Assembly: GCF_014337925.2 (NCBI RefSeq)
Contig: NZ_CP143423.1
Location: forward strand, 2,386,501-2,450,500
From: Roseobacter fucihabitans
GTDB lineage: Bacteria > Pseudomonadota > Alphaproteobacteria > Rhodobacterales > Rhodobacteraceae
DNA: 64,000 nt
Direction of reading: 5' to 3'
How positions within the stretch are numbered: the stretch's first letter is position 1; every line of letters begins with the position of its first letter. The translations under genes were made by a program, and so were the position numbers. Positions 1 through 64,000 of the stretch are shown in pieces. Below the pieces are notes generated by a model. The model ran no database searches. It was not told the DNA's origin and saw only the letters and a list, made by a program, of their open reading frames with translations.

Positions 1-752
1 TAGGCATCCGGCGGCAGGGCGGTCCAATCCGCGGTGGCCTGAATGGCGCGCTGAATCGCGTTTTTGGGGGTCTGGCGCGCCAGCGCTTCTTCCTCAGTGC
101 GCCCGCGCCAGCGCGGTTCCGTTGTCAGAATAATGTTGCCCGTGCTATCAGTCACAATGACCGCATCCGAAATCCCCGCCCAGGCCCGGCCGAATTTCTG
201 CAAATCCACCTCGACCGCGATCACGCCCAGCACATCCGATCCCGATTGCACGCGGCGCGAATAGACAAAGCGGTAGCCGTTCGATTCGGTCTCCGCCACG
301 GTGAAGATGGTCGCATTGGATCGGATCGCATCCACGAAATAAGGCGCGCCGCGATGGGGGGAGCCCAGACGCGTGCGATCCGTGGCCGCCACCGTGCGCC
401 CGTCGATGTCCAGCAGCATGAGCGAGGCCGCCCCGATTTCATCCACAAAGGAAATCAACCGCCGTGTCGAGGCCGTGTAATCCGCAGAGTTCAGCGCGCC
501 GATCAGCTCCGCATCGCGCGCCAAAAGCTGCGGGACAATCGCGTTCTGGCGCAATTCGGATAATAAGTTCCCGCTATAGAGCGCCAGACGCAATTCGGCG
601 CGGTTGCGCGTGCTTTCCGTAAAACGATCAGTCAGCAGTTTGTTGGTGACAGACACCGTGACGATGGCAAAGGCCAACAGGACGCCAAGGGCGATGCGCA
701 CCCGCCAGTTGATCGCCTGGGTCTGATTTTCCGGGTTCACCGCGTTGTTCAT
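1..752 (-). CDS. DctB-like sensor histidine kinase, N-terminal part (cut by window edge)
   Basis: Only the N-terminal 250 residues are in the window; kinase and ATPase domains would lie to the left. Translation from the ATG at 750-752 begins MNNAVNPENQTQAIN, followed by a membrane segment at about residues 17-36, then a long periplasmic region with a Cache-type fold: YTASTRRLISFVDEIG, LMLLDIDGRTVAATD, YRFVYSRRVQSG and FGRAWAGISDAVIVTD. This order (one membrane segment, double-Cache sensor, a VVTD-type strand) is that of C4-dicarboxylate sensors such as DctB, which sense succinate, malate or fumarate and pair with DctD. Ligand and partner cannot be confirmed, as catalytic domains and downstream genes are outside the window. 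It could be another Cache-domain kinase. Confidence 0.6.
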   Translation of the reverse strand, partial: MNNAVNPENQTQAINWRVRIALGVLLAFAIVTVSVTNKLLTDRFTESTRNRAELRLALYSGNLLSELRQNAIVPQLLARDAELIGALNSADYTASTRRLISFVDEIGAASLMLLDIDGRTVAATDRTRLGSPHRGAPYFVDAIRSNATIFTVAETESNGYRFVYSRRVQSGSDVLGVIAVEVDLQKFGRAWAGISDAVIVTDSTGNIILTTEPRWRGRTEEEALARQTPKNAIQRAIQATADWTALPPDA

Positions 753-789
753 GCCACTAGGCTACGCTAAAGCGCCCGTCCGGCTCAAG

Positions 790-1458
790 TCACGCCGTCA
801 CGAGCCCGTCGGCCAATGCGCGGAAGAGCGCCTGCCCATCGGTGCCGCCATGGCCCACATCCGCCGCCCGTTCCGGGTGCGGCATCATGCCCAAAACGCG
901 ACGGTTTTGCGACAGGATGCCCGCGATATCGGCGCGCGCGCCATTGGGATTGTCGGTATAGGTAAAGGCAATGCGATCCTCGCCCTTGAGCCGCGCAATG
1001 GTATCTTCATCCGCGAAATAATTGCCATCATGATGGGCGATGGGGATGTTGATCACGTCACCCGCATTGTAGCCTTGTGTATAGATGGAATTGGAGGTTT
1101 CCGTTTTTAAACCAACGGTTTGACAGATGTACTTCAACCCCGCGTTACGCAGCAAGGCACCGGGCAACAGCCCCGTTTCGGTCAGGACCTGAAAGCCATT
1201 GCACACGCCCAGAACATAGCCACCCCGCTCTGCGTGGTCCGCCACCGACCGGCAGATCGGCGAATTCGCAGCAATCGCGCCGCAGCGCAGATAATCCCCA
1301 AAGGAGAACCCACCCGGTATGCCAATGATGTCCACACCGTCTGGCAGATTGCTGTCCTTGTGCCACACAAGGCTGACCTTGGCCCCTGCCGCCTCAAAGG
1401 CCACGGCAAGGTCGCGGTCACAGTTGGATCCGGGAAAGACAACGACCGCTGCGTGCAT
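790..1458 (-). CDS. purQ: Phosphoribosylformylglycinamidine synthase, glutaminase subunit PurQ
   Basis: 222 residues, the usual length. PurQ hydrolyses glutamine and passes ammonia to PurL for the fourth step of purine synthesis, in a PurL-PurQ-PurS complex. The class I glutaminase triad is visible: the nucleophile Cys86 in [10 protein letters not shown], and His194 and Glu196 in [10 protein letters not shown]. The oxyanion glycines lie in [16 protein letters not shown]. The ATG overlaps the purS stop by one base (TGATG), so the two are translationally coupled. purL is not in the window. Confidence 0.97.
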
Positions 1459-1688
1459 CAGAGGATCTCCACCGTGTAGGATTCGATCACCGTATTGGCC
1501 AAAAGCTTATCGCACATGGCGGCGACATCCGCCTCGCTGGCACCCTCTTGGAGGTCCAATTCAATGACCTTACCCTGACGCACGCCCTTGACGCCCTCAA
1601 AGCCCAAAGCGCCCAGAGCGTGGCGCACGGCCTCGCCCTGCGGATCCAACACACCGTTCTTCAGCATCACATGCACCCGCGCCTTCAT
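1458..1688 (-). CDS. purS: Phosphoribosylformylglycinamidine synthase subunit PurS
   Basis: 76 residues, the normal size for this small subunit, which bridges PurQ and PurL in organisms with the three-part enzyme. Seen: an N-terminal strand [20 protein letters not shown], the conserved [18 protein letters not shown], and the C-terminal strand [10 protein letters not shown]. It lies about 40 bases downstream of purC and overlaps purQ by one base, giving the operon order purC-purS-purQ. Confidence 0.96.
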
Positions 1689-1729
1689 GGTGATCTTAAC
1701 TCCTGTTTTTGTCGTGCCTAAAGATGGGT

Positions 1730-2491
1730 TTAATTGATCAAGGTCGGTTTGCTCACCGGGGTCGCGTTCTTGGGCATGACGCCCAGACGGCGCGCCACCT
1801 CGGTGTAGGCGTCCTTGAGGTCACCCAGATCGCGGCGGAACACGTCCTTGTCGAGCTTCTGGCCGGTCTCGATATCCCACAGGCGGCAGCTGTCCGGACT
1901 GATTTCATCGGCCAGGATCAGGCGCTGGAAATCACCGTCATAAACGCGGCCCACTTCGATCTTGAAATCGACCAGACGGATGCCGACGGCCATCATCACG
2001 CCGGACAGGAAATCATTGACCCGCAGCGCGAGACTCAGGATATCTTCCATGTCCTGCTGGCTGGCCCATCCAAAGGCGGCGATATGCTCTTCGGTCACCA
2101 GCGGATCGCCAAGCGCATCATCCTTGTAACAATACTCCACGATCGGGCGCGGCAATTGCGTGCCTTCCTCGATGCCCAGACGCTTTGACATGGTTCCGGC
2201 GGCATAATTGCGCACGATAATCTCAAGCGGGATGATCTCGACCTGGCGCACCAGCTGTTCGCGCATGTTCAGGCGCTTGATAAAATGGTTCGGCACGCCG
2301 ATCTGGCCCAAACCGGTCATGAAAAATTCCGACAGCCGGTTGTTCAACACGCCCTTGCCCTCAATCACGGCCTTTTTCTCGGCATTAAAGGCGGTGGCGT
2401 CATCCTTGAAATATTGCACAATGGTGCCAGGCTCGGGGCCCTCATAGAGGATTTTCGCTTTGCCTTCGTAGATTTTCTTGCGCCGGGCCAT
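1730..2491 (-). CDS. purC: SAICAR synthase PurC
   Basis: 253 residues from the chosen start at [14 protein letters not shown] longer frame reaches 2533 but adds only 14 atypical residues. PurC joins CAIR and aspartate using ATP. Family motifs visible are [11 protein letters not shown] near the N terminus (ATP site), [18 protein letters not shown], and IKIEVGR-like [21 protein letters not shown], followed by [12 protein letters not shown] (aspartate and metal site). It is the first gene of the purC-purS-purQ run. Confidence 0.97.
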
Positions 2492-2645
2492 GGGCGTCCT
2501 TTCGCGAACATGCCACAGGGGTTGCGACACCATGAGCCTCTCTTAGTGCAAGCTCTGTGTCGCTGCAAGCGCAGGGGTCTTGCGAAACGCCTCGCCAGGC
2601 CGCATATCCAAGGAGAGGCCAACATGCTGATCAGGAGACAGGCGC

Positions 2646-2960
2646 ATGAGTACATTCGATGACCGCGAAAATGCATTTGAGAACAAATATGCCCATGATG
2701 CGGACATGCAATTCCGTGCCGAAGCCCGGCGCAATAAATTGCTCGGGCTTTGGGCGGCCGACTTGCTCGGGAAATCCGGCGATGATGCGGCAGAATATGC
2801 CAAGGAAGTCGTGAAGTCAGATTTTGAAGAGGCGGGCGACGAGGACGTCTATCGCAAGGTGTCCGGCGATCTGGGCGCCAAAGCCGATGAAGCCACGATC
2901 CGTGCGAAGATGGTCGAATTGATGGTCCAAGCCAAAGCCCAGCTGATGACAGAAACCTAA
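2646..2960 (+). CDS. F1Fo-ATPase inhibitor zeta subunit (DUF1476)
   Basis: 104 residues, all-alpha and highly charged, beginning MSTFDDRENAFENKYAHDAD and continuing QFRAEARRNKLLGLWAADLL, the hallmark of DUF1476. In Paracoccus and relatives this protein is the zeta inhibitor that plugs the F1 catalytic interface and stops ATP hydrolysis; the N-terminal helix is the inhibitory part. The ATG follows a purine-rich stretch (ggagacaggcgc). It is divergent from purC and followed by a long hairpin that may end its transcript. The family is almost confined to Alphaproteobacteria. Confidence 0.93.
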   Translation: MSTFDDRENAFENKYAHDADMQFRAEARRNKLLGLWAADLLGKSGDDAAEYAKEVVKSDFEEAGDEDVYRKVSGDLGAKADEATIRAKMVELMVQAKAQLMTET

Positions 2961-2972
2961 ATGTGATAACCG

Positions 2973-3015
2973 CGATTTCAGCGGCCCTGCGCCTTCGTAT
3001 GGGCCGCTGAAATCG
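2973..3015 (+). terminator. Perfect 15-bp hairpin downstream of the zeta subunit gene
   Basis: Bases 2973-2987 (cgatttcagcggccc) pair perfectly with 3001-3015, leaving a 13-base loop. It starts 12 bases after the zeta stop, so a terminator is the simplest reading, but there is no T-run after it and it directly precedes a second long hairpin before the methyltransferase gene. A regulatory role for the next gene is possible. Confidence 0.5.
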
Positions 3016-3023
3016 GAGATCTG

Positions 3024-3072
3024 TTAGCAAACTCATAACCAAGATGAGTTTTATGAGTTTGCTAAGAGGAGG
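3024..3072 (+). promoter_or_regulatory. Perfect 15-bp inverted repeat abutting a ribosome binding site
   Basis: Bases 3024-3038 (ttagcaaactcataa) pair perfectly with 3051-3065 (ttatgagtttgctaa). The 12-base loop contains a second copy of atgagttt (3044-3051), so actcat can pair with either copy. The strong Shine-Dalgarno aggagg (3067-3072) begins two bases after the stem. This could be a protein operator or an RNA switch that hides or frees the ribosome binding site of the methyltransferase gene. It does not match a riboswitch consensus that I know. Confidence 0.5.
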
Positions 3073-3116
3073 TGCGCGTGCGAAAGCAAGGCCTGTTTTT
3101 CCGCGCGAGGCTCCTG

Positions 3117-4136
3117 ATGACAAACCCCCTGATGAAACTGCTGAGTGCAAACGGTACGCTGCTGGCGGATGGCGCGACGGGTACGAACCTGTTCAACATG
3201 GGGCTGATGTCCGGGGACGCGCCGGAGATGTGGAATACCGAAGAGCCCGGCAAAATCAAGACGCTCTATAAGGGTGCTGTTGATGCGGGAAGTGATGTTT
3301 TCCTGACCAATTCATTCGGGGCAAATGCCTCGCGCCTCAAACTGCATAATGCGGAAAAGCGCACGCATGAGCTGGCGCGCGTCTCTGCCGAGATCGCGCG
3401 CGACGTGGCCGATACCGCCGGGCGCACGGTGATTGTGGCCGGCTCGGTTGGTCCAACCGGCGAGATCATGGAACCCGTCGGCACGCTGAGCCATGCGCTG
3501 GCGGTCGAGATGTTTCATGAGGCCGCAGATGGTCTGAAATCCGGCGGGGCGGATGTCGGCTGGCTGGAAACAATCTCCGCGCCCGAAGAATACCGCGCCG
3601 CTGCTGAGGGTTTCACGCTGGCCGGTCTCGACTGGGTTGGCACGATGAGTTTTGACACTGCCGGGCGCACCATGATGGGTCTGACCAGTGCGGATATGGT
3701 AAAGATGGTTGACGGGCTGGGTGATCACGCGCCGCTGGCTTTCGGGGCCAATTGCGGCACCGGGGCGTCCGATCTGTTGCGCACGATCCTTGGCTTTTCT
3801 GCGCAGGGCCCCGAACGCCCGATCATCGCCAAGGGCAACGCGGGCATTCCCAAATACGTCGAGGGCCACATTCATTATGATGGCACACCGGAATTGATGG
3901 CGGATTATGCGGTGATGGCACGGGCTTGCGGCGCGCGGATCATTGGCGGGTGTTGCGGCACAATGCCCGAACACCTGCGCCATATGCGCGAGGCTCTGGA
4001 CACGCGCAGCATGGATCACCCGCCCGCGCTCGAAGAAATCGTGGATCGTCTGGGCGCGTTTTCCTCGGCAAGCGACGGCACCGGCGATGATGAAGCCCCC
4101 GCACGGCGCACATCGCGCCGCCGCCGCGCCAGTTAA
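3117..4136 (+). CDS. Homocysteine S-methyltransferase (zinc-dependent; probable homocysteine domain of a split methionine synthase)
   Basis: 339 residues from the ATG at 3117 (MTNPLMKLLSANG), which follows a gcgagg ribosome site. GTG starts at 3072 or 3078, behind a stronger aggagg, would add 13-15 residues. The protein is a single S-methyltransferase domain (Pfam PF02574): DGATGTNLFNMGL near the N terminus, DVFLTNSFGANA, and the three zinc cysteines in AFGANCGTGASD and IIGGCCGTMPEH. It would be labelled betaine-homocysteine methyltransferase by homology. However, a cognate corrinoid protein and a DUF1638 protein follow about 5 kb downstream on the same strand, so it more likely takes its methyl group from a methylated corrinoid, acting as the first domain of a split MetH. 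Confidence 0.85.
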   Translation: MTNPLMKLLSANGTLLADGATGTNLFNMGLMSGDAPEMWNTEEPGKIKTLYKGAVDAGSDVFLTNSFGANASRLKLHNAEKRTHELARVSAEIARDVADTAGRTVIVAGSVGPTGEIMEPVGTLSHALAVEMFHEAADGLKSGGADVGWLETISAPEEYRAAAEGFTLAGLDWVGTMSFDTAGRTMMGLTSADMVKMVDGLGDHAPLAFGANCGTGASDLLRTILGFSAQGPERPIIAKGNAGIPKYVEGHIHYDGTPELMADYAVMARACGARIIGGCCGTMPEHLRHMREALDTRSMDHPPALEEIVDRLGAFSSASDGTGDDEAPARRTSRRRRAS

Positions 4137-4141
4137 CCGCC

Positions 4142-4771
4142 CTACCCGGTAGCGGATGGTCCCAGAATGCCCCGGCCCACCACCATCAGAAAATCCCAGT
4201 CCTCAAGCGCCTTGGCCTCCGTCTTGTTCTTTTTGTCGATGCTCAGAAACGCATGACCATGCACGCTGGTCCATAACACGTAAGCCGAACGCGCTGCGAT
4301 TTCAGGGGCGGCTTGCGATCCCAGATAATCCGCACAGGCCCTCACGACGATGTCAAAGCAGGCGTCGCCTTTTTGTTGCAGGCAATCATCTTCCTCCTGT
4401 CCCTCGGTCAACCCGAACATGAGCCGAAAAATACCCGGTTCGGCTTTTGCGAAATCAATATAGGCCTTGCCGATTCCTCCCACCGCCGCGAGCGAGCCCG
4501 CCGGATGCCGGTCGCGTTCCCGTGCCATTTGCAGCGCCAAGCGGTCCATTGCATCCGACACGAGGGCATTCAATAAATCCGTGCGGTCTTTGAAATGTTT
4601 GTAGGGGGCCGCCGTGCTGACCCCGGCCCGGCGCGCGGCTTCAGCCACGGAAAACCCTTCAGGACCATGGAGTTCGACCAGTTCACGCACCACGCTCAGA
4701 AGCTGGCCGCGCAGATCACCATGGTGATAGGTTGTACGCCGATCCTGAGCGGCAGGCGAGGAAACTGACAA
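4142..4771 (-). CDS. TetR family transcriptional regulator
   Basis: 209 residues. The N-terminal DNA-binding domain shows the TetR helix-turn-helix at about residues 37-66 (FSVAEAARRAGVSTAAPYKH, then FKDRTDLLNALV), and the rest is an all-helical ligand-binding domain with GIFRLMFGLTEG, seen in TetR_C subfamilies. It is divergently transcribed from the RND efflux operon with 81 bases between the start codons, and that gap holds a dyad that could be its operator. By arrangement it is a repressor of the efflux genes. Its 3' end lies six bases from the convergent methyltransferase stop. Confidence 0.92.
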   Translation of the reverse strand: MSVSSPAAQDRRTTYHHGDLRGQLLSVVRELVELHGPEGFSVAEAARRAGVSTAAPYKHFKDRTDLLNALVSDAMDRLALQMARERDRHPAGSLAAVGGIGKAYIDFAKAEPGIFRLMFGLTEGQEEDDCLQQKGDACFDIVVRACADYLGSQAAPEIAARSAYVLWTSVHGHAFLSIDKKNKTEAKALEDWDFLMVVGRGILGPSATG

Positions 4772-4806
4772 GAAATATCCCTTTTTGCTTGATTAAAGTG
4801 AGAGCC

Positions 4807-4826
4807 TATCACATATGTTAGTGATA
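4807..4826. promoter_or_regulatory. Candidate TetR operator (TATCAC-N8-GTGATA)
   Basis: A perfect 6-bp inverted repeat with an 8-bp spacer lies in the 81-bp gap between the divergent TetR and RND efflux genes. Size, symmetry and position fit an autoregulated TetR-type operator. The only evidence is the symmetry and the location. Confidence 0.45.
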
Positions 4827-4852
4827 CTTACTTCATATCGCAGGTCCGCAGA

Positions 4853-6007
4853 ATGTCCACCACTGCCCTTTCAAAACCTGATTTGAATCTGATTGTACGG
4901 CAAGCGGGCACGCGCGTCTTTACACTTTTGCTGATCGGGGTGGCAATCGGTCTGGTGATTGTAGCACAAAGCCATTTGGCCGCGCGTGCACAGGCGGTAA
5001 CAGCCCCCGATGCCACCGCGCCGATGGCGGTGCTCACGGCCCCCCTGACGCTTGAGGACGGGTATCAGGTGATGCGCCGCTTTCCCGGACAGATCGAGGC
5101 GTCACAGCGCACCAATATGGCCTTTGAGCAAGGCGGAACAGTGGCGCAGCTGGCGGTGGATGAGGGCGATACGGTCTCCGCCGGAGCGCTGATCGCGCGT
5201 CTGGATACGCGCATGATTGAGGCGGAACAAACCCGTCTGGGCGCCGTACGCCGCGCGCTGGAAGCGCAGGCGGAACTCGCCCGACGCACGACAGATCGCC
5301 AAACCGAATTGCGCGAACGTGGCTTCGCCTCCAGGCAGGCGGTGGACAACATCGCCCTGCGCCTCATCGAGTTGGAAGCGCGGATCGCAGAAATTGACGC
5401 GAGCCTCATATCCATTGCACTACAGTTGGAAAAATCCGAACTGCGCGCGCCCTTTCCCGCAACCGTCTCCACACGGTTGGTCGATACGGGCGGTGCTGTT
5501 GGCGCAGGGCAACCGATCCTGTCGTTGGTGCAAACCCACGGGCAACAATTTCGCGTCGGCCTGGCACCCGGCGTCGTTGACACGTTGGAGCGCAGCGCTG
5601 CATTCGAGGCCGTCTTCGCGGGGACCGCCTATCCGTTGGAATTCCATGCCATTCTGCCGGAACTGGACAATGCCACACGCACCCGTACGGTTTTGTTCAA
5701 CTTCACAGGGGATGGCCTGCCGCCGTTGCGCGACATCGGGACGTTGGCCCTGCACCAACAGGTCAAGGAGCGCGGGGCCTGGGTGCCGCTTTCGGCCTTG
5801 CAGGACGCGCCGCGCGGATTATGGCGCTTGATGATTGTACCCAAGGGCGCGAGCACGGTCCAAAGCGAAGCCGTGGAAATACTGTTCTCGGATGGCGAGC
5901 GCGCCTTTGTGCGCGGCACCTTCGCGCCGGGGACACGTTACATCACCGACGGGCCGCACCGCGTCGTCAAGGGCCAGAGCGTCCGCGTAATCGACGCCGC
6001 AAGCTGA
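4853..6007 (+). CDS. RND efflux system, periplasmic adaptor (membrane fusion) subunit
   Basis: 384 residues. A single N-terminal membrane anchor (VFTLLLIGVAIGLVIVAQS, about residues 22-40) is followed by the adaptor layout: a first lipoyl half with QGGTVAQLAVDEGDTVSAG, a helical hairpin (EAEQTRLGAVRRALEAQAEL and following), a second lipoyl half with ELRAPFPATVSTRLVDTGG, and beta-barrel and membrane-proximal strands. There is no lipobox, so it is an anchored rather than lipidated adaptor. It links the inner-membrane pump to a TolC-type channel, which is not encoded nearby. Its TGA overlaps the pump's ATG by one base. Confidence 0.92.
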   Translation: MSTTALSKPDLNLIVRQAGTRVFTLLLIGVAIGLVIVAQSHLAARAQAVTAPDATAPMAVLTAPLTLEDGYQVMRRFPGQIEASQRTNMAFEQGGTVAQLAVDEGDTVSAGALIARLDTRMIEAEQTRLGAVRRALEAQAELARRTTDRQTELRERGFASRQAVDNIALRLIELEARIAEIDASLISIALQLEKSELRAPFPATVSTRLVDTGGAVGAGQPILSLVQTHGQQFRVGLAPGVVDTLERSAAFEAVFAGTAYPLEFHAILPELDNATRTRTVLFNFTGDGLPPLRDIGTLALHQQVKERGAWVPLSALQDAPRGLWRLMIVPKGASTVQSEAVEILFSDGERAFVRGTFAPGTRYITDGPHRVVKGQSVRVIDAAS

Positions 6008-9000
6008 TGGAAACGCTGACCTTTCGCCAGCCCCGCATCGTCGCACTCGCCCTGCTGGTCATCATTGCTGCGGGGCTGTCGTCCCTGCTGGCCATCGGGC
6101 GCCAGGAAGACCCCACGATCACCAATCTCTTTGCCACAATCACGACCCCCTACCCCGGCGCGGATCCCGCCCGCGTTGAAACGCTGGTCACGGCGGAAAT
6201 CGAAGACGCGCTGCGCGAAATCCCCGAAGTGGATGAAATCAATTCGACCTCTGCCACGGGCATCTCGATTGTCCAGGTCGATCTGCTGGACACATTGGCC
6301 GATGATCGGATCGAGCAGGTCTGGTCAGAAATCCGCGACGCGCTTGGAGATGCACAAGCCGCCTTCCCGCAAGGGGTGATGACGCCCGATTTTTCATCGG
6401 ACGGCGCAGGCACATTCGGTGCGATCATTGCCTTATCGGCCAATCACAAGGATGTGCCGCTGAGCATCATGGGGCGGTTTGGCGAAAGCCTTGCCGATGA
6501 CATTCGTAGCCTGTCCGGCACCAAACAGGTCGAGACCTTTGGCGGGCCGCAAGAAGAAGTGCTGGTCACGCTCGATCCCATCAAGGCAGCCACTCTTGGC
6601 CTGAGCGCAGATGATGTGGCGGGCGCGATTGCGCGGGGAGACAGCAAAGGTCAGGCGGGGCGCCTGCGCAGTTTTGCCAATGAAATGATCATCGACGTAG
6701 CGGGCGACATTACCGCGCTGGAGCGGGTCCGCACCCTGATCCTGCGCGAGGGGCCGCAGGGTCAGGTGACGCGTATTTCCGATGTTGCCGAGGTCACGCG
6801 GGGGCCGCGCCTGCCCCTCTCTGAGGCCGCCCTGCACAACGGCGCGCCTGCCGTTCTGATCGCGGCCAAGCTGGAGGATGGCTTGCAGGTGGATATCTGG
6901 ATGGGCCGCGTCAAAACCGCGCTGGCGGCGTTTCAGGGCGATGTCCCCAGCAGCATCACCGCCGAGCTGATCTTTGATCAGAGCCGCTATACGGCTGAGC
7001 GCCTCGCCGAGGTTGGCGGCAATATGGCGATCGGTGTGGCGCTGGTGGTTGGTGTTTTGCTGATCACGATGGGCGTGCGCGCGGCCCTGATTGTCGCGCT
7101 GATCCTGCCGCTGGTCTCGCTGGCGACGCTGGCCACGATGAATGTTATCGGCCTTGCCATCCACCAGATGTCGGTCACCGGGTTAATTGTGGCGCTTGGC
7201 CTGCTGGTGGACGCGGGGATCGTCATGACCGACGAGGTCGGCCAGCGCATCGCCAAGGGTGAGACACGCCACAAAGCCGTAAAGGGGTCGGTGCGCAGGC
7301 TCTTTGCTCCGCTGCTGGCCTCGACCGTGACCACCGCGCTCTCTTTCACGCCAATGATCCTGTTGCCCGGACCTGCGGGTGATTTCGTCGGCTCCATCGC
7401 CATCGCCGTGGTCACCATGTTGCTATGGTCCTTCGTGATCGCCGTGACCGTTACCCCGGCCATCGCCGGATGGGTCATGCCCGCCGCGGGCAAGACCGGC
7501 ATCATCGCCAACGGCATCAAAAGCCGCAGGCTGTCGCAGGGTTTTGCCGCAACGCTCCGCTGGGCCATGCGCAACCCCTTGCGCTCGGTCGCCTTTTCGC
7601 TGGTCCTGCCGGTGTTGGGTTTTATGTCGATGCCGCTGCTGACAGCACAATTTTTTCCGGGCGTGGAGCGTGATCAATTCCACATCGAGGTCGATCTGCG
7701 CCCTGGTGCCGCCATCGGCCAGACCCGGCAGGTCGCGGAACGGCTTGATGCGCTGCTGCGCGCCGCACCCGAAGTCCGCCAGGTGTCCTGGGTCATCGCA
7801 AAATCCGCGCCCGCCTTTTATTACAACATGGTCAGCGCGCGCGCGGATGCCGCACGTTTTGCGCAGGCGTTGGTGACGACCCATTCCCCCGCTGCGACCG
7901 AAACGCTGATCGCCCGGTTGGAGCGCGAGATCGGTGCCGTCGCGCCCGAAGCGCAGGTTCTGGTGCGGGGACTGGTACAAGGCCCACCGGTGGATGCACC
8001 GGTCGAGTTGCGCCTTGTCGGGCCGGATCTGGACACCCTGCGCGCGACGGGCGCGCAGATGCGCCGCATCATCTCGGATGTGGATGCGGTCACGCTGAGC
8101 CGTGGCACCGTGAGCACAGGCGCCCCCGAGGTCAGCCTCACCGTGAATGAAGCCAAGGCGCGCCAAACGGGGTTCGACCTCTCCATGATCTCGCGCCAGC
8201 TAGAGGCAGGGCTGGAGGGCGTCACTGGCGGCTCTCTGCTCGAGGGTTCCGAAGAATTACCCGTCCGCGTCCGATTTGGCGATGCGACACGCAGTGATCT
8301 GAGCGCGATTGCGGATATGATCCTTCTGCCTCCTGATGCGGCGGCGCAATCAGCACGCGGGCTGTTCCCCGGCGTGCCGCTTTCGGCCATCGCCGATGTC
8401 ACGCTGACCCCCGGCGAGCCGATCATCACCCGGCGCAACGCCGAGCGGGTCAATACCATTCAGGCCTTTATTCTACGCGATGTGCTGCCCGAAGAAGCCC
8501 TGGCACAGGTCCGCGCGGCGCTGGACGCCGAAGGCTTCACGCTGCCCGCTGGATATCGCCTCGAAATTGGCGGTGACAGCGATGCGCGCGCCGAAACACT
8601 TGGCAACCTGCTTGCCTCGCTGGGCCTGATTGTCACCCTGTCCATTGCGGCCATCGTGATGACCTTCAACTCCTTCCGGCTCTCGGCCATCGCCCTGATC
8701 GTCAGCGTGCTCTCTGCCGGGCTCTCCATTCTGGCGCTGGCGATTTTCCAATACCCTTTTGGTATCAATGCCATCATCGGCGTCATCGGCTCCATTGGCG
8801 TTTCCATCAACGCTGCCATCATTATCATGACCGGATTGCGCGATGATCCGGGCGCGCGCCTCGCAGACCCGGAGGCGATGGTCGATGTGTTGATGGGCTC
8901 CAGCCGCCACATCATCAGCACGACCATCACGACATTCGGAGGGTTCTTGCCCCTGATCCTGGCGGGAGGTGGCTTCTGGCCGCCTTTTGCCATGTCCGTG

Positions 9001-9156
9001 GCCGGTGGCGTATTGCTGTCGACGGTGGTGTCGTTTTACTTCACGCCCCCGATGTTTGCCCTGCTCTATGCGGGCAAGACCAAAACAACCCCACCAGAAG
9101 AAGCAATGAAACCATCACAGGCCACAGCCCTCAAAGTGATGCAGGCGGCCGAGTAA
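6007..9156 (+). CDS. RND efflux pump, inner-membrane permease
   Basis: 1049 residues, normal for the family, with the RND repeat structure: one N-terminal helix (PRIVALALLVIIAAGLSSLL), a large periplasmic loop, five further helices, and the same pattern again. Signatures include DPTITNLFATITTPYPGADP and VEDLD-like VDEINSTSATGISIVQVD. In helix 4 the proton-relay region reads GLLVDAGIVMTDE: one aspartate of the usual DD pair is kept and the second is replaced. In helix 10, IGVSINAAIIIM lacks the lysine of AcrB-type pumps. The relay is therefore not canonical, as in several alphaproteobacterial acriflavin-type pumps of unknown substrate. The start at 6007 overlaps the adaptor stop; a frame opening at 5821 is an artefact. 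Confidence 0.93.
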   Translation: METLTFRQPRIVALALLVIIAAGLSSLLAIGRQEDPTITNLFATITTPYPGADPARVETLVTAEIEDALREIPEVDEINSTSATGISIVQVDLLDTLADDRIEQVWSEIRDALGDAQAAFPQGVMTPDFSSDGAGTFGAIIALSANHKDVPLSIMGRFGESLADDIRSLSGTKQVETFGGPQEEVLVTLDPIKAATLGLSADDVAGAIARGDSKGQAGRLRSFANEMIIDVAGDITALERVRTLILREGPQGQVTRISDVAEVTRGPRLPLSEAALHNGAPAVLIAAKLEDGLQVDIWMGRVKTALAAFQGDVPSSITAELIFDQSRYTAERLAEVGGNMAIGVALVVGVLLITMGVRAALIVALILPLVSLATLATMNVIGLAIHQMSVTGLIVALGLLVDAGIVMTDEVGQRIAKGETRHKAVKGSVRRLFAPLLASTVTTALSFTPMILLPGPAGDFVGSIAIAVVTMLLWSFVIAVTVTPAIAGWVMPAAGKTGIIANGIKSRRLSQGFAATLRWAMRNPLRSVAFSLVLPVLGFMSMPLLTAQFFPGVERDQFHIEVDLRPGAAIGQTRQVAERLDALLRAAPEVRQVSWVIAKSAPAFYYNMVSARADAARFAQALVTTHSPAATETLIARLEREIGAVAPEAQVLVRGLVQGPPVDAPVELRLVGPDLDTLRATGAQMRRIISDVDAVTLSRGTVSTGAPEVSLTVNEAKARQTGFDLSMISRQLEAGLEGVTGGSLLEGSEELPVRVRFGDATRSDLSAIADMILLPPDAAAQSARGLFPGVPLSAIADVTLTPGEPIITRRNAERVNTIQAFILRDVLPEEALAQVRAALDAEGFTLPAGYRLEIGGDSDARAETLGNLLASLGLIVTLSIAAIVMTFNSFRLSAIALIVSVLSAGLSILALAIFQYPFGINAIIGVIGSIGVSINAAIIIMTGLRDDPGARLADPEAMVDVLMGSSRHIISTTITTFGGFLPLILAGGGFWPPFAMSVAGGVLLSTVVSFYFTPPMFALLYAGKTKTTPPEEAMKPSQATALKVMQAAE

Positions 9157-9192
9157 CCCCCTGTTAAGCTCTAGATGATTATGAAAAGAATT

Positions 9193-9233
9193 CGGCCCCC
9201 CACACACCTCCCTCAGGTTGCGGGGGGCGGCCG
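9193..9233 (+). terminator. Possible terminator after the RND operon
   Basis: CGGCC (9193-9197) pairs with GGCCG (9229-9233), with C/G runs stacked inside after a one-base bulge. It lies 37 bases after the permease stop. There is no T-run, so factor-independent termination is uncertain. Confidence 0.4.
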
Positions 9234-9370
9234 ATTTGCGATACCAACGGTGGCATAGCGTCGCACAATGTTACCTTCGTGTCGTAATTTGGAAAGTCAC
9301 AAGCGGACGTTCTGTCAAAAGGGATTATACTTCTCGCCCGGCTTTCCGGTGCGGCAACAAAGGAAAACCA

Positions 9371-10069
9371 ATGTCGGACGAAGACGATATCATCCTGTCA
9401 GAGCTGGACGACGAAGAACTTGTTCAGCAGATGTTCGATGACCTCTATGACGGGCTGCGCGACGAGATCATGGAATCCGTCAATATCTTGCTGGAACGCG
9501 GATGGGAACCCTATGACATTCTGACCAAGGCGCTGGTCGGGGGCATGACCATCGTGGGCGCAGATTTCCGCGACGGTATCCTGTTTGTGCCCGAAGTGCT
9601 GCTGGCGGCCAACGCGATGAAGGGTGGCATGTCCATCCTCAAACCCCTGCTGGCCGAAACCGGCGCGCCGCGTGTCGGCAAGATGGTCATCGGCACCGTC
9701 AAGGGCGACATCCACGACATTGGCAAGAACCTCGTTGGCATGATGATGGAGGGCGCGGGTTTCGAAGTTGTTGATCTGGGGATCAACAATGCGGTCGATG
9801 CCTATCTTGACGCGATGGAAAAAGAAGGTCCCGATATTCTGGGCATGTCCGCTCTGCTGACCACGACGATGCCCTATATGAAGGTCGTGATCGACACGAT
9901 GATCGAACAGGGCATCCGCGATGACTATATCGTACTGGTCGGGGGTGCGCCGCTGAACGAGGAATTCGGCAAGGCCATTGGCGCGGACGCCTATTGCCGG
10001 GATGCTGCGGTCGCCGTGGAAACGGCCAAAGAATGGGTTGCGCGCAAGCACAATCAAAAATCCGCCTGA
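9371..10069 (+). CDS. Methyltransferase cognate corrinoid protein (B12-binding domain of a split methionine synthase)
   Basis: 232 residues from ATG 9371 behind aaagga. The N-terminal four-helix cap (about residues 20-95, including LERGWEPYDILTKALVGGM and FVPEVLLAANAMKGGM) precedes a Rossmann B12-binding domain with the lower-ligand motif D-x-H-x-x-G in TVKGDIHDIGKNLVG, the serine of MSALLTTTMPY, and the GG turn in VLVGGAPLNEE. Such proteins shuttle a methyl group on cobalamin between a donor methyltransferase and an acceptor. With the homocysteine methyltransferase at 3117-4136 and the DUF1638 gene directly after, it fits the cobalamin module of a split MetH. No cobalamin riboswitch was seen upstream. 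Confidence 0.9.
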   Translation: MSDEDDIILSELDDEELVQQMFDDLYDGLRDEIMESVNILLERGWEPYDILTKALVGGMTIVGADFRDGILFVPEVLLAANAMKGGMSILKPLLAETGAPRVGKMVIGTVKGDIHDIGKNLVGMMMEGAGFEVVDLGINNAVDAYLDAMEKEGPDILGMSALLTTTMPYMKVVIDTMIEQGIRDDYIVLVGGAPLNEEFGKAIGADAYCRDAAVAVETAKEWVARKHNQKSA

Positions 10070-10133
10070 CAATGCGGCACCGGTTTCAGGGCCTGTGTCG
10101 TGTCAACGGCGCGGGCTTCTTACGGGGTGGGTG

Positions 10134-10778
10134 ATGCAAAAACTGAGCGATAGCGACCTTACCAGGACCGGGTTGCCGTTGGCGGCGCAAACCGGCAGGG
10201 TCCTGCTGATCGCCTGCGGTGCCTTGGCGCGCGAGATACTCGATCTGCGCAAGGCCAATGGCTGGACCCACCTGGATCTGACTTGCCTGCCCGCCAACTA
10301 TCATCTTTACCCTGAAAAAATCACGCAAGGCGTGCGGGAGGCGGTGACAAAACACCGTGCGGCCTATGATCAGATCTTCGTTGTTTATGCGGATTGCGGC
10401 ACGGGCGGGCTTTTGCAGGCCGCCTGTCGCGAACTTGCGGTAGAGATGATCGCAGGGCCGCACTGCTATTCTTTTTTCGAAGGCAACGCGCGCTTTGCCG
10501 AGCACAGCGACAGCGAAATCACGGCCTTCTACCTGACCGATTTCCTCGTGCGTCAATTTGATGCCTTTGTGGTCAAACCCATGGGGCTTGATCGCCATCC
10601 GCAATTGCGTGACATGTATTTCGGAAACTATGAAAAACTGGTGTATCAGGCGCAAACCGACGATCCGGCGCTGACACAAAAGGCACAGGACTGCGCGGCA
10701 TTTCTGGGCCTCGCCTTTGAACGCCGCCTCACCGGATATGGTGATCTTGCAACAGCATTGGCTGATTTGAAACCCTGA
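10134..10778 (+). CDS. DUF1638 protein, probable partner of the corrinoid methyltransferase
   Basis: 214 residues from the ATG at 10134 behind a G-rich ribosome site; the frame is open further upstream but overlaps the corrinoid gene. It shows the DUF1638 pattern of conserved Cys and His residues: LLIACGALAREI, DLTCLPANYHLYPEKI, VVYADCGTGG and IAGPHCYSFFEGN, ending in the helical RQFDAFVVKPMGLD region. DUF1638 genes are regular neighbours of corrinoid methyltransferases. I recall mutant-fitness work in roseobacters linking a DUF1638 gene to methionine synthesis, but cannot verify this here. A role in cobalamin handling or reactivation is inference; the cysteines suggest a metal or cofactor site. 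Confidence 0.75.
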   Translation: MQKLSDSDLTRTGLPLAAQTGRVLLIACGALAREILDLRKANGWTHLDLTCLPANYHLYPEKITQGVREAVTKHRAAYDQIFVVYADCGTGGLLQAACRELAVEMIAGPHCYSFFEGNARFAEHSDSEITAFYLTDFLVRQFDAFVVKPMGLDRHPQLRDMYFGNYEKLVYQAQTDDPALTQKAQDCAAFLGLAFERRLTGYGDLATALADLKP

Positions 10779-10812
10779 CCTCTCCCAATGAAACCCCGGC
10801 CAGCGGCCTGAG

Positions 10813-10858
10813 AATTTCCGCAAGGAAATTTAAGCTATGGCGTGGCGTCTGTGACGCC
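10813..10858. terminator. Two hairpins between convergent genes
   Basis: Hairpin one: aatttcc (10813-10819) with ggaaatt (10824-10830) and a GCAA tetraloop. Hairpin two: ggcgtc (10844-10849) with gacgcc (10853-10858) and a 3-base loop. They sit between the convergent DUF1638 and sufE stops, as expected of a bidirectional terminator. Confidence 0.55.
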
Positions 10859-10867
10859 TCCTTTGGA

Positions 10868-11275
10868 TCAAGCCGCGGCGGCGACCTGGCGGATGCGTTC
10901 AATCATCGCACGTAAACCATTGGAGCGCTGCGCAGAGAGATGCTCGTTCAGACCAAGCCGTCCCATGGCCGCGCGCGCATCGATCTCCAGAACGTCCTGC
11001 GGCGACAGCCCATTATAGAGTTTTCGCAGCACTGCAATCAGACCGTTCACGATCATCGCGTCGCTCTCCCCGTCAAAATGCAAGGTGTCTTTTTCGATCA
11101 CCGCATGCAACCAGACCTGACTGGCGCAGCCGTCGACCCTGGTGGCCGGCACCTTCAGCGCATCCTCCAGCGGGGGCATCGCCTTGCCCTCCTCAATCAC
11201 CAAACGATACCGGTCTTCCCAATCCTCCAGGAATTCGAAATCTTCTACCAGTTCTTCAAAATCAGCCTGCGCCAT
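10868..11275 (-). CDS. sufE: SufE family cysteine desulfurase activator
   Basis: 135 residues from MAQADFEELVEDFEFLEDWE; a longer frame to 11371 adds an unlikely N terminus. SufE accepts sulfur from SufS on a conserved cysteine and passes it to the Suf scaffold for iron-sulfur cluster assembly. The active cysteine lies in ATRVDGCASQVWLHA (about residue 51), followed by the family's LIAVLRKLYNGLSPQDVLEI helix pair. No other suf genes are nearby, which is common for this stand-alone gene. Confidence 0.92.
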   Translation of the reverse strand: MAQADFEELVEDFEFLEDWEDRYRLVIEEGKAMPPLEDALKVPATRVDGCASQVWLHAVIEKDTLHFDGESDAMIVNGLIAVLRKLYNGLSPQDVLEIDARAAMGRLGLNEHLSAQRSNGLRAMIERIRQVAAAA

Positions 11276-11397
11276 AACGGTCCTCTTATCCTCTGCCTCA
11301 GGTAGGGCTTGCGCGCCGAAAGGTCCAGCAACCTTGACGCTTTTCAACGGGGCGCAGATAAGATAGTTCAATCTTACAAGAACAAACGGCAGGCCCG

Positions 11398-11901
11398 ATG
11401 CGCATTACAATTTCCGCCCTTTTGATGTCCACACTCGTGGTTTCCGGTTGTGCGACCAAGGCCAACCCGTTTAATTGGTTTGCTGGTTCCAGCCGCACGA
11501 CTGTCGCCCCGGCGGCGGAAAACACCAATCCCCTGATTCCGGAACGGACCGGGCTGTTCAAATCAAGCAACGAAGAAGTTGGCTTTCTGGGTCAGCCCAT
11601 GGACAGTGTCAGCAGCGTCGTTATCGAACGGATTGCGGATGGCATCATCATCCGCGTTACGGGCCTGGCCGCGAGACAGGGTTTTTATGCGGTGCAGCTG
11701 ACCCCTGGCAACGCAGAGCAAAAAGCCGTTGACGGCGTGCTAACCTATCGTTTGGAAGGCTTGCAAGGACCCGGCGCGCTCGGGGGTCCGACCGCGAGCC
11801 GGGAGATCATCGTTGCCCGCAAAGTGAGCAATCAAACCCTGCAAGGGACCCGCACCATTCGTGTAGAGGCCCGAAACAACAGCATGACTGCCCGGCGCTG
11901 A
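11398..11901 (+). CDS. Putative lipoprotein of unknown function
   Basis: 167 residues starting at ATG 11398 behind a purine-rich site. The N terminus MRITISALLMSTLVVSGCAT is a lipoprotein signal peptide with lipobox VSGC (Cys18 lipidated). The mature part has a disordered stretch, then a beta-rich region (SVVIERIADGIIIRVTGLAA, QGFYAVQLTP) and a C-terminal strand RTIRVEARNNSMTAR. I do not recognise a domain of known function. It is divergent from sufE and convergent with ribonuclease D; residue 19 is Ala, not Asp, so outer-membrane sorting is likely. Confidence 0.8.
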   Translation: MRITISALLMSTLVVSGCATKANPFNWFAGSSRTTVAPAAENTNPLIPERTGLFKSSNEEVGFLGQPMDSVSSVVIERIADGIIIRVTGLAARQGFYAVQLTPGNAEQKAVDGVLTYRLEGLQGPGALGGPTASREIIVARKVSNQTLQGTRTIRVEARNNSMTARR

Positions 11902-11926
11902 CGCCCGGCAATCGGCCAAAAGACCG

Positions 11927-13087
11927 TTAATCCAGCGCGACAATGCGCACATCGGATCCATCTGCGGTCAGCGCGATTTTTCCTTCACACAGCCGCAAGG
12001 CATCCAGCCCGAAGACCTCCTTGCGCCATCCCGACAAAGCCGGCACATCACGCAGACCGGCGGCAATCGCATCCAGATCAGATGTGGGCGCAATGAGTTT
12101 GGCCGCGACTCCTGCACTTTCCGTCTTGGCCTTGAGCAGAACGCGCAGCAGGTCCGCCAGAGCCGGGTTCACCTGCAATTTGTCGCGCGTGCGGTCCGGT
12201 TGGGGCATCTGATCGGAGGGGCACGCCACGCCAGCGGCGACAGCCTTGAGAATCCCGTCGGCAATATCGCCCCGCCGCGCCTCGCGCAGCAGGAGCCGCG
12301 CACGGCCAAGCTCTTCAAGGGACTTGGGCTTATTGGAGGCCAATTCGACCAAAGCGTCATCCTTATAGACGCGATTACGCGGAATATTGCGCTCCTGTGC
12401 GAAAGTCTCGCGAAACGCGGCCAATTCGCGCACAACCGCCAGAAATTTGGGCGAATTCGTGCGCGTTTTAACCCGCAACCAGGCCTGATCCGGCGTTACG
12501 ATATAGGTATCGGGTGTGGTCAGGACAGTGAGCTCTTCATTGACCCACCGCGCGCGCTCATTACGCGCCAGCTCCTTGGCCAGATATTCATAAATGTCAC
12601 GCAGATGGGTAACATCCGCCAGCGCGTATGTCTTTTGCGCATCCGTCAGCGGACGGCGCGACCAATCCGTAAAACGCGAGGTCTTATCCAGCGGTTGTTT
12701 CGCAATGCGGCGCACCAAGGTTTCATATCCCACCTGCTCACCAAAGCCACAGACCATCGCCGCCACCTGCGTGTCAAAAAGCGGTTCGGGAAAGACCTGC
12801 GCATCCACATAGAAGATTTCCAGATCCTGGCGTGCGGCGTGAAACACCTTGACCACTGAGGTATCCCGGAAAAGCTCATAAAGCGGCTCAAGCGACATAT
12901 TCCCGGACAGCGGATCGACCAGAACCGCATTGCTGTCATCTTTGCCCGGCATCGCCATCTGGATCAGGCAGAGTTTAGAATAATAAGTCCGCTCGCGCAG
13001 GAATTCAGTGTCCAGCGTCACATAATCATGCCCTGCTGCCTCCTTGCAAAAAGCAGCGAGTTCGTCAGTCGTCGTGAGTGTTTTCAT
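11927..13087 (-). CDS. rnd: Ribonuclease D
   Basis: 386 residues, full length. The N-terminal 3'-5' exonuclease has the DEDD catalytic residues: DTEFLRERTYYSKLCLIQ (ExoI), VFHAARQDLEIFYVDA (ExoII) and TYALADVTHLRDIYEYLAKE (ExoIII, Y-x3-D). The C-terminal half contains the HRDC domain (LAVVRELAAFRETFAQERNI and ELASNKPKSLEELGRAR). The enzyme trims 3' ends of tRNA precursors and other structured RNAs. It is a monocistronic neighbour of purM-purN. Confidence 0.95.
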   Translation of the reverse strand: MKTLTTTDELAAFCKEAAGHDYVTLDTEFLRERTYYSKLCLIQMAMPGKDDSNAVLVDPLSGNMSLEPLYELFRDTSVVKVFHAARQDLEIFYVDAQVFPEPLFDTQVAAMVCGFGEQVGYETLVRRIAKQPLDKTSRFTDWSRRPLTDAQKTYALADVTHLRDIYEYLAKELARNERARWVNEELTVLTTPDTYIVTPDQAWLRVKTRTNSPKFLAVVRELAAFRETFAQERNIPRNRVYKDDALVELASNKPKSLEELGRARLLLREARRGDIADGILKAVAAGVACPSDQMPQPDRTRDKLQVNPALADLLRVLLKAKTESAGVAAKLIAPTSDLDAIAAGLRDVPALSGWRKEVFGLDALRLCEGKIALTADGSDVRIVALD

Positions 13088-13179
13088 CAGGGCGTTTCTT
13101 TTCGTTCAGCTATTCATCAACCCGGTCCTAAAATTGTTACACGAGCCCCGCAGGATTGACCAGAACTCTGAACATGGCC

Positions 13180-13773
13180 TCAAGGCAGTTGCACCAATCG
13201 CCGGTCCCCGGCCGCAAAGCGCCGCAAGACCGCCGGGTATAACAGGTGCTCCTGTGCCAGAACCCGTGCGGCAAGGCTTTCGGCCGTATCATCGGGCAAA
13301 ACGGGCACTTCGGCCCGACCCAAAACCGGGCCATCATCCAACAGAGGTGTCACCTCATGCACGGTGCATCCATGCACCCGGTCGCCCGCCGCCAGCGCGC
13401 GCGCGTGGGTGTTTAATCCTTTATATTTCGGCAGTAAAGACGGGTGGATATTGAGCATCCTGCCCCGCCACGGATCAACGAAACCCGCCGTCAATTTACG
13501 CATGAACCCGGCCAGACAGATGATATCGGGCGCGTGATGCGCCAAGGCGCCCGAAATGGCGTTTTCAAATGCGACCCGGTCACCGTCAAAGGGTTGATGC
13601 CGCACCACTTCGCTCGGCACGCCGCGCGCTTCGGCAAGCTCCAACCCGCCTGCTCCAGCGTCATTTGACAGCACCACGCAAGGTCGTGCCGGGTGATCCC
13701 CCGTCATGCTTTCCAGCAGTTTCAACATGTTGGACCCGCCGCCGGAAATTAAGATTGCGACGCGTTTGCTCAC
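13180..13773 (-). CDS. purN: Phosphoribosylglycinamide formyltransferase PurN
   Basis: 197 residues starting with GTG at 13771-13773 ([20 protein letters not shown]). It transfers a formyl group from 10-formyl-THF to GAR, the third step of purine synthesis. Motifs are ISGGGSNM (phosphate loop), [16 protein letters not shown], the signature [20 protein letters not shown] with the catalytic His, and the downstream [15 protein letters not shown]. The GTG overlaps the purM TGA (GTGA arrangement), giving coupled translation. Confidence 0.97.
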
Positions 13774-14816
13774 AAAAGCGAGCCCGTGTAGCGCACCCCC
13801 GCCTGATCGGTGACGCTGCCGATCCGGCTGACGTCTTCGCCGTGCGCGGCCAGCAGAGCGGTCAAAGCATCCGCCTCATTCGGGTCCACCGCGAGGATCA
13901 TGCCCATGCCGCAATTGAAGGTCTTGAGCACTTCCGTCTCCGCCATGCCTCCGGTGCGCGCCATCCAGCTGAAAACCTCCGGCAGCGCCCAGGTGGTCAG
14001 GTCGATCTCGACGCCCGTGCCTTCCGGCAAAACCCGGGGCAGGTTTTCGCTCAGCCCGCCGCCGGTGATATGCGCCAGCGCATGCACGCCCCCGGCCCGG
14101 ATCGCCGCCAAGGTCGGTTTGACATAAAGACGCGTTGGCGTCAGCAAATCCGCTCCCAATGTCGCGTCAGACCATGGGCAATCATCATCCCATGTCAAGC
14201 CGGATAATTCCACAAGCTTGCGCACCAGACTGTAGCCGTTGGAGTGCACCCCGTCCGAGGCCAGCCCCAGCAGCACATCCCCTACAGCCACATCCTTGGG
14301 AAGATCCGCACCGCGTTCCAGCGCGCCCACCGAGAACCCCGCCAGATCGAAATCACCCGCCGGATACATGCCCGGCATTTCCGCCGTTTCACCGCCGATC
14401 AAGGCGCAGCCCGCCCGCTCGCATCCCGTGGCGATACCCTCGATGATCCGCGCTGCTTTTTCCGTTTCAAGCGCGCCGGTTGCGAAATAATCCAGGAAAA
14501 ACAATGGCTCTGCGCCCTGACACACCAGATCGTTGACACACATCGCCACCAGATCAATACCGACACCCTCAACATGTCCGGTATCGATGGCAATGCGCAG
14601 CTTGGTGCCAACACCGTCCGTGGCGCCCACCAGAATGGGATCGCGGTAGCCCGCGTCCCGAAGGTCAAACAGGGCACCAAAGCCGCCCAAACCCGCCATC
14701 ACACCAGACCGATTTGTCCGTTTGGCCGCGGGTTTGATCCGATCCACCAGCGCATTGCCAGCGTCAATGTCCACGCCCGCATCGGCATAGGTGATCCCGT
14801 TTTTGGGCAGTGTCAT
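13770..14816 (-). CDS. purM: Phosphoribosylformylglycinamidine cyclo-ligase PurM
   Basis: 348 residues from [14 protein letters not shown]; an upstream start at 14867 would add 17 atypical residues. It closes the imidazole ring to form AIR using ATP. Visible signatures are [55 protein letters not shown] (ATP and FGAM binding), [11 protein letters not shown] and [15 protein letters not shown]. It forms a two-gene unit with purN, separate from purC-purS-purQ 11 kb away. Confidence 0.97.
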
Positions 14817-14905
14817 GTTTCGCTTCTCCGCGCGACCGATTTCCTGTCTGCGGGTTAGAGCATTCATGGCCTGCTTGCAATGTCTGGCAATGGGTGATCC
14901 CCCTC

Positions 14906-14935
14906 TTGACGCGCGCAGCTGTGCGGCTTAGCACA
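14906..14935 (+). promoter_or_regulatory. Possible promoter of tRNA-Met
   Basis: TTGACG at 14906-14911 is a good -35 box. About 17 bases on, a weak -10-like ttagcac lies just before the tRNA at 14946. Only the -35 is convincing. Confidence 0.35.
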
Positions 14936-14945
14936 ATATTATGGC

Positions 14946-15022
14946 GGGCCTGTAGCTCAACTGGTTAGAGCAGAGCGCTCATAACGCTTTGGTTGCGGGT
15001 TCAAGTCCTGCCGGGCCTACCA
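14946..15022 (+). tRNA. tRNA-Met (anticodon CAU), elongator type
   Basis: 77 bases including an encoded CCA. All four arms fold: acceptor GGGCCTG with CGGGCCT, D-stem GCTC/GAGC, anticodon stem GAGCG/CGCTT with loop CTCATAA, and T-stem GCGGG/CCTGC. The first acceptor pair is G-U, whereas relatives usually have G-C. A truncated integrase gene begins its 3' end 23 bases downstream, so this tRNA is probably an old integration site whose 3' end was rebuilt. Confidence 0.97.
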
Positions 15023-15044
15023 AATACTATTTATTATCCTTTTA

Positions 15045-15689
15045 TTATAGGGTGTTAGGTGACTTTTTGACGAACCTTTCAGGGTGGTTCGTCAAGTTTT
15101 GTTCCGTTTTCGTGCCGACTAACCGAGAAATGGCGGTATCAGCCATATCACGACGACCAAACGTCTCACAGTACTTCTGTGCCATGGAAAGCGTTACATG
15201 GTCGCTTACCGCCATGATTTCATGTGGTGTTCCGCTCGCTTCAGCAATACGGCGGCAAATAGCCTTCCGCAGACCATGCGAGGAACATAGTGGCAAGCCA
15301 GCTTTGTCGCACCATTTGCGCATCGATGTACCCAACCCCTTAGGAGAGCGGGCTTTCTTTTGGCCAGTTTCGAGGTAGGTGAACGTAACCGGTCTGGCAG
15401 CCAATGCCGTTGCTAAAGCCGGATGGATTGGTAAGCTGATCAGTACTCCGCTTGGGTTCTTTTTGGTCTTCTGGCGGCGGTACTCGATCCGTCCGTCTTT
15501 TATGTTGGCAGGCCCCAGCTTCACAGCATCAACTTTTGCGGCACCAGTGTAGAGCATTAATGTCATGCAGATATGAGCAGGTGAACCAAGCGGATGAGCC
15601 TCGTAGAAGCGAGCAATCTCACCCTCATCCCACGAATGATAGCCTACGGAAAAAGTTGAAGACGGGGACTCATCACTCCGTGCGAATGG
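15045..15689 (-). pseudogene. Tyrosine recombinase (integrase) remnant, C-terminal part only
   Basis: The catalytic half of a phage-type integrase reads on the minus strand: HSWDEGEIARFYEAHPLG, LMLYTGAAKVDAVKLG (first catalytic-Arg region, the Arg replaced by Ala-Lys), CSSHGLRKAICRRIAE (H-x-x-R box) and a tail with YCETFGRRDMAD around the Tyr. The frame is closed by a TGA just upstream of 15689, and the N-terminal SAM-like domain is absent. Its stop lies 23 bases from the 3' end of tRNA-Met, the usual place for a tRNA-targeting integrase. It is a truncated remnant, cut where unrelated sequence begins. Confidence 0.8.
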
Positions 15690-15702
15690 TCACCCCCCGT
15701 TC

Positions 15703-16629
15703 TTAACATTGTGCGGAAATAAGGGAAAATGGAGTGATGAGCAGCGGCTGGCGATTTTGCACTCGGCACTTTGGCTTATCCGTTGGATGAGCATCATAAG
15801 CGTTCTGAATCAATTCGATCACGAACCGATCGCGATAATCTGTAACGATATTCGCAGCCTGCTCCGCGCTGCTTTCGTAAATCCTATCGAGATAATTTCC
15901 AGCGTCGCCAATGTTCGCCCGAAAGCCTTGGATTTTCTTTTGAGCCAGTCTCTGGATGAAGTCCCAAGAAACCAGTTTCGCGTCCCTTTGGATCAGCATT
16001 TCGCGCACATCATCGCGCCCCAACGTGGGGTTGATCGTTTCACAGGCGTGGGCAAGAAATTTCTTAGCTGCCGTTTTGAAGGTTGCGTTGGTTTTGTATG
16101 CCTCGTCGATCTTTTCACGCAAAGCGATCAAGACGGCGGGCAAATCGGTTTTGAATTGCTCAACGGCCTGCCGGAATTTGGCGATTTCGGGCCGCTCATA
16201 GCTGAAGAACAAGGACAGCAGTTGTTCAAGCCCAGCAATGTCCGTCATATCGCAACGGGTGATTTCATTACGATCCTGCCATAGGACGGCAACGCGGGAA
16301 TCTTCAAAAATTATGTTGTCTTGAGGGTAGCCCGTTCGCAGCTTAGCTTCAATTTCTGCGTCCAAATCATCGTCGGTGTCCTTGGCTTCCCAATACCCCA
16401 AAGGGACGTGCACATCGTACAGAATTGCCCCATCGGGGCGAATGCGTTTCTTGAGGCTGGATTGCATGGGATACTGATTAATGAAGATCAGATTGTCCGA
16501 CTTGGCCCACGACTTAAGCAAGTCTTTGAACGCTTCACTTATGACGCCTTCGGTAAGTGATCCGCTGACCTTACGAATACGATCCAAGTCTGCAAGGTAG
16601 CTGTGATCAGTCGTTGGCTCATTGGTCAC
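15703..16629 (-). pseudogene. Chimeric remnant: N terminus of a type ISP-like restriction-modification protein joined to a GHKL-ATPase fragment
   Basis: The frame is open to 16815; GTG 16629 is the more natural start (VTNEPTTDHSYLADLDRIRK). Residues 1 to about 215 resemble the nuclease-side N terminus of type ISP enzymes: GSLTEGVISEAFKDLLKSW, RPDGAILYDVHVPLGYWEAK (nuclease-like D...E-x-K), and INPTLGRDDVREMLIQ, which in relatives leads into the helicase/methylase part. Instead the frame continues into DFIQRLAQKKIQGFRANIGD and FVIELIQNAYDAHP, the start of a sacsin-like HSP90-type ATPase, and then stops after about 20 unrelated residues. Both genes are broken, and the join is in frame. It reads as deletion debris of a defence island. 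Confidence 0.6.
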
Positions 16630-16813
16630 CCTATCTGCGTCATATCTGTTTAGGAGACCAGTTGTCACCAGTCTAGGGATTAAGGTATTCGTTCTCGATG
16701 CGTCTGGTTTGCCTGACAAAGTTGCGCGCCAGCAAGCTAAAGCACAACCGCGACTTGCATCACACGCCTGTGAACACCACATATAGACTTTGAAATATTC
16801 AAAGGCACAACTC

Positions 16814-17023
16814 ATGGCTTCATTCAGCGGCTTTATCCGTAAATCCCCCGACGCACGTTTGGCATCATTTCTAAATGCAAAAGGGGTTCATGCCCCTGAT
16901 GACTTTAATTGGCAAAGCGAAGGGCGCGGAACTACGCTCGTGAATGATATCAACGGCCTCATTGCAGACTTGGACGAAGCCGCTGCCGCGGCAATGGCGA
17001 TTGTTGCGGGTGTTGTGCGCTGA
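16814..17023 (+). CDS. Small protein of unknown function, probably truncated by the IS91-type element
   Basis: 69 residues from ATG 16814 (MASFSGFIRKSPDARLASFL). It has a short conserved-looking N-terminal part (FLNAKGVHAPDDFNWQSEGR) and a helical, alanine-rich end. No domain is recognised. It ends about 30 bases before the hairpin that begins the IS91-type unit, and the weak C terminus suggests the original gene was longer. It is divergent from the chimeric pseudogene. Confidence 0.4.
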   Translation: MASFSGFIRKSPDARLASFLNAKGVHAPDDFNWQSEGRGTTLVNDINGLIADLDEAAAAAMAIVAGVVR

Positions 17024-17055
17024 CTTTAGCCGTGTGGATTTTGAGATTTAACGAA

Positions 17056-17093
17056 CCTGTCTGACGATTGAGGCTTCTCAATCAACGGACAGG
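17056..17093 (+). promoter_or_regulatory. Hairpin covering the ribosome site of the IS91-type recombinase
   Basis: cctgtc (17056-17061) pairs with gacagg (17088-17093), and inside it gattgag (17066-17072) pairs with ctcaatc (17077-17083). The last bases overlap the aggag ribosome site at 17091-17095, seven bases before the ATG. It may limit translation or form part of the element's terminal structure. Confidence 0.5.
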
Positions 17094-17101
17094 AGTTCCC
17101 C

Positions 17102-17989
17102 ATGACACATGAGAAGATGACCCCGCTTCGGGAGCGGATGATGGAAGACATGCGCATCCACGGGATGGGCGACAAGGCTCAGAAGGCGCACATTCGGGCG
17201 ATCAAACACTTTTCTGGTTTTCTTGGGCGCTCGCCCGATACCGCCACGCCAGATGATCTTCGGGCGTATCAGTTGCATATGACCGATACGGAAGTGACAC
17301 CGCCCACATTCAACGCGCGGATCATGGCGCTGCGGTTCCTGTTCGGTACAACCTGCAACCGTGAAGACATGAAGAAGTACATGCAGTTCCGCACGCAGCC
17401 ACGCAGGCTGCCAACAGTGCTGAGTATCGAAGATGTTTCGGAGCTTCTTGCTGCGGCACCCGGCCCGGGTCTGAAGTATCGGGCGGCGCTAAGTATTTCC
17501 TATGGTGCGGGTCTGCGGGCATCTGAGGTTTGCAATCTCAAGGTCAGCGATATCGATAGTGACCGGATGTTAATCCATGTCGATGAAGGCAAGGGGCGCA
17601 AGGACCGCAAGGTCATGCTGTCACCCGATCTCTTGGACTTGTTGCGTGACTATTGGTGCGAAGCGCGCCCCGAGGGATGGCTCTTTCCGGGCAAGCCGAA
17701 GATCAATCCGGTCACGTCGAGGCAATTGGGTCGGGCGTTCAACTCGGCCAAACATCTGGTTGGTATTTCAAAGCCAGCCACGCTGCATACCTTGCGGCAC
17801 AGCTTTGCCACCCATCTTATGGAGGCTGGAACGGATGTGCGGGTGATTCAGGTCTTACTGGGTCACGCCAAGCTGAGCACGACAGCGCGTTATACCCATG
17901 TTGCGACTAAAACAATCCGGGATACGCCCAGCCCGTTTGAAGCTCTCAAAAGGCTGAACGTACAGACCCGCAAGCGCAGACGGGAATAA
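17102..17989 (+). CDS. Tyrosine recombinase accessory to the IS91-family transposase
   Basis: 295 residues. The N-terminal SAM-like DNA-binding domain (MRIHGMGDKAQKAHIRAIKH, FNARIMALRFLFGTTCN) precedes a complete catalytic domain: Arg in SYGAGLRASEVCNLK, H-x-x-R in LHTLRHSFATHLMEAGTDV, His in LLGHAKLSTTARYTHV and the Tyr nucleophile in the same ARYTHV. It is 10 bases upstream of the transposase gene, and recombinases of this type recur in that position in one IS91 subgroup, where they probably help resolve or integrate the element. All active-site residues are present. Confidence 0.88.
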   Translation: MTHEKMTPLRERMMEDMRIHGMGDKAQKAHIRAIKHFSGFLGRSPDTATPDDLRAYQLHMTDTEVTPPTFNARIMALRFLFGTTCNREDMKKYMQFRTQPRRLPTVLSIEDVSELLAAAPGPGLKYRAALSISYGAGLRASEVCNLKVSDIDSDRMLIHVDEGKGRKDRKVMLSPDLLDLLRDYWCEARPEGWLFPGKPKINPVTSRQLGRAFNSAKHLVGISKPATLHTLRHSFATHLMEAGTDVRVIQVLLGHAKLSTTARYTHVATKTIRDTPSPFEALKRLNVQTRKRRRE

Positions 17990-17999
17990 CCGAGGCCGG

Positions 18000-19193
18000 G
18001 TGCCCCGGCCAGAACTGGAGATTGCGGATATTTTCCGAAAGTTTGGTCCTGCGTGGCGGCAGGTCAATAAGGGCCATGTCAACCTGTCCCAGCTCAAAGT
18101 GATGTCCTCAATCGAAGCCTGCCGAACTGAGGCGCTCGGCGGGCATGTGGCGGCCTGTACCAAATGCAACCACATGCACATTGCGTACAATAGCTGCAAG
18201 AACCGGCACTGTCCCAAGTGCCAGAGTCCGGCCGCGCGCGACTGGATGGAAGCGCGCGCCGAGGATCTGCTGCCCGTGGAATATTTCCATGTCGTCTTCA
18301 CGTTGCCTGCGCAGATCGCTCGTATCGCCTACTGGAACAAGAAGGCCGTCTATGGCCTACTGTTCAAAGCGTCTGCGCAAACGGTGATGACAATTGCAGC
18401 CGATCCCAAACGGCTCGGCGCGCGGGTTGGCATGACCAGCGTCCTTCATACGTGGGGGTCGGCACTTACGCACCATCCCCATGTCCACATGATTGTCCCA
18501 GGCGGCGGTCTGTCGTCAGATGGCAAGAGATGGATCGCTTGCAAGCCGGGGTTCTTTCTACATGTGCGGGTGTTGTCACGACTGTTCCGGCGGCTGTTTA
18601 TCGAAGGGCTGCTTGCCCTGCACCGCGCAGGTGAACTGTCCTTCTTCGGCGATCTGAACGGGCTGTCGGACCCACAGGCCTTCGCCGCATATCTCGCCCC
18701 ACTGCGCAAAACCAAATGGGTGGTCTATGCCAAACCGCCATTCGGCGGGCCCGAAGCCGTGCTCGCCTATCTCAGCCGCTACACGCACCGCATCGCCATC
18801 TCAAACAGCCGTTTGATCAGTGCCGATGCCAACACCGTTGCGTTCCGATGGAAAGATTATCGCTTCAAATCTGGTGACGGGCGATCCGTCATGCACCTTT
18901 CCACATCAGAGTTCATCCGCCGCTTTCTGATCCATGTGCTACCGGACCGGTTCCACCGCATCCGCCATTATGGCCTGCTCGCCAGTTCGACCCGTAAGGC
19001 TAACATCGCAAAAGCTCGGACCTTACTTGGCGCACAAACCGCCAAACAGGATGACCCACCAGTCGCCGAGGTCATCCCGCTCACACTGCGAGACCCATGC
19101 CCCGGCTGCGGCGGGAAAATGCGCATCATCGAGACCTTCCGGCGGGGCCAAAGACCACAATCCCGCGCACCACCCAGAAAGGCCGCAGCATGA
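18000..19193 (+). CDS. IS91 family transposase (HUH, Y2 type)
   Basis: 397 residues from GTG 18000. The N-terminal zinc ribbon has cysteines in HVAACTKCNHMHIAYNSCKN and RHCPKCQSPAARDW. The HUH metal motif lies in THHPHVHMIVPGGG and the two catalytic tyrosines in LSRYTHRIAISN (Y-x3-Y, counting the Y of AYLSRY). A C-terminal cysteine pair is in RDPCPGCGGKM. It nicks and transfers one strand in rolling-circle transposition. The frame is intact, so the element may still be active. Confidence 0.93.
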   Translation: MPRPELEIADIFRKFGPAWRQVNKGHVNLSQLKVMSSIEACRTEALGGHVAACTKCNHMHIAYNSCKNRHCPKCQSPAARDWMEARAEDLLPVEYFHVVFTLPAQIARIAYWNKKAVYGLLFKASAQTVMTIAADPKRLGARVGMTSVLHTWGSALTHHPHVHMIVPGGGLSSDGKRWIACKPGFFLHVRVLSRLFRRLFIEGLLALHRAGELSFFGDLNGLSDPQAFAAYLAPLRKTKWVVYAKPPFGGPEAVLAYLSRYTHRIAISNSRLISADANTVAFRWKDYRFKSGDGRSVMHLSTSEFIRRFLIHVLPDRFHRIRHYGLLASSTRKANIAKARTLLGAQTAKQDDPPVAEVIPLTLRDPCPGCGGKMRIIETFRRGQRPQSRAPPRKAAA

Positions 19194-19592
19194 CGGGGCG
19201 CACGTCATCAATCAAAGACCATTCCCCGAACTGCATCGCGTTTTGGGCTGGTATCGGCTTGGGTGAAGGAAAATTGATGGCGTCCAATGCGCCCAAACTG
19301 GTGCCAAGCCACTCCGAAAAAGACGCTCAAGGGCACCAATCCATGAGAAATGATGCCAAGCAATTCCATCTCGCAGCATCCTCGGCTGAACCTGATTGGC
19401 GCTTCCCCCATAGCGCGCGCCCAGACCCCACGGCTTCCTCCTAGTCATGTTTCCCAACGCGGGCCACACTCACACTAAGCCGAAAAGTCGCGCACAGGCC
19501 CGCATCGAAAAACCTTAAACTTACCTGACCTCAACCAAGATCGCGTCAAAGCGGAATTGGACCACCTTGCCAGCTTGGCCACTCCACAAACC
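19194..19592. other. Non-coding right flank of the IS91-type element
   Basis: About 400 bases without a convincing gene. They must contain the right end of the IS91-type element. From about 19470 a frame runs without stop into the next gene (residues such as NLPDLNQDRVKAELDHLASL), so the element probably sits just upstream of, or within, the 5' end of that gene. Confidence 0.4.
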
Positions 19593-20585
19593 ATGACCGC
19601 AGCGGAACAAATATGCAGCGCCCAGCGCATTGATCTGGAAGGGTTGCAGGGCATTCAGGACATCTTGCTTATGCTGGCCATCGATCACTCAAAGATATTG
19701 GAACGCGTTGCCGTGCAGGGGTCTTTAATGCAGCGCACGGGCGGTAAGAATTGGTCCGCCTTTCAATTCGAAGACGACGGAAAGCCGTGGGCGCTGGGCG
19801 ATGACATAGCCCGTGCAAGCTTTGTCGCCGATGCAATCGCTATTCTCGAATTGCCAGAACATCGAAAGCGTGAAGCTGATTGGTACACCTCTATTCGGGT
19901 CCACCCAATCACGGGCGAAGAAACCGAAATCGTACAGGCCACCATATACGTTGAGGCCAGCGCGGAAAGCGAATTGACTTTTGGGCCATCCGAAGGGTTG
20001 GAACGCCAAGTGGTCCAACGCGTTTTGGAAGTCGGGATCGCTTGCAACGCCAAAGAGCGGATTGTCGAAATTTGCGCCCGTGGAGGAAAAAAGATGCGTG
20101 ACGAATACGCGTCATCGTTTTCAAAGCATTTTGCCCCGCAATCTGCCCCACCCGTTGAGACGCCACGGCGGGACGTGCTGTTAGCCAACCTGCGCTCACA
20201 TCCCAGCTTTCCCACAGAACCAGCCGACCGCATTGCAGAGGTCGAAGTATCATCCCTTGAATTTTAGACTGTTGGTGGCGGCTTTGCGCGGTTTGAGCAT
20301 CGCGGGGATGACGAAACCATTTATCAATTCCTAGAGCGCCAGTTTGGTGGGCAATCCCCCATTCACGCAGCGGGCTGGACGATCATTGGCGCAACACTTC
20401 GGATTATGCAAACGCCAGACGACGGAAAGCGGGCCACGACGCTGACTGTGACATTGCGCAGCCCCAACACCACCACCATTCCAAACAAGACCGAAGCAGA
20501 ACGTCAGTTTGTCATTGCCCTGCTGGATCGCTGGAAACTGATCGCGCCGCCGCCAGAACCGTTTGATGTGATAGAGGCTGTATAA
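19593..20585 (+). pseudogene. Unknown mobile-island protein interrupted by an in-frame amber codon
   Basis: From ATG 19593 the frame gives 224 residues (MTAAEQICSAQRIDLEGLQG to ADRIAEVEVSSLEF), then TAG at 20265-20267, then 105 more open codons in the same frame (TVGGGFARFEHRGDDETIYQ to EPFDVIEAV) ending TAA 20583-20585. The second part is normal protein-like sequence ending at the next gene's start. So a protein of about 330 residues has either one nonsense mutation or readthrough. I recognise no domain. The 5' end may also be lost to the IS91-type element. Confidence 0.55.
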
Positions 20586-21404
20586 TTGAATGCGCTAGAC
20601 CTGTTTGCCACTTTAGTGATCCAGCGCTGTCGCGTTCGAAGGGCCGAATATTCATCCCTTCCGGCCTATGGCGCGTTGATGAAAGCAAGCCTAATCGAAG
20701 AAATTGGTGTTGTTTCATCCATCATCTGCGACGAATGCAGCCAGTCCCATGAAACCAGGGTCGTCTATCAGGGCGAGCAATACGGCCATTATTGCCCTGA
20801 TTTTGGTTTCGTATCCAAAGCCCGTTCTGAACTGATCGCCACGCAACCGAACTTAAGTGCGTTCGTTGCGCAGATTGCAGACGGCCTAACCTGCAAGAGA
20901 CGCAAGTCATCGCCCTTAGATAAGGATATCTGGCGCATAGGGGCGCTTGAAAGCCACGCAGGGGACGTCGTTATCTACATGTGCCCTAGCCTTCAGCACG
21001 CGCAGGACGTGACGGATTTTCAGTCAGCCGTGACGAACGAAATAAAATCCCCCTTTGGTATTATGCTTACGGTCCAAGGCACATTAACTGTTCCGCCTTA
21101 TGTCACGGCTCGACTGCAGGACGTTTTAAGCATTGATCCAATAACCGGAACAGTCGTGGTGATTGAAAACCTATGCACCATCGCGGGCGTTCCTAAACAA
21201 CGCACTGGTGGGCGGCCCAATGATTACAGAAAACCATTAGGCGACCTGATCGCACTTCGGGCCAGCCAAGGCCGCACTTTGCAAGGACGCAACGCCGAAG
21301 CAAAGGCGCTGCAGGCGGAGTTTAAGGCCCAGCATCCAAACGCAAAATGTCCATCGCTACCGACAGTTAGAAAGTATGTTTCCGAAGTCAGAAGTGGATC
21401 ATAA
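20586..21404 (+). CDS. Unknown island protein with a possible zinc-binding N-terminal region
   Basis: 272 residues starting with TTG 20586, directly after the previous gene's TAA, so the two are translationally linked. A cysteine/histidine group (SIICDECSQSHETR and GEQYGHYCPDFG) looks like a zinc-binding knuckle. The middle has strand-rich sequence (GIMLTVQGTLTVPPYV, GTVVVIENLC), and the C terminus is basic and helical (ALRASQGRTLQGRNAEAKAL, PSLPTVRKYVSEVR), possibly DNA-binding. It sits between the amber-interrupted gene and the excisionase-like gene. Function unknown. Confidence 0.6.
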   Translation: MNALDLFATLVIQRCRVRRAEYSSLPAYGALMKASLIEEIGVVSSIICDECSQSHETRVVYQGEQYGHYCPDFGFVSKARSELIATQPNLSAFVAQIADGLTCKRRKSSPLDKDIWRIGALESHAGDVVIYMCPSLQHAQDVTDFQSAVTNEIKSPFGIMLTVQGTLTVPPYVTARLQDVLSIDPITGTVVVIENLCTIAGVPKQRTGGRPNDYRKPLGDLIALRASQGRTLQGRNAEAKALQAEFKAQHPNAKCPSLPTVRKYVSEVRSGS

Positions 21405-21485
21405 CTGGATCAAAACGGGCCGTCTGTTTTGATCCAGCCCACGTCCGCCAAGGTTCATCTGTCACCAAATGATGGAGAATGAACC

Positions 21486-21695
21486 ATGACAACCACGAAG
21501 CAAATCAACCAACCAACACCCCCTATCGCGGTATCACCCGACGAAGCCGCACGGCTTGCAGGTATTGGGAGGACAAGCCTTTACGCCGCTTTGGCCAAAG
21601 GTGATCTGAAAAGCATAAAGATCGGTTCGCGCCGTTTGATCAAGATCGAGGCCATCCATGAGTGGCTCGCATCCTACCAAACGGACGCGGAGTAA
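21486..21695 (+). CDS. Excisionase-like helix-turn-helix protein
   Basis: 69 residues from ATG 21486 behind ggagaatgaacc. A MerR/AlpA-type winged helix of the excisionase family covers most of it: VSPDEAARLAGIGRTSLYAA, LAKGDLKSIKIGSRRLIKIE, AIHEWLASYQ. It binds DNA and would direct excision by, or regulate, the integrase 0.7 kb downstream. It is separated by six bases from the next, frameshifted gene. Confidence 0.85.
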   Translation: MTTTKQINQPTPPIAVSPDEAARLAGIGRTSLYAALAKGDLKSIKIGSRRLIKIEAIHEWLASYQTDAE

Positions 21696-21701
21696 GTCGC
21701 C

Positions 21702-22128
21702 GTGCCAAACCTAAGCCCGCCTGAGCGGTATCAAGTCTTATCATTGCTACACAAAAGCGGAGGCGGCGACACTTGTCGGCGTTTCCACCCGCACCATTGG
21801 GAACTGGGCACGGGATGGGTTGCCCCTGTTGGACGCGTCACACCCGCCCCTCATTCGCGGCGATGACTTGCGCAGTCACATCACCGCCCAGCGCGAAGGC
21901 CGCAAGGTTAAAACTGATCTATGTGAGTTTTATTGCCTGCGCTGCAGAAAGGGCCGTCGTCCTGCTGGCGAGATGGCGGATTGTAAAATTGAAGGCAACA
22001 AAGCCATGCTCACCGCCCTGTGTGACGTCTGTGAAGGTATCGTGTGCAAGCCAATATCCTTGGCCCGCCTTCAAGAAATCCGTTCCAAACTGGACCTCAC
22101 AATAAAGCGGGCGGAAGCGACATTATAA
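21702..22128 (+). pseudogene. Zinc-ribbon HTH protein with a one-base frameshift near its start
   Basis: GTG 21702 reads MPNLSP, then falls out of frame. If one C at about 21720-21721 is removed, the frame continues as LSGIKSYHCYTKAEAATLVG, VSTRTIGNWARDGLPLLD and so on to TIKRAEATL (about 141 residues). The intact part holds a helix-turn-helix and a four-cysteine ribbon (FYCLRCRKGR and TALCDVCEGIVC). The downstream frame alone (102 residues from TTG 21820) keeps the ribbon but loses the HTH. Proteins of this build accompany excisionase and integrase genes in Rhodobacteraceae islands. A sequencing error cannot be excluded. Confidence 0.6.
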
Positions 22129-22363
22129 TGGTGGACATAAGCCCCCCTGTACTTCCCATTCGACCACTGCCCCGCGTTGCCTTCAAAAGCCACCCGCTAC
22201 GCACTGTTTTGAGCCTTGTATTGAGCATACCGACCCTGTTGCGGGTAATGCCGGAATGGCGGGTGTTCTCTGATTACGAAAACTCGGAATTGTACTGCCA
22301 GATACCGTGCTGGCCCGCCAAAACTCCCCATCCCAAAATGGCCCCCAAGCTTAGGAACCTACC

Positions 22364-23395
22364 ATGACCAAACGCCCCAACGAGAAGAACGAACGCCTGA
22401 AACGCCGCTTTCTGGAATATCGCAAGTTTGCCCGCCAGCTTTCGGACAAGACGCTGGATCGTGAAATCGCAGCCCTTGAACGGTTTGACGTCTGGAACGG
22501 GCGCAAGGACTTTGCCCGCTTTCATATTGAGCAGGCTATGGGGTTCCGCACCCACTTGGAACAAAGCAAGACGAAGACTGGAAAGCCTTTGGGCAAATCC
22601 ACAATGCGATCTGTCTTGGCAACCTTGCGGGAATTTGTCCTGTGGCTTTCTCAGCAAGATGGGTTTCGCAGCCGTATCAGAGCGGCAGACGCGGATTATT
22701 TCAATCTATCGCGTCGCGATGAAGCAGAGGCCCGCGCGGCCCCGCCACGTCCTGCACCCAGCATAAACCAAGCCAATCGCGCCCTTGACCTTATGCCCAG
22801 CGCCACACCACAACAAAAGCGCGACAAGGCTGTCTTTGCCCTTCTTTGCCTAACAGGTGTTCGTGTCGCGGCTTTGGTATCGCTCAAGATCAAACACATT
22901 AATCTGCGGGAACAATCTGTCACCCAAAACCCACGCGAGGTGGCCACCAAATTTGGCAAGGTCATTGATACCTTCTTTGCCAAAGGATTTGATGATGCAG
23001 AAACCGCCCTTGCGGACTGGATGACCTATTGCGATGAGGTGGCCCTTTACGGTCCCGATGATCCATTGTTTTCAGCAACCGCTATAGCCGCCAACTCAAA
23101 TTTAGGTTTCGCAGCAAACGGCTTTACCCGTGAACATTGGAAAACCACCGAACCCGTGCGCAAAATTGTTCGCATAGCGTATGATGCTGCAGGCATTCCC
23201 AACTACGGCCCGCATGCCTTTCGTCACATGCTTGCACGCCATGCAGCCAAACATTGCACGTCCGTGGCAGAACTCGTCGTCACCTCTCAAAACCTCGGGC
23301 ACACAGATGTCTTGACCACCTTGCGCAGTTACGGCCAAATCAGCCGCGATGCACAACGCAAGTTGATTACGGGAACTACGTCTGATGTGGATTGA
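22364..23395 (+). CDS. Tyrosine integrase of the tRNA-Ser-linked element
   Basis: 343 residues from ATG 22364. The N-terminal core-binding domain (LSDKTLDREIAALERFDVWN, STMRSVLATLREFVLWLSQQ) is followed by the catalytic domain: Arg in LCLTGVRVAALVSLK, H-x-x-R in GPHAFRHMLARHAAKH, His in NLGHTDVLTTLRSYG and Tyr in the same RSYG. The gene ends about 100 bases from the 3' end of tRNA-Ser on the opposite strand, the usual arrangement for tRNA-targeting integrases. The 235 bases before it hold only a doubtful 78-codon frame. All catalytic residues are present. Confidence 0.92.
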   Translation: MTKRPNEKNERLKRRFLEYRKFARQLSDKTLDREIAALERFDVWNGRKDFARFHIEQAMGFRTHLEQSKTKTGKPLGKSTMRSVLATLREFVLWLSQQDGFRSRIRAADADYFNLSRRDEAEARAAPPRPAPSINQANRALDLMPSATPQQKRDKAVFALLCLTGVRVAALVSLKIKHINLREQSVTQNPREVATKFGKVIDTFFAKGFDDAETALADWMTYCDEVALYGPDDPLFSATAIAANSNLGFAANGFTREHWKTTEPVRKIVRIAYDAAGIPNYGPHAFRHMLARHAAKHCTSVAELVVTSQNLGHTDVLTTLRSYGQISRDAQRKLITGTTSDVD

Positions 23396-23498
23396 AACTG
23401 CCCAATCTAAGCAACAGCTCGATGTGGGAATAAATGTGGGAACGAAATTCATATTGGGTGAAATTTCACATAAAAATCAACGTACTATACAAGAGTAG

Positions 23499-23588
23499 TG
23501 GCGGAGACGAAGGGATTCGAACCCTCGAGACCCTTCCGGGCCTACTCCCTTAGCAGGGGAGCGCCTTCGACCACTCGGCCACATCTCC
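23499..23588 (-). tRNA. tRNA-Ser (anticodon GCU)
   Basis: 90 bases with encoded CCA and the long variable arm of class II tRNAs. Acceptor GGAGATG pairs with CGTCTCC; the anticodon loop is CTGCTAA; the variable arm is GGCCCGGAAGGGTC-like. The integrase gene at 22364-23395 points toward its 3' end. I found no second copy of its 3' end within the window. Confidence 0.97.
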
Positions 23589-23841
23589 ACCAATCGGTAT
23601 AAACGCGCAAATACCTATAATACAAGGCTATTTCTGAGCCTTTTTGAATTTCTTCTGGTAGGCCGTATATGGCAAGAAATAGCACGTTTCGGCATCGATT
23701 TTGGGCAAAGTCTGGTCAATTTTTCGAAATTTTTTGTATGAAATAAAAGGATTTAGGGCAAATTTCTGGTCATTGGTTTCCTGAACTCAACTTAACCCTT
23801 TGCCAATATCGCAATGGCTTTTGATCGAATGTAGGGCAGAA

Positions 23842-24135
23842 ATGAATGATCGTGAAAATGAAACGCAAAGGGGGCGTGTTGAAAAGTTGAAGGACTTCCC
23901 TGAATTCGGCAACGTCGCGGAAATACTAGAAGATCCTCCTGCGCATTGGCCTTGGGGCGATATTTGGGAATTTCATGATTTGATTCTGGCGCAGGGTTTG
24001 CGCAATCAACACTTTGGAAATAGATTGCTGAATGCGAAGGATGCCAGGGTGTCAATTGCGATGAAACCCTGGCACCCTGATCCACCCTGGCAATGGCAAA
24101 TTGACCCCCACTCAAAGACCAGCCCCCGCGAATAG
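23842..24135 (+). CDS. Hypothetical protein
   Basis: 97 residues from ATG 23842 (MNDRENETQRGRVEKLKDFP). It is acidic, then aromatic-rich (DPPAHWPWGDIWEFHDLILA, KPWHPDPPWQWQIDPHSK). No domain is recognised. It lies in a gene-poor stretch beside tRNA-Ser with conjugative-element debris downstream, so it may be a real cargo gene or the front of a broken one. Confidence 0.4.
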   Translation: MNDRENETQRGRVEKLKDFPEFGNVAEILEDPPAHWPWGDIWEFHDLILAQGLRNQHFGNRLLNAKDARVSIAMKPWHPDPPWQWQIDPHSKTSPRE

Positions 24136-24213
24136 CCGATATCTACTGCCCGTATGGGTAGGCAGATCACCGCGTATCTCGAATGAATAAGACATCGTCG
24201 CAATGCTGGGCGC

Positions 24214-24390
24214 GTGTCTGGCCCGATCTACGCCGAACGCGAATCCTATTTGAGACAGCTCTGGATGGCGGGACGTTTCCATCCTAATCCGCTGCACCCG
24301 CCGCTGGACCGCGTGAACATCATGACGCCCTCCGGGGAGATAACCTTGCCTGTCATCGTTGAGCCCGTGCCAGAGGCCTTTGCGCATTAG
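24214..24390 (+). pseudogene. Short coding fragment, C-terminal end of an unknown island protein
   Basis: 59 codons from GTG 24214 to TAG 24390 read as ordinary protein (SGPIYAERESYLRQLWMAGR, FHPNPLHPPLDRVNIMTPSG, EITLPVIVEPVPEAFAH). There is no good ATG or ribosome site, and the upstream frame closes quickly, so this is likely the end of a lost gene. It is not recognised. Position just before ardA suggests conjugative-element debris. Confidence 0.35.
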
Positions 24391-24578
24391 GGCTTTGCCC
24401 CCGGCGCACTTCAAGCAAAACAGATCGAACAGATTATGATCGTTGTCGGTTCCCCCTGAAGGTCTCCCCCAACAACGACGACAATCTTTCGCCGATTTCA
24501 CCTTCCGTTTGCACCCCCATTCTCGCCGAAGGGCAAGGTTGCATGAGCAACCCATACCCAATGAAAGGGGAAGAAAAA

Positions 24579-25096
24579 ATGAAACAGTTTGAAGGAGATA
24601 TCAGAATATATGTTGCCTGTCTGGCAGCTTTTAATAACGGCATCCTGCATGGATGCTGGATAGATGCGGAACAGGGATCTTACGCCATCTATGATGATGT
24701 AAGAGCGATGCTTGCGGCGTCACCAATGGAAGACGCTGAAGAATGGGCAATCCATGACTACGAAGGCTTTTGTGGCGTACAACTGTCAGAGTATGAGGGT
24801 TTTGCCGAGGTCTCAGAGTTGGCGGCGTTCATCTCGGAACATGGCGAGATCGGCGGACGGCTTGTCAACCATCTGAGCAGTTTGGATGACGCGAAGAAGG
24901 CCATCGAGGACGCCTATGAGGTGAGTACAAATCCTTGGCTGAGTTTGCCGAGGAATTGACCGAGCAAAGCACCGACATCCCCGAAAGCTTGCGCTTCTAC
25001 ATCGACTATGAAGCGATGGCGCGGGATATCGAAATCAATGATGTCTTCACCATCGATACAGGCTTTGAGCAAGTCCACGTGTTCTGGAGCCATTGA
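24579..25096 (+). pseudogene. ardA: Antirestriction protein ArdA, frameshifted
   Basis: ATG 24579 follows aaggggaagaaaaa. The first frame gives the ArdA N terminus and middle (DIRIYVACLAAFNNGILHGC, WIDAEQG, EEWAIHDYEGFCG, VSELAAFISEHGEIGGRL) to AKKAIEDAYE, then goes wrong. After a lost base near 24920 (tatgagg-tgagtac, probably one G missing) the family's C terminus resumes: EYKSLAEFAEELTEQ, IPESLRFYIDYEAMARDIEI, FEQVHVFWSH, stop at 25094-25096. ArdA mimics DNA and blocks type I restriction enzymes when a conjugative element enters a cell. This copy should be inactive, because the acidic C-terminal part is lost. Confidence 0.8.
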
Positions 25097-25448
25097 TATG
25101 AGCACAGAGAGATACAGACTGACATGGCAGGGCATTGTGGGAGTGGCCATATCAATTAGTCACGCTTGATCGCAGATGCCAGCCGATCAAAGCTTATTTC
25201 AATCAACTCCCGTGTGGTACCAGCTGCTTTTTTCAACAGGCTACGTGACCCTTTACCTTTTTTTTCAATACAATGCCTATACCGAACGGCGTCTTCGACG
25301 AACTTATGTTCGGTATTGTTTGTCACCTGAAACACGCGCTTTAGACACACAAAACGCTAACGCTTGTTAACTCTGATTACGTAATTCCCTACCCTCTTAA
25401 CCACCCGTTAAGGGTTTCTTCTCACAATGTAGTATAGGAGGGCTAATG
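25097..25448. other. Gene-poor remnant stretch after ardA
   Basis: Starts with a 23-codon frame at 25098 (MSTERYRLTWQGIVGVAISI) with good spacing to ardA, probably the beginning of a cut-off island gene. A 64-codon minus-strand frame (25156-25350) is not recognised. The rest is AT-rich; no RNA gene is visible. Confidence 0.35.
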
Positions 25449-25673
25449 ATGGCTTTTGCTTTCGTATTTGTGGGCGGTATATCAGGTTTTATTGCCGCGG
25501 TCGCGACCCTACTCACGGGCCACGGCCTCTGGCAGGCTTTACTCAACTACTGGTGGGCGGCGGCGGCGGCCTTTATTTGCCTCGCAGCGGTTTTCTCTTT
25601 GGTCACTCTGGCACGTATTGTGAACCGAAAGTTCCTCCATACCATCGGCCTGAATGCGGATAGCGGATCATAG
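25449..25673 (+). CDS. Small hydrophobic membrane protein
   Basis: 74 residues from ATG 25449, behind taggaggg at a good distance. There are two membrane helices: MAFAFVFVGGISGFIAAVAT and WWAAAAAFICLAAVFSLVTL, followed by a short charged tail. No family is assigned. It marks the return to ordinary core sequence beyond the remnant region. Confidence 0.6.
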   Translation: MAFAFVFVGGISGFIAAVATLLTGHGLWQALLNYWWAAAAAFICLAAVFSLVTLARIVNRKFLHTIGLNADSGS

Positions 25674-25730
25674 CGCCGCTTCTGAAGATTGAGGCTTGCG
25701 CGAAACGAAGAGGTTTCCGGCACTGCGCGC

Positions 25731-26696
25731 CTAGCCAAAGATCTTGCGCCACATCGGCGTGATGAGTTTTTCGCCCAGCGGTATCAGCGCCAAACCCAAT
25801 GCAACGCCCAAAATACCATCCATGATCGCTTTGGCCGCCCATGTGCCCGCGCCTGTCACGTTATCCGGCATCGCATGACCAATCGCCTCGGCTACGTCGT
25901 GAATATGGTGCCCCAACCAAGGCAAACCCAGCACTTCCAATCCATGAACGATAATGCTGCCGCCGACCCATAACATCGCCGCCGTACCAATAACAGTGAG
26001 GCCCCACATCACCCCCGGCATGGCCTTTACGATGGCGCGACCCAAAGCGCGCGTCACAACCAATCGCCCCCTGGCCGCCATGGCCAGTCCCAGATCATCC
26101 GCCTTGACGATCAAAGCCACTGAACCGTACACCACCACCGTGATCATGATCGCAACCGTGGCCAGCGTCGCAGCCTCCATCCAGAAATTGCTTGGCGGGA
26201 TTGCTGCCAAAGAAATCGTCATGATCTCCGCGGACAGGATGAAATCTGTCTTGATGGCCCCCGCAGCTTTTTGCTCTTCGAGATGCGCAGGATCGTGGAT
26301 TTCGCCACTTTGCTCGGGCGACTCCACATGCGCATGCCCGCCCATCCCAAGCGCATGGGCGATCTTTTCCGCGCCTTCAAAACAAAGGTACGCCCCTCCA
26401 ATCATTAGCAAAGGCGTAATCAGCCAGGGCACAAAATTCGACAGCAAAAGTCCGATGGGCAAAAGATAGACCAGTTTGTTGACAAAAGACCCTTTGGCGA
26501 TCCGCCAAATGACTGGTAGCTCACGATCCGCCGTGAACCCCTGGACGTATTTGGGTGTCACCGCCGCATCATCGATCACCGCACCTGCTGACTTCGCTCC
26601 GGCCTTTGCCGCCTGCCCGATCACGTCATCGACCGAAGCGGCCGCAACCTTGGCGATTCCCGCGACGTCGTCCAATAGCGCTAACAATCCGCTCAT
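25731..26696 (-). CDS. DUF808 family membrane protein (YedI-like)
   Basis: 321 residues from ATG 26696 (MSGLLALLDDVAGIAKVAAA). The conserved N-terminal segment MSGLLALLDDVAGIA and the DDAAVTPKYVQGF region identify DUF808. Several membrane helices follow (KLVYLLPIGLLLSNFVPWLI, IAAIPP-like AEIMTISLAAIPP, ATLATVAIMITVVVYGSVAL, and a C-terminal pair). E. coli YedI belongs here; the function is not known, and a transport role is only a guess from the membrane topology. The frame is open to 26849, but this start matches the family. Confidence 0.9.
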   Translation of the reverse strand: MSGLLALLDDVAGIAKVAAASVDDVIGQAAKAGAKSAGAVIDDAAVTPKYVQGFTADRELPVIWRIAKGSFVNKLVYLLPIGLLLSNFVPWLITPLLMIGGAYLCFEGAEKIAHALGMGGHAHVESPEQSGEIHDPAHLEEQKAAGAIKTDFILSAEIMTISLAAIPPSNFWMEAATLATVAIMITVVVYGSVALIVKADDLGLAMAARGRLVVTRALGRAIVKAMPGVMWGLTVIGTAAMLWVGGSIIVHGLEVLGLPWLGHHIHDVAEAIGHAMPDNVTGAGTWAAKAIMDGILGVALGLALIPLGEKLITPMWRKIFG

Positions 26697-26907
26697 TCTT
26701 GCCGCCCCACCCCCAAAAACCTGCCAATAATTTTTTAAAGCGCCCAACGCCGCTTTGCAATCGTGATTAAGCGCACACGTAAGACGTGCATTAACCATAA
26801 AGCGCCGAGGTTTAACGCTAACATAATGAAAACAAAACGCTTTAAGCATTCCTCAAAAACAACAAAACCGCTATAGAGCATGAAATTCAGCGGTGTGGAG
26901 TGCAGTC

Positions 26908-27909
26908 ATGACGATCAGAGTTGGTATCAATGGTTTTGGACGCATCGGACGTTGCACGCTATCCTACATCGCGACATCGGGGCGCAACGATATTGATGTG
27001 GTGGCGGTAAATGCCACGGGACCGCTGGAAACGGCGGCGCATCTGATCAAATACGACTCCGTCCATGGCCGTTTCCCCGGTGACGTCATCGTCGGGGCGA
27101 ATTCGCTTGATCTGGGCCGAGGCCCGATCCGGATGATGTCGACTTACGATATGAACGCGCTCGATTGGGGTGATGTTGATGTCGTTTTGGAATGCACCGG
27201 ACAGTTCAACGATGGCGAGAAAGCCAAAACCCATATCGAGCGCGGTGCAAAACGCGTTTTGATCTCCGCGCCGGCCAAACATGTGGACCGCACCATCGTA
27301 TATGGCGTGAACCACCGCGATTTGCTGCCCAGCGATACGATGATATCAAATGGGTCCTGTACCACCAATTGCCTGGCACCTTTGGCCAAGGTCATGGATG
27401 AGGCGATCGGGATCGAACGCGGCATCATGACAACGATCCACTCCTATACGGGCGACCAACCAACGCTGGACCGGCGGCATGATGATCTCTATCGCGCACG
27501 TGCTGCCGCGATGGCCATCATCCCCACCTCCACAGGGGCCGCAAAAGCATTGGGTGAAGTTCTGCCACAGCTTGCCGGGAAACTCGATGGCACCGCGATC
27601 CGTGTGCCGACGCCCAATGTATCGGCCGTTGATCTGACATTTGAAGCCGCGCGTGATGTGACGGTCGAGGAGGTGAACGCCGCCTTGCAAGCCGCGGCGC
27701 TGGGTCCAATGTCCCGCGTTATGGCCTATGACTCAGAGGCAAAGGTGTCGATTGATTTCAACCATACCGAACATAGCTGCATTGTGGCGCCGGATCAGAC
27801 CAAAGTCGTTGCGGGGCGGACGGTACGTGTGCTTGCATGGTATGACAATGAATGGGCGTTTTCTGCCCGTATGGCCGACGTCGCCGTCAGTATGGGCCAT
27901 CTGGGCTGA
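26908..27909 (+). CDS. gap: Glyceraldehyde-3-phosphate dehydrogenase, GapB-like cofactor signature
   Basis: 333 residues from ATG 26908. NAD(P) loop INGFGRIGR, catalytic Cys in NGSCTTNCLAPLA, His in IHSYTGDQPTLD, and C-terminal WYDNEWAFSARMAD are all present. After the second strand it reads VVAVNATGPLETAAHLIKYD, with Ala where NAD-specific enzymes have Asp. The same pattern occurs in Bacillus GapB, the NADP-preferring gluconeogenic enzyme, so a role in gluconeogenesis is inferred. A second GAPDH gene follows about 290 bases downstream. A small hairpin (27914-27927) lies just after the stop. Confidence 0.93.
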   Translation: MTIRVGINGFGRIGRCTLSYIATSGRNDIDVVAVNATGPLETAAHLIKYDSVHGRFPGDVIVGANSLDLGRGPIRMMSTYDMNALDWGDVDVVLECTGQFNDGEKAKTHIERGAKRVLISAPAKHVDRTIVYGVNHRDLLPSDTMISNGSCTTNCLAPLAKVMDEAIGIERGIMTTIHSYTGDQPTLDRRHDDLYRARAAAMAIIPTSTGAAKALGEVLPQLAGKLDGTAIRVPTPNVSAVDLTFEAARDVTVEEVNAALQAAALGPMSRVMAYDSEAKVSIDFNHTEHSCIVAPDQTKVVAGRTVRVLAWYDNEWAFSARMADVAVSMGHLG

Positions 27910-28202
27910 TCTTCCGCAGACTTGCGGGCTCCAGAACAGACTGTCATACGCATCTGTAGTCGGAACCGATCGCGGACCCGACAAAGAGCATTCGGAAGGC
28001 AATCTATGAGGAGTGGCAAGGCCATCGCCCCTGGGCTTATTGTGTTAGTGCTTCTGTTTACGGATCAGTTATTTTTTTGGTGCCGATACCATCGTTTTCA
28101 GGGGCAAAAAACTCTTCGAGTTCAAAGAATGGCTGGCGTTTTGGCGATGAGTCTCAATCAATTTGCAAACAAGCCTGACAACATTTGCAAAGTATACGCA
28201 AA

Positions 28203-29204
28203 ATGAAAATCAGACTGGGAATCAACGGGTTTGGTCGTATTGGGCGGACCGTTCTGCGCGCACTGGTGGAAAGCGGCAGGCGTGAGTTTGAGGTTGTGGC
28301 GGTCAACGATCTGCATCCCAGCGATACTCTGGGCCATCTTTTTGAATATGACAGCCTGCATGGACGCCACCGCCCCGGAGTCCAGATCACCGAAAACACC
28401 ATCGATGTTGGTTTGGGGCCGATACGCGTCACAGCACAACCCGATCCCGCGCTTTTGCCTTGGCAGGACGTTGACATTGCGCTCGAATGTAGCGGCGCTT
28501 TTACGACCCCCGAGGCGGCGTTGCGCCATTTGCAAAATGGGACGCGGCGCGTGTTGCTCTCCGCCCCCGCAAAAGGGGACATAAAGACGGTCGTTTTTGG
28601 CGTCAACGATGAGATCATCACCGCAGAAGACCTGCTGATTTCAAACGCCTCCTGCACGACCAATTGCCTCGTTCCGGTGGCGCAGGTATTGCATGGCACC
28701 TTCGGGATCGAGCGCGGTATGATGACAACCGTACATTGCTATACGGGAAATCAACCGATCCAGGACGCCCCGCATGTCGATCCCAATCGTGGGCGCGCGG
28801 CGGGCCTGTCGATGATCCCGACCACGACCGGCGCCGGGGAAAGCCTCGGGTTGGTCTTGCCTGAGCTCGCCGGTCGGATCACCGCGCAGGCGATCCGGGT
28901 CCCAACGCCCAATGTATCTTGTTGTGACCTCAGTGTGGAACTGCGCCGTGACGTCAGCGTCGGCACCGTCAACGCAGCCTTTGACGCGGCCGCAACCGGT
29001 GCGCTGTCAGGAATCCTTGCGACCACCCCGGACAGGCTGGTGTCTTCGGACCTCAAAAAGGATCCTAACAGTGCGATCATTGCTCTGGATCAGACCCGCG
29101 TACAGAGCGGTTCCTGGGTCCGGGTTTTGGCATGGTATGACAATGAATGGGGATTTTCCAACAGGTTGCTGGACACGGCAGGACGCATGGGCCGCTTTCT
29201 CTAA
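28203..29204 (+). CDS. gap: Glyceraldehyde-3-phosphate dehydrogenase, NAD-type signature
   Basis: 333 residues from ATG 28203 (MKIRLGINGFGRIGR). It has catalytic Cys in NASCTTNCLVPVAQ, His in VHCYTGNQPIQD, and WYDNEWGFSNRLLD. The cofactor strand reads VVAVNDLHPSDTLGHLFEYD with the Asp that favours NAD, so this is the likely glycolytic partner of the GapB-like upstream gene. The 293 bases between the genes contain only a doubtful 66-codon frame (28006-28206). Its TAA overlaps the convergent coaD stop. Confidence 0.93.
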   Translation: MKIRLGINGFGRIGRTVLRALVESGRREFEVVAVNDLHPSDTLGHLFEYDSLHGRHRPGVQITENTIDVGLGPIRVTAQPDPALLPWQDVDIALECSGAFTTPEAALRHLQNGTRRVLLSAPAKGDIKTVVFGVNDEIITAEDLLISNASCTTNCLVPVAQVLHGTFGIERGMMTTVHCYTGNQPIQDAPHVDPNRGRAAGLSMIPTTTGAGESLGLVLPELAGRITAQAIRVPTPNVSCCDLSVELRRDVSVGTVNAAFDAAATGALSGILATTPDRLVSSDLKKDPNSAIIALDQTRVQSGSWVRVLAWYDNEWGFSNRLLDTAGRMGRFL

Positions 29205-29698
29205 ATCTTGCCCAACCGCGCCATGAGCTGTGATCGCACCTGCGGCGTCACAAATTTACTGACATCCCCATCCAGACGCGCAATCTCCTTGACGAGCTTG
29301 CTTGCAATTGCCTGATGTTGTGCCTCCGCCATCAGGAAAATCGTCTCAATCCCATCATCCAGCTGGCGGTTCATGCCAACCATTTGATATTCGTATTCGA
29401 AATCCGCAACCGCACGCAGCCCGCGCAGGATGATCTGCGCCCCGACGTCACGCGCGCAGTCAATCAGCAGATTTTCAAAGGGGTGCACGATAATTTCAAT
29501 GCCTTGCTGCGCGGCCAGGCCTGCACATTCGGCCTCCACCATCGCGACACGTTCTTCGAAATCAAACAGCGGCCCCTTGTCGCGATTTATTGCAACACCG
29601 ATGACGAGACGATCCACCAAGGTGCTTGCCCGTCTGATAATATCGAGATGGCCCAATGTGATGGGATCAAAAGTGCCCGGATAGAGGCCAACACGCAT
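29201..29698 (-). CDS. coaD: Phosphopantetheine adenylyltransferase CoaD
   Basis: 165 residues from ATG 29698 (MRVGLYPGTFDPITLGHLDI). It carries out the fourth step of coenzyme A synthesis, making dephospho-CoA from phosphopantetheine and ATP. The nucleotidyltransferase motif T/H-x-G-H is in TFDPITLGHLDII, phosphopantetheine contacts lie in QIILRGLRAVADFEYEYQM, and the C-terminal ATP loop is IASKLVKEIARLDGDVSKFV (relatives have ISSxxVKE). The frame is open to 29749, but the family starts here. Confidence 0.96.
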   Translation of the reverse strand: MRVGLYPGTFDPITLGHLDIIRRASTLVDRLVIGVAINRDKGPLFDFEERVAMVEAECAGLAAQQGIEIIVHPFENLLIDCARDVGAQIILRGLRAVADFEYEYQMVGMNRQLDDGIETIFLMAEAQHQAIASKLVKEIARLDGDVSKFVTPQVRSQLMARLGKI

Positions 29699-29798
29699 GT
29701 GGTCTCTCCTGTAATTAGATTTGGTCACAAACGACCACTTTGCGTCCATGATTGCAAGCCATTTACCGCGACTAAGACAGGCAATGGATTACATTAAA

Positions 29799-30233
29799 TC
29801 AATGCCCCATGATCATGCCTTCAAGGGCATTTTTCTCCATCGACAGCTCCATGAGCTTTGCCTTGACCACATCGCCTAGCGAAATGACCCCGATCAATAC
29901 ACCGGCATTCAGCACTGGCATGTGACGAAACCGCCCATCGGTCATCTGCTGCAAGACCGAATCTGCGGCCTCCTCCTGTCCACAGGTCACAAGCCTTGTG
30001 GTCATCAGGGTTTCGACGGTATGGCTCAGACACCCCGCCCCCCGCGCACCGATCTCGCGCACTATATCGCGTTCAGACAGAATGCCATCCGCCGTCGCAC
30101 CATCGCGTGACACCACGACCGTACCAATCCGCTTTTCCGAGAGGATCTTGGCGGCCTCCGCAATGGACAATGTAGGGGAAACCGTCACAACGTCTTGCTG
30201 TGCCTTGGTTTTCAGGATCTGGGATACCAACAT
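29799..30233 (-). CDS. CBS-domain protein
   Basis: 144 residues containing two CBS repeats and little else: TVSPTLSIAEAAKILSEKRI plus GTVVVSRDGATADGILSERD, then TLMTTRLVTCGQEEAADSVL plus RFRHMPVLNAGVLIGVISLG. Stand-alone CBS pairs of this size bind adenine nucleotides and act as energy sensors or regulators of partner enzymes. The partner is unknown. It is monocistronic, between coaD and the LysR gene. Confidence 0.9.
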   Translation of the reverse strand: MLVSQILKTKAQQDVVTVSPTLSIAEAAKILSEKRIGTVVVSRDGATADGILSERDIVREIGARGAGCLSHTVETLMTTRLVTCGQEEAADSVLQQMTDGRFRHMPVLNAGVLIGVISLGDVVKAKLMELSMEKNALEGMIMGH

Positions 30234-30293
30234 GCCGGACCTCCTTAAAACGTGTTGAAGACAAAACCAGCGTCACCGCAAAGCGTCCTCAAG

Positions 30294-31190
30294 TCAAGCC
30301 AGCCCTTCCAATCGCGCCACTTCCGCCCGCAACCCGGTACTCAGCGCCTGCGCAAAACGGCTCAAACGCGGGTTACGCTGATCATCCGTGTGGCGAATGA
30401 GATAGAAAGCGCGTGTCAGGCTGATCTGATCGATCAGGATCCGCCGCACGCCCGGCATTGCAGGGATTGAAAAATCATGGGCGACCCCGACGCCGCCGCC
30501 CTGCCGGATCCAGTTGATCTGCACCGACACTGAATTTGACGCCAAGGGTACCCGCGTGATGCCCAGGTCGCCAAGATAGTCCAACTCGCGATCGAAAATC
30601 ATGTCCGGGATGTAGCCGACAAGCCTGTGATGCTTGAGATCAGAAGCGGATTGGATAGGCGGATGCGCCGCCAGATAGGCCTCAGATGCGGCCAGATGCA
30701 AATGATACTCGGTGATCTTCTGCACGACCAGCCGCCCTGCAGTGGGCGCGCTCACAGCAATCGCCATATCCGCCTCGCGTCGCGACAGGTTGAACACCCT
30801 TGGCAATGCGACGATCTGAATATCGAGATCCGGGTTGTCATCCGAAATGGCCGCGCAGACCTGCGGCAACAGATAATTGGCGCTGCCATCCGGTGCGCCG
30901 ATGCGAATTTGTCCGGTCAATCGATCCGTTGTGTCCGGCAACTCAGCGATCGCACTGCGCATTGCGCGCTCCGCCGTTTCTGCCCTGCTCAATAGGGCGG
31001 CCCCTGCATCGGTGAGGCTGTAGCCTTGGGGTGATTTTGCAAATAGCGTGGCCTGCAATGCCGCCTCCAGCCGCTGCATTCTGCGCCCCACGGTGGCCGG
31101 ATCAAGTCGCAAGACCTTGCCGGCCCCTGACAGGGTTTCTTCGCGCGCAACCGCCAGAAACAAGCGCAGGTCATCCCAATTGGTATACAA
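30294..31190 (-). CDS. LysR family transcriptional regulator, divergent to mmsA
   Basis: 298 residues from TTG at 31188-31190, chosen because ggagaggg lies six bases upstream and the protein then has the family's normal length; an open frame to 31427 adds unlikely sequence. The N-terminal winged helix reads WDDLRLFLAVAREETLSGAG, KVLRLDPATVGRRMQRLEAA, and the C-terminal periplasmic-binding-like effector domain follows (GQIRIGAPDGSANYLLPQVC). It is divergent from mmsA with about 200 bases between, so it likely controls that gene, perhaps in response to a branched-chain catabolite. Confidence 0.9.
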   Translation of the reverse strand: MYTNWDDLRLFLAVAREETLSGAGKVLRLDPATVGRRMQRLEAALQATLFAKSPQGYSLTDAGAALLSRAETAERAMRSAIAELPDTTDRLTGQIRIGAPDGSANYLLPQVCAAISDDNPDLDIQIVALPRVFNLSRREADMAIAVSAPTAGRLVVQKITEYHLHLAASEAYLAAHPPIQSASDLKHHRLVGYIPDMIFDRELDYLGDLGITRVPLASNSVSVQINWIRQGGGVGVAHDFSIPAMPGVRRILIDQISLTRAFYLIRHTDDQRNPRLSRFAQALSTGLRAEVARLEGLA

Positions 31191-31393
31191 ACTGAACCCT
31201 CTCCGGACATAATGCGGCACCGCTCGCCCCCATAAGAGGCGAGCATAATGCAAAAACGCAAAATAACTTTGCCACCTTGCCTCTTTCACCTTGGTTTTTG
31301 CAAGCCTATGGTGCCCAACAAGAACGACTCCCCGCTTTTGTGCGGCGGTCCAACACGTAATACAATGACGGCACCCTGAATTCGGAGAAGACC

Positions 31394-32893
31394 ATGCAAG
31401 AATTAACCCACTACCTGAACGGCGCACATGTCAAAGGCACCTCCGGGCGCTTTGCAGACGTCATGAACCCGGCGACGGGTGAGGTTCAAGCCAAATGCCC
31501 CCTCGCCTCCAAGGCCGAAGTCGAGCAGGCCGTGGCCATCGCCGCCGCCGCGCAACCGGCATGGGCCGCCGTGAACCCGCAGCGCCGGGCGCGCGTCATG
31601 ATGAAATTCGTGGATTTGCTGAACCGCGACATGGACAAGCTGGCCGAGGCGCTCAGCCGTGAACACGGCAAGACGCTGCCGGATGCGGCCGGCGACGTGC
31701 AACGCGGGCTCGAAGTGGTGGAATATTGCATCGGCGCGCCGCAGCTGCTCAAGGGCGACTATACCGATAGCGCGGGCCCCGGCATCGACATGTATTCCAT
31801 GCGACAGGCGCTTGGCGTGACGGCCGGAATCACGCCGTTTAACTTCCCTGCGATGATCCCGATGTGGATGTTTGCGCCCGCCATCGCCTGCGGCAACGCC
31901 TTCATCCTCAAACCCTCCGAGCGGGACCCTTCCGTGCCCTTGATGCTGGCGGAATTGATGGAAGAGGCCGGTCTGCCCAAGGGCATCCTGCAAGTGGTGA
32001 ATGGTGACAAAGAAGCCGTCGACGCCCTATTGCACGACGAGATCGTGCAATCCATCGGCTTCGTCGGCTCCACGGCGATTGCTGAATATATCTACGGCAC
32101 AGGCTGCGCGAACGGCAAGCGCGTCCAGTGTTTTGGCGGTGCCAAGAACCACATGATCATTATGCCCGACGCCGATTTGGACCAAGCAGCGGATGCGTTG
32201 ATCGGCGCCGGATACGGGGCGGCGGGCGAACGCTGCATGGCGATCTCGGTGGCCGTACCCGTCGGAGATGAAACTGCGGACCGGCTGATCGAAAAGCTGG
32301 TGCCGCGTATCGAAAAGCTGAAAGTTGGCCCCTATACGGCGGGCGCGGACGTGGATTACGGCCCTGTCGTCACGGCGGCCGCCAAGGCGAATATCGAGCG
32401 TCTTGTGCAAACCGGTATTGATCAGGGCGCGAAACTGGTCGTGGATGGGCGCAATTTTAACCTGCAAGGCTATGAGGACGGTTTTTTTGTCGGCCCGCAT
32501 CTGTTTGATCACGTGACCAAGGATATGGACATTTATAAGCATGAGATCTTCGGTCCGGTCTTGTCGACCGTGCGGGCACAAAGTTATGAGGAGGCCCTGG
32601 GTCTGGCCATGGATCACGAATATGGCAACGGAACCGCAATCTTTACCCGCGACGGCGATGCGGCGCGCGATTTTGCCAACCGGGTCAATGTGGGCATGAT
32701 CGGTGTGAATGTGCCAATCCCCGTTCCGCTGGCTTATCACACGTTCGGCGGATGGAAAAAATCCATGTTTGGCGATTTGAACCAGCATGGGCCAGATGCG
32801 TTCAAATTCTACACGCGTACAAAAACCATCACGTCACGCTGGCCCTCCGGCATCAAGGAAGGTGGCGAATTCAACTTCAAGCCGATGGAATAA
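31394..32893 (+). CDS. mmsA: Methylmalonate-semialdehyde dehydrogenase (CoA-acylating) MmsA
   Basis: 499 residues. It oxidises methylmalonate semialdehyde to propionyl-CoA (or malonate semialdehyde to acetyl-CoA) at the end of valine and inositol breakdown. Aldehyde dehydrogenase features are LGVTAGITPFNFPAMIPMWM, ILKPSERDPSVPLMLAELME, GSTAIAEYIYGTGCANGKRV, catalytic Cys in GAAGERCMAISVAVPVG, and the family's FGGWKKSMFGDLNQHGPDAF. The catalytic Glu of other aldehyde dehydrogenases is replaced, as usual for MmsA. It stands with a divergent LysR gene and, about 600 bases on, the fused valine-pathway gene. Confidence 0.95.
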   Translation: MQELTHYLNGAHVKGTSGRFADVMNPATGEVQAKCPLASKAEVEQAVAIAAAAQPAWAAVNPQRRARVMMKFVDLLNRDMDKLAEALSREHGKTLPDAAGDVQRGLEVVEYCIGAPQLLKGDYTDSAGPGIDMYSMRQALGVTAGITPFNFPAMIPMWMFAPAIACGNAFILKPSERDPSVPLMLAELMEEAGLPKGILQVVNGDKEAVDALLHDEIVQSIGFVGSTAIAEYIYGTGCANGKRVQCFGGAKNHMIIMPDADLDQAADALIGAGYGAAGERCMAISVAVPVGDETADRLIEKLVPRIEKLKVGPYTAGADVDYGPVVTAAAKANIERLVQTGIDQGAKLVVDGRNFNLQGYEDGFFVGPHLFDHVTKDMDIYKHEIFGPVLSTVRAQSYEEALGLAMDHEYGNGTAIFTRDGDAARDFANRVNVGMIGVNVPIPVPLAYHTFGGWKKSMFGDLNQHGPDAFKFYTRTKTITSRWPSGIKEGGEFNFKPME

Positions 32894-32900
32894 AAGAATT

Positions 32901-32923
32901 GGGGCGGTTCAAAGAACCGCCCC
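32901..32923. terminator. Terminator after mmsA
   Basis: ggggcggttc (32901-32910) pairs perfectly with gaaccgcccc (32914-32923) around a 3-base loop, seven bases after the mmsA stop. No strong T-run follows. It could act on both strands. Confidence 0.75.
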
Positions 32924-33507
32924 GAACCGTTTAAAATTCGTCTCTTTCAAATATTCCACGGCATCCTTCGATGCCACACCCCCGTGTTACCGAGAGCAAC
33001 ATCCAGCAATCAGCCGGAATCCCAATTACCCGTCCTTCGGTTATATCCACCACCCTAGGCTCCGAACCCTCGCACGACTTCATGCAAGACAAAACTCCAA
33101 TGTGGCGACCCCGAAAGCGAAAACATTCGCTACCCAGCGGAAATATACCACAAGCGGAGTTTTGCCGCAAAGGATAACGTTCGAAAAATATTGCGCGGCT
33201 GGGCAGGATAATAACTCCATCTTACCGAGTAAAATTGGCCTTTCTTTTCATCACTTTGACGTTCAGAGTTTTATATTTTCATAATGTCAACCTAAGATTG
33301 AAATTTCATAAATCGGCGATGTGATTCAGCTTAAAATCGATCAAAATTTACAGATTTCCCGTATTACGATCTTTTTGCTTGACGTAATGATTCGAGGATT
33401 CTGTCATCGCACTATCGCGATGATACAACTTCATCGCTCAGCGCACCTTGAAAGCGGTGACCTGCCGCGCGATACATGAGCGAAACCGGTTTCGGGGATG
33501 GTTCGCA
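32924..33507. other. Long AT-rich intergenic region between mmsA and the fused valine-catabolism gene
   Basis: About 580 bases. In related genomes an acyl-CoA dehydrogenase gene is often found between mmsA and the hydrolase; it is absent here. A minus-strand frame (32931-33170, 79 codons, Cys-rich, with RVVDITEGRVIGIPADCWML) ends next to the mmsA terminator and might be a small gene, but has no clear start. The right half is AT-rich and probably holds the promoter of the next gene (ttgacg near 33379). No RNA gene is recognised. Confidence 0.4.
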
Positions 33508-35433
33508 GTGAAAGACATTAAAATCAAGGTGACCGGCACGACAGGACGCATCACGCTTGACCGCCCGGATGCGTTGAACGCGGTAACCTATCAGATGTGT
33601 CTCGCGATCGAAACGGCGCTCGACACCTGGCGCGAAGACACGGGTGTGAGCCAAGTGGTGCTGGACGGCGCTGGGGAACGGGCCTTCTGTTCAGGGGGTG
33701 ATATTGCGGAACTTTACGCTGCGGGGTTACGGTGGGATTTCGGCTTCGGACAAAGGTTCTGGGCGGATGAATACAGGTTAAACGCGAAAATCTTTGCCTA
33801 CCCCAAGCCAATTATTTCATTTCTACAGGGGTTCACGATGGGTGGCGGGGTCGGGATCGGCTGTCACGGCTCCCATCGCATCGTCGGCGAAAGTAGCAAG
33901 ATCGCGATGCCTGAATGCGGTATCGGCCTCGTTCCGGACGTTGGCGGCAGCCTTATGCTTGCGCTGGCACCGGGGCGGCTGGGCGAATACTTGGCTTTGA
34001 CGGCAGCGCGGATGTCAGCGGGTGATGCTATTCTTGCCGGATTTGCTGATTTATTCATACCGCAGGCGCATTGGCCCGATTTAATCCGACGACTGGAAAA
34101 CGGCGAAACGCCCGAGTGCCTTCAAGCAGCCAGCGCACCTGCCCCCGCAGAGGGTCTTGCAGGATTACAACCCCTGATTGATAGCCACTTTGGCGGGGAA
34201 ACACTGGGGGACATCCAGAACAGTTTGCAACGCGACCATAGCGACTTTGCAAAGCAGGCGACAAAGAGTCTTCGCCGCAACAGCCCGCTCTCCATGGCCT
34301 GCGCGGTGGAGATCATCCACCGATTGCGCGGCCCCTCCGCGAGCATCGAAAAAGCTCTCGACCTTGAATATCGCTTCACATCACGCGCCATGGAGCACGG
34401 TGATTTCATCGAAGGTATCCGCGCCGCGATCATAGACAAGGATCGCAAGCCAAACTGGCAATATGCAAACAGAAATGTTCCCGCGATTGCGGTCAGTAAA
34501 ATGCTTATGCCTTTGGGAGAAAACACATTGAAACTGGAGGAGACACGCATGAGCGCGATCAAGGTTGGGTTTATCGGGTTGGGAAATATGGGCGCGCCTA
34601 TGGCGGCAAATCTGGCCAGAGCGGGGTGTATCGTGAGCGGTTTTGACACCGCTTTAACATCACCCGAGGGCGTCACAATTGTATCCGACCCCGCCGCTGC
34701 GGCGCAGAATGCCGATGTCGTCATCACCATGCTTCCCAACGGCGCGATCCTGAAGCAGGTTGCGGCTTGCGTTCTGCCGACCATGCCCAAGGGCGCGTTG
34801 TTGCTGGATTGCTCCACCGTGGACGTGGAGAGCGCGCGCGATGTGGCCGCACAGGCGGAAGACGCCGGTATCCTGTTTGTTGATGCGCCGGTTTCTGGCG
34901 GGATCGGCGGCGCGGCGGCGGGCAGTTTGACCTTCATGGCGGGCGGCAGTGACACGGCGTTCGCCAAAGCAAAGCCGATGTTCGATATCATGGGTCAGAA
35001 GTCCGTCCATTGCGGTGCATCCGGTGCAGGTCAAGCTGCCAAGATCTGCAATAATATGATCCTGGGGGCCACGATGGTGGCAACATGTGAAGCTTTTGCC
35101 CTTGCCGATAAACTTGGACTGGATCGCCAAAAGATGTTTGACGTCGTCAGCACCTCCTCAGGGAGCAGTTGGTCGATGAACACCTATTGCCCGGCACCAG
35201 GCATTGGCCCAGAGACGCCCGCAGATAATGAATATACCCCCGGCTTTGCATCGGAACTTATGGTAAAAGACCTCGGCTTGTCTCAACAGGCCGCGGCGGC
35301 CGTAGATGCGGATACGCCAATGGGCGCATTGGCTCTTGCGCTCTACACCCGATTTGTCGAGGAGGAGGAGGGTTTGGGCAAGGATTTCTCCGCCATGTTG
35401 CCGCGATTTGTCGCGCGCAGCAGGCCCAGCTAG
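33508..35433 (+). CDS. Fusion of 3-hydroxyisobutyryl-CoA hydrolase and 3-hydroxyisobutyrate dehydrogenase
   Basis: 641 residues from GTG 33508 (ggggatgg upstream). Residues 1 to about 348 are a crotonase-fold hydrolase of the HIBYL-CoA type: ITLDRPDALNAVTYQM, RAFCSGGDIAELYAAG, FLQGFTMGGGVGIGCHGSHR, MPECGIGLVPDVGGSLML, and HGDFIEGIRAAIIDKDRKP. Residues from about 350 are a complete MmsB dehydrogenase: KVGFIGLGNMGAPMAANLAR, DAPVSGGIGGAAAGSLTFMA, catalytic Lys in GQAAKICNNMILGATM. These are consecutive steps of valine breakdown, normally two proteins. The join reads LGENTLKLEETRMSAIK; an internal ggagg and ATG (34550) remain, so separate MmsB may also be made. Loss of a single stop codon would explain it. 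Confidence 0.85.
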   Translation: MKDIKIKVTGTTGRITLDRPDALNAVTYQMCLAIETALDTWREDTGVSQVVLDGAGERAFCSGGDIAELYAAGLRWDFGFGQRFWADEYRLNAKIFAYPKPIISFLQGFTMGGGVGIGCHGSHRIVGESSKIAMPECGIGLVPDVGGSLMLALAPGRLGEYLALTAARMSAGDAILAGFADLFIPQAHWPDLIRRLENGETPECLQAASAPAPAEGLAGLQPLIDSHFGGETLGDIQNSLQRDHSDFAKQATKSLRRNSPLSMACAVEIIHRLRGPSASIEKALDLEYRFTSRAMEHGDFIEGIRAAIIDKDRKPNWQYANRNVPAIAVSKMLMPLGENTLKLEETRMSAIKVGFIGLGNMGAPMAANLARAGCIVSGFDTALTSPEGVTIVSDPAAAAQNADVVITMLPNGAILKQVAACVLPTMPKGALLLDCSTVDVESARDVAAQAEDAGILFVDAPVSGGIGGAAAGSLTFMAGGSDTAFAKAKPMFDIMGQKSVHCGASGAGQAAKICNNMILGATMVATCEAFALADKLGLDRQKMFDVVSTSSGSSWSMNTYCPAPGIGPETPADNEYTPGFASELMVKDLGLSQQAAAAVDADTPMGALALALYTRFVEEEEGLGKDFSAMLPRFVARSRPS

Positions 35434-35498
35434 GTCGCAAACAGACCGCCACCTCCAGAAAAGCAAGGTAGAATTGCGGCAAATAACAGCGAGCCGCG

Positions 35499-36851
35499 AT
35501 GACCAGAGCCTTTCACCAGTTTGCCGCCGAGTTGAGCTATGACGATCTCCCCGAGGCCGTTCTTAAAGTCTTGCGCCGCTCTTTTCTGGACACGATGGGG
35601 GTTGCGGCAATTGGCTCTACGACCACGATGGCTTTGATCGCCCGCGACACGGCATTGGCGATGTTCGGTGCCGGGACGATTGGCGCGAGCCGCATCCTCA
35701 TGCACGGTGCCCGCCTCAGCCCCGCGGGTGCGGCGATGGCGGGCGGCTTCATCATAGACAGTGTCGACGCACATGACGGAACATCACCCTGCAAAGGGCA
35801 CGCGGGATCGGCGGTTTTCCCGGCCCTGCTGGCCATGGGTGACATTAAGGACGATATTGACGGCATTGAATTTGCGTTACTTTTAGCCATCGCCTATGAG
35901 GTCAGTTACCGAGCGGGTCTGGCTCAACACGCCACCTGCCCAGATTACCATACCTCTGGTGCCTGGACGGCGGTCGGCGTTGCGACAGCCTGCGCCCGCG
36001 CGCTGGACTGCAGCGCGGATCAGATCAGGCACGCGGCGGGGATCGGTGAATATCATGGCCCCCGCAGTCAGATGATGCGCTGCATTGATCATCCCACAAT
36101 GCTGCGCGACGGGGTCGGATGGGGTGCGCCCTCCGGTATAACGGCGGCCTTTCTCGCACAGCGAGGGTTTACCGGTGCCCCGGCCCTGACCTGCGAAGAG
36201 GCTCCGACCTTCTGGGAAGACCTCGGCATGGCATGGCGGTTGGCAGAGGATACGCATTACAAACCCTATCCCTGCTGCCGATGGGCACATCCTGCACTGG
36301 ATGCCGCGCAGGAGCTGATGCGCGATCATGATCTGCATCACAGCCAGATTGAGCGCGTCGAAATCCGCACCTTCCACAACGCCACGCGCCTGGCCGGGCA
36401 CCAACCGAAGACGCCTGATGAATTTGCCTATGCCATCGCCTTTCCCGTGGCCGCCATGATTGTACGTGGACAGGTTGGCGTGCCGGAACTGGCCGAAGAA
36501 ACCCTCCGGGACCCGGATATTGTGAACATAAGCAAAGCCACAGAACTTATTGATGATGATCACTTTACCGCCATCAGTGACGGCAAGAGATGGGCGCAGG
36601 TGGCGTTTTATCTGCGCGATGGGCGCCGGGTTGAAGCCGCTCCACGCACCCCGCGCGGAGATACCGATTTGCCCCTGTCAGACACTGAAATCTCCGAGAA
36701 ATTCCACCTCTTCGCCGACCCTGTGCTCGGCCCGGCGCGCGCTCACGAGATTGAAACCCTCGCGATTGAATTTGACCAGCTTTCTCGGGCCGATTTCGCG
36801 CGGCTGCGGGATCTTTGTTTATCCCCACCGCCGGGTGCATATAGTAGTTAG
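35499..36851 (+). CDS. MmgE/PrpD family protein
   Basis: 450 residues. The family includes 2-methylcitrate dehydratase (PrpD) and other hydro-lyases or isomerases. Seen: the N-terminal all-helical domain with SFLDTMGVAAIGSTTTMALI, the signature region AAMAGGFIIDSVDAHDGTSP with conserved Asp and His, KGHAGSAVFPALLAMGDI, and the C-terminal lid domain with HYKPYPCCRWAHPALDAAQE. It follows the fused valine gene by about 65 bases and is probably co-transcribed. Since MmsA makes propionyl-CoA, a methylcitrate-type role is attractive, but other prp genes are absent and substrate is unknown. Confidence 0.85.
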   Translation: MTRAFHQFAAELSYDDLPEAVLKVLRRSFLDTMGVAAIGSTTTMALIARDTALAMFGAGTIGASRILMHGARLSPAGAAMAGGFIIDSVDAHDGTSPCKGHAGSAVFPALLAMGDIKDDIDGIEFALLLAIAYEVSYRAGLAQHATCPDYHTSGAWTAVGVATACARALDCSADQIRHAAGIGEYHGPRSQMMRCIDHPTMLRDGVGWGAPSGITAAFLAQRGFTGAPALTCEEAPTFWEDLGMAWRLAEDTHYKPYPCCRWAHPALDAAQELMRDHDLHHSQIERVEIRTFHNATRLAGHQPKTPDEFAYAIAFPVAAMIVRGQVGVPELAEETLRDPDIVNISKATELIDDDHFTAISDGKRWAQVAFYLRDGRRVEAAPRTPRGDTDLPLSDTEISEKFHLFADPVLGPARAHEIETLAIEFDQLSRADFARLRDLCLSPPPGAYSS

Positions 36852-36865
36852 CCTCTGGATTAACC

Positions 36866-39727
<2,862 letters not shown>

Positions 39728-39807
39728 CAGGCACCCCCGTATCACAGCCTAGACATAGGGGGATTGATCGGAAACGCCAATGCAAAATTGAGAACAAAAG
39801 GTAAACT

Positions 39808-40971
39808 TCAACCATGACGGCGGCGGCGGGCCAGTATCAAATGCGCGCTGCCCCCCAAAACAAACGCCACCCCCGCCAGCAAGGGCAGCGCGGCATAGCC
39901 CATCGCGCCAGCAGCCACGGCCATCACCGGCGTGCCGAGCGTGTTGCCGACATTGCCCATCTGCGCCATGGCCCCATTAGCTTGCGCTTGGGTTTCGGGG
40001 TTTGTGTTGAGTTGGGGAACGGCGGCAAAGCTCGCCCCCTGAATGAGCCCCATGGCACCGGACAGTGCAAGACAGGCAATGGCATTTCCGGGCATCACCC
40101 AAAGCCAAACCATGGTCAGGGCACTTCCCGCGAAACCGATCAAAACAACCCAAACTGCGGGCATCAAGCGCAACAAAGCCACGCCCACCGTCATTGACAC
40201 GGCGATGCTGGTCAGCGGCATCGCCCCCATGACCAAGGCACGTGTTTGCGGCGCGATGTAGAGTGGCAAAACCGTGAGAATGGAGACAAAGCAGAACGTA
40301 TAGAACAGCCAGCCGATGGCAGGTGCGGAAATGGACGCCGAGCGGTAAATCACGCCATGATCGCGCAATATTTGCACCGCTGACAGCGGCGGCAATGGGG
40401 TATCGAGCCTCAACGCCTGCAAGCGCGCCCCCAAAAAAAGCGCGAAACCCGCCATGTAAAGCGCATGCGCGATCAGCAGCGCAGGCACGCCCCGCCAGGC
40501 CACAAGCGGCAGGCCGGCCCAAGCCAAGAGCGCAAACGCCACGCCAAAGAAGGTTCCCCAGAGAGTGAGCGCCAGGCCGCGGTCCTTGGGCGCGCAAAGC
40601 TGCGAAATGAGCGTGGGTGCGGCGACGACGATGGCCAAATGCGATACCCCCTCCAGCGCGCGGCTGAGCAACATCCAGGGCAAGGGCGGCAACAGCGCCT
40701 GAAACGCCGAGATCGCCGCCCCGATCCACAACGCCCAGAGCAGCGCGCGCCGGTAGCGCACGCGCGTCACCACGAGCCCGGCGGCGACGCCCAGGAAGAT
40801 GCCCAATATGCCGACGCTGGAAACGATTAACCCGAGCGCCGCGCCAGCCTGCGGATAGATGGCCGGTAATTGATCAAAAACCGCACTGAACTTGCCATAT
40901 TGCGCCGCAGCGCCCAGGCCAGCCCCCCAGAGCGCGAGGATCAGGAACCAGTCTGATTTTTCACGGATCAT
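39808..40971 (-). CDS. MFS transporter
   Basis: 387 residues with twelve predicted membrane helices in two six-helix halves. The loop 2-3 motif is degenerate (LVVTRVRYRRALLWALWIGA). Other features include helix 4 SRALEGVSHLAIVVAAPTLI and LCAPKDRGLALTLWGTFFGV. By overall type it resembles the cyanate/YbfB-like or general drug/solute families; the substrate is not predictable. Its start overlaps the end of the 125-residue gene upstream by 11 bases, so the two form an operon. Confidence 0.88.
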   Translation of the reverse strand: MIREKSDWFLILALWGAGLGAAAQYGKFSAVFDQLPAIYPQAGAALGLIVSSVGILGIFLGVAAGLVVTRVRYRRALLWALWIGAAISAFQALLPPLPWMLLSRALEGVSHLAIVVAAPTLISQLCAPKDRGLALTLWGTFFGVAFALLAWAGLPLVAWRGVPALLIAHALYMAGFALFLGARLQALRLDTPLPPLSAVQILRDHGVIYRSASISAPAIGWLFYTFCFVSILTVLPLYIAPQTRALVMGAMPLTSIAVSMTVGVALLRLMPAVWVVLIGFAGSALTMVWLWVMPGNAIACLALSGAMGLIQGASFAAVPQLNTNPETQAQANGAMAQMGNVGNTLGTPVMAVAAGAMGYAALPLLAGVAFVLGGSAHLILARRRRHG

Positions 40972-41338
40972 CGGGTATCGACCGCATTGCTACACCACTG
41001 GTACGGCGGTTGCGCAGGAACACAGCTGTCGGGAGGGGCGGCACCAGGATCGCCAGCGTTATGACAACCCACATTGCCGCTTTGAGTTTGGAGAACGGTC
41101 GCGAGTCCCAGACGGTGCTTTGGAGCACTGCGCTGGCGTCCATCGCATGGGATTTCGGAACGGTTATCGCGATCCCGCCGACGGGTACGAAATATTGCGG
41201 AAAAAGGCCGGAAAAATAAGTGCTTTGCGTGAAAACCGGGATATCCTGCGCGCGCAACTGTGAAACGGCCAGACCATGTGCCGCCGCTCCGTAAGCATGG
41301 GCAATGGGAACAAGGCTGGACCTATTGAGTTTTGCCAC
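40961..41338 (-). CDS. Small protein with one membrane helix, function unknown
   Basis: 125 residues. The N-terminal 85 residues form an alpha/beta unit with ASAVLQSTVWDSRPFSK and VPVGGIAITVPKSHAMDASA, resembling the short DUF2007-type signal-transducing fold; one membrane helix follows (AMWVVITLAILVPPLPTAVF). It overlaps the MFS gene start and is followed upstream by lpd. The assignment to DUF2007 is weak. Confidence 0.6.
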   Translation of the reverse strand: MAKLNRSSLVPIAHAYGAAAHGLAVSQLRAQDIPVFTQSTYFSGLFPQYFVPVGGIAITVPKSHAMDASAVLQSTVWDSRPFSKLKAAMWVVITLAILVPPLPTAVFLRNRRTSGVAMRSIPDDP

Positions 41339-41364
41339 GCTGGGTCCCGCCGTTTATTAACGCG

Positions 41365-42759
41365 TTACATATGGATGACGCGGTCGTAAGCGTCCAGCAC
41401 GCTTTCATGCATCATTTCCGACAAGGTGGGGTGCGGGAAGACGGTGTTCATCAGGTCCTCTTCGGTGGTCTCCAACTGGCGACCGACCACATAGCCCTGG
41501 ATCAACTCGGTAACTTCGGCCCCGATCATATGCGCGCCCAGTAACTCGCCCGTTTTAGCGTCAAAGATGGTCTTGATCATGCCTTCTGGCTCGCCAAGGG
41601 CAATCGCCTTACCATTGCCGATAAAGGGGAAGCGGCCCACCTTGATCTCATAGCCCAACTCCTTGGCCTTGGCCTCAGTATAGCCCACGGAGGCGACCTG
41701 CGGATGGCAATACGTACAACCCGCGATGGTTTCGGGTTTGACGGGATGCGCGTGTTTGCCCGCGATCAGGTCGGCCACCATGACGCCCTCGTGGCTGGCT
41801 TTATGGGCGAGCCACGGTGCACCGGCAATGTCACCGATGGCATAGAGCCCCTCGACCCCGGTGCGACAAAATTCATCCGTCACGACATGGGTGCGGTCGA
41901 TCTTCACGCCCAAAGCTTCAAGACCCAGCCCCTCGACGTTGCCAACGATCCCGACGGCGGAGATCACCGTATCAAAATCATGCTTCTCGACCTTGCCACC
42001 GGTCTCGATATGGGCGGTTACTTTACCTTTGGCGCGATCAAGCTGCTTGACCATCGCTTTTTGCATGATCTTCATGCCCTGTTTCTCAAAGGCCTTCTTG
42101 GCGAAGGCAGAGATTTCGGCGTCCTCTACCGGCAGCACGCGGTCCATGACTTCAACTACGGTCGTATCCGCCCCCAGTGTGTTATAAAAGCTGGCGAACT
42201 CGATGCCGATCGCGCCGGAGCCAATCACCAGCAGCTTTTTGGGCATATGTTTGGGTTCAAGCGCGTGTTTATAGGTCCAGACCAGATCGCCATCCGCTTC
42301 CAGCCCCGGCAGGGTGCGCGCGCGCGCACCGGTGGCCAGCACGATGTTCTTGGAGGTCAGCTCCTCGGAGCCCTTGTCGGTTTTCACGGTGACCTTGCCC
42401 TTGGCGGGGATCGAAGCTTCGCCCATGAACACCGTGACTTTGTTCTTCTTCATCAGATGACCGATGCCACCCGACAATTGGCCCGCCACTTTGCGTGACC
42501 GTTTAACGACGGCGTCCAGATCATAGCCGATGTTATCCGCCTTGAGGCCGAACTCTTTGGCCCGGTGCATCAGGTGGAAAACCTCGGAAGAGCGCAGCAT
42601 GGCCTTGGTCGGGATACAACCCCAGTTGAGGCAAATACCGCCCAGATGTTCCCGTTCAATGATCGCAACAGACATGCCCAATTGCGCACCGCGGATCGCC
42701 GCGACATAGCCACCGGGCCCCGCCCCAATCACGATAAGGTCAAAGGATTTCGCTGCCAT
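41365..42759 (-). CDS. lpd: Dihydrolipoyl dehydrogenase (E3)
   Basis: 464 residues. E3 reoxidises lipoamide in 2-oxo-acid dehydrogenase complexes and the glycine cleavage system. Signatures: FAD motif DLIVIGAGPGGYVAAIRGAQ, redox-active disulfide GGICLNWGCIPTKAML (C-x4-C), NAD motif LLVIGSGAIGIEFASFYN, ATGARARTLPG, and the C-terminal His-Glu in HPTLSEMMHESVLDAYDR. It is not beside E1 or E2 genes here. A perfect 26-bp palindrome about 30-54 bases upstream of the start is a likely control site. Confidence 0.97.
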   Translation of the reverse strand: MAAKSFDLIVIGAGPGGYVAAIRGAQLGMSVAIIEREHLGGICLNWGCIPTKAMLRSSEVFHLMHRAKEFGLKADNIGYDLDAVVKRSRKVAGQLSGGIGHLMKKNKVTVFMGEASIPAKGKVTVKTDKGSEELTSKNIVLATGARARTLPGLEADGDLVWTYKHALEPKHMPKKLLVIGSGAIGIEFASFYNTLGADTTVVEVMDRVLPVEDAEISAFAKKAFEKQGMKIMQKAMVKQLDRAKGKVTAHIETGGKVEKHDFDTVISAVGIVGNVEGLGLEALGVKIDRTHVVTDEFCRTGVEGLYAIGDIAGAPWLAHKASHEGVMVADLIAGKHAHPVKPETIAGCTYCHPQVASVGYTEAKAKELGYEIKVGRFPFIGNGKAIALGEPEGMIKTIFDAKTGELLGAHMIGAEVTELIQGYVVGRQLETTEEDLMNTVFPHPTLSEMMHESVLDAYDRVIHM

Positions 42760-42787
42760 GTCATGTCCTCGCTGATGGGGGTGCTCA

Positions 42788-42813
42788 AATATAGTTTACC
42801 GTTAAACTATATT
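42788..42813. promoter_or_regulatory. Perfect 11-bp inverted repeat upstream of lpd
   Basis: aatatagttta (42788-42798) and taaactatatt (42803-42813) are exact reverse complements with a 4-base spacer. The AT-rich dyad stands out from the GC-rich flanks and lies 28-54 bases before the lpd start. It has the form of a dimeric repressor or activator site; the regulator is unknown. Confidence 0.5.
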
Positions 42814-42892
42814 ACAACCCGCAGCAACCACAGCGGTGACGCGACAGATAACCGCCAGCCTTGGCGGTACAGAGGCCGTCCCGGCGTCAGGT

Positions 42893-43477
42893 TCAAGCGG
42901 CCTTGGCACCTTGTAAACGACCGAGCATTTCGCCGTAGCCACCGCGCGCAACAAACTCCAGTTCCGGCTTGGTTGGCGCACGGGCCAACGCGTCATTGCG
43001 GAACGGAAAACGTCCGAATTCGCGGATAATCGCCCGGTGCGCGCGCGCATGTAACAGATTATCACCGCCATCATCGGACATGCGATCACAGATCAGCCGC
43101 ACGCAACGTTCCTGGTCGCAGAGGTTTTCCGAATGCATGAGCGGGAGGTAAAAGAACTGCCGCGCGGGGGCATCGATCCGCATGTCCCAGCCCTTGTCGA
43201 TGGCGGATTTTGCAGCGGCCAGAGCGGCCTTGTCGCTGGCAAAGGCGCGGCCTGAACCGCGGAACATGTTGCGCGAAAACTGATCCAGTAAGATGATATA
43301 GGCCAGCGCCCCATTGGGATAGGTCAGCCAGAGCGAGAACTTCCCCTCACAGGCCCCACGCCATGTTGCCTCGAAACGGTCTTTGATCTCACGATCAAGC
43401 GCATCGGATTGCTTGTACCATCCTTCGGGGCCAACTTCATCCAGCCAAAAACTCAGAATTTCTTCGGGGCCAATCAT
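42893..43477 (-). CDS. DUF924 family protein
   Basis: 194 residues. DUF924 motifs are clear: the N-terminal ILSFWLDEVGPEGWYKQSDA, IKDRFEATWRGACEGKF, YIILLDQFSRNMFRGSGRAF, and YLPLMHSENLCDQERCVRL, ending in GRFPFRNDALARAPTKPELE. The family is all-helical and TPR-like; function unknown. It lies directly upstream of lpd in the same direction with 133 bases between, separated by the palindrome. Confidence 0.93.
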   Translation of the reverse strand: MIGPEEILSFWLDEVGPEGWYKQSDALDREIKDRFEATWRGACEGKFSLWLTYPNGALAYIILLDQFSRNMFRGSGRAFASDKAALAAAKSAIDKGWDMRIDAPARQFFYLPLMHSENLCDQERCVRLICDRMSDDGGDNLLHARAHRAIIREFGRFPFRNDALARAPTKPELEFVARGGYGEMLGRLQGAKAA

Positions 43478-43566
43478 TACACGTCTCCAAATAACCGTAC
43501 TATAAGCGTATCGTACGTTTCAATTCAGTCAATTTCCTAGTCACTTTTTGCATCATAACGACACAT

Positions 43567-44826
43567 TCAACCTCTGTTTGTGGTGTTTTCGTCGCCTAAT
43601 TCGGTTTCAATGGCGTATTCCTGCGCATATTCCAAAGCGACCGGAGTGGAAGATGGGGTCACGGCGACATAGGCACCGGTTTCCAACACTTGTCTGCCCA
43701 CAGTCGAACGATAGCCCGCATAGACCACGAGCAAGGCGAACAACACCCCGGTAAAGAGATAAAAGCCACCCGGCCCGACAACATCCATCATATATCCCGT
43801 GATGATCGGCCCCGAGATCGCGCCCAGCCCGTTGATGAAAATCAACCCGCCCGAAGCGGCGGCCATATCATCATGCTCCAGAAAGTCGTTGGTATGGGCG
43901 ATCAACAGCGAATAGAGCGGGTTAGACATGCCCCCGACCACAAAAGCAGACACCAGCAACATCGTAAATTGCGCGCCCATCAACATCCCGACAAGCGAGC
44001 CTCCCGCACCGATGGCCGACAGAATCAGGATCAAAATCCGCCGATCCATCCGGTCCGAAATCCATCCGATCGGGTATTGCAGCACCACAGCACCCACAAA
44101 GAAGGTGGCCACGAACGTCGAGATTTGCGCCACGCTCAGCCCGGCCTTGGCCCCGTACACCGAGGCCATGCCGAATTGCGCCGAGAACACGCCGCCCAAC
44201 AGGAACATGCCCACACAGCCCAGCGGGGAAAAGCCGACAAGTTCCTTGAGGCTCATGGGTTTGGTGCGGTCAAAGGCGGGTGTGGGGCTGATCGAGAGCA
44301 AAATCGGGGTCACGGCGATGGAAACCAACACCGAAGGGATTACGAAGAGCACGTAGCCCGAAGGGTCCGCCGTCAGCAGCAGGGCTTGGCTGAGGACGAT
44401 GCCCGCAGTCTGCACGATCATATAGAGCGAAAGCGCCTGGCCGCGGTTTTCATTGGTCGCCGCGTTATTGAGCCAGCTTTCCGCCGTCACATAGACCGCC
44501 GAAAAGCAGAACCCGATCAACACCCGGCCCAGCGTCCAGACCCAGACTTCGGTGAAGGTCGGATAGAGGATCATCACCGCCGAGATCAGCGAGGCCAGCG
44601 CCGCGAAGACCCGCACATGGCCGACCCGGCGGATCATCCCCGGTGCCATGCGTGAGCCGCCCAGAAACCCCGCGAAATAGGCCGACATGACGATGGACAT
44701 TTCCAGCGTGGAGAAGCCTTCGATCTCGCCGCGAATGCCGAGCAATGTGCCCTGCATCCCGTTCCCGACCATCAGCAATGACATGCCCAGCAACAGCGCC
44801 CAGGCTCCTGACAATACTTGCAACAT
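43567..44826 (-). CDS. MFS transporter (YcaD-like)
   Basis: 419 residues with twelve membrane helices. The first half contains LLLGMSLLMVGNGMQGTLLG, SAYFAGFLGGSRMAPGMIRR, RVLIGFCFSAVYVTAESWLN and NENRGQALSLYMIVQTAGIV, a set typical of YcaD-type MFS proteins; the second half has VLQYPIGWISDRMDRRILIL. The tail beyond residue 375 is soluble and acidic. The substrate is unknown. About 110 bases separate it from queA on the same strand. Confidence 0.88.
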   Translation of the reverse strand: MLQVLSGAWALLLGMSLLMVGNGMQGTLLGIRGEIEGFSTLEMSIVMSAYFAGFLGGSRMAPGMIRRVGHVRVFAALASLISAVMILYPTFTEVWVWTLGRVLIGFCFSAVYVTAESWLNNAATNENRGQALSLYMIVQTAGIVLSQALLLTADPSGYVLFVIPSVLVSIAVTPILLSISPTPAFDRTKPMSLKELVGFSPLGCVGMFLLGGVFSAQFGMASVYGAKAGLSVAQISTFVATFFVGAVVLQYPIGWISDRMDRRILILILSAIGAGGSLVGMLMGAQFTMLLVSAFVVGGMSNPLYSLLIAHTNDFLEHDDMAAASGGLIFINGLGAISGPIITGYMMDVVGPGGFYLFTGVLFALLVVYAGYRSTVGRQVLETGAYVAVTPSSTPVALEYAQEYAIETELGDENTTNRG

Positions 44827-44936
44827 GTGGTTCTCCGTTTCATCCAGGCCTGTGCGTCTGGCCCGTGCTTGCCTGAACGCGCAGGCCCGGTCCGTTTCAT
44901 GTGCGACGTCAAACGTCGCTTTGCGCCTTCACGGGA

Positions 44937-45986
44937 TTATTTCGGGAACAGAAGCGATGCATCGCCGTACGAAAAAAACCGGTACGACTGACTTATGGCG
45001 TGATCGTAAATCTCGTGAACCCTGTCCTGGCCCATCAGCGCGGAGACCAACATCATCAGCGTCGATTTGGGCAAATGGAAATTGGTCATCAACCCATCGG
45101 TGACCTGAAACCGGAAACCGGGGTAGATGAAAATATCCGTATCCCCCTGCCACGCGGCAATCCGCGCGCCGCGCGCCGCCGTCTCGATCAGCCGCAGCGC
45201 CGTGGTCCCCACCGGGATGACGCGCCCGCCTGCCTCTTTTGTCTTGATGATTTCGCCTGCGGCCTGGGCGCTGACCTGGCCCCATTCGGCATGCATCTTA
45301 TGGGTGGTCACATCATCGACCTTCACCGGCAGGAAGGTACCTGCCCCCACATGCAGCGTGACATGGGTGAAATCCACGCCCATATCCGACAGCGCGGCCA
45401 GCAAGTCCCGATCAAAATGCAGTGAGGCGGTGGGGGCTGCGACAGCACCCTTGTTGCGCGCAAATACGGTTTGATAATCGGTCTTGTCGCGCGCATCCGC
45501 CGGGCGTTTGGCCGCGATATAGGGCGGCAAAGGCATCGCCCCGGCAGCGTTGAGAGCCGCGTCGAAATCATCACCCTTGAGGTTGAATGCAAGGTGCCCC
45601 TGCCCGTCCGCCGTCCCTTCCAGCCGCGCGCTCAGATCGTCGGTAAAGCAGATGTCCTCGCCCGGCTTCACCTTCTTGAGCGGCTTGATCAAGGCAGCCC
45701 AGGTCCCATTACTGCGCGGCTCCAGAAGCGTGACCTCAATGCGCGCCTCCGTCTTGCCCTGCGCGCTCGTTCGGTGCCGCACCCCGGTCAGGCGCGCGGG
45801 GATCACCTTGGTGTCATTGAGCACCAACCGATCGCCCGCACGCAGAAACCGGCTGAGGTCGGACACAACCGCATCCGTGATCTGCGCGCCGTGGGCCACC
45901 AACAGGCGCGCGGCGGTGCGCGGCACCGCAGGACGGGTCGCAATCAGATGTTCGGGCAGATCAAAATCGAAATCACTGAGTTTCAT
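44937..45986 (-). CDS. queA: S-adenosylmethionine:tRNA ribosyltransferase-isomerase QueA
   Basis: 349 residues. QueA makes epoxyqueuosine in tRNA by moving the ribosyl part of SAM to preQ1. Signatures include the N-terminal [74 protein letters not shown], and [18 protein letters not shown]. It starts nine bases after the YhdP-like gene's stop and is probably in its operon. No tgt gene follows in the window. Confidence 0.97.
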
Positions 45987-45995
45987 GGCGGCGCT

Positions 45996-48900
45996 TTAGC
46001 GGTCCGACCCGTGGGTTGCAACCGGTGCTCTGCGCTCGATTACGGGCGGCGGGGTTTCGCCGTCCTCCAGCGGCACATCCGGCCTGGGCGCGCGGAACAG
46101 ATCCCGAATACCCCCCGGTGTCAGCGCGGTCAGCGGATTGACAAAAACCTCCGGATTTTTGGCCGTGCCGGTGAGCGAATAATTGAAGGCAAAGAGCCCC
46201 TCGCCCTTGCGCGTAAAGACGCTGCCAATCCCGTTCAGGATATAGACCGGCGTCAACACGCCCTGCATCTGCAACTGCCCGCTGTCCAGCGCATAGATCC
46301 CATCCATCGAAATCCCCATGGAGGGGCCGACCGCACTGGCCTCGCGCAGCGTGATCCGGGTCGGGGTGAGGCGGAAATCGGCATTGACCTCGGAAAAATA
46401 AAGGCTGCTGCCGCCCTCCGCGTTGAACAGCCCCACAATGCTGACCGCATTCAACAGGGCGGCTGTTGCAGGTGCATCCACCACGCTCGTTTCCAAAACC
46501 CGCAGCTGTCCGTCAAAGGCACCATCCCGGCCCACCGGCGTCAGGATCAACTCGAACTGCCCGCCCCGCACCTGTTGCAACAGGTTGGCCGAGGCCAGAA
46601 CCGCGCCTGCATCTTCGGCCGTCAGACGGATCGCACTGCGCGTGCCCTGGGGGATCATCCGCCCGCGCACCTGCGCCCCCCCGTTGATCGTGCCGGTGAA
46701 AGCCCCATCAAGCCCGCTCCCGGTGGTAAAATCGCCCCTGATATCGCGGATCGCGATGGTGTCGGAAACCTGCAGGCGGTCCAAAGAAACGCTCAGCGGG
46801 GTTTGATCCCCCGCAGCGGCGGTTTCGGGAATATCAGCACGGCGCAGATCCAGCGTGCCACCGCGCAAATCCACACCGACCGGCACGCCCGGGCCGCGCC
46901 CCACCAGATCGACCTGTACATCCAGCCAATCCTCTACACGGACACGCGACAGGCGCACGCGATCCAACGCCCCCGCACCGGAAAGGACAATGTCGCCCTG
47001 TGCCGTCAGGCCCGGTGCAGTCAGGATCAGGCTTTGTATCTTTGGCACCTCACTCAGCGTTGCGACGATGGAAAAATCAGCGGGTGCGTCGGCCCGCTTG
47101 GACCAACCGATGGGGGGGATGGAGAGCGTTATGCCGCGCAAATCAGAGGACAGATCCAGTTCCGGCGGCTGATCCTTTTGCAACACCACGACAACATCAG
47201 CCTTGCCCTGTCCGCGTACATATTCGGGGGGCAGGCCAACCTTGAGCGTTTCCAGCGCTTCCGGGGAGATGTCGATCTGGCCGGTCACGCGACCGGGAGT
47301 GCCGGGCGCGCCGAGGGGCTGCTCCCATGTCACATCGAAAGGCACCCCGTCCAGATCCCCTGCCCCGCGCAGGGTAATGACCTCATCCGAGGCCACCAGC
47401 GCCAACCGCGGCGCGCTCACCACGCGCTCCTTTACCAACGCACTACTGCGCAGCGATGTCACCTCGCCGGTGAGGTGAAAATTGACCTGCTCGACCTGCA
47501 CCTGCTTTTCCAGCGGCAATGCCAGTGTCCCGGAAATGGAGGCATGACCCTGTGCCAGCGACACAGGCTGGCCCGCTTTGCGCATGATTTCAAGCGGCGG
47601 TTGATCCAGTAACGACAAGGCTGCGGTCACCGAGGAGTCCGTTTCCAGGCGGATAACACCCGGCGTGTCTTCGCGCGCCTTGGTGTCGGGAATGATGAAC
47701 GAGCTTCCGGCCAGATCGATGCTGCCGCCTTCTGGTGCCTCGACTTTGCCCTGATCCACAATCAGCGCCAAGCGGTCCCGGATGATGGAGGCATGGCCTT
47801 TTGCATCCTTGATCAGGGGCATGCCCTTGAGAAACTGCACATCCACACCGCTGAAATCAAAGCCCAGGAATGTTTCCGGCTCTGTGCCCGCGCGCCACCG
47901 CAGCGCGGCATTGACGTCCTGCGCGGTGCCCGAAAACAGGTTTTCACTCAACCAATTGCGCGTTTTGGGTTTGACCGCTTCGGGCCAAAGCGCCATGAGA
48001 CGCGGAGCCTCAAACCGGTCCAACTGCGCATCCAGAGCGATATCCCAGCCGTTTTCATCCGCACCCACCGTGCCGCTGGCGGATAGGCGATTGCCCTGAT
48101 CCATAATCTGCAACCGCCCCAGGTGCAGCGCAAAGGGGCGTGGCGTGAGACGGAAATCAAGCTCGGCCTCTGTCACCTGCACCGGCGTTTCGTAAAAATC
48201 CAGCGGGTTGATTTCGAGATCCGTCAGCCGAAGTTGCCCGACGAGGTCCTCGATCCGCCCCTGGCCATCATCGGCCAAGGCGGCGCTGCCTTCGAGACGC
48301 CCGCTGACCCATTTACTGTCAAGTGACAGCTCATCAAAGCGCAACACCCCCGTCGCGGGGGCATAGGTAAAATAGCTGCGGGCACCCTCAATGGGAATCG
48401 CGCTGGATTCAGGGGTCGGCTGGATGACGCCCGCGCCGATCTGGAAAGTCGCGCTCACCGGCTCAAAGGCACCACTTGCATCCATGCCGCCGCGCAGCGA
48501 GCCCGAAATCGGTGCCCGCAGCGCGCGCAGCCACCCAAAGGCGGGCCCCTGCACGGCCACATCACCCGCGTCCACATTGGCGAAGGTCACGCCAAAATCC
48601 GAGGCTGTTTCACCGATGCGCCCTGCGTAGCTTGCAACCAGTGTCGCCACATCTGCGCCACCGCCCAGAACCGCCAGATCAACCGCGAGCCGCAATTCAT
48701 CACCGCTGCGCTCAAGCGTCAGCCGCCCACCGTCGATCGTCCAGGCACGGTTTGCCCGCTCATCCTCATAGCGCAGCGTCAGGGCATTCAGATTGGCCGC
48801 GTCAAGGTTCACCAGACCCGGACGCAGCAGCAATTCATCCAATTCAGTGATGAGTTCGACAAGGTTGGGCGCCTGGCGCGCAGGCGGCGGGACAGCCCCC

Positions 48901-49343
48901 GACCCGGTACCCGCAGAGAGCGAGACCGCGCCCTGCGCACTTCGGCGCAGGTTCAAAAACACACCGCCAAGATCAATAGAACGCAACTCCAGCTTACCGC
49001 GTAACATTCCCTTGCGCGACAGGCTGGCGCGGACTTCGGAGAAGGCAATGATTTCCCCGCCATCGGGCGTGCTGGCACGCACATCACGCACCTGAACGCG
49101 GGGGCGCCAGTTTTCATCGACGATCACCATCATGTCGCCGTAGCTGACAATGGCATCCGGGATCAGGGTGGTCAGACGCCTATCAATCTGCGCCCGCGCC
49201 CAGTCGGGTAATACCATGGCGCGGTCCTTCACCCACCAGAGCCCACCGCCCGCGCCGGCCAGCACCAAGGCCAGCAGCATCCAGACCGCCAGAGCGGTTT
49301 TCTTGCGACGCGGCTTGCGGGGCTCAGATGTCTGGGGGTCCAT
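45996..49343 (-). CDS. Large YhdP/AsmA-like envelope protein (DUF3971)
   Basis: 1115 residues. One N-terminal membrane anchor (AVWMLLALVLAGAGGGLWWV, about residues 19-38) precedes a very long beta-rich periplasmic body. The AsmA-type start (PDWARAQIDRRLTTLIPDAI), the DUF3971-like middle (KTRNWLSENLFSGTAQDVNA) and the C-terminal AsmA domain (AEDAGAVLASANLLQQVRGG, FSEVNADFRLTPTRITLREA, YILNGIGSVFTRKGEGLFAF) support the YhdP group. These proteins are thought to form hydrophobic grooves that carry phospholipid between membranes. The long antisense frames here are shadows. Confidence 0.88.
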   Translation of the reverse strand: MDPQTSEPRKPRRKKTALAVWMLLALVLAGAGGGLWWVKDRAMVLPDWARAQIDRRLTTLIPDAIVSYGDMMVIVDENWRPRVQVRDVRASTPDGGEIIAFSEVRASLSRKGMLRGKLELRSIDLGGVFLNLRRSAQGAVSLSAGTGSGAVPPPARQAPNLVELITELDELLLRPGLVNLDAANLNALTLRYEDERANRAWTIDGGRLTLERSGDELRLAVDLAVLGGGADVATLVASYAGRIGETASDFGVTFANVDAGDVAVQGPAFGWLRALRAPISGSLRGGMDASGAFEPVSATFQIGAGVIQPTPESSAIPIEGARSYFTYAPATGVLRFDELSLDSKWVSGRLEGSAALADDGQGRIEDLVGQLRLTDLEINPLDFYETPVQVTEAELDFRLTPRPFALHLGRLQIMDQGNRLSASGTVGADENGWDIALDAQLDRFEAPRLMALWPEAVKPKTRNWLSENLFSGTAQDVNAALRWRAGTEPETFLGFDFSGVDVQFLKGMPLIKDAKGHASIIRDRLALIVDQGKVEAPEGGSIDLAGSSFIIPDTKAREDTPGVIRLETDSSVTAALSLLDQPPLEIMRKAGQPVSLAQGHASISGTLALPLEKQVQVEQVNFHLTGEVTSLRSSALVKERVVSAPRLALVASDEVITLRGAGDLDGVPFDVTWEQPLGAPGTPGRVTGQIDISPEALETLKVGLPPEYVRGQGKADVVVVLQKDQPPELDLSSDLRGITLSIPPIGWSKRADAPADFSIVATLSEVPKIQSLILTAPGLTAQGDIVLSGAGALDRVRLSRVRVEDWLDVQVDLVGRGPGVPVGVDLRGGTLDLRRADIPETAAAGDQTPLSVSLDRLQVSDTIAIRDIRGDFTTGSGLDGAFTGTINGGAQVRGRMIPQGTRSAIRLTAEDAGAVLASANLLQQVRGGQFELILTPVGRDGAFDGQLRVLETSVVDAPATAALLNAVSIVGLFNAEGGSSLYFSEVNADFRLTPTRITLREASAVGPSMGISMDGIYALDSGQLQMQGVLTPVYILNGIGSVFTRKGEGLFAFNYSLTGTAKNPEVFVNPLTALTPGGIRDLFRAPRPDVPLEDGETPPPVIERRAPVATHGSDR

Positions 49344-49459
49344 ACCGTTTCTTGAATTGCTGCGAGGGCTTTGGCGAAACTTGGATGCAGGCCTTCACTC
49401 TGGCGTGCCTGGCACTATTATGTCATCTCAGCCCGAAGCTTAAAACCGAAGAGAGACCC

Positions 49460-49921
49460 ATGCCAGAGATTTCGCACCCCGCTCCGAATTTTACCCTGCC
49501 CAGCACCGATGGCGGTGATGTCACCCTATCGGATTTGCGCGGTAAACCCGTCGTGCTGTTCTTTTATCCGCGCGATAATACGCCCGGCTGCACCAAGGAA
49601 AGCATCGCCTTTTCCGAGCACCGCGCGGCATTTGAGGCCGCGGGCGCTGTCGTCTTCGGCATTTCCAAGGATAGCATGGCCAGCCACGAAAAATTCGTGA
49701 CCAAAAAGGAGCTGACCGTACCGCTTTTGTCCGACGAGCATGGCTCGGCCTGCGAAGACTATGGCGTGTGGAAAGAAAAGAGCATGTACGGCAAGAAATT
49801 CATGGGCATTGAACGCACCACCTTTCTGATTGGGGCAGATGGTATGATCGCACAGATTTGGCCGAAGGTGAAAGTACCCGGCCATGCAGAGAGTGTTCTG
49901 GAAGCCGTTCAGGGGCTGTAA
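49460..49921 (+). CDS. bcp: Thioredoxin-dependent thiol peroxidase (BCP/PrxQ)
   Basis: 153 residues from MPEISHPAPNFTLPSTDGGD. The peroxidatic Cys lies in FFYPRDNTPGCTKESIAF. The second Cys, usual at plus five in many BCPs, is missing (CTKES then IAF); another Cys in EHGSACEDYGVW may serve as resolving residue or the enzyme may be of the 1-Cys kind. Conserved LIGADGMIAQIWPKVKVPGH follows. It reduces peroxides in the cytoplasm. It is divergent from the YhdP-like gene; an upstream in-frame start at 49328 is unlikely. Confidence 0.94.
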   Translation: MPEISHPAPNFTLPSTDGGDVTLSDLRGKPVVLFFYPRDNTPGCTKESIAFSEHRAAFEAAGAVVFGISKDSMASHEKFVTKKELTVPLLSDEHGSACEDYGVWKEKSMYGKKFMGIERTTFLIGADGMIAQIWPKVKVPGHAESVLEAVQGL

Positions 49922-50062
49922 TTGCGCGCGGCAGGTGCTTAGCAGGGATGGAATAAAACGTAATTTTCAAGAGCCTTAGAGGCTTAAGTTAATGTAAATG
50001 GACGTTGGCGCTAATTGTTGAACCGCACCGGTTTCGGCGCGGTAAGACCTCGATCTCTGAGG

Positions 50063-50101
50063 GGCGCTGTAGTGTGATCCACTCTCTCACAGCACAGCGC
50101 C
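50063..50101. terminator. Nested hairpin between convergent bcp and kinase genes
   Basis: ggcgctgt (50063-50070) pairs with acagcgcc (50094-50101), and inside it tgtga pairs with tcaca. It lies 17 bases from the kinase stop and about 140 from the bcp stop. There is no T-run. Confidence 0.4.
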
Positions 50102-50117
50102 TCCATAACCCTCTGGA

Positions 50118-51443
50118 TTATCGCGCGATGACGATATCGGCGCGCAGACCGCCCAGCCGTTCGGAACTGCTCAGACGCAAGACGCCGCCATGCGCGCGCG
50201 CGATATCCGTTGCAATGGCAAGTCCCAGACCGACACCGCCCCCCTTGTCCTGATTGCGCGACGGATCAAGGCGGGTGAAAGGGCGCGTGGCTTCCGCGCG
50301 GCGGTTTTCCGGAATACCGGGGCCATCATCCTCGACCCGGATGCGCAAGGTCTTATCCGTAAACAGCACTGAGACCTCCGCCATCGCGCCGTAGCGCACC
50401 GCGTTTGAAATCAGATTGTCCAACGCCCGCCGCATCGCCAGACCATTCAGCTTGATTGTCCCGGTGCCATCCCCCTGGCTGGGCATCATCCGCACATCCC
50501 GCCCTGCCCGACCGGCTTCGCTCACAACGCTTTCGGCCAGCGCATGCGGATCCACGGCCTCGCTTTCCCCCTCACCCGCCCCTTTAACGAAGTTCAGGAA
50601 GGCATCCAGCATCGCCTGCATGTCATCCACATCCTGCTCCAGCGCCATGCGCTCCTCATCTTCCAGCATGGACAGGCTCAGACGCATGCGGGTCAGGGGC
50701 GTGCGCAAATCATGGCTGACCCCGGAGAGCATCAGAGTGCGTTGCTCGATCTGGCGCTCGATCCGGTTGCGCATGTCCAGAAAGGCGTTGCCCGCAGCCC
50801 GCACCTCTACCGCACCAGCAGGCGTGTAGGGTTCATGGCGCCCGCGGCCAAATGCTTCGGCTGCGCGCGCCAACCGTTTGATGGGCCGCAATTGATTGCG
50901 CAGATAGAGAATTGCAATCACCGTGATCAGCCCGCCAAAAAACACCATATTCACAAAGAGCTGATGCGGGTTGGAGGCAGAGATACGGCGGCGGTCAAAA
51001 CTGATCTTTACCATGCCGTGCCGCGTATCAGCATAAACATGCACCCGGCGGTTTTCCGTCAGATCGATGGCCGCGATCTGCCCGATTTCATCAGGAAGGC
51101 GTTTGACGATCACTCTGCCTGAAAAGTCATACCAATCGCGCAGCGTGCGTGCGGGCACATCGCTTGCCGGGATCGGCGTCACCGTGATGGCGAGCTGCGA
51201 GGCCCGCTCGATCACCGCACTTCCCGTCGAGCCGCGATCCGGTGCCTGATCAACGATCGACAGGACAAGACGCAATTCGCGCGCGACCGTATCCGTCATC
51301 TGTTGCGTCACATCCTCAAAGTGGCGTGTGAGAAACAACACGGTCACAACCAGTTGCAAAACCACCACCGGCAACAGCAGGATAAGAACGGCGCGCGCAT
51401 AAAGGCTGCGCGGCATATATTGTTTGAGCCAGGCAAAAAACAT
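50118..51443 (-). CDS. EnvZ-type sensor histidine kinase
   Basis: 441 residues. Membrane helix one (ARAVLILLLPVVVLQLVVTV), a periplasmic domain of about 140 residues, helix two (MVFFGGLITVIAILYLRNQL), HAMP (PIKRLARAAEAFGRGRHEP), HisKA with phospho-His in LSGVSHDLRTPLTRMRLSLS, and HATPase with N box DNLISNAVRYG, G1 VEDDGPGIP and G2 GGGVGLGLAIATDIARAHGG. This is the EnvZ layout. The response regulator gene is not adjacent in the window; the divergent neighbour is a hydrolase. The signal is unknown. Confidence 0.94.
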   Translation of the reverse strand: MFFAWLKQYMPRSLYARAVLILLLPVVVLQLVVTVLFLTRHFEDVTQQMTDTVARELRLVLSIVDQAPDRGSTGSAVIERASQLAITVTPIPASDVPARTLRDWYDFSGRVIVKRLPDEIGQIAAIDLTENRRVHVYADTRHGMVKISFDRRRISASNPHQLFVNMVFFGGLITVIAILYLRNQLRPIKRLARAAEAFGRGRHEPYTPAGAVEVRAAGNAFLDMRNRIERQIEQRTLMLSGVSHDLRTPLTRMRLSLSMLEDEERMALEQDVDDMQAMLDAFLNFVKGAGEGESEAVDPHALAESVVSEAGRAGRDVRMMPSQGDGTGTIKLNGLAMRRALDNLISNAVRYGAMAEVSVLFTDKTLRIRVEDDGPGIPENRRAEATRPFTRLDPSRNQDKGGGVGLGLAIATDIARAHGGVLRLSSSERLGGLRADIVIAR

Positions 51444-51484
51444 AAGCTGAACCTAGCGAGACCGCAGATCATTAGAAAGAGCGA

Positions 51485-52396
51485 ATGCCCATGACAGATG
51501 CGTTTGATCCGCCCCCCGGAGAGGCGGTCCATTTGCGCCCCGGATTGCGCCGGATTGTGGCTTCAAACCCCTCTGCGATGACCTATCGTGGCACCAATAC
51601 CTATCTGCTGGGAGATCGTGATATCGCCGTTATCGATCCCGGACCTGACGATCCGCACCACCTCAAGGCGATCCTGGCGGCCATCGCACCGGATCAGCGG
51701 ATCACACATATCATCGTGTCACACACGCATCTCGATCACACCCCCCTGGCGCGACCGCTCCAGGCGCATTGCGATGCGCAGATATATGGCTTTGGTGGTG
51801 CCAGCGCCGGGCGCTCCGAGATCATGCAACATCTCAGCGCAAGCGGCTTGGTTGGTGGTGGAGAAGGTGTGGACAAAGGGTTTTCACCAGATGTCACGCT
51901 TGCGGATGGCACCTTGATCGAGGCGCAGGGGTGGCGTTTGGAAACGCTCCACACGCCGGGGCATATCGGCAATCACATTTGTCTGGCGTGGGGTGATGAT
52001 TGCTTCACGGCCGATCATGTGATGGGGTGGGCAAGTTCGCTGGTCTCCCCACCAGACGGAGATTTAAGCGATTTCATGGCGTCTTGCCGCCGATTGGCAC
52101 AACGCAAATGGCGCAGTTTTTTCCCCGGCCACGGCGATGTGATCGCAGATCCCGCGGCGCGCCTGGACTGGCTGATCAAACATCGCAACGCGCGCGAAGC
52201 GGCGATCCTTGCGGCATTGCGGGCCAACCCCGCCCCGGCCCTGACCCTTGCAAAGGTCATCTACACGGAAATTCCAGATCATTTGTTACCCGCAGCAACG
52301 CGGAACGTTCTGGCACATCTCATCGATCTGATGCAGAGAGAAAAAGTGGCACCCTTAGGTGAATTGCATTCAGAGGCAGAATTCAAACTGCTGTAA
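51485..52396 (+). CDS. Metallo-beta-lactamase-fold hydrolase (LACTB2-like)
   Basis: 303 residues. The metal ligands are visible: H-x-H-x-D-H in IIVSHTHLDHTPLARPL, His in TLHTPGHIGNHICLAWGD, Asp in CFTADHVMGWASSLVSPPDG, and the C-terminal SFFPGHGDVIADP. The C-terminal winged-helix-like part (RNAREAAILAALRANPAPAL, NVLAHLIDLMQREKVAP) is that of LACTB2-type proteins, which hydrolyse RNA or thioesters. It is divergent from the kinase with 41 bases between. It is the last core gene before the tRNA-Asn island. Confidence 0.9.
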   Translation: MPMTDAFDPPPGEAVHLRPGLRRIVASNPSAMTYRGTNTYLLGDRDIAVIDPGPDDPHHLKAILAAIAPDQRITHIIVSHTHLDHTPLARPLQAHCDAQIYGFGGASAGRSEIMQHLSASGLVGGGEGVDKGFSPDVTLADGTLIEAQGWRLETLHTPGHIGNHICLAWGDDCFTADHVMGWASSLVSPPDGDLSDFMASCRRLAQRKWRSFFPGHGDVIADPAARLDWLIKHRNAREAAILAALRANPAPALTLAKVIYTEIPDHLLPAATRNVLAHLIDLMQREKVAPLGELHSEAEFKLL

Positions 52397-52691
52397 TCAA
52401 AGCGGCTGTTAGAGCGGGTCGCCCAAAGGGAACATATTGCGGATACATCAATTTTGATGGCATGCGCCGCCAAATTGCTCTTGAGCAAGCCATTTGCAGC
52501 CATGCGGTCACCAGTAAGAGAGCACGGATCAGTGGCTGCAGTAAACAAACTTGCCCTGCTGACGATTACGTTAAGTAGCTTCATCAGTAGTGCCATTCTT
52601 CGTTGTATCCCCAATGTATTCCGTACAGTAACCCGAAGGGACACTGAAAACCCTTATTCATATGGATTTCAATGGGATAGAAGGAGAAAAA
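52397..52691. other. Non-coding flank before the tRNA-Asn island
   Basis: About 295 bases with no gene, RNA or strong repeat that I can see. It runs from the hydrolase stop to the outer attachment repeat. Confidence 0.5.
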
Positions 52692-52736
52692 TGGCTCCGG
52701 CGGTAGGGATCGAACCTACGACCAATTGATTAACAG
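52692..52736. repeat. Outer attachment repeat (attL): copy of the 3' end of tRNA-Asn
   Basis: 45 bases beginning tggctccggcggtagggatc and ending gattaacag are identical to 62181-62225, the 3' 45 bases of the intact tRNA-Asn gene (minus strand). This is the duplicated target left by integration into the tRNA gene. The integrase gene begins about 105 bases inside it. Confidence 0.93.
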
Positions 52737-52842
52737 GGAACGACTCGCCAAGGGTGGTTCGCCAGATTTGATCAGTAAAATAGGGTAAAGCACTGTTCTG
52801 CAACGAAAAACAAGTTGTGCAACCACCGGTAGAGAACCGAAC

Positions 52843-54051
52843 ATGTCCTCATTGAATGTTGCAGAGGATGTTGCAGAGATGCCTAACCATAACCTGACCA
52901 CACGCCCCGCCATTGCGAAGATCAAGCAAGCGCAGGGCAACACCATCATGTATTCCGACCCATCGGTGAAACCCGATCCTGATGCCCGCGGCATCCGTCT
53001 TGCTGTCGGAGCCACCAAGAAGACGTGGGTGCTATCGAAGCGCATCGACGGTAAGGTGCGGTCCGTCACGCTGGGCGCATGGCCTGACTTGCCGACCGTC
53101 TATACCGCCCGCGATGTGGCAAAGGAAAAGATGGATGCTATCACGACCCGCACAGACGACCGCTCTACGGGCATCCACACGCTGCGCGATGCGATGGAAT
53201 CCGACATCGAGCAGTCGGATGCATCGGAGCGAACGAAGACCTATTACCGCGAGCAGATCGAGCGTCACCTTGCCAAGCTGTTCGACCGGCCCATTGACGA
53301 ATTGACACTGCCGGACCTTGAACGCGCCCTTGCGCCCCATGTCGATGGCAACGGCAAGCCGACCTCGAAGCAGCAGCACCTGCGCCAGATCATTGGCACG
53401 GCGTTTAAACGGGCGTCGGTTGTCCGTCGTATTCCAAACGTGGCCGACGCGCTCAAGAAGGTGAAATACCGGGCGCGGAACAACAAGGTGAAGTTCGATG
53501 TGGACGAAGCATGGCCCGCCCTTGAACTGATCTACGCAAAGAAGGCTCACAACCTGATTATCGGCACGGCTTGGGAGGTGATGCTGTTCACGGGCCTCCG
53601 CGCCAAGAACGTGACCGAACTCCGCTGGGCCGACATTGACCTCGACAGCGCCCGTCTGCGCGCCGCTGAATTGAAGAACGGGACGGAGGCGGCATTCCCC
53701 ATCGCTGACCGCGTTGTCGCGGCGCTGCGTGCGCTGCCCCGGCACAGCGAATGGGTCTTCCCGCAGCACGACACGGAAAAGCACATCTTCCATCCGCAGC
53801 AGTTGAAAGGCGATGGTGTCCGCATGACGCCGCACGATGCCCGCCGCCTGTTCACGACCGCAGCCCGCCGCTTGCGTCTGCCGTCTTACATCATCGACCA
53901 GTTGCGCGGTGACATGGAGAAGGGCGTGCAGGATCTCTATGATCAGGGGTCCATGTCCCACAAGGACGCGAACGCCATCGCCAAACAGATTGAGGTCGAA
54001 TGCGGGGCAGTACCTTCTTCGAATGTTGTCCAGATCGGCGTCAGGCGCTAA
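52843..54051 (+). CDS. Tyrosine integrase of element 1
   Basis: 402 residues from ATG 52843 (an alternative ATG is at 52879). The N-terminal arm-binding domain resembles DUF4102-type integrases (RGIRLAVGATKKTWVLSKRI, RSVTLGAWPDLPTVYTARDV). The core-binding domain follows (TKTYYREQIERHLAKLFDRP), then the catalytic domain: Arg in MLFTGLRAKNVTELRWADID, H-x-x-R in MTPHDARRLFTTAARRL, and a Tyr in KGVQDLYDQGSMSH. The gene reads away from the attachment site, as is typical. The frame is complete, so excision may still be possible. Confidence 0.92.
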   Translation: MSSLNVAEDVAEMPNHNLTTRPAIAKIKQAQGNTIMYSDPSVKPDPDARGIRLAVGATKKTWVLSKRIDGKVRSVTLGAWPDLPTVYTARDVAKEKMDAITTRTDDRSTGIHTLRDAMESDIEQSDASERTKTYYREQIERHLAKLFDRPIDELTLPDLERALAPHVDGNGKPTSKQQHLRQIIGTAFKRASVVRRIPNVADALKKVKYRARNNKVKFDVDEAWPALELIYAKKAHNLIIGTAWEVMLFTGLRAKNVTELRWADIDLDSARLRAAELKNGTEAAFPIADRVVAALRALPRHSEWVFPQHDTEKHIFHPQQLKGDGVRMTPHDARRLFTTAARRLRLPSYIIDQLRGDMEKGVQDLYDQGSMSHKDANAIAKQIEVECGAVPSSNVVQIGVRR

Positions 54052-54197
54052 TGTGGTCGCGCGTCGATGTCGCTGTGCGGCAGAACAAGCCGGCGTGACC
54101 ATATTCGATCCATCAGGGGCTGGTGCCGGATCGTATGAAGGCATCCGCCAGCATATCAACAGGCCTGCGTCTATTCTGAACGTGAAGGAGCCTGTCG

Positions 54198-54458
54198 ATG
54201 GAAGAACTCACCCAAGAAATCCGTGCGCTGCGCGATGAGTTGCGCGGCTTGCAGGTCAAGCAAAAGCTGCCTGATCTCATGACGCCTGCGCAATGTGCGG
54301 AATACCTGAACCGCTCGGAGGAGGTGCTTTACCTCTGGCGCAAAGAACGCAACGCAGGCGCACAAAGCGGCCCGCCGTTCTTGCACATTTCCAGCCGGAC
54401 AATCCTGTATGATCGGGAGGACGTTCTTGAATGGGCACGTTCTCACCGCGTGAACTGA
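54198..54458 (+). CDS. Excisionase/AlpA-like DNA-binding protein
   Basis: 86 residues from ATG 54198 behind gaaggag. A short coiled coil (MEELTQEIRALRDELRGLQV) leads into a helix-turn-helix of the excisionase family: LMTPAQCAEYLNRSEEVLYL, WRKERNAGAQSGPPFLHISS, RTILYDREDVLEWARSH. Located between integrase and replication gene, it probably controls excision or the replication operon, as AlpA does in satellites. Confidence 0.8.
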   Translation: MEELTQEIRALRDELRGLQVKQKLPDLMTPAQCAEYLNRSEEVLYLWRKERNAGAQSGPPFLHISSRTILYDREDVLEWARSHRVN

Positions 54459-54602
54459 AAAGAGGGACGAAGCCGCTAGAACCTCGTCCCTCTCGTTTTC
54501 ATCAAAGCAGCGAACCCATCGCATCGACAACTCGCTTATACATCACGCTTTGATGGAAACCGACCAGAAAACAAGGTAATAGCGTCTGCAAGAAAGAAGC
54601 AG

Positions 54603-57600
54603 ATGCACATATTTACAGCAACAAGCACCGGCCCGGACCTCCGAAAGGTCTGGCGTGCAGGCGACAACGGCCCGGAGCAGGACGAGCGTTCTGAGGGCTT
54701 TCGGTATGCCAAGGATTTCATCTACGAGCGGCACGACGTTGCTACGCTCGATGGCGTTTGCGACCTTCTCAACCGCCTTTCTGATGTACCTACGGCATCA
54801 TTGGTTCTTGGCGAACCATTGATCGAACGCGGTGGGCGCACGGGCCTCGACTTTGCGGACAATGCCACCAGCTTGTGCGTCGTCGATCTCGACTCATTGG
54901 AATATGACGGAACCGCAGAAGAAGCGGTGCGTTTTGCATTTCCATTCCTGCGCAGTCGTCGGTTTGTCTATGCCTTTTCGCCGTCGCCGGGCTTTAAGCC
55001 GGGGCATCGCCTCCGGGTCGCGTTTGAAGTCGAACCGTTGGACCTAACCGAGCAGCAAATCCACGCTGAACACTGGAACGCTGACCTTTCGCAGCGCATC
55101 GGGACCGACAGAAAACTGATCGACTATGGAATCTATAAGCCGGGTGGCTTTGTCTTCACGGCCAGACCCGAACTTCGCGGCCTAGACGACCCACATCCTG
55201 TGCGCGCACACTTGGTCGAAGGCATCGCTGGGCCTGTTGATGTGCTTAAGCTGCCCGACATGATCGAGGTCGATGTGGCACCTGCTGTCTTACTGGGGCA
55301 GATGCCGACGCTCCGCTGGGATGCAAGCAGTCGTCACGACTCGGTTTTGAAGTTCATGGTCGCCTATCGAACCGCGTTCCCTGAAAGCGTCTTTACCGAG
55401 TGCTGGGCTGCATTGTCCGGTGAGTATGAACGGCTTGGCGTGCGCGCGGCTGACAGGCATGACTTCGATGAGCGATACATCAAAGCCCGCTACCACAAAA
55501 TACGCGGCGCACGGCGCAGGCGTAAGGCGTTCCCGACGACGCGGCGGGAGGTGCCGCTCGCTCAGGCGACGCAGCGGCTCAGTGACGAGATCAAGACATT
55601 CGTTGCGGCAAACGAACCGGGCGTGAAGGTGATCGAAGCAGAGGCGGGTCTCGGCAAAACCTATTGGGCGCTTCACTGGCTCGGCGTCGAAACCCGATAT
55701 GCCGAACACACCAACGGCATCTTCTTCACCGACCTCTATGTGCCTAATCATAACCTTTCCGCACAGATCGAAGCAGACGCCCGCTCGCACGGCATGACCG
55801 CCTACACGGAGCTTGGTCGCAGCCAAGATTTGCACGGGCGACCCGTCTGCACGAAGCATGAGGCGATCTCAAAGGTTCAGGGGATCGTTAAGGAAACCCG
55901 AAAAGCGTTCTGTGGCAACGAGGTGGCGCAGTGTTCCGACCGACCTGGCTGCTTATGGTGGGAACTGCACAACAAGTCGCTGACCCATGATCTGCGCATC
56001 CGCACCCATGCTCACCTGCCGTTGCAGATCGCCAAGGAACACGGACACAGCCGCGTGCCGAACTTCGTTGTGATCGACGAGAACTTTCTCGGCGCGTTGA
56101 TCAAGGACGGCTATGTCGAGATCAAAGACCTGTGCGACGTGATGCGCCACGATATGGGCGAATGGCTTTTGAGGCTTGCCCAAGTGTTCAAGGACGGCTT
56201 GACCATCGAACGGCTTGAGGGGGCCGGATTTACGGTCGAAGTCTGCAAAGAATTGATCAAGGCGGAGACTGAACTTGCACCGGAGGTCGAGATCACGCCC
56301 GACATGTCAGCCAGCGAGGCGCTGAACGCGGCGACCGACTACGATGGGCAGTGGTATAAGTACGTCTCATTCTGGCGTCGTCTGCGCGATGCGCTTGAGG
56401 CTGGCTCGCTCAACCGCCTGCGCGTCACGCCGAACAAGAAGGGCGTCTACCTGAACTGGCGGCAGAAGATTGCGGGCATCCCGTGGGACAAGGAGACCAA
56501 TCGCCCGCGCGTGCCTGTGTTGATCCTGTCTGCGACCATCAAGCGGTCGATGGTCGAAGCCGTGTTGCCGGTGGATGAATGGGTTTCCATCGAAGTTGAA
56601 AAGCACCCAGACGCAAAGGTGACTCAGGTTCCAATCAACACGTCGAAGAAGTCTCTGCTCTACGGCACGGGCGACCGCGTTGAGGAATGGGATGAGACGG
56701 ACAAGAAAGACAAGGCACGGGCAGAACAGTTCCGGGCAGATGTAGCGCGCATTTCAGAGGGGCGGTATCTGTTCTCCTATAAGGCGCTTATAGACGAAAA
56801 CATGATGCTGGCCGGATGGTTCAATGCTCTGGAGGGGCTGAACGATTGGGCGGGCGGCAAGATCGACATTGTTGGCCGGCCATTACCAGCGCCACAGGAC
56901 GTTGAGGACATGGCACGCGCTATCCATCAAGACGGTGATCCGATTGTGCCTGTCGCGCAATGGTATCCCAAGCGTCCGATTGCGATGGTCGGCGGCGCTG
57001 GCATGGCGTGGTGCGAACGCCACACCGATCCGCGCGTTGAAGATTTGCGCTGGGTCGTCTGCGAAGGTGCGATGATGCAGGCGGCAGCGCGGGCGCGGCA
57101 TGTGCGGCAGGGCTGCGAGATCAGGCTGTTCACGAACATGGTGTTGCCAGTGAAGGTCGATGAGGTGCAGCGGTTCGATGATCTGCTGCCGGACGAGTTG
57201 GAATATGCCCGTGCGCCTGTGCGCGTCGCCACGCCAAAGATGGCGCAGATGCTGTTTCGGAAGTTTGAGGAAATGTCACCGAACGGGATCAAACAGGGAT
57301 TGGGCGACCTATTCGGCTGGGCGATGGAACGTCGGGCCGAGTTTATTGAGGTGAGGATGCGCGGCGACAATCACTGGCGGCGCGTCTGGATTGGTGAGGG
57401 CGGCTGGCGGTATCTGTGTGATCGGTTGGAGGTCGTCGATTGGCGGGAACCTGTGCGGCGGAAGGACGACAACGCTGCGAGGTTCGACGCCATGCAGGAT
57501 GCATCGCGGCACATGCAAGAGGTGCGTGAGTTGCGCGAAGCGTTCGAACGTGAGCCTTGGCTTGATGAAGATGGCACGGTGTTCGCAGGGATGGTGACGA

Positions 57601-57689
57601 CGGCTGAGGGCTGGGAGATCGACGCCGATGCGCTTACGGCAGAGACGCAGCCAGCAGTGTGGCCGTGGCATGGTGCGCAGTATCGGTGA
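54603..57689 (+). CDS. Primase-helicase replication protein of element 1
   Basis: 1028 residues from ATG 54603. The N-terminal 300 residues look like an archaeo-eukaryotic primase-type module: the acidic strand SLCVVDLDSLEYDG (h-h-D-h-D), then RFVYAFSPSPGFKPGHRLRV and LIDYGIYKPGGFVFTARPEL. The middle and C terminus form a superfamily-2-like helicase: Walker A VIEAEAGLGKTYWALHW (about residues 343-356), Walker B FVVIDENFLGALIK, motif III VPVLILSATIKRSM, and a motif VI-like MMQAAARARHVRQG. A cysteine cluster (NEVAQCSDRPGCLWWE) lies between. It probably unwinds and primes the element's own origin. Its size and domain pairing are unusual; I do not know a named family. Confidence 0.7.
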   Translation: MHIFTATSTGPDLRKVWRAGDNGPEQDERSEGFRYAKDFIYERHDVATLDGVCDLLNRLSDVPTASLVLGEPLIERGGRTGLDFADNATSLCVVDLDSLEYDGTAEEAVRFAFPFLRSRRFVYAFSPSPGFKPGHRLRVAFEVEPLDLTEQQIHAEHWNADLSQRIGTDRKLIDYGIYKPGGFVFTARPELRGLDDPHPVRAHLVEGIAGPVDVLKLPDMIEVDVAPAVLLGQMPTLRWDASSRHDSVLKFMVAYRTAFPESVFTECWAALSGEYERLGVRAADRHDFDERYIKARYHKIRGARRRRKAFPTTRREVPLAQATQRLSDEIKTFVAANEPGVKVIEAEAGLGKTYWALHWLGVETRYAEHTNGIFFTDLYVPNHNLSAQIEADARSHGMTAYTELGRSQDLHGRPVCTKHEAISKVQGIVKETRKAFCGNEVAQCSDRPGCLWWELHNKSLTHDLRIRTHAHLPLQIAKEHGHSRVPNFVVIDENFLGALIKDGYVEIKDLCDVMRHDMGEWLLRLAQVFKDGLTIERLEGAGFTVEVCKELIKAETELAPEVEITPDMSASEALNAATDYDGQWYKYVSFWRRLRDALEAGSLNRLRVTPNKKGVYLNWRQKIAGIPWDKETNRPRVPVLILSATIKRSMVEAVLPVDEWVSIEVEKHPDAKVTQVPINTSKKSLLYGTGDRVEEWDETDKKDKARAEQFRADVARISEGRYLFSYKALIDENMMLAGWFNALEGLNDWAGGKIDIVGRPLPAPQDVEDMARAIHQDGDPIVPVAQWYPKRPIAMVGGAGMAWCERHTDPRVEDLRWVVCEGAMMQAAARARHVRQGCEIRLFTNMVLPVKVDEVQRFDDLLPDELEYARAPVRVATPKMAQMLFRKFEEMSPNGIKQGLGDLFGWAMERRAEFIEVRMRGDNHWRRVWIGEGGWRYLCDRLEVVDWREPVRRKDDNAARFDAMQDASRHMQEVRELREAFEREPWLDEDGTVFAGMVTTAEGWEIDADALTAETQPAVWPWHGAQYR

Positions 57690-58167
57690 TGCGCAGTTGC
57701 GACTTGGTCGCAGTTATACCCTCACTCGTCTTAATAGTATGTATCTCTATTAACGGCAGTGACGGTATAAACTGCTGCCTGTGATGCCGCGCTGCGGACA
57801 TGCTGCCACTGTCACTCGGAGCGGTCTATCCGTGATGCGTCAACAATGCTGACATAGTTGCGCATGACCAATTGATCACCGATCAATCGCACTGGTGGAT
57901 TGCACTTGCACATCAAGCGGTTGGACAGCCTCTGCAACAACGCTGCAACATCCAGTTGCGACCAAGTCGCAGATACACACCGGCACCTTTTGGAACCCCC
58001 TGCTGCTGACGTGGAAACCCGGCCCCACAGTCGGAAACATCTGAGCAAAAATCTGCGACCGCGCTCGACCCCCACGACAGCCCCGGCCAGCTAGGCGCGT
58101 GCTGCGCAACTTGACCCTCGCCCCTACGTCTGTGCCCGACGGCCCGACAACTGCCTTCACGCGGGCG
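57690..58167. promoter_or_regulatory. Intergenic region with several dyads; candidate origin or operator region
   Basis: No gene is seen in 478 bases. TGCGACTTGGTCGCA (57698-57712) recurs as its exact reverse complement at 57957-57971; each copy is itself a 6-bp dyad with a 3-base spacer. ATTGATC-ACC-GATCAAT (57871-57887) is a perfect 7-bp dyad, and TTAATAG (57731-57737) pairs with CTATTAA (57747-57753). The region lies between the primase-helicase stop and the convergent DUF4145 gene, so the dyads could be iterons, repressor sites or terminators. Confidence 0.5.
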
Positions 58168-58881
58168 CTAAGCGGGTTTCTTTTTCGCGCCCTTGGGTTG
58201 TCGCTTTGGGACACCCTTGCCAAGTTCGGCTCCAATGTCTTCAAGCAAGAAGGCGCGATGCAAAAAGGCTTCTAGGATAGTCATCATGGCATCCAATTGC
58301 TTAGGCTTCGGCTGCCAACCCCGATGTGCTGCTGCACTTCCTGCGTCGATCAACGCGCCGAGAACCGTCTTTTCCTTTTCGGTGATGTGATCGCCAGCCT
58401 TCAACTCATTGAGTTTTTGTTGAAACGTCTTGGCTGGGTCAATCTTGAGCAATTCAGATGCGCGATCAAACACTGTCCGCATACCGATTGCGGCTAAAAC
58501 GCCCAAATTATTATCTAAGGCAGTATAAACGTCATTGAATAGCGATCCAAGAACGCGGTCCTCAAAACCTATTTCAGCTACCCACTCGGGGGAGCGACGC
58601 TTAGCCGCTGGAGGCCAGTAATGAACGGTTTCAGTGTATTCTGTTTCTTCTTCACCAGTTTCTGGATCATAATAATGGAAGTAATCTTCGGAATTTGAAC
58701 TTGTAGATTTGAAGTAGTGTTGACCACAGCCTCGGCACTCCAATACCCGATAGAACGTATTGGCTTGGAAGTCGAAGCCCGCGCCGCCTCCGTGAAATTC
58801 ATCTTTGTGCTCCGCGACAATATCCGCGCGATCCGATCCACAACTTGGGCAATGACCCTCTTCAAATTTCTTGTCCGCCAT
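58168..58881 (-). CDS. Zinc-ribbon DUF4145 protein, probable element cargo
   Basis: 237 residues on the strand opposite to its neighbours. An N-terminal zinc ribbon has cysteines in EEGHCPSCGSDRADI and RVLECRGCGQHYFKS. The C-terminal half is the helical DUF4145 domain: LFNDVYTALDNNLGVLAAIG, MRTVFDRASELLKIDPAKTF, KEKTVLGALIDAGSAAAHRG. A basic tail (KGVPKRQPKGAKKKPA) ends it. DUF4145 proteins are often found near restriction systems and in prophages; function is unproven. Opposite strand and island setting suggest a cargo gene, possibly defensive. Confidence 0.75.
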   Translation of the reverse strand: MADKKFEEGHCPSCGSDRADIVAEHKDEFHGGGAGFDFQANTFYRVLECRGCGQHYFKSTSSNSEDYFHYYDPETGEEETEYTETVHYWPPAAKRRSPEWVAEIGFEDRVLGSLFNDVYTALDNNLGVLAAIGMRTVFDRASELLKIDPAKTFQQKLNELKAGDHITEKEKTVLGALIDAGSAAAHRGWQPKPKQLDAMMTILEAFLHRAFLLEDIGAELGKGVPKRQPKGAKKKPA

Positions 58882-59109
58882 TGCTCGGGCATCTCCGCGA
58901 TTTTCATTTAGCTTAGAGTCTACCCGTCAGGGCGACAAAGCTCCACCTGATTTATTCAGCCCGAACAACCTCCTGCACCTCATTCCTGAGTTGAGCGCCC
59001 CGGCGGCGTCCGTCCACATTCGATCTGCGCGGCTTGGCTCATCTGAACGGCCATCTTCGCGCGACGTTCCTTTCGGATGGCCGTTCACCCACAACGAAAG
59101 CATCAACCC

Positions 59110-59382
59110 ATGCAAATCACTTTCACCGCAGACGGTGACGAGGCCTGCACGCTCGCTCAAAAAACCGTTTCATCCTCGACCGCCTTCTCCATCCCGATCT
59201 CGAAACCGTTTTTGCAATCCGGCCTCCGTGAACTGCTGCTCAACCCCGAACAGCGCGACGTGATGGTCGATTCCGTCATGATCGACCGTTCCCGCGATGG
59301 TCTTCGTGTCCATGCGGGCAGCGGTCGCTTCGAACTGCCTTACCGGCACCTGCTCGCCCTCGTCCTTGAGGCGACGGCATGA
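59110..59382 (+). CDS. Small phage-type protein of unknown function
   Basis: 90 residues from ATG 59110 (MQITFTADGDEACTLAQKTV). It has a Ser/Thr-rich start and a compact end (GLRELLLNPEQRDVMVDSVM, GRFELPYRHLLALVLEATA). Its TGA overlaps the portal gene's ATG (ATGA), so the two are cotranslated; such a neighbour may be a packaging or head accessory protein. The 230 bases before it hold no gene. Confidence 0.6.
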   Translation: MQITFTADGDEACTLAQKTVSSSTAFSIPISKPFLQSGLRELLLNPEQRDVMVDSVMIDRSRDGLRVHAGSGRFELPYRHLLALVLEATA

Positions 59383-60065
59383 GGAATTGGGACCGGCTGC
59401 AATCGCAATACCACCTCATTCGCGACTGCCTCGACGGCGAAGATGCTGTGAAGGATCAAGGGCAATTGTATGTCCCGAAACCTGACGGCATGTCGGCGCA
59501 GAATTACACCCACTATCTTGACCGCGCCTGCTTCTACGGAGCGCCGGAAATGACTCTCCGCGCCCTTGTCGGTCTCGCCCTGCGCAAAGACCCCGTGGTC
59601 AAGCTGCCGCCGCGCCTCGAACCGATGAGGTTGAATGCGACCTATGAGAACGCGCCGATGCAGGTTCTCATTGAGAATATGGTGCGCGAGGTCGCGACGA
59701 TGGGCCGTTTCGGCATCCTGCTCGACTTCCCGACAGACGGCGCAACTGCCAATACCGTGCCGCACATCAGCACCTTCCGCGCGGAAAGCATCGAAGATTT
59801 CTCGACAGGTTTTGTCGATGGTCGAAAGATGCTGACCCGCGTGCATCTGTCGTCCGATGAACAATGGGAAGATGCGGACGTAACCTATGAGTTGATTCTT
59901 GAGGCGGGCGTCTATCAGTTCCGCCGCTTCATTCGTGACCAGCACAAAACCCGCGTCGATGTGGGCGACAACCATATCCCAACAGTCAACGGCAAACCAC
60001 TGGATCAGATTCCGTTCTTGATGGTCAGCCATGAAGGGCTAGGGATCGAACCTACGACCAATTGA
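59379..60065 (+). pseudogene. DUF4055 phage portal-like protein, truncated at the internal attachment site
   Basis: Open for 228 codons (MRNWDRLQSQYHLIRDCLDG). DUF4055 features are KPDGMSAQNYTHYLDRACFY, GAPEMTLRALVGLALRKDPV, VLIENMVREVATMGRFGILL. The family runs to about 450 residues; here the frame leaves the family after LDQIPFLMVSHEG, and the last residues (GIEPTTN) are translated from the 35-bp attachment copy. So more than half of the portal and everything after it was removed when the second attachment site arose. Confidence 0.75.
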
Positions 60066-60075
60066 TTAACAGTCT
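60041..60075. repeat. Internal attachment copy
   Basis: 35 bases beginning tagggatcgaacctacgacc are identical to 62193-62227 and, over 33 of them, to 52704-52736. It lacks the first 12 bases of the 45-bp repeat (the CCA end of the tRNA). It is the junction between elements 1 and 2. Confidence 0.88.
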
Positions 60076-60215
60076 GAAAAAGCGAGTAAATCATGGTCCA
60101 TTCTCGCCAATTCGGGGCGTACGAACCCATGTAAACAAGGCAATATTCGTCCTATCGGCTCACTCGGCATCATCCGAGCTGTGCCCAGAAACAGTGCTCA
60201 GGACGGTATTTATCA

Positions 60216-60631
60216 ATGACCATATTCAAGTTCACAGAGGCGCGGGTTCGCGACCTCGAATTGGGTTCCGGCATCCACAGAGACACGGACGTGAAGGGTC
60301 TACTCTGCATTTGCCACAAGACCACGAAGACCTTCGCTGCGCAGGGCGATGTACGGCGGAACAAGCGCCACGTCCGCACCGTTCGCGTCAAGATCGGACG
60401 CACCGATCTGGTCCGTCTGGGCGAGGCGCGAAACGAGGCCAGAAAGCTGATGGCGTCGATCCGACCGCTGGACCCGAGGCTACAGGCATGACGCTGGAAC
60501 AGGCCCTCGTCGAGCACTTCAAGGAACGGAACCTCTCGGCGGCAACGGTGCGAAACTACCAGTACCACATGGACAACTACCTGGCGCGTCTTCGGCGTCG
60601 GTCCGTGGCTGACATAACGTGTTCCCGGTAA
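60216..60631 (+). pseudogene. Integrase of element 2, frameshifted and truncated
   Basis: ATG 60216 gives the DUF4102-type N terminus (MTIFKFTEARVRDLELGSGI, RTVRVKIGRTDLVRLGEARN, EARKLMAS). Near 60450 the frame shifts; the other frame continues GVDPTAGPEATGMTLEQALV, EHFKERNLSAATVRNYQYHM, RLRRRSVADIT, the core-binding domain, and then ends. The catalytic domain is absent. After it, 60619 to about 60800 reads as an unrelated protein fragment (HLYGDARSVMGPIQFAGPDF, LNLFWSDQMLVALAIKRSEA) that I do not recognise and that runs into the broken end of the ATPase gene. Confidence 0.75.
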
Positions 60632-60754
60632 GGCACCTCTACGGCGACGCGCGATCGGTCATGGGTCCGATCCAGTTCGCCGGACCCGACTTCGCGCTGG
60701 CCCAATCGGAACTGAACCTGTTCTGGTCCGACCAGATGCTCGTCGCACTCGCCA

Positions 60755-61771
60755 TTAAGCGAAGCGAGGCACCCGGCAAGGACAAGCGCCCCTACCGGCC
60801 ATCAGGTCGTCGCGGTAGGACTCCTTCGCATAGGCGACCCAGCCGACTACAGGATAGAAGCTCCCGTTCGATGAGATAAATCCAGCCGCGGCGCCAGCAA
60901 CATCACGACCACTCTCGTCAACAGCCTTAAATTCTGCACTGCGCGATGGGTCGATGGCTTCGGTTGTGGGGCCCGATAATATTATCTTGGTGTTGGGCAT
61001 CGTAGCGATTTCGAACCCACCGAGTATGCGCTCTCGACCATGAGTGCCCGCTGCGAGGTTTGTGTCGACGAGCTTTATTCGCCAGTCAGCCGTGGCGACG
61101 CCAAAACGCTGGGCTAACTGCCTCGCGAAGATATCCATGTCTGGTACCTGACGTCTGTTGAAATCGCGCATGATGATCTTTGTTCCGGCCTTCGGCTGGA
61201 CAGTCTCGTCGAGTGCTCCGATTTCTGGCTGATAGTCTGAGTCGTCGTCCGACATGATGTCGCTGCGGCGCATTATGAAATGTGCCGTCCGATAACCCTT
61301 AGCGCCGTTTCCATTTTCGTCCTTGCCGTCCATCAGGTCACCGCCCGACGAGATAACTTCCAGCGTCTCGCAGATGCCAAACGGTGCCAGCTTTCCGACT
61401 CCCTTTCGACCCATGACGCGGCGCCCATGGATCGGCGTCCGGTCTCCCCTTGCAGGGTCCCGTCGGCGCTCGCCTCCAACCTTGAGATAGAAGGGATTGA
61501 CGACGTCAGGGTTCATTCCGTGGCCTGTGTCGCTGACGGTGATCGTGAAGCCGCTGTCTGCCACTACCCCCTTCGACAGTGACGCCAACATGGATCCCAT
61601 TGGTGCCTCAATCGTGACCTCCTCCGCATCGGCGTCGTAGCCGTTGGCGACGAGCTCCGCGATAACCGCCGAGACCTTGTCATAGAGCTTGACCCCCAGC
61701 TTATCGACGGTCATCCGCGAAATTGTCATCAAATACTTGCCGCGGTCTTCCGCCGTATTGCTGTCCGTCAT
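60755..61771 (-). pseudogene. HSP90/MORC-type ATPase (GHKL), C-terminally truncated
   Basis: 338 codons. The Bergerat ATP site is complete: N box VSAVIAELVANGYDADAEEV, G1 TITVSDTGHGMNPDVVNPF, G2-like RRVMGRKGVGKLAPFGICE, then GTKIIMRDFNRRQVPDMDIF. The rest of the transducer domain follows to WVAYAKESYRDDLMAG, after which the last 12 residues are unrelated, because the gene is cut at about 60800. Relatives are much longer. Such ATPases occur in bacterial defence loci. It overlaps the upstream RHH gene by four bases, so the pair was an operon. Confidence 0.72.
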
Positions 61772-61971
61772 TCACGACCCCTTCGTCGCCCAGCGACCTC
61801 TTCATCAGTTACGTCGAAGCCGGCTTTTCTGAGGGCGTCCAAGACTATCGTACGTTTCGTCCGTCCGGTCTCGGCGGCTTTCACGTCCAGTGCGTGCTTG
61901 ACCCGCCGCGGCACGGTCACCTGCAGGTGGACCTCGTCCGGGTGAGGCTTCTCTTTTCGTTGCGATGGCAT
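61768..61971 (-). CDS. Ribbon-helix-helix-like small protein preceding the ATPase
   Basis: 67 residues. The pattern HLQVTVPRRVKHALDVKAAE followed by TGRTKRTIVLDALRKAGFDV is a ribbon-helix-helix DNA-binding domain (strand, helix, helix) with a basic N terminus and tail. Its stop overlaps the start of the ATPase gene by four bases. It may autoregulate the pair. Antitoxins share the fold, but the partner here is not a toxin family. Confidence 0.7.
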   Translation of the reverse strand: MPSQRKEKPHPDEVHLQVTVPRRVKHALDVKAAETGRTKRTIVLDALRKAGFDVTDEEVAGRRRGRE

Positions 61972-62180
61972 GACTCATGCTCCGATCATGAAATCACCAT
62001 TTCATGACTTCGAGTATCTGTGAAGAGCCTATCTGTCTGGAATTGTAGACACTTGCAGATTGAGCACTGGCTTTGCGTCCGAATACAGCGTCAAAGCCGC
62101 GCTAGACGCGAATACTGTATCTATACTGTGTTTGAGTAGCTCACACCTGGCCCGTATGGCGTCTAAGTGCTTGTTTTTAT

Positions 62181-62225
62181 TGGCTCCGGCGGTAGGGATC
62201 GAACCTACGACCAATTGATTAACAG
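62181..62225. repeat. Outer attachment repeat (attR) within tRNA-Asn
   Basis: The 3' 45 bases of the intact tRNA-Asn gene, identical to 52692-52736. It marks the right end of the tandem island. Confidence 0.93.
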
Positions 62226-62255
62226 TCAACTGCTCTACCGCTGAGCTACGCCGGA
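62181..62255 (-). tRNA. tRNA-Asn (anticodon GUU)
   Basis: 75 bases with encoded CCA. Acceptor TCCGGCG pairs with CGCCGGA, D-arm GCTC/GAGC, anticodon loop CTGTTAA, and T-arm GTAGG/CCTAC all fold. The gene is intact although its 3' half is the integration target of two elements. Confidence 0.97.
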
Positions 62256-62945
62256 ACGGTTTGTGCGTCATAACAGCGACAAATTATATCGTCCAGAGGA
62301 TTTTACAGGAAAAATCAGGGATTTCTGTTCTTGAGCGAGTGCCCATAGACAATCACCTTGAAGCGATCCGCCCGGCGGCCCAGTTCTAGCAGGCAGAAGA
62401 GTTGCAATCTGCTTTATCGCAGCCCGTTGCGGTAGCTCTGAATTCTGGGACCTTTGCGAAGTCATTCGCGAGCATGTAGCGCCAATCGTAGATTTTTTCG
62501 TCCTCTTCCTCTTTAACTTTATAGCTCATTTTGAGGCGGTGTAACTACGATTTTTCCCCGCGCAGCGCGGTTTGGGACCCTCTGCGCAGCACCCACTTTA
62601 GCGGAGGAGGTTGAGAAGATACTGAAAATCATTCTTGGAAACCTCATTTATCAGTAGCTAGGCGCGAAAATACTGTGGGGTTCCTCAGACTCTGACTGTG
62701 TTGACGCGGTGCATCTGGATCCATCGGTCCCCGGCGCGCTTCTTTTGCAGAATAACAGGTATTCTGAGGGTGTCGGAAATGGCCCTGTCTCAAAGCCCCG
62801 CAAAAAAGACGCGCGCCGATGGCATGTTCAAGATTGCAGCAAACCCGCGCCGCAGCGTTCAACATCGCCCGAAAGTAACGAAAAAATTAAGGTATGGCGC
62901 GCATAAGATAGAGTATTCATTAAATATTCACGAAAAGGGCGCTTG
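62256..62945. other. Long region without a recognisable gene
   Basis: About 690 bases between tRNA-Asn and the Lrp-type gene. Short frames on both strands are not protein-like, and I do not recognise a known RNA. A G-rich ribosome site and AT-rich promoter-like sequence precede the Lrp gene near its end. Confidence 0.4.
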
Positions 62946-63402
62946 ATGCTGGATGATTTGGACTTGCGGCTTTTGGAGGCCTTGCAGAAGGACGCCAATC
63001 TGACGGCCCAGCAATTGAGGGATGTGCTGCATCTATCGCCAAGTCAGGCGGGGCGCAGACGGCAACGTCCGGAAAATGACGGCTTCATTCGCGCCTATGT
63101 CGCACAGCTCAACGCCACGCGGCTCGGACTACATATTCAGGGGTTCATTCAGGTTCACATCACGATGGAAGTGCCCGAGCATGGTGAAACCTTTGGAGCA
63201 CCTGGTGAACACACGCCCGGAAATCACGAGCGCGTGGACAATGACCCGCGATGCTGATTATCTGTTGCGGGCGTACTGCGTTGATTTGCCTGCCTTCAAC
63301 GCGCTTACTCACAAAATATCGCTGCCGCATCCCGCTGTGGCGCGCGTCCACAACCAGATTGTTATGGACCAGCTAAAATCCGAGGGGCCTTTGCCCACCT
63401 GA
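62946..63402 (+). pseudogene. Lrp/AsnC family regulator with a one-base frameshift
   Basis: ATG 62946 after aaaaggg gives the winged-helix (MLDDLDLRLLEALQKDANLT, AQQLRDVLHLSPSQAGRRRQ) and the start of the RAM ligand domain (LNATRLGLHIQGFIQVHITM). At about 63183 (gagcatggtgaaacc) an extra G breaks the frame; without it the family sequence resumes: [60 protein letters not shown], ending TGA 63402. As read, the protein loses most of its effector domain. The next gene starts 26 bases on, so the two were probably an operon. A sequencing error is possible. Confidence 0.7.
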
Positions 63403-63427
63403 CCCCGCGCGAGGAGAAATCGCCCTG

Positions 63428-64000
63428 ATGGATAGTTTCCTGTACCAAGCCTCAATATACTTGGCCGCAGCTGTGATTGCGGTGCCGATTGCCGCGCGGC
63501 TCGGTCTGGGGTCGGTGCTGGGATATCTGGCGGCGGGGATCATCATCGGGCCGGTGCTGGGGCTTGTGGGCTCAGAGACCGAGGATCTGCAACATTTCGC
63601 GGAATTCGGTGTGGTCATGATGCTGTTCCTGATTGGGTTGGAACTGGAACCGCGCGCGCTCTGGGACATGCGCCACCGGTTGATCGGTCTCGGGGGATTA
63701 CAGGTCGTGCTCAGCACGCTGGCCATCATGGGCATCGCTATGGCCTATAACCAACCCTGGGGTGTGGCCTTGGCCATTGGCCTGACGCTTGCGCTCAGCT
63801 CTACCGCCATTGTTTTGCAAACCCTCTCCGAAAAAGGGCTGATGCAGACAAGCGGCGGACGGTCGGTGTTTTCTGTCCTGCTGACGCAGGACATCGCCGT
63901 GATCCCGATCCTCGCCTTTCTACCTCTCCTGATCGCCGCCGTTCCGACGAAAATGGCCGAGGATGGCTCGATCCTGCGCGCAGGCGAAGAGGCGCATGAC
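63428..64000 (+). CDS. KefB-type cation:proton antiporter (CPA2), start only
   Basis: 191 residues to the window edge from ATG 63428 (gaggag upstream). Membrane helices of the CPA2 fold are clear: [80 protein letters not shown], and [20 protein letters not shown] with [20 protein letters not shown]. These antiporters exchange potassium or sodium for protons; a C-terminal TrkA-N regulatory domain, if any, lies outside the window. It follows the frameshifted Lrp-type gene. Confidence 0.92.

Follow-up and report, generated by a model that had tools for sequence, protein, structure and literature searches.

What has happened at the tRNA-Asn gene of the marine bacterium Roseobacter fucihabitans, where the 3′ end of the tRNA recurs in three copies that lie beside an integrase gene, a remnant of another and part of a phage portal gene? 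We analysed a window of 64,000 nucleotides that contains this locus, together with related elements in other genomes. The arrangement resembles two decayed, phage-satellite-like elements stacked behind one tRNA gene, of which the longer is truncated.

Attachment copies of the tRNA-Asn gene

The tRNA-Asn(gtt) gene (62181-62255, minus strand; detected by ARAGORN and by the Rfam tRNA model at 72.4 bits) is the attachment gene, and its right copy of the repeat occupies 62181-62225. The far, left copy (52692-52736, minus strand) is a displaced 3′ half of tRNA-Asn that matches the right copy letter for letter over 45 bp, as a preliminary description of this DNA had stated. A middle copy of 35 bp, also reported there, exists as well, with its position corrected by one base, from 60041-60075 to 60040-60074 (minus strand). 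It lacks the 12-bp CCA end, and is identical to the tRNA copy over 35 bp and to the left copy over 33 bp. Rfam scans returned tRNAs only and no other RNA family.

The 33-bp core occurs exactly three times in the 4.85-Mb genome, allowing up to two mismatches, and a control search with the core written backward gave no occurrence; a common tRNA fragment is thereby ruled out. Eleven fragment copies, two in the window and nine in relatives, all follow the tRNA sequence from CTGTTAA on, and before this point agree over 0-4 bp only. A second attachment copy is present in six of 18 relatives in the genus, adjoined in all six by an integrase reading frame or remnant. The repeats in relatives thus lie at element ends beside integrases and not at unrelated positions, which bears out the earlier proposal of two tandem elements at tRNA-Asn. 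The locus itself has three direct attachment copies with a common core and an integrase at each unit, as expected of tandem integration.

Gene content of the two elements

Element 1 (52737-60039, plus strand) is a right-truncated member of a family of integrative elements of about 14.6 kb, as judged from its DNA identity to L060, an intact homologue of 14,579 bp in Roseobacter sp. H9. Identity is 91.8% over 52692-58045 and 84.3% over 58944-60037, such that element 1 corresponds to the left half of the H9 element, 92% identical in the first 5.4 kb. No plasmid relatives of its DNA were found. Reading inward from the left copy, as had been noted previously, is an intact tyrosine integrase of 402 amino acids (52843-54051, plus strand; Phage_integrase, 2.4e-11; phrog_1, 1.3e-27) that is 96% identical to the L060 integrase. 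The word TGTTGCAGAG occurs twice close to the integrase end (52857-52878), and both copies are possible arm sites for this enzyme; in reverse complement it is also found at the tRNA-side arm of L060. The integrase is followed by an AlpA/HTH_17-type excisionase-regulator of 86 amino acids (54198-54458, plus strand; phrog_66, 6.7e-6), whose HTH_17 score of 26.7 bits falls just under the Pfam cut-off of 27.

The next gene encodes a protein of 1028 amino acids (54603-57689, plus strand) that we name replicase-like from its resemblance to a DNA helicase profile (phrog_2488, 7.4e-4); it has no Pfam family match. It contains GLGKT, VVIDE and SAT, which we take to be helicase-type motifs and which are kept in six relatives except for the L of GLGKT. 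A PDB profile search gave one weak match (E 0.48), which is meaningless, and the AlphaFold2 model was too poor for use (mean pLDDT 28.8). Beyond it lies a swappable cargo slot, occupied by a DUF4145 gene in element 1 (58168-58881, minus strand; PF13643, 2e-11), by a SIR2-type gene in L060, and elsewhere in the family by a third type that is probably a reverse transcriptase. A protein of 101 amino acids (59077-59382, plus strand; 92% to L060) belongs to the packaging module and precedes a truncated portal gene (59379-60065, plus strand; phrog_145, 5.1e-40), whose reading frame ends inside the middle attachment copy. The reported fusion of portal and attachment copy is real, and the portal is cut: it covers profile positions 16-247 of 493. 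When the intact L060 portal of 448 amino acids was searched against the genome, a single place was found, corresponding to residues 3-226, and no second portal half was found anywhere in the genome.

Element 2 (60075-62180, plus strand) is a remnant; positions 60040-60619 align at 74% identity with the left end of L057, a relative of element 2 in which a primase is present. The integrase remnant described as reading away from the middle copy was confirmed (60216-60631, plus strand); it is frameshifted and truncated, lying in two frames (60216-60491 and 60488-60631) with 76% and 80% identity to the intact 374-amino-acid integrase of L057, and its Arm-DNA-bind_3 match (1.6e-4) is below the Pfam cut-off. 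Further along are a gene for a GHKL-type ATPase that seems to have lost its 3′ end (60755-61771, minus strand; HATPase_c_3, 3.5e-15; 338 amino acids spanning 5-207 of 644 phrog_6203 positions), and an adjoining gene for a 67-amino-acid protein with no family match (61768-61971, minus strand). On the right side of element 2, likeness to the L057 arm is confined to about 20 bp next to the tRNA and over 100 bp does not rise above shuffles, which weighs against the account of the tandem given below.

Origin of the tandem and of the portal join

We consider it very likely that two satellite-like elements integrated in tandem, that a portal-to-attachment-site deletion of about 6.7 kb followed, and that element 2 decayed separately. 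Tyrosine integrases would have inserted both elements at the anticodon loop of tRNA-Asn, each element restoring the gene with a 3′ half of its own, which left, in this sequence, the far copy, element 1, the middle copy, element 2 and the tRNA. Both orders of arrival would yield the same structure, so the order cannot be told. Integration followed by deletion is supported at the level of sequence, at which the repeat identity, the element ends in relatives, the intact homologue, the exact join and the remnants are established. Against this account, the neighbourhood of the tandem is rearranged, and no relative has a flank that matches, above shuffles, the DNA outside the left copy. The sequence beyond the far copy of one relative, G003, has no match in the R. 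fucihabitans genome.

At the join (60039/60040) the portal gene stops at about codon 220 and the attachment copy takes over at its base 13; on comparison with three relatives (L060, L076 and L056), the two sides share at most 1 bp. It was already recognised that the right side of element 1 is missing, with either the second arrival or a later deletion as the cause. The loss stands, and a later deletion is favoured, because the 12 missing bases of the CCA end belong to the right attachment copy of element 1 itself and because the element 2 side of the join is intact, matching the left end of L057. We infer a single deletion after tandem integration, with 1 bp of microhomology at most, that would have taken the remainder of the portal, the putative TerS and the split TerL, as well as a cargo zone and the arm that integrase binds on the right, and with them, presumably, the mobility of element 1. 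Element 2 would have lost most of its body separately.

An attachment copy inside a portal reading frame could also mean that the portal gene of element 1 served as the integration site of element 2, in the manner of the helper-embedded HE-PICIs, which target late genes of their helpers according to the available part of one account (PMC10111431). We rejected this explanation as extremely improbable, since the genome nowhere contains the other half of the portal; in addition, element 2 ends at tRNA-Asn and the core of the attachment copies is tRNA sequence. An assembly artefact behind the three copies or the portal join is only slightly less improbable. Repeats of 33-45 bp can mislead assemblies, and the structure was judged from the assembly alone, but the one here is short, the contig that holds the window is 4.52 Mb long, and the shared repeat borders the portal join without containing it.

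The intact family and its relation to phage satellites

Four complete relatives of element 1 measure 14.6-15.2 kb, and the intact layout is integrase, AlpA, replicase-like gene, cargo, portal, putative TerS and split TerL. At 13 of 16 further TerL loci the integrase, AlpA, the putative TerS and both parts of TerL are present, 11 of these with the portal. In L060, the portal (phrog_145, 2e-98) and the TerL ATPase (phrog_7579, 5.9e-26) have profile matches; the TerS candidate, assigned by position, size and weak PDB profile matches (nine at E 0.46-1.9, among which small terminases account for three at E 0.46-0.72), matches no PHROG or Pfam family, and its AlphaFold2 model was too poor for use (mean pLDDT 47.3). 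Among the 25 families listed, of 27 matched in the four complete elements (72 reading frames of at least 150 amino acids), there was no capsid or tail family. Likewise no major capsid protein, protease or head-tail connector occurred among the matches listed, in scans run without a capsid-bearing positive control. A further scan took 31 of 63 reading frames, leaving out all 15 of L120 and the known- or shadow-type frames of the others; frames wholly inside longer ones were dropped before one of the family scans, and the relative G008 was left out of the comparison.

That element 1 descends from an ordinary prophage, now broken, in which capsid and tail genes once followed the portal on its right, is unlikely. 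The phage portal gene would fit such an origin, but the complete relatives have neither the tens of kilobases of a temperate prophage nor, among the families listed, its capsid and tail genes, and the inward integrase followed by an AlpA-type gene, present in element 1 and its relatives, is a satellite signature in the available part of PMC10111431. Element 1 resembles a satellite more closely than a prophage.

Several known systems are comparable, as far as the available portions of their descriptions extend. Tandem satellites with three attachment sites have already been described (Tommasini et al., 2023; PMC10111431). These Gram-negative PICI tandems include a long unit beside a remnant of 2-3 kb, and the PICIs share with the present family the inward integrase, AlpA/HTH_17, presumably a replication gene, a late zone and the lack of visible tail genes. 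Their commonest late gene encodes a capsid protein, whereas the late zone here is a conserved portal-TerS-split TerL block with no recognisable capsid gene; the elements here also differ in lying at tRNA-Asn of Roseobacteraceae and in a replicase-like protein without a Pfam match. Capsid-forming cf-PICIs (PMC10690885) resemble the family in the portal, the AlpA-integrase organisation, a size of about 14-15 kb and, if the TerS candidate is right, both terminase subunits; they also encode head-tail connectors, a major capsid protein and a protease, and the matches listed here include none of these. AH14b, a putative Pseudomonas satellite of AH14a (PMC4936722), is similar in its ~17 kb, integrase, AlpA and absence of structural genes, and its primase may have a counterpart in the replicase-like protein; it is said to use its helper's capsid, and the portal and terminase described are those of AH14a. 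The marine PICMIs (PMC10803314) likewise combine integrase, AlpA, replication and defence cargo, but have no identifiable packaging genes and sit at fis.

The family of element 1 thus keeps its own DNA-packaging genes, with no recognisable capsid or tail genes seen, and is apparently undescribed. From gene content, we read its intact form as a satellite equipped with a packaging motor of its own, and infer that it would load helper-made capsids through its own portal and terminase. No viral contig was found to carry the replicase-like protein, the TerL ATPase or the TerS candidate, so there is no sign of packaging from that source. That intact members form a distinct Roseobacteraceae satellite lineage, using helper capsids and tails with their own portal and terminase and converting procapsids at the portal vertex, is a tentative proposal, quite possible if short of probable. 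If it is true, helper procapsids converted at the portal vertex would accept satellite DNA. Capsid-forming satellites work the opposite way, supplying the head themselves and borrowing just a tail.

The tandem illustrates clearly how satellites stack up and decay at a tRNA site, and a named strain supplies the intact type. The cargo slot varies between members, as in other satellites. A literature search naming Rhodobacterales found, within the text available, no satellite, its sole match being an unrelated archaeal element. If phage-mobilised, these elements would place satellites in this major marine group, and their packaging strategy would lie between that of P4 and the PICIs, which borrow most of the particle, and that of the cf-PICIs, which make a whole head.

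Attachment copies at the tRNA-Asn gene

The 3′ end of the tRNA-Asn(gtt) gene (62181-62255, minus strand) recurs on the far side of the island, where, as the preliminary description had stated, 45 bp are identical letter for letter between 52692-52736 and 62181-62225. The middle copy has the 35 bp reported for it, but lies at 60040-60074 rather than 60041-60075; it matches the tRNA copy over 35 bp and the left copy over 33 bp. Leading away from the two left-hand copies are, again as described, an intact integrase gene (left) and a broken one (middle). The repeat is not a common tRNA fragment, as a search of the entire genome allowing up to 2 mismatches gives three occurrences of its 33-bp core, each inside this island.

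The site was compared between this genome and 18 genus relatives, six of which have a second 45-bp copy (G001, G003, G004, G006, G014 and G018), in five cases with both copies on a single contig, 5-15 kb apart. Rather than lying at unrelated positions, the far copies adjoin an integrase open reading frame (ORF) or remnant in all six, and also in the family-level elements at loci L078 and L079, as judged by an integrase HMM built from eight integrases, for which four of the eight scanned loci (L055, L056, L057 and L079) were also sources. In the single-copy relatives (loci L061-L071, n = 11, a set without G008), the same HMM found no integrase in the 7-11 kb downstream. One genome, G017, has one additional 41-bp match (90%) at another place. 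The sequence past the G001 far copy scores 120 against the tRNA-side arm of G006, and that past the G018 far copy scores 136 against the same arm of G001, compared with a maximum of 36 among 2,772 shuffled scores. This likeness suggests repeated stacking at the site; part of the flank-to-flank likeness is due to the shared tRNA terminator.

Within the tRNA gene, CTGTTAA forms the anticodon loop, flanked by TTGA and TCAA. In each of 11 fragment copies, tRNA identity starts at CTGTTAA, preceded by 0 to 4 bp of agreement; two of these copies lie in the window and nine in L054-L057, L059, L060, L078 (twice) and L079. From this we infer that strand exchange would occur in the anticodon loop, with the element providing a replacement tRNA 3′ half. 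Locus L078, from the family-level relative G312, has a third full-length 3′-half copy about 600 bp past its far copy and inverted (19049, plus; 19644, minus).

In 17/17 fetched relatives, the tRNA-Asn 5′ side has a metallo-beta-lactamase-fold gene no more than 100 bp away. In the window it adjoins the far attachment copy in the opposite orientation (regions 51485-52396 and 62256-63402), and the tRNA-Asn 5′ flank consists of 57 conserved bp abutting an Lrp-like gene. The usual G003 neighbour of the Lrp-like gene has its sole match in this genome (177 bp, 73%) about 946 kb away. This displacement and inversion, together with the distant match, indicate that the chromosome has been rearranged, with one breakpoint at the island.

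Two truncated elements in tandem

Element 1 (52737-60039) aligns with the element of Roseobacter sp. H9 (G018, locus L060), the identity being 91.8% in 52692-58045 and 84.3% in 58944-60037. The segment between these blocks differs, encoding DUF4145 in the window and the defence-type cargo SIR2 in L060; at 58046-58943 its G+C is 0.523 versus 0.576 for the whole of element 1, consistent with a slot in which cargo is exchanged. The L060 element is 14,579 bp long with a complete portal of 448 aa, whereas the window's portal matches only for about 220 residues. Here the DNA switches from portal into attachment copy, GAAGGGCT passing into AGGGATCGAACC, so that the middle copy indeed lacks the CCA end and is joined to the portal gene. 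As L060 has GAAGGCTTGCGCCC and L076, from G014, GAAGGGCTGCGACC at the same place, the join appears, as far as these relatives tell, to involve at most one common base (T). Measured against L060, 6,710 bp are absent, comprising the portal remainder, three small genes, the small terminase (TerS), both large terminase (TerL) genes, one cargo zone and the right arm, together with the initial 12 bp of the attachment copy. Loss of the right side had been ascribed to a second arrival or a later deletion. A later deletion is favoured, and by reasoning it would lie inside element 1, since the 3′ half of the middle copy would be element 1's under either order of arrival.

Comparing element 1 with L060 gives dN/dS values of 0.065 (integrase), 0.066 (replicase), 0.068 (portal remnant), 0.117 (a 101-aa protein) and 0.334 (the excisionase-type regulator AlpA), suggesting that the break does not date far back. 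The name replicase is a candidate one, drawn from one weak helicase match and from helicase-type motifs in the protein. Between this gene and the cargo, 57930-57950 reads CTCTGCAACAACGCTGCAACA, which resembles the integrase-end repeats at 52857-52878 and possibly represents replication iterons or additional integrase sites.

Element 2 (60075-62180) shares 74% identity over its left 580 bp, including the integrase remnant, with the left end of a 14.1-kb element in G006 (L057); the likeness of its right end to L057 is confined to about 20 bp next to the tRNA. The integrase retains its first part only, spread over two frames, and the GHKL ATPase gene (338 aa) covers less than one third of profiles with 611-695 positions. 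The L057 element looks PICI-like because its products include an integrase, a primase (phrog_1156, 1.9e-69), a small terminase (phrog_4044, 5.7e-9) and a protein that has 37.5% identity to the element 1 AlpA and matches no PHROG. PMC10111431 already describes tandem satellites with three attachment sites, among them a long unit accompanied by a 2-3 kb remnant, and the present tandem is therefore a further case of a known kind.

A family with portal and terminase genes

Complete copies of the element 1 family (14.6-15.2 kb) occupy tRNA-Asn at L060, L056, L078 and L079, and G014 carries one at a different place (L076). Their genes run in the order integrase, AlpA, replicase, cargo, 101-aa protein (without a BLAST match in L056 and L078) and portal, followed by three small proteins, a TerS candidate (assigned by position and weak profile matches), TerL ATPase, TerL nuclease and cargo. 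Both TerL parts are separate, slightly overlapping ORFs in all four (for example L060:5024-6515). The modules are mosaic: relative to element 1, integrase, replicase and portal are 92%, 45% and 83% identical in L078, and 91% (over 159 residues), 24% and 92% in L105.

Replicase queries matched 4/394 genomes of a family-level sample (one being the window's own and one a weak match), and TerL ATPase queries 17/390 of an order-level sample. The 16 TerL loci other than G018 were scanned with family HMMs, some built partly from the same set. Integrase, AlpA, TerS, TerL ATPase and TerL nuclease all occur in 13 of them, 11 of these also having the portal. Only four of the 13 match the replicase HMM, and the remainder would thus rely on other replication genes. 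By the same HMMs, L117 and L119 are without the DUF4055-type portal (a 425-aa ORF at its place, L117:5134-6408, has no PHROG match) but retain integrase, AlpA, TerS and split TerL, L118 has the two TerL parts only, L120 a TerL fragment only, and in L116 integrase and AlpA were not found within the stretch scanned. Between elements, dN/dS for portal, TerS and both TerL parts is 0.048-0.104 (roughly so for the portal, with dS near 1), which argues that these genes are maintained by selection.

PHROG scans, run without a capsid-bearing phage as positive control, covered the 72 ORFs that reach 150 aa or more in the four complete elements. Portal, integrase and TerL families matched four members each, the remaining named matches were replication or DNA-processing types, and no capsid or tail family was among the matches listed (25 of 27 families). 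The same held at 12 further loci, their ends mostly not delimited, for 108 ORFs with a length of 230 aa or more (25 of 68 families listed, including all that were matched by at least two members), and for 31 ORFs of the odd loci, L120 outside (25 of 39). With lengths of about 80 to 235 aa, the conserved module proteins without assignment are small. Besides SIR2, the defence-type cargo probably includes a reverse transcriptase, whose models matched 1/72 ORFs of the complete elements, taken to be L056:9954-11018.

Proposed satellite lifestyle and packaging

The element 1 family probably consists of phage satellites, since PMC10111431 gives an inward integrase accompanied by AlpA, and a lack of tail genes, as signs separating satellites from prophages. 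A family with portal and terminase but no capsid was not found described in the literature searched, with most subscription papers and the VEIME and tycheposon originals outside it. Because PMC10111431 reports PICIs with captured late-gene clusters of varied kind, a capsid-less cluster may be present in its supplements.

The best phage relatives of the portal are 38-40% identical (Pseudanabaena phage Pan1 and roseophages R26L and R5C), those of the TerL ATPase about 30%, and for TerS no phage relative was found; with relatives this distant, no helper can be named. The elements encode their own portal and TerL and a TerS candidate, while neither head nor tail genes were seen. In the simplest working model, a helper phage would supply heads and tails, and the satellite's portal and terminase would claim part of the helper heads and load them with satellite DNA.
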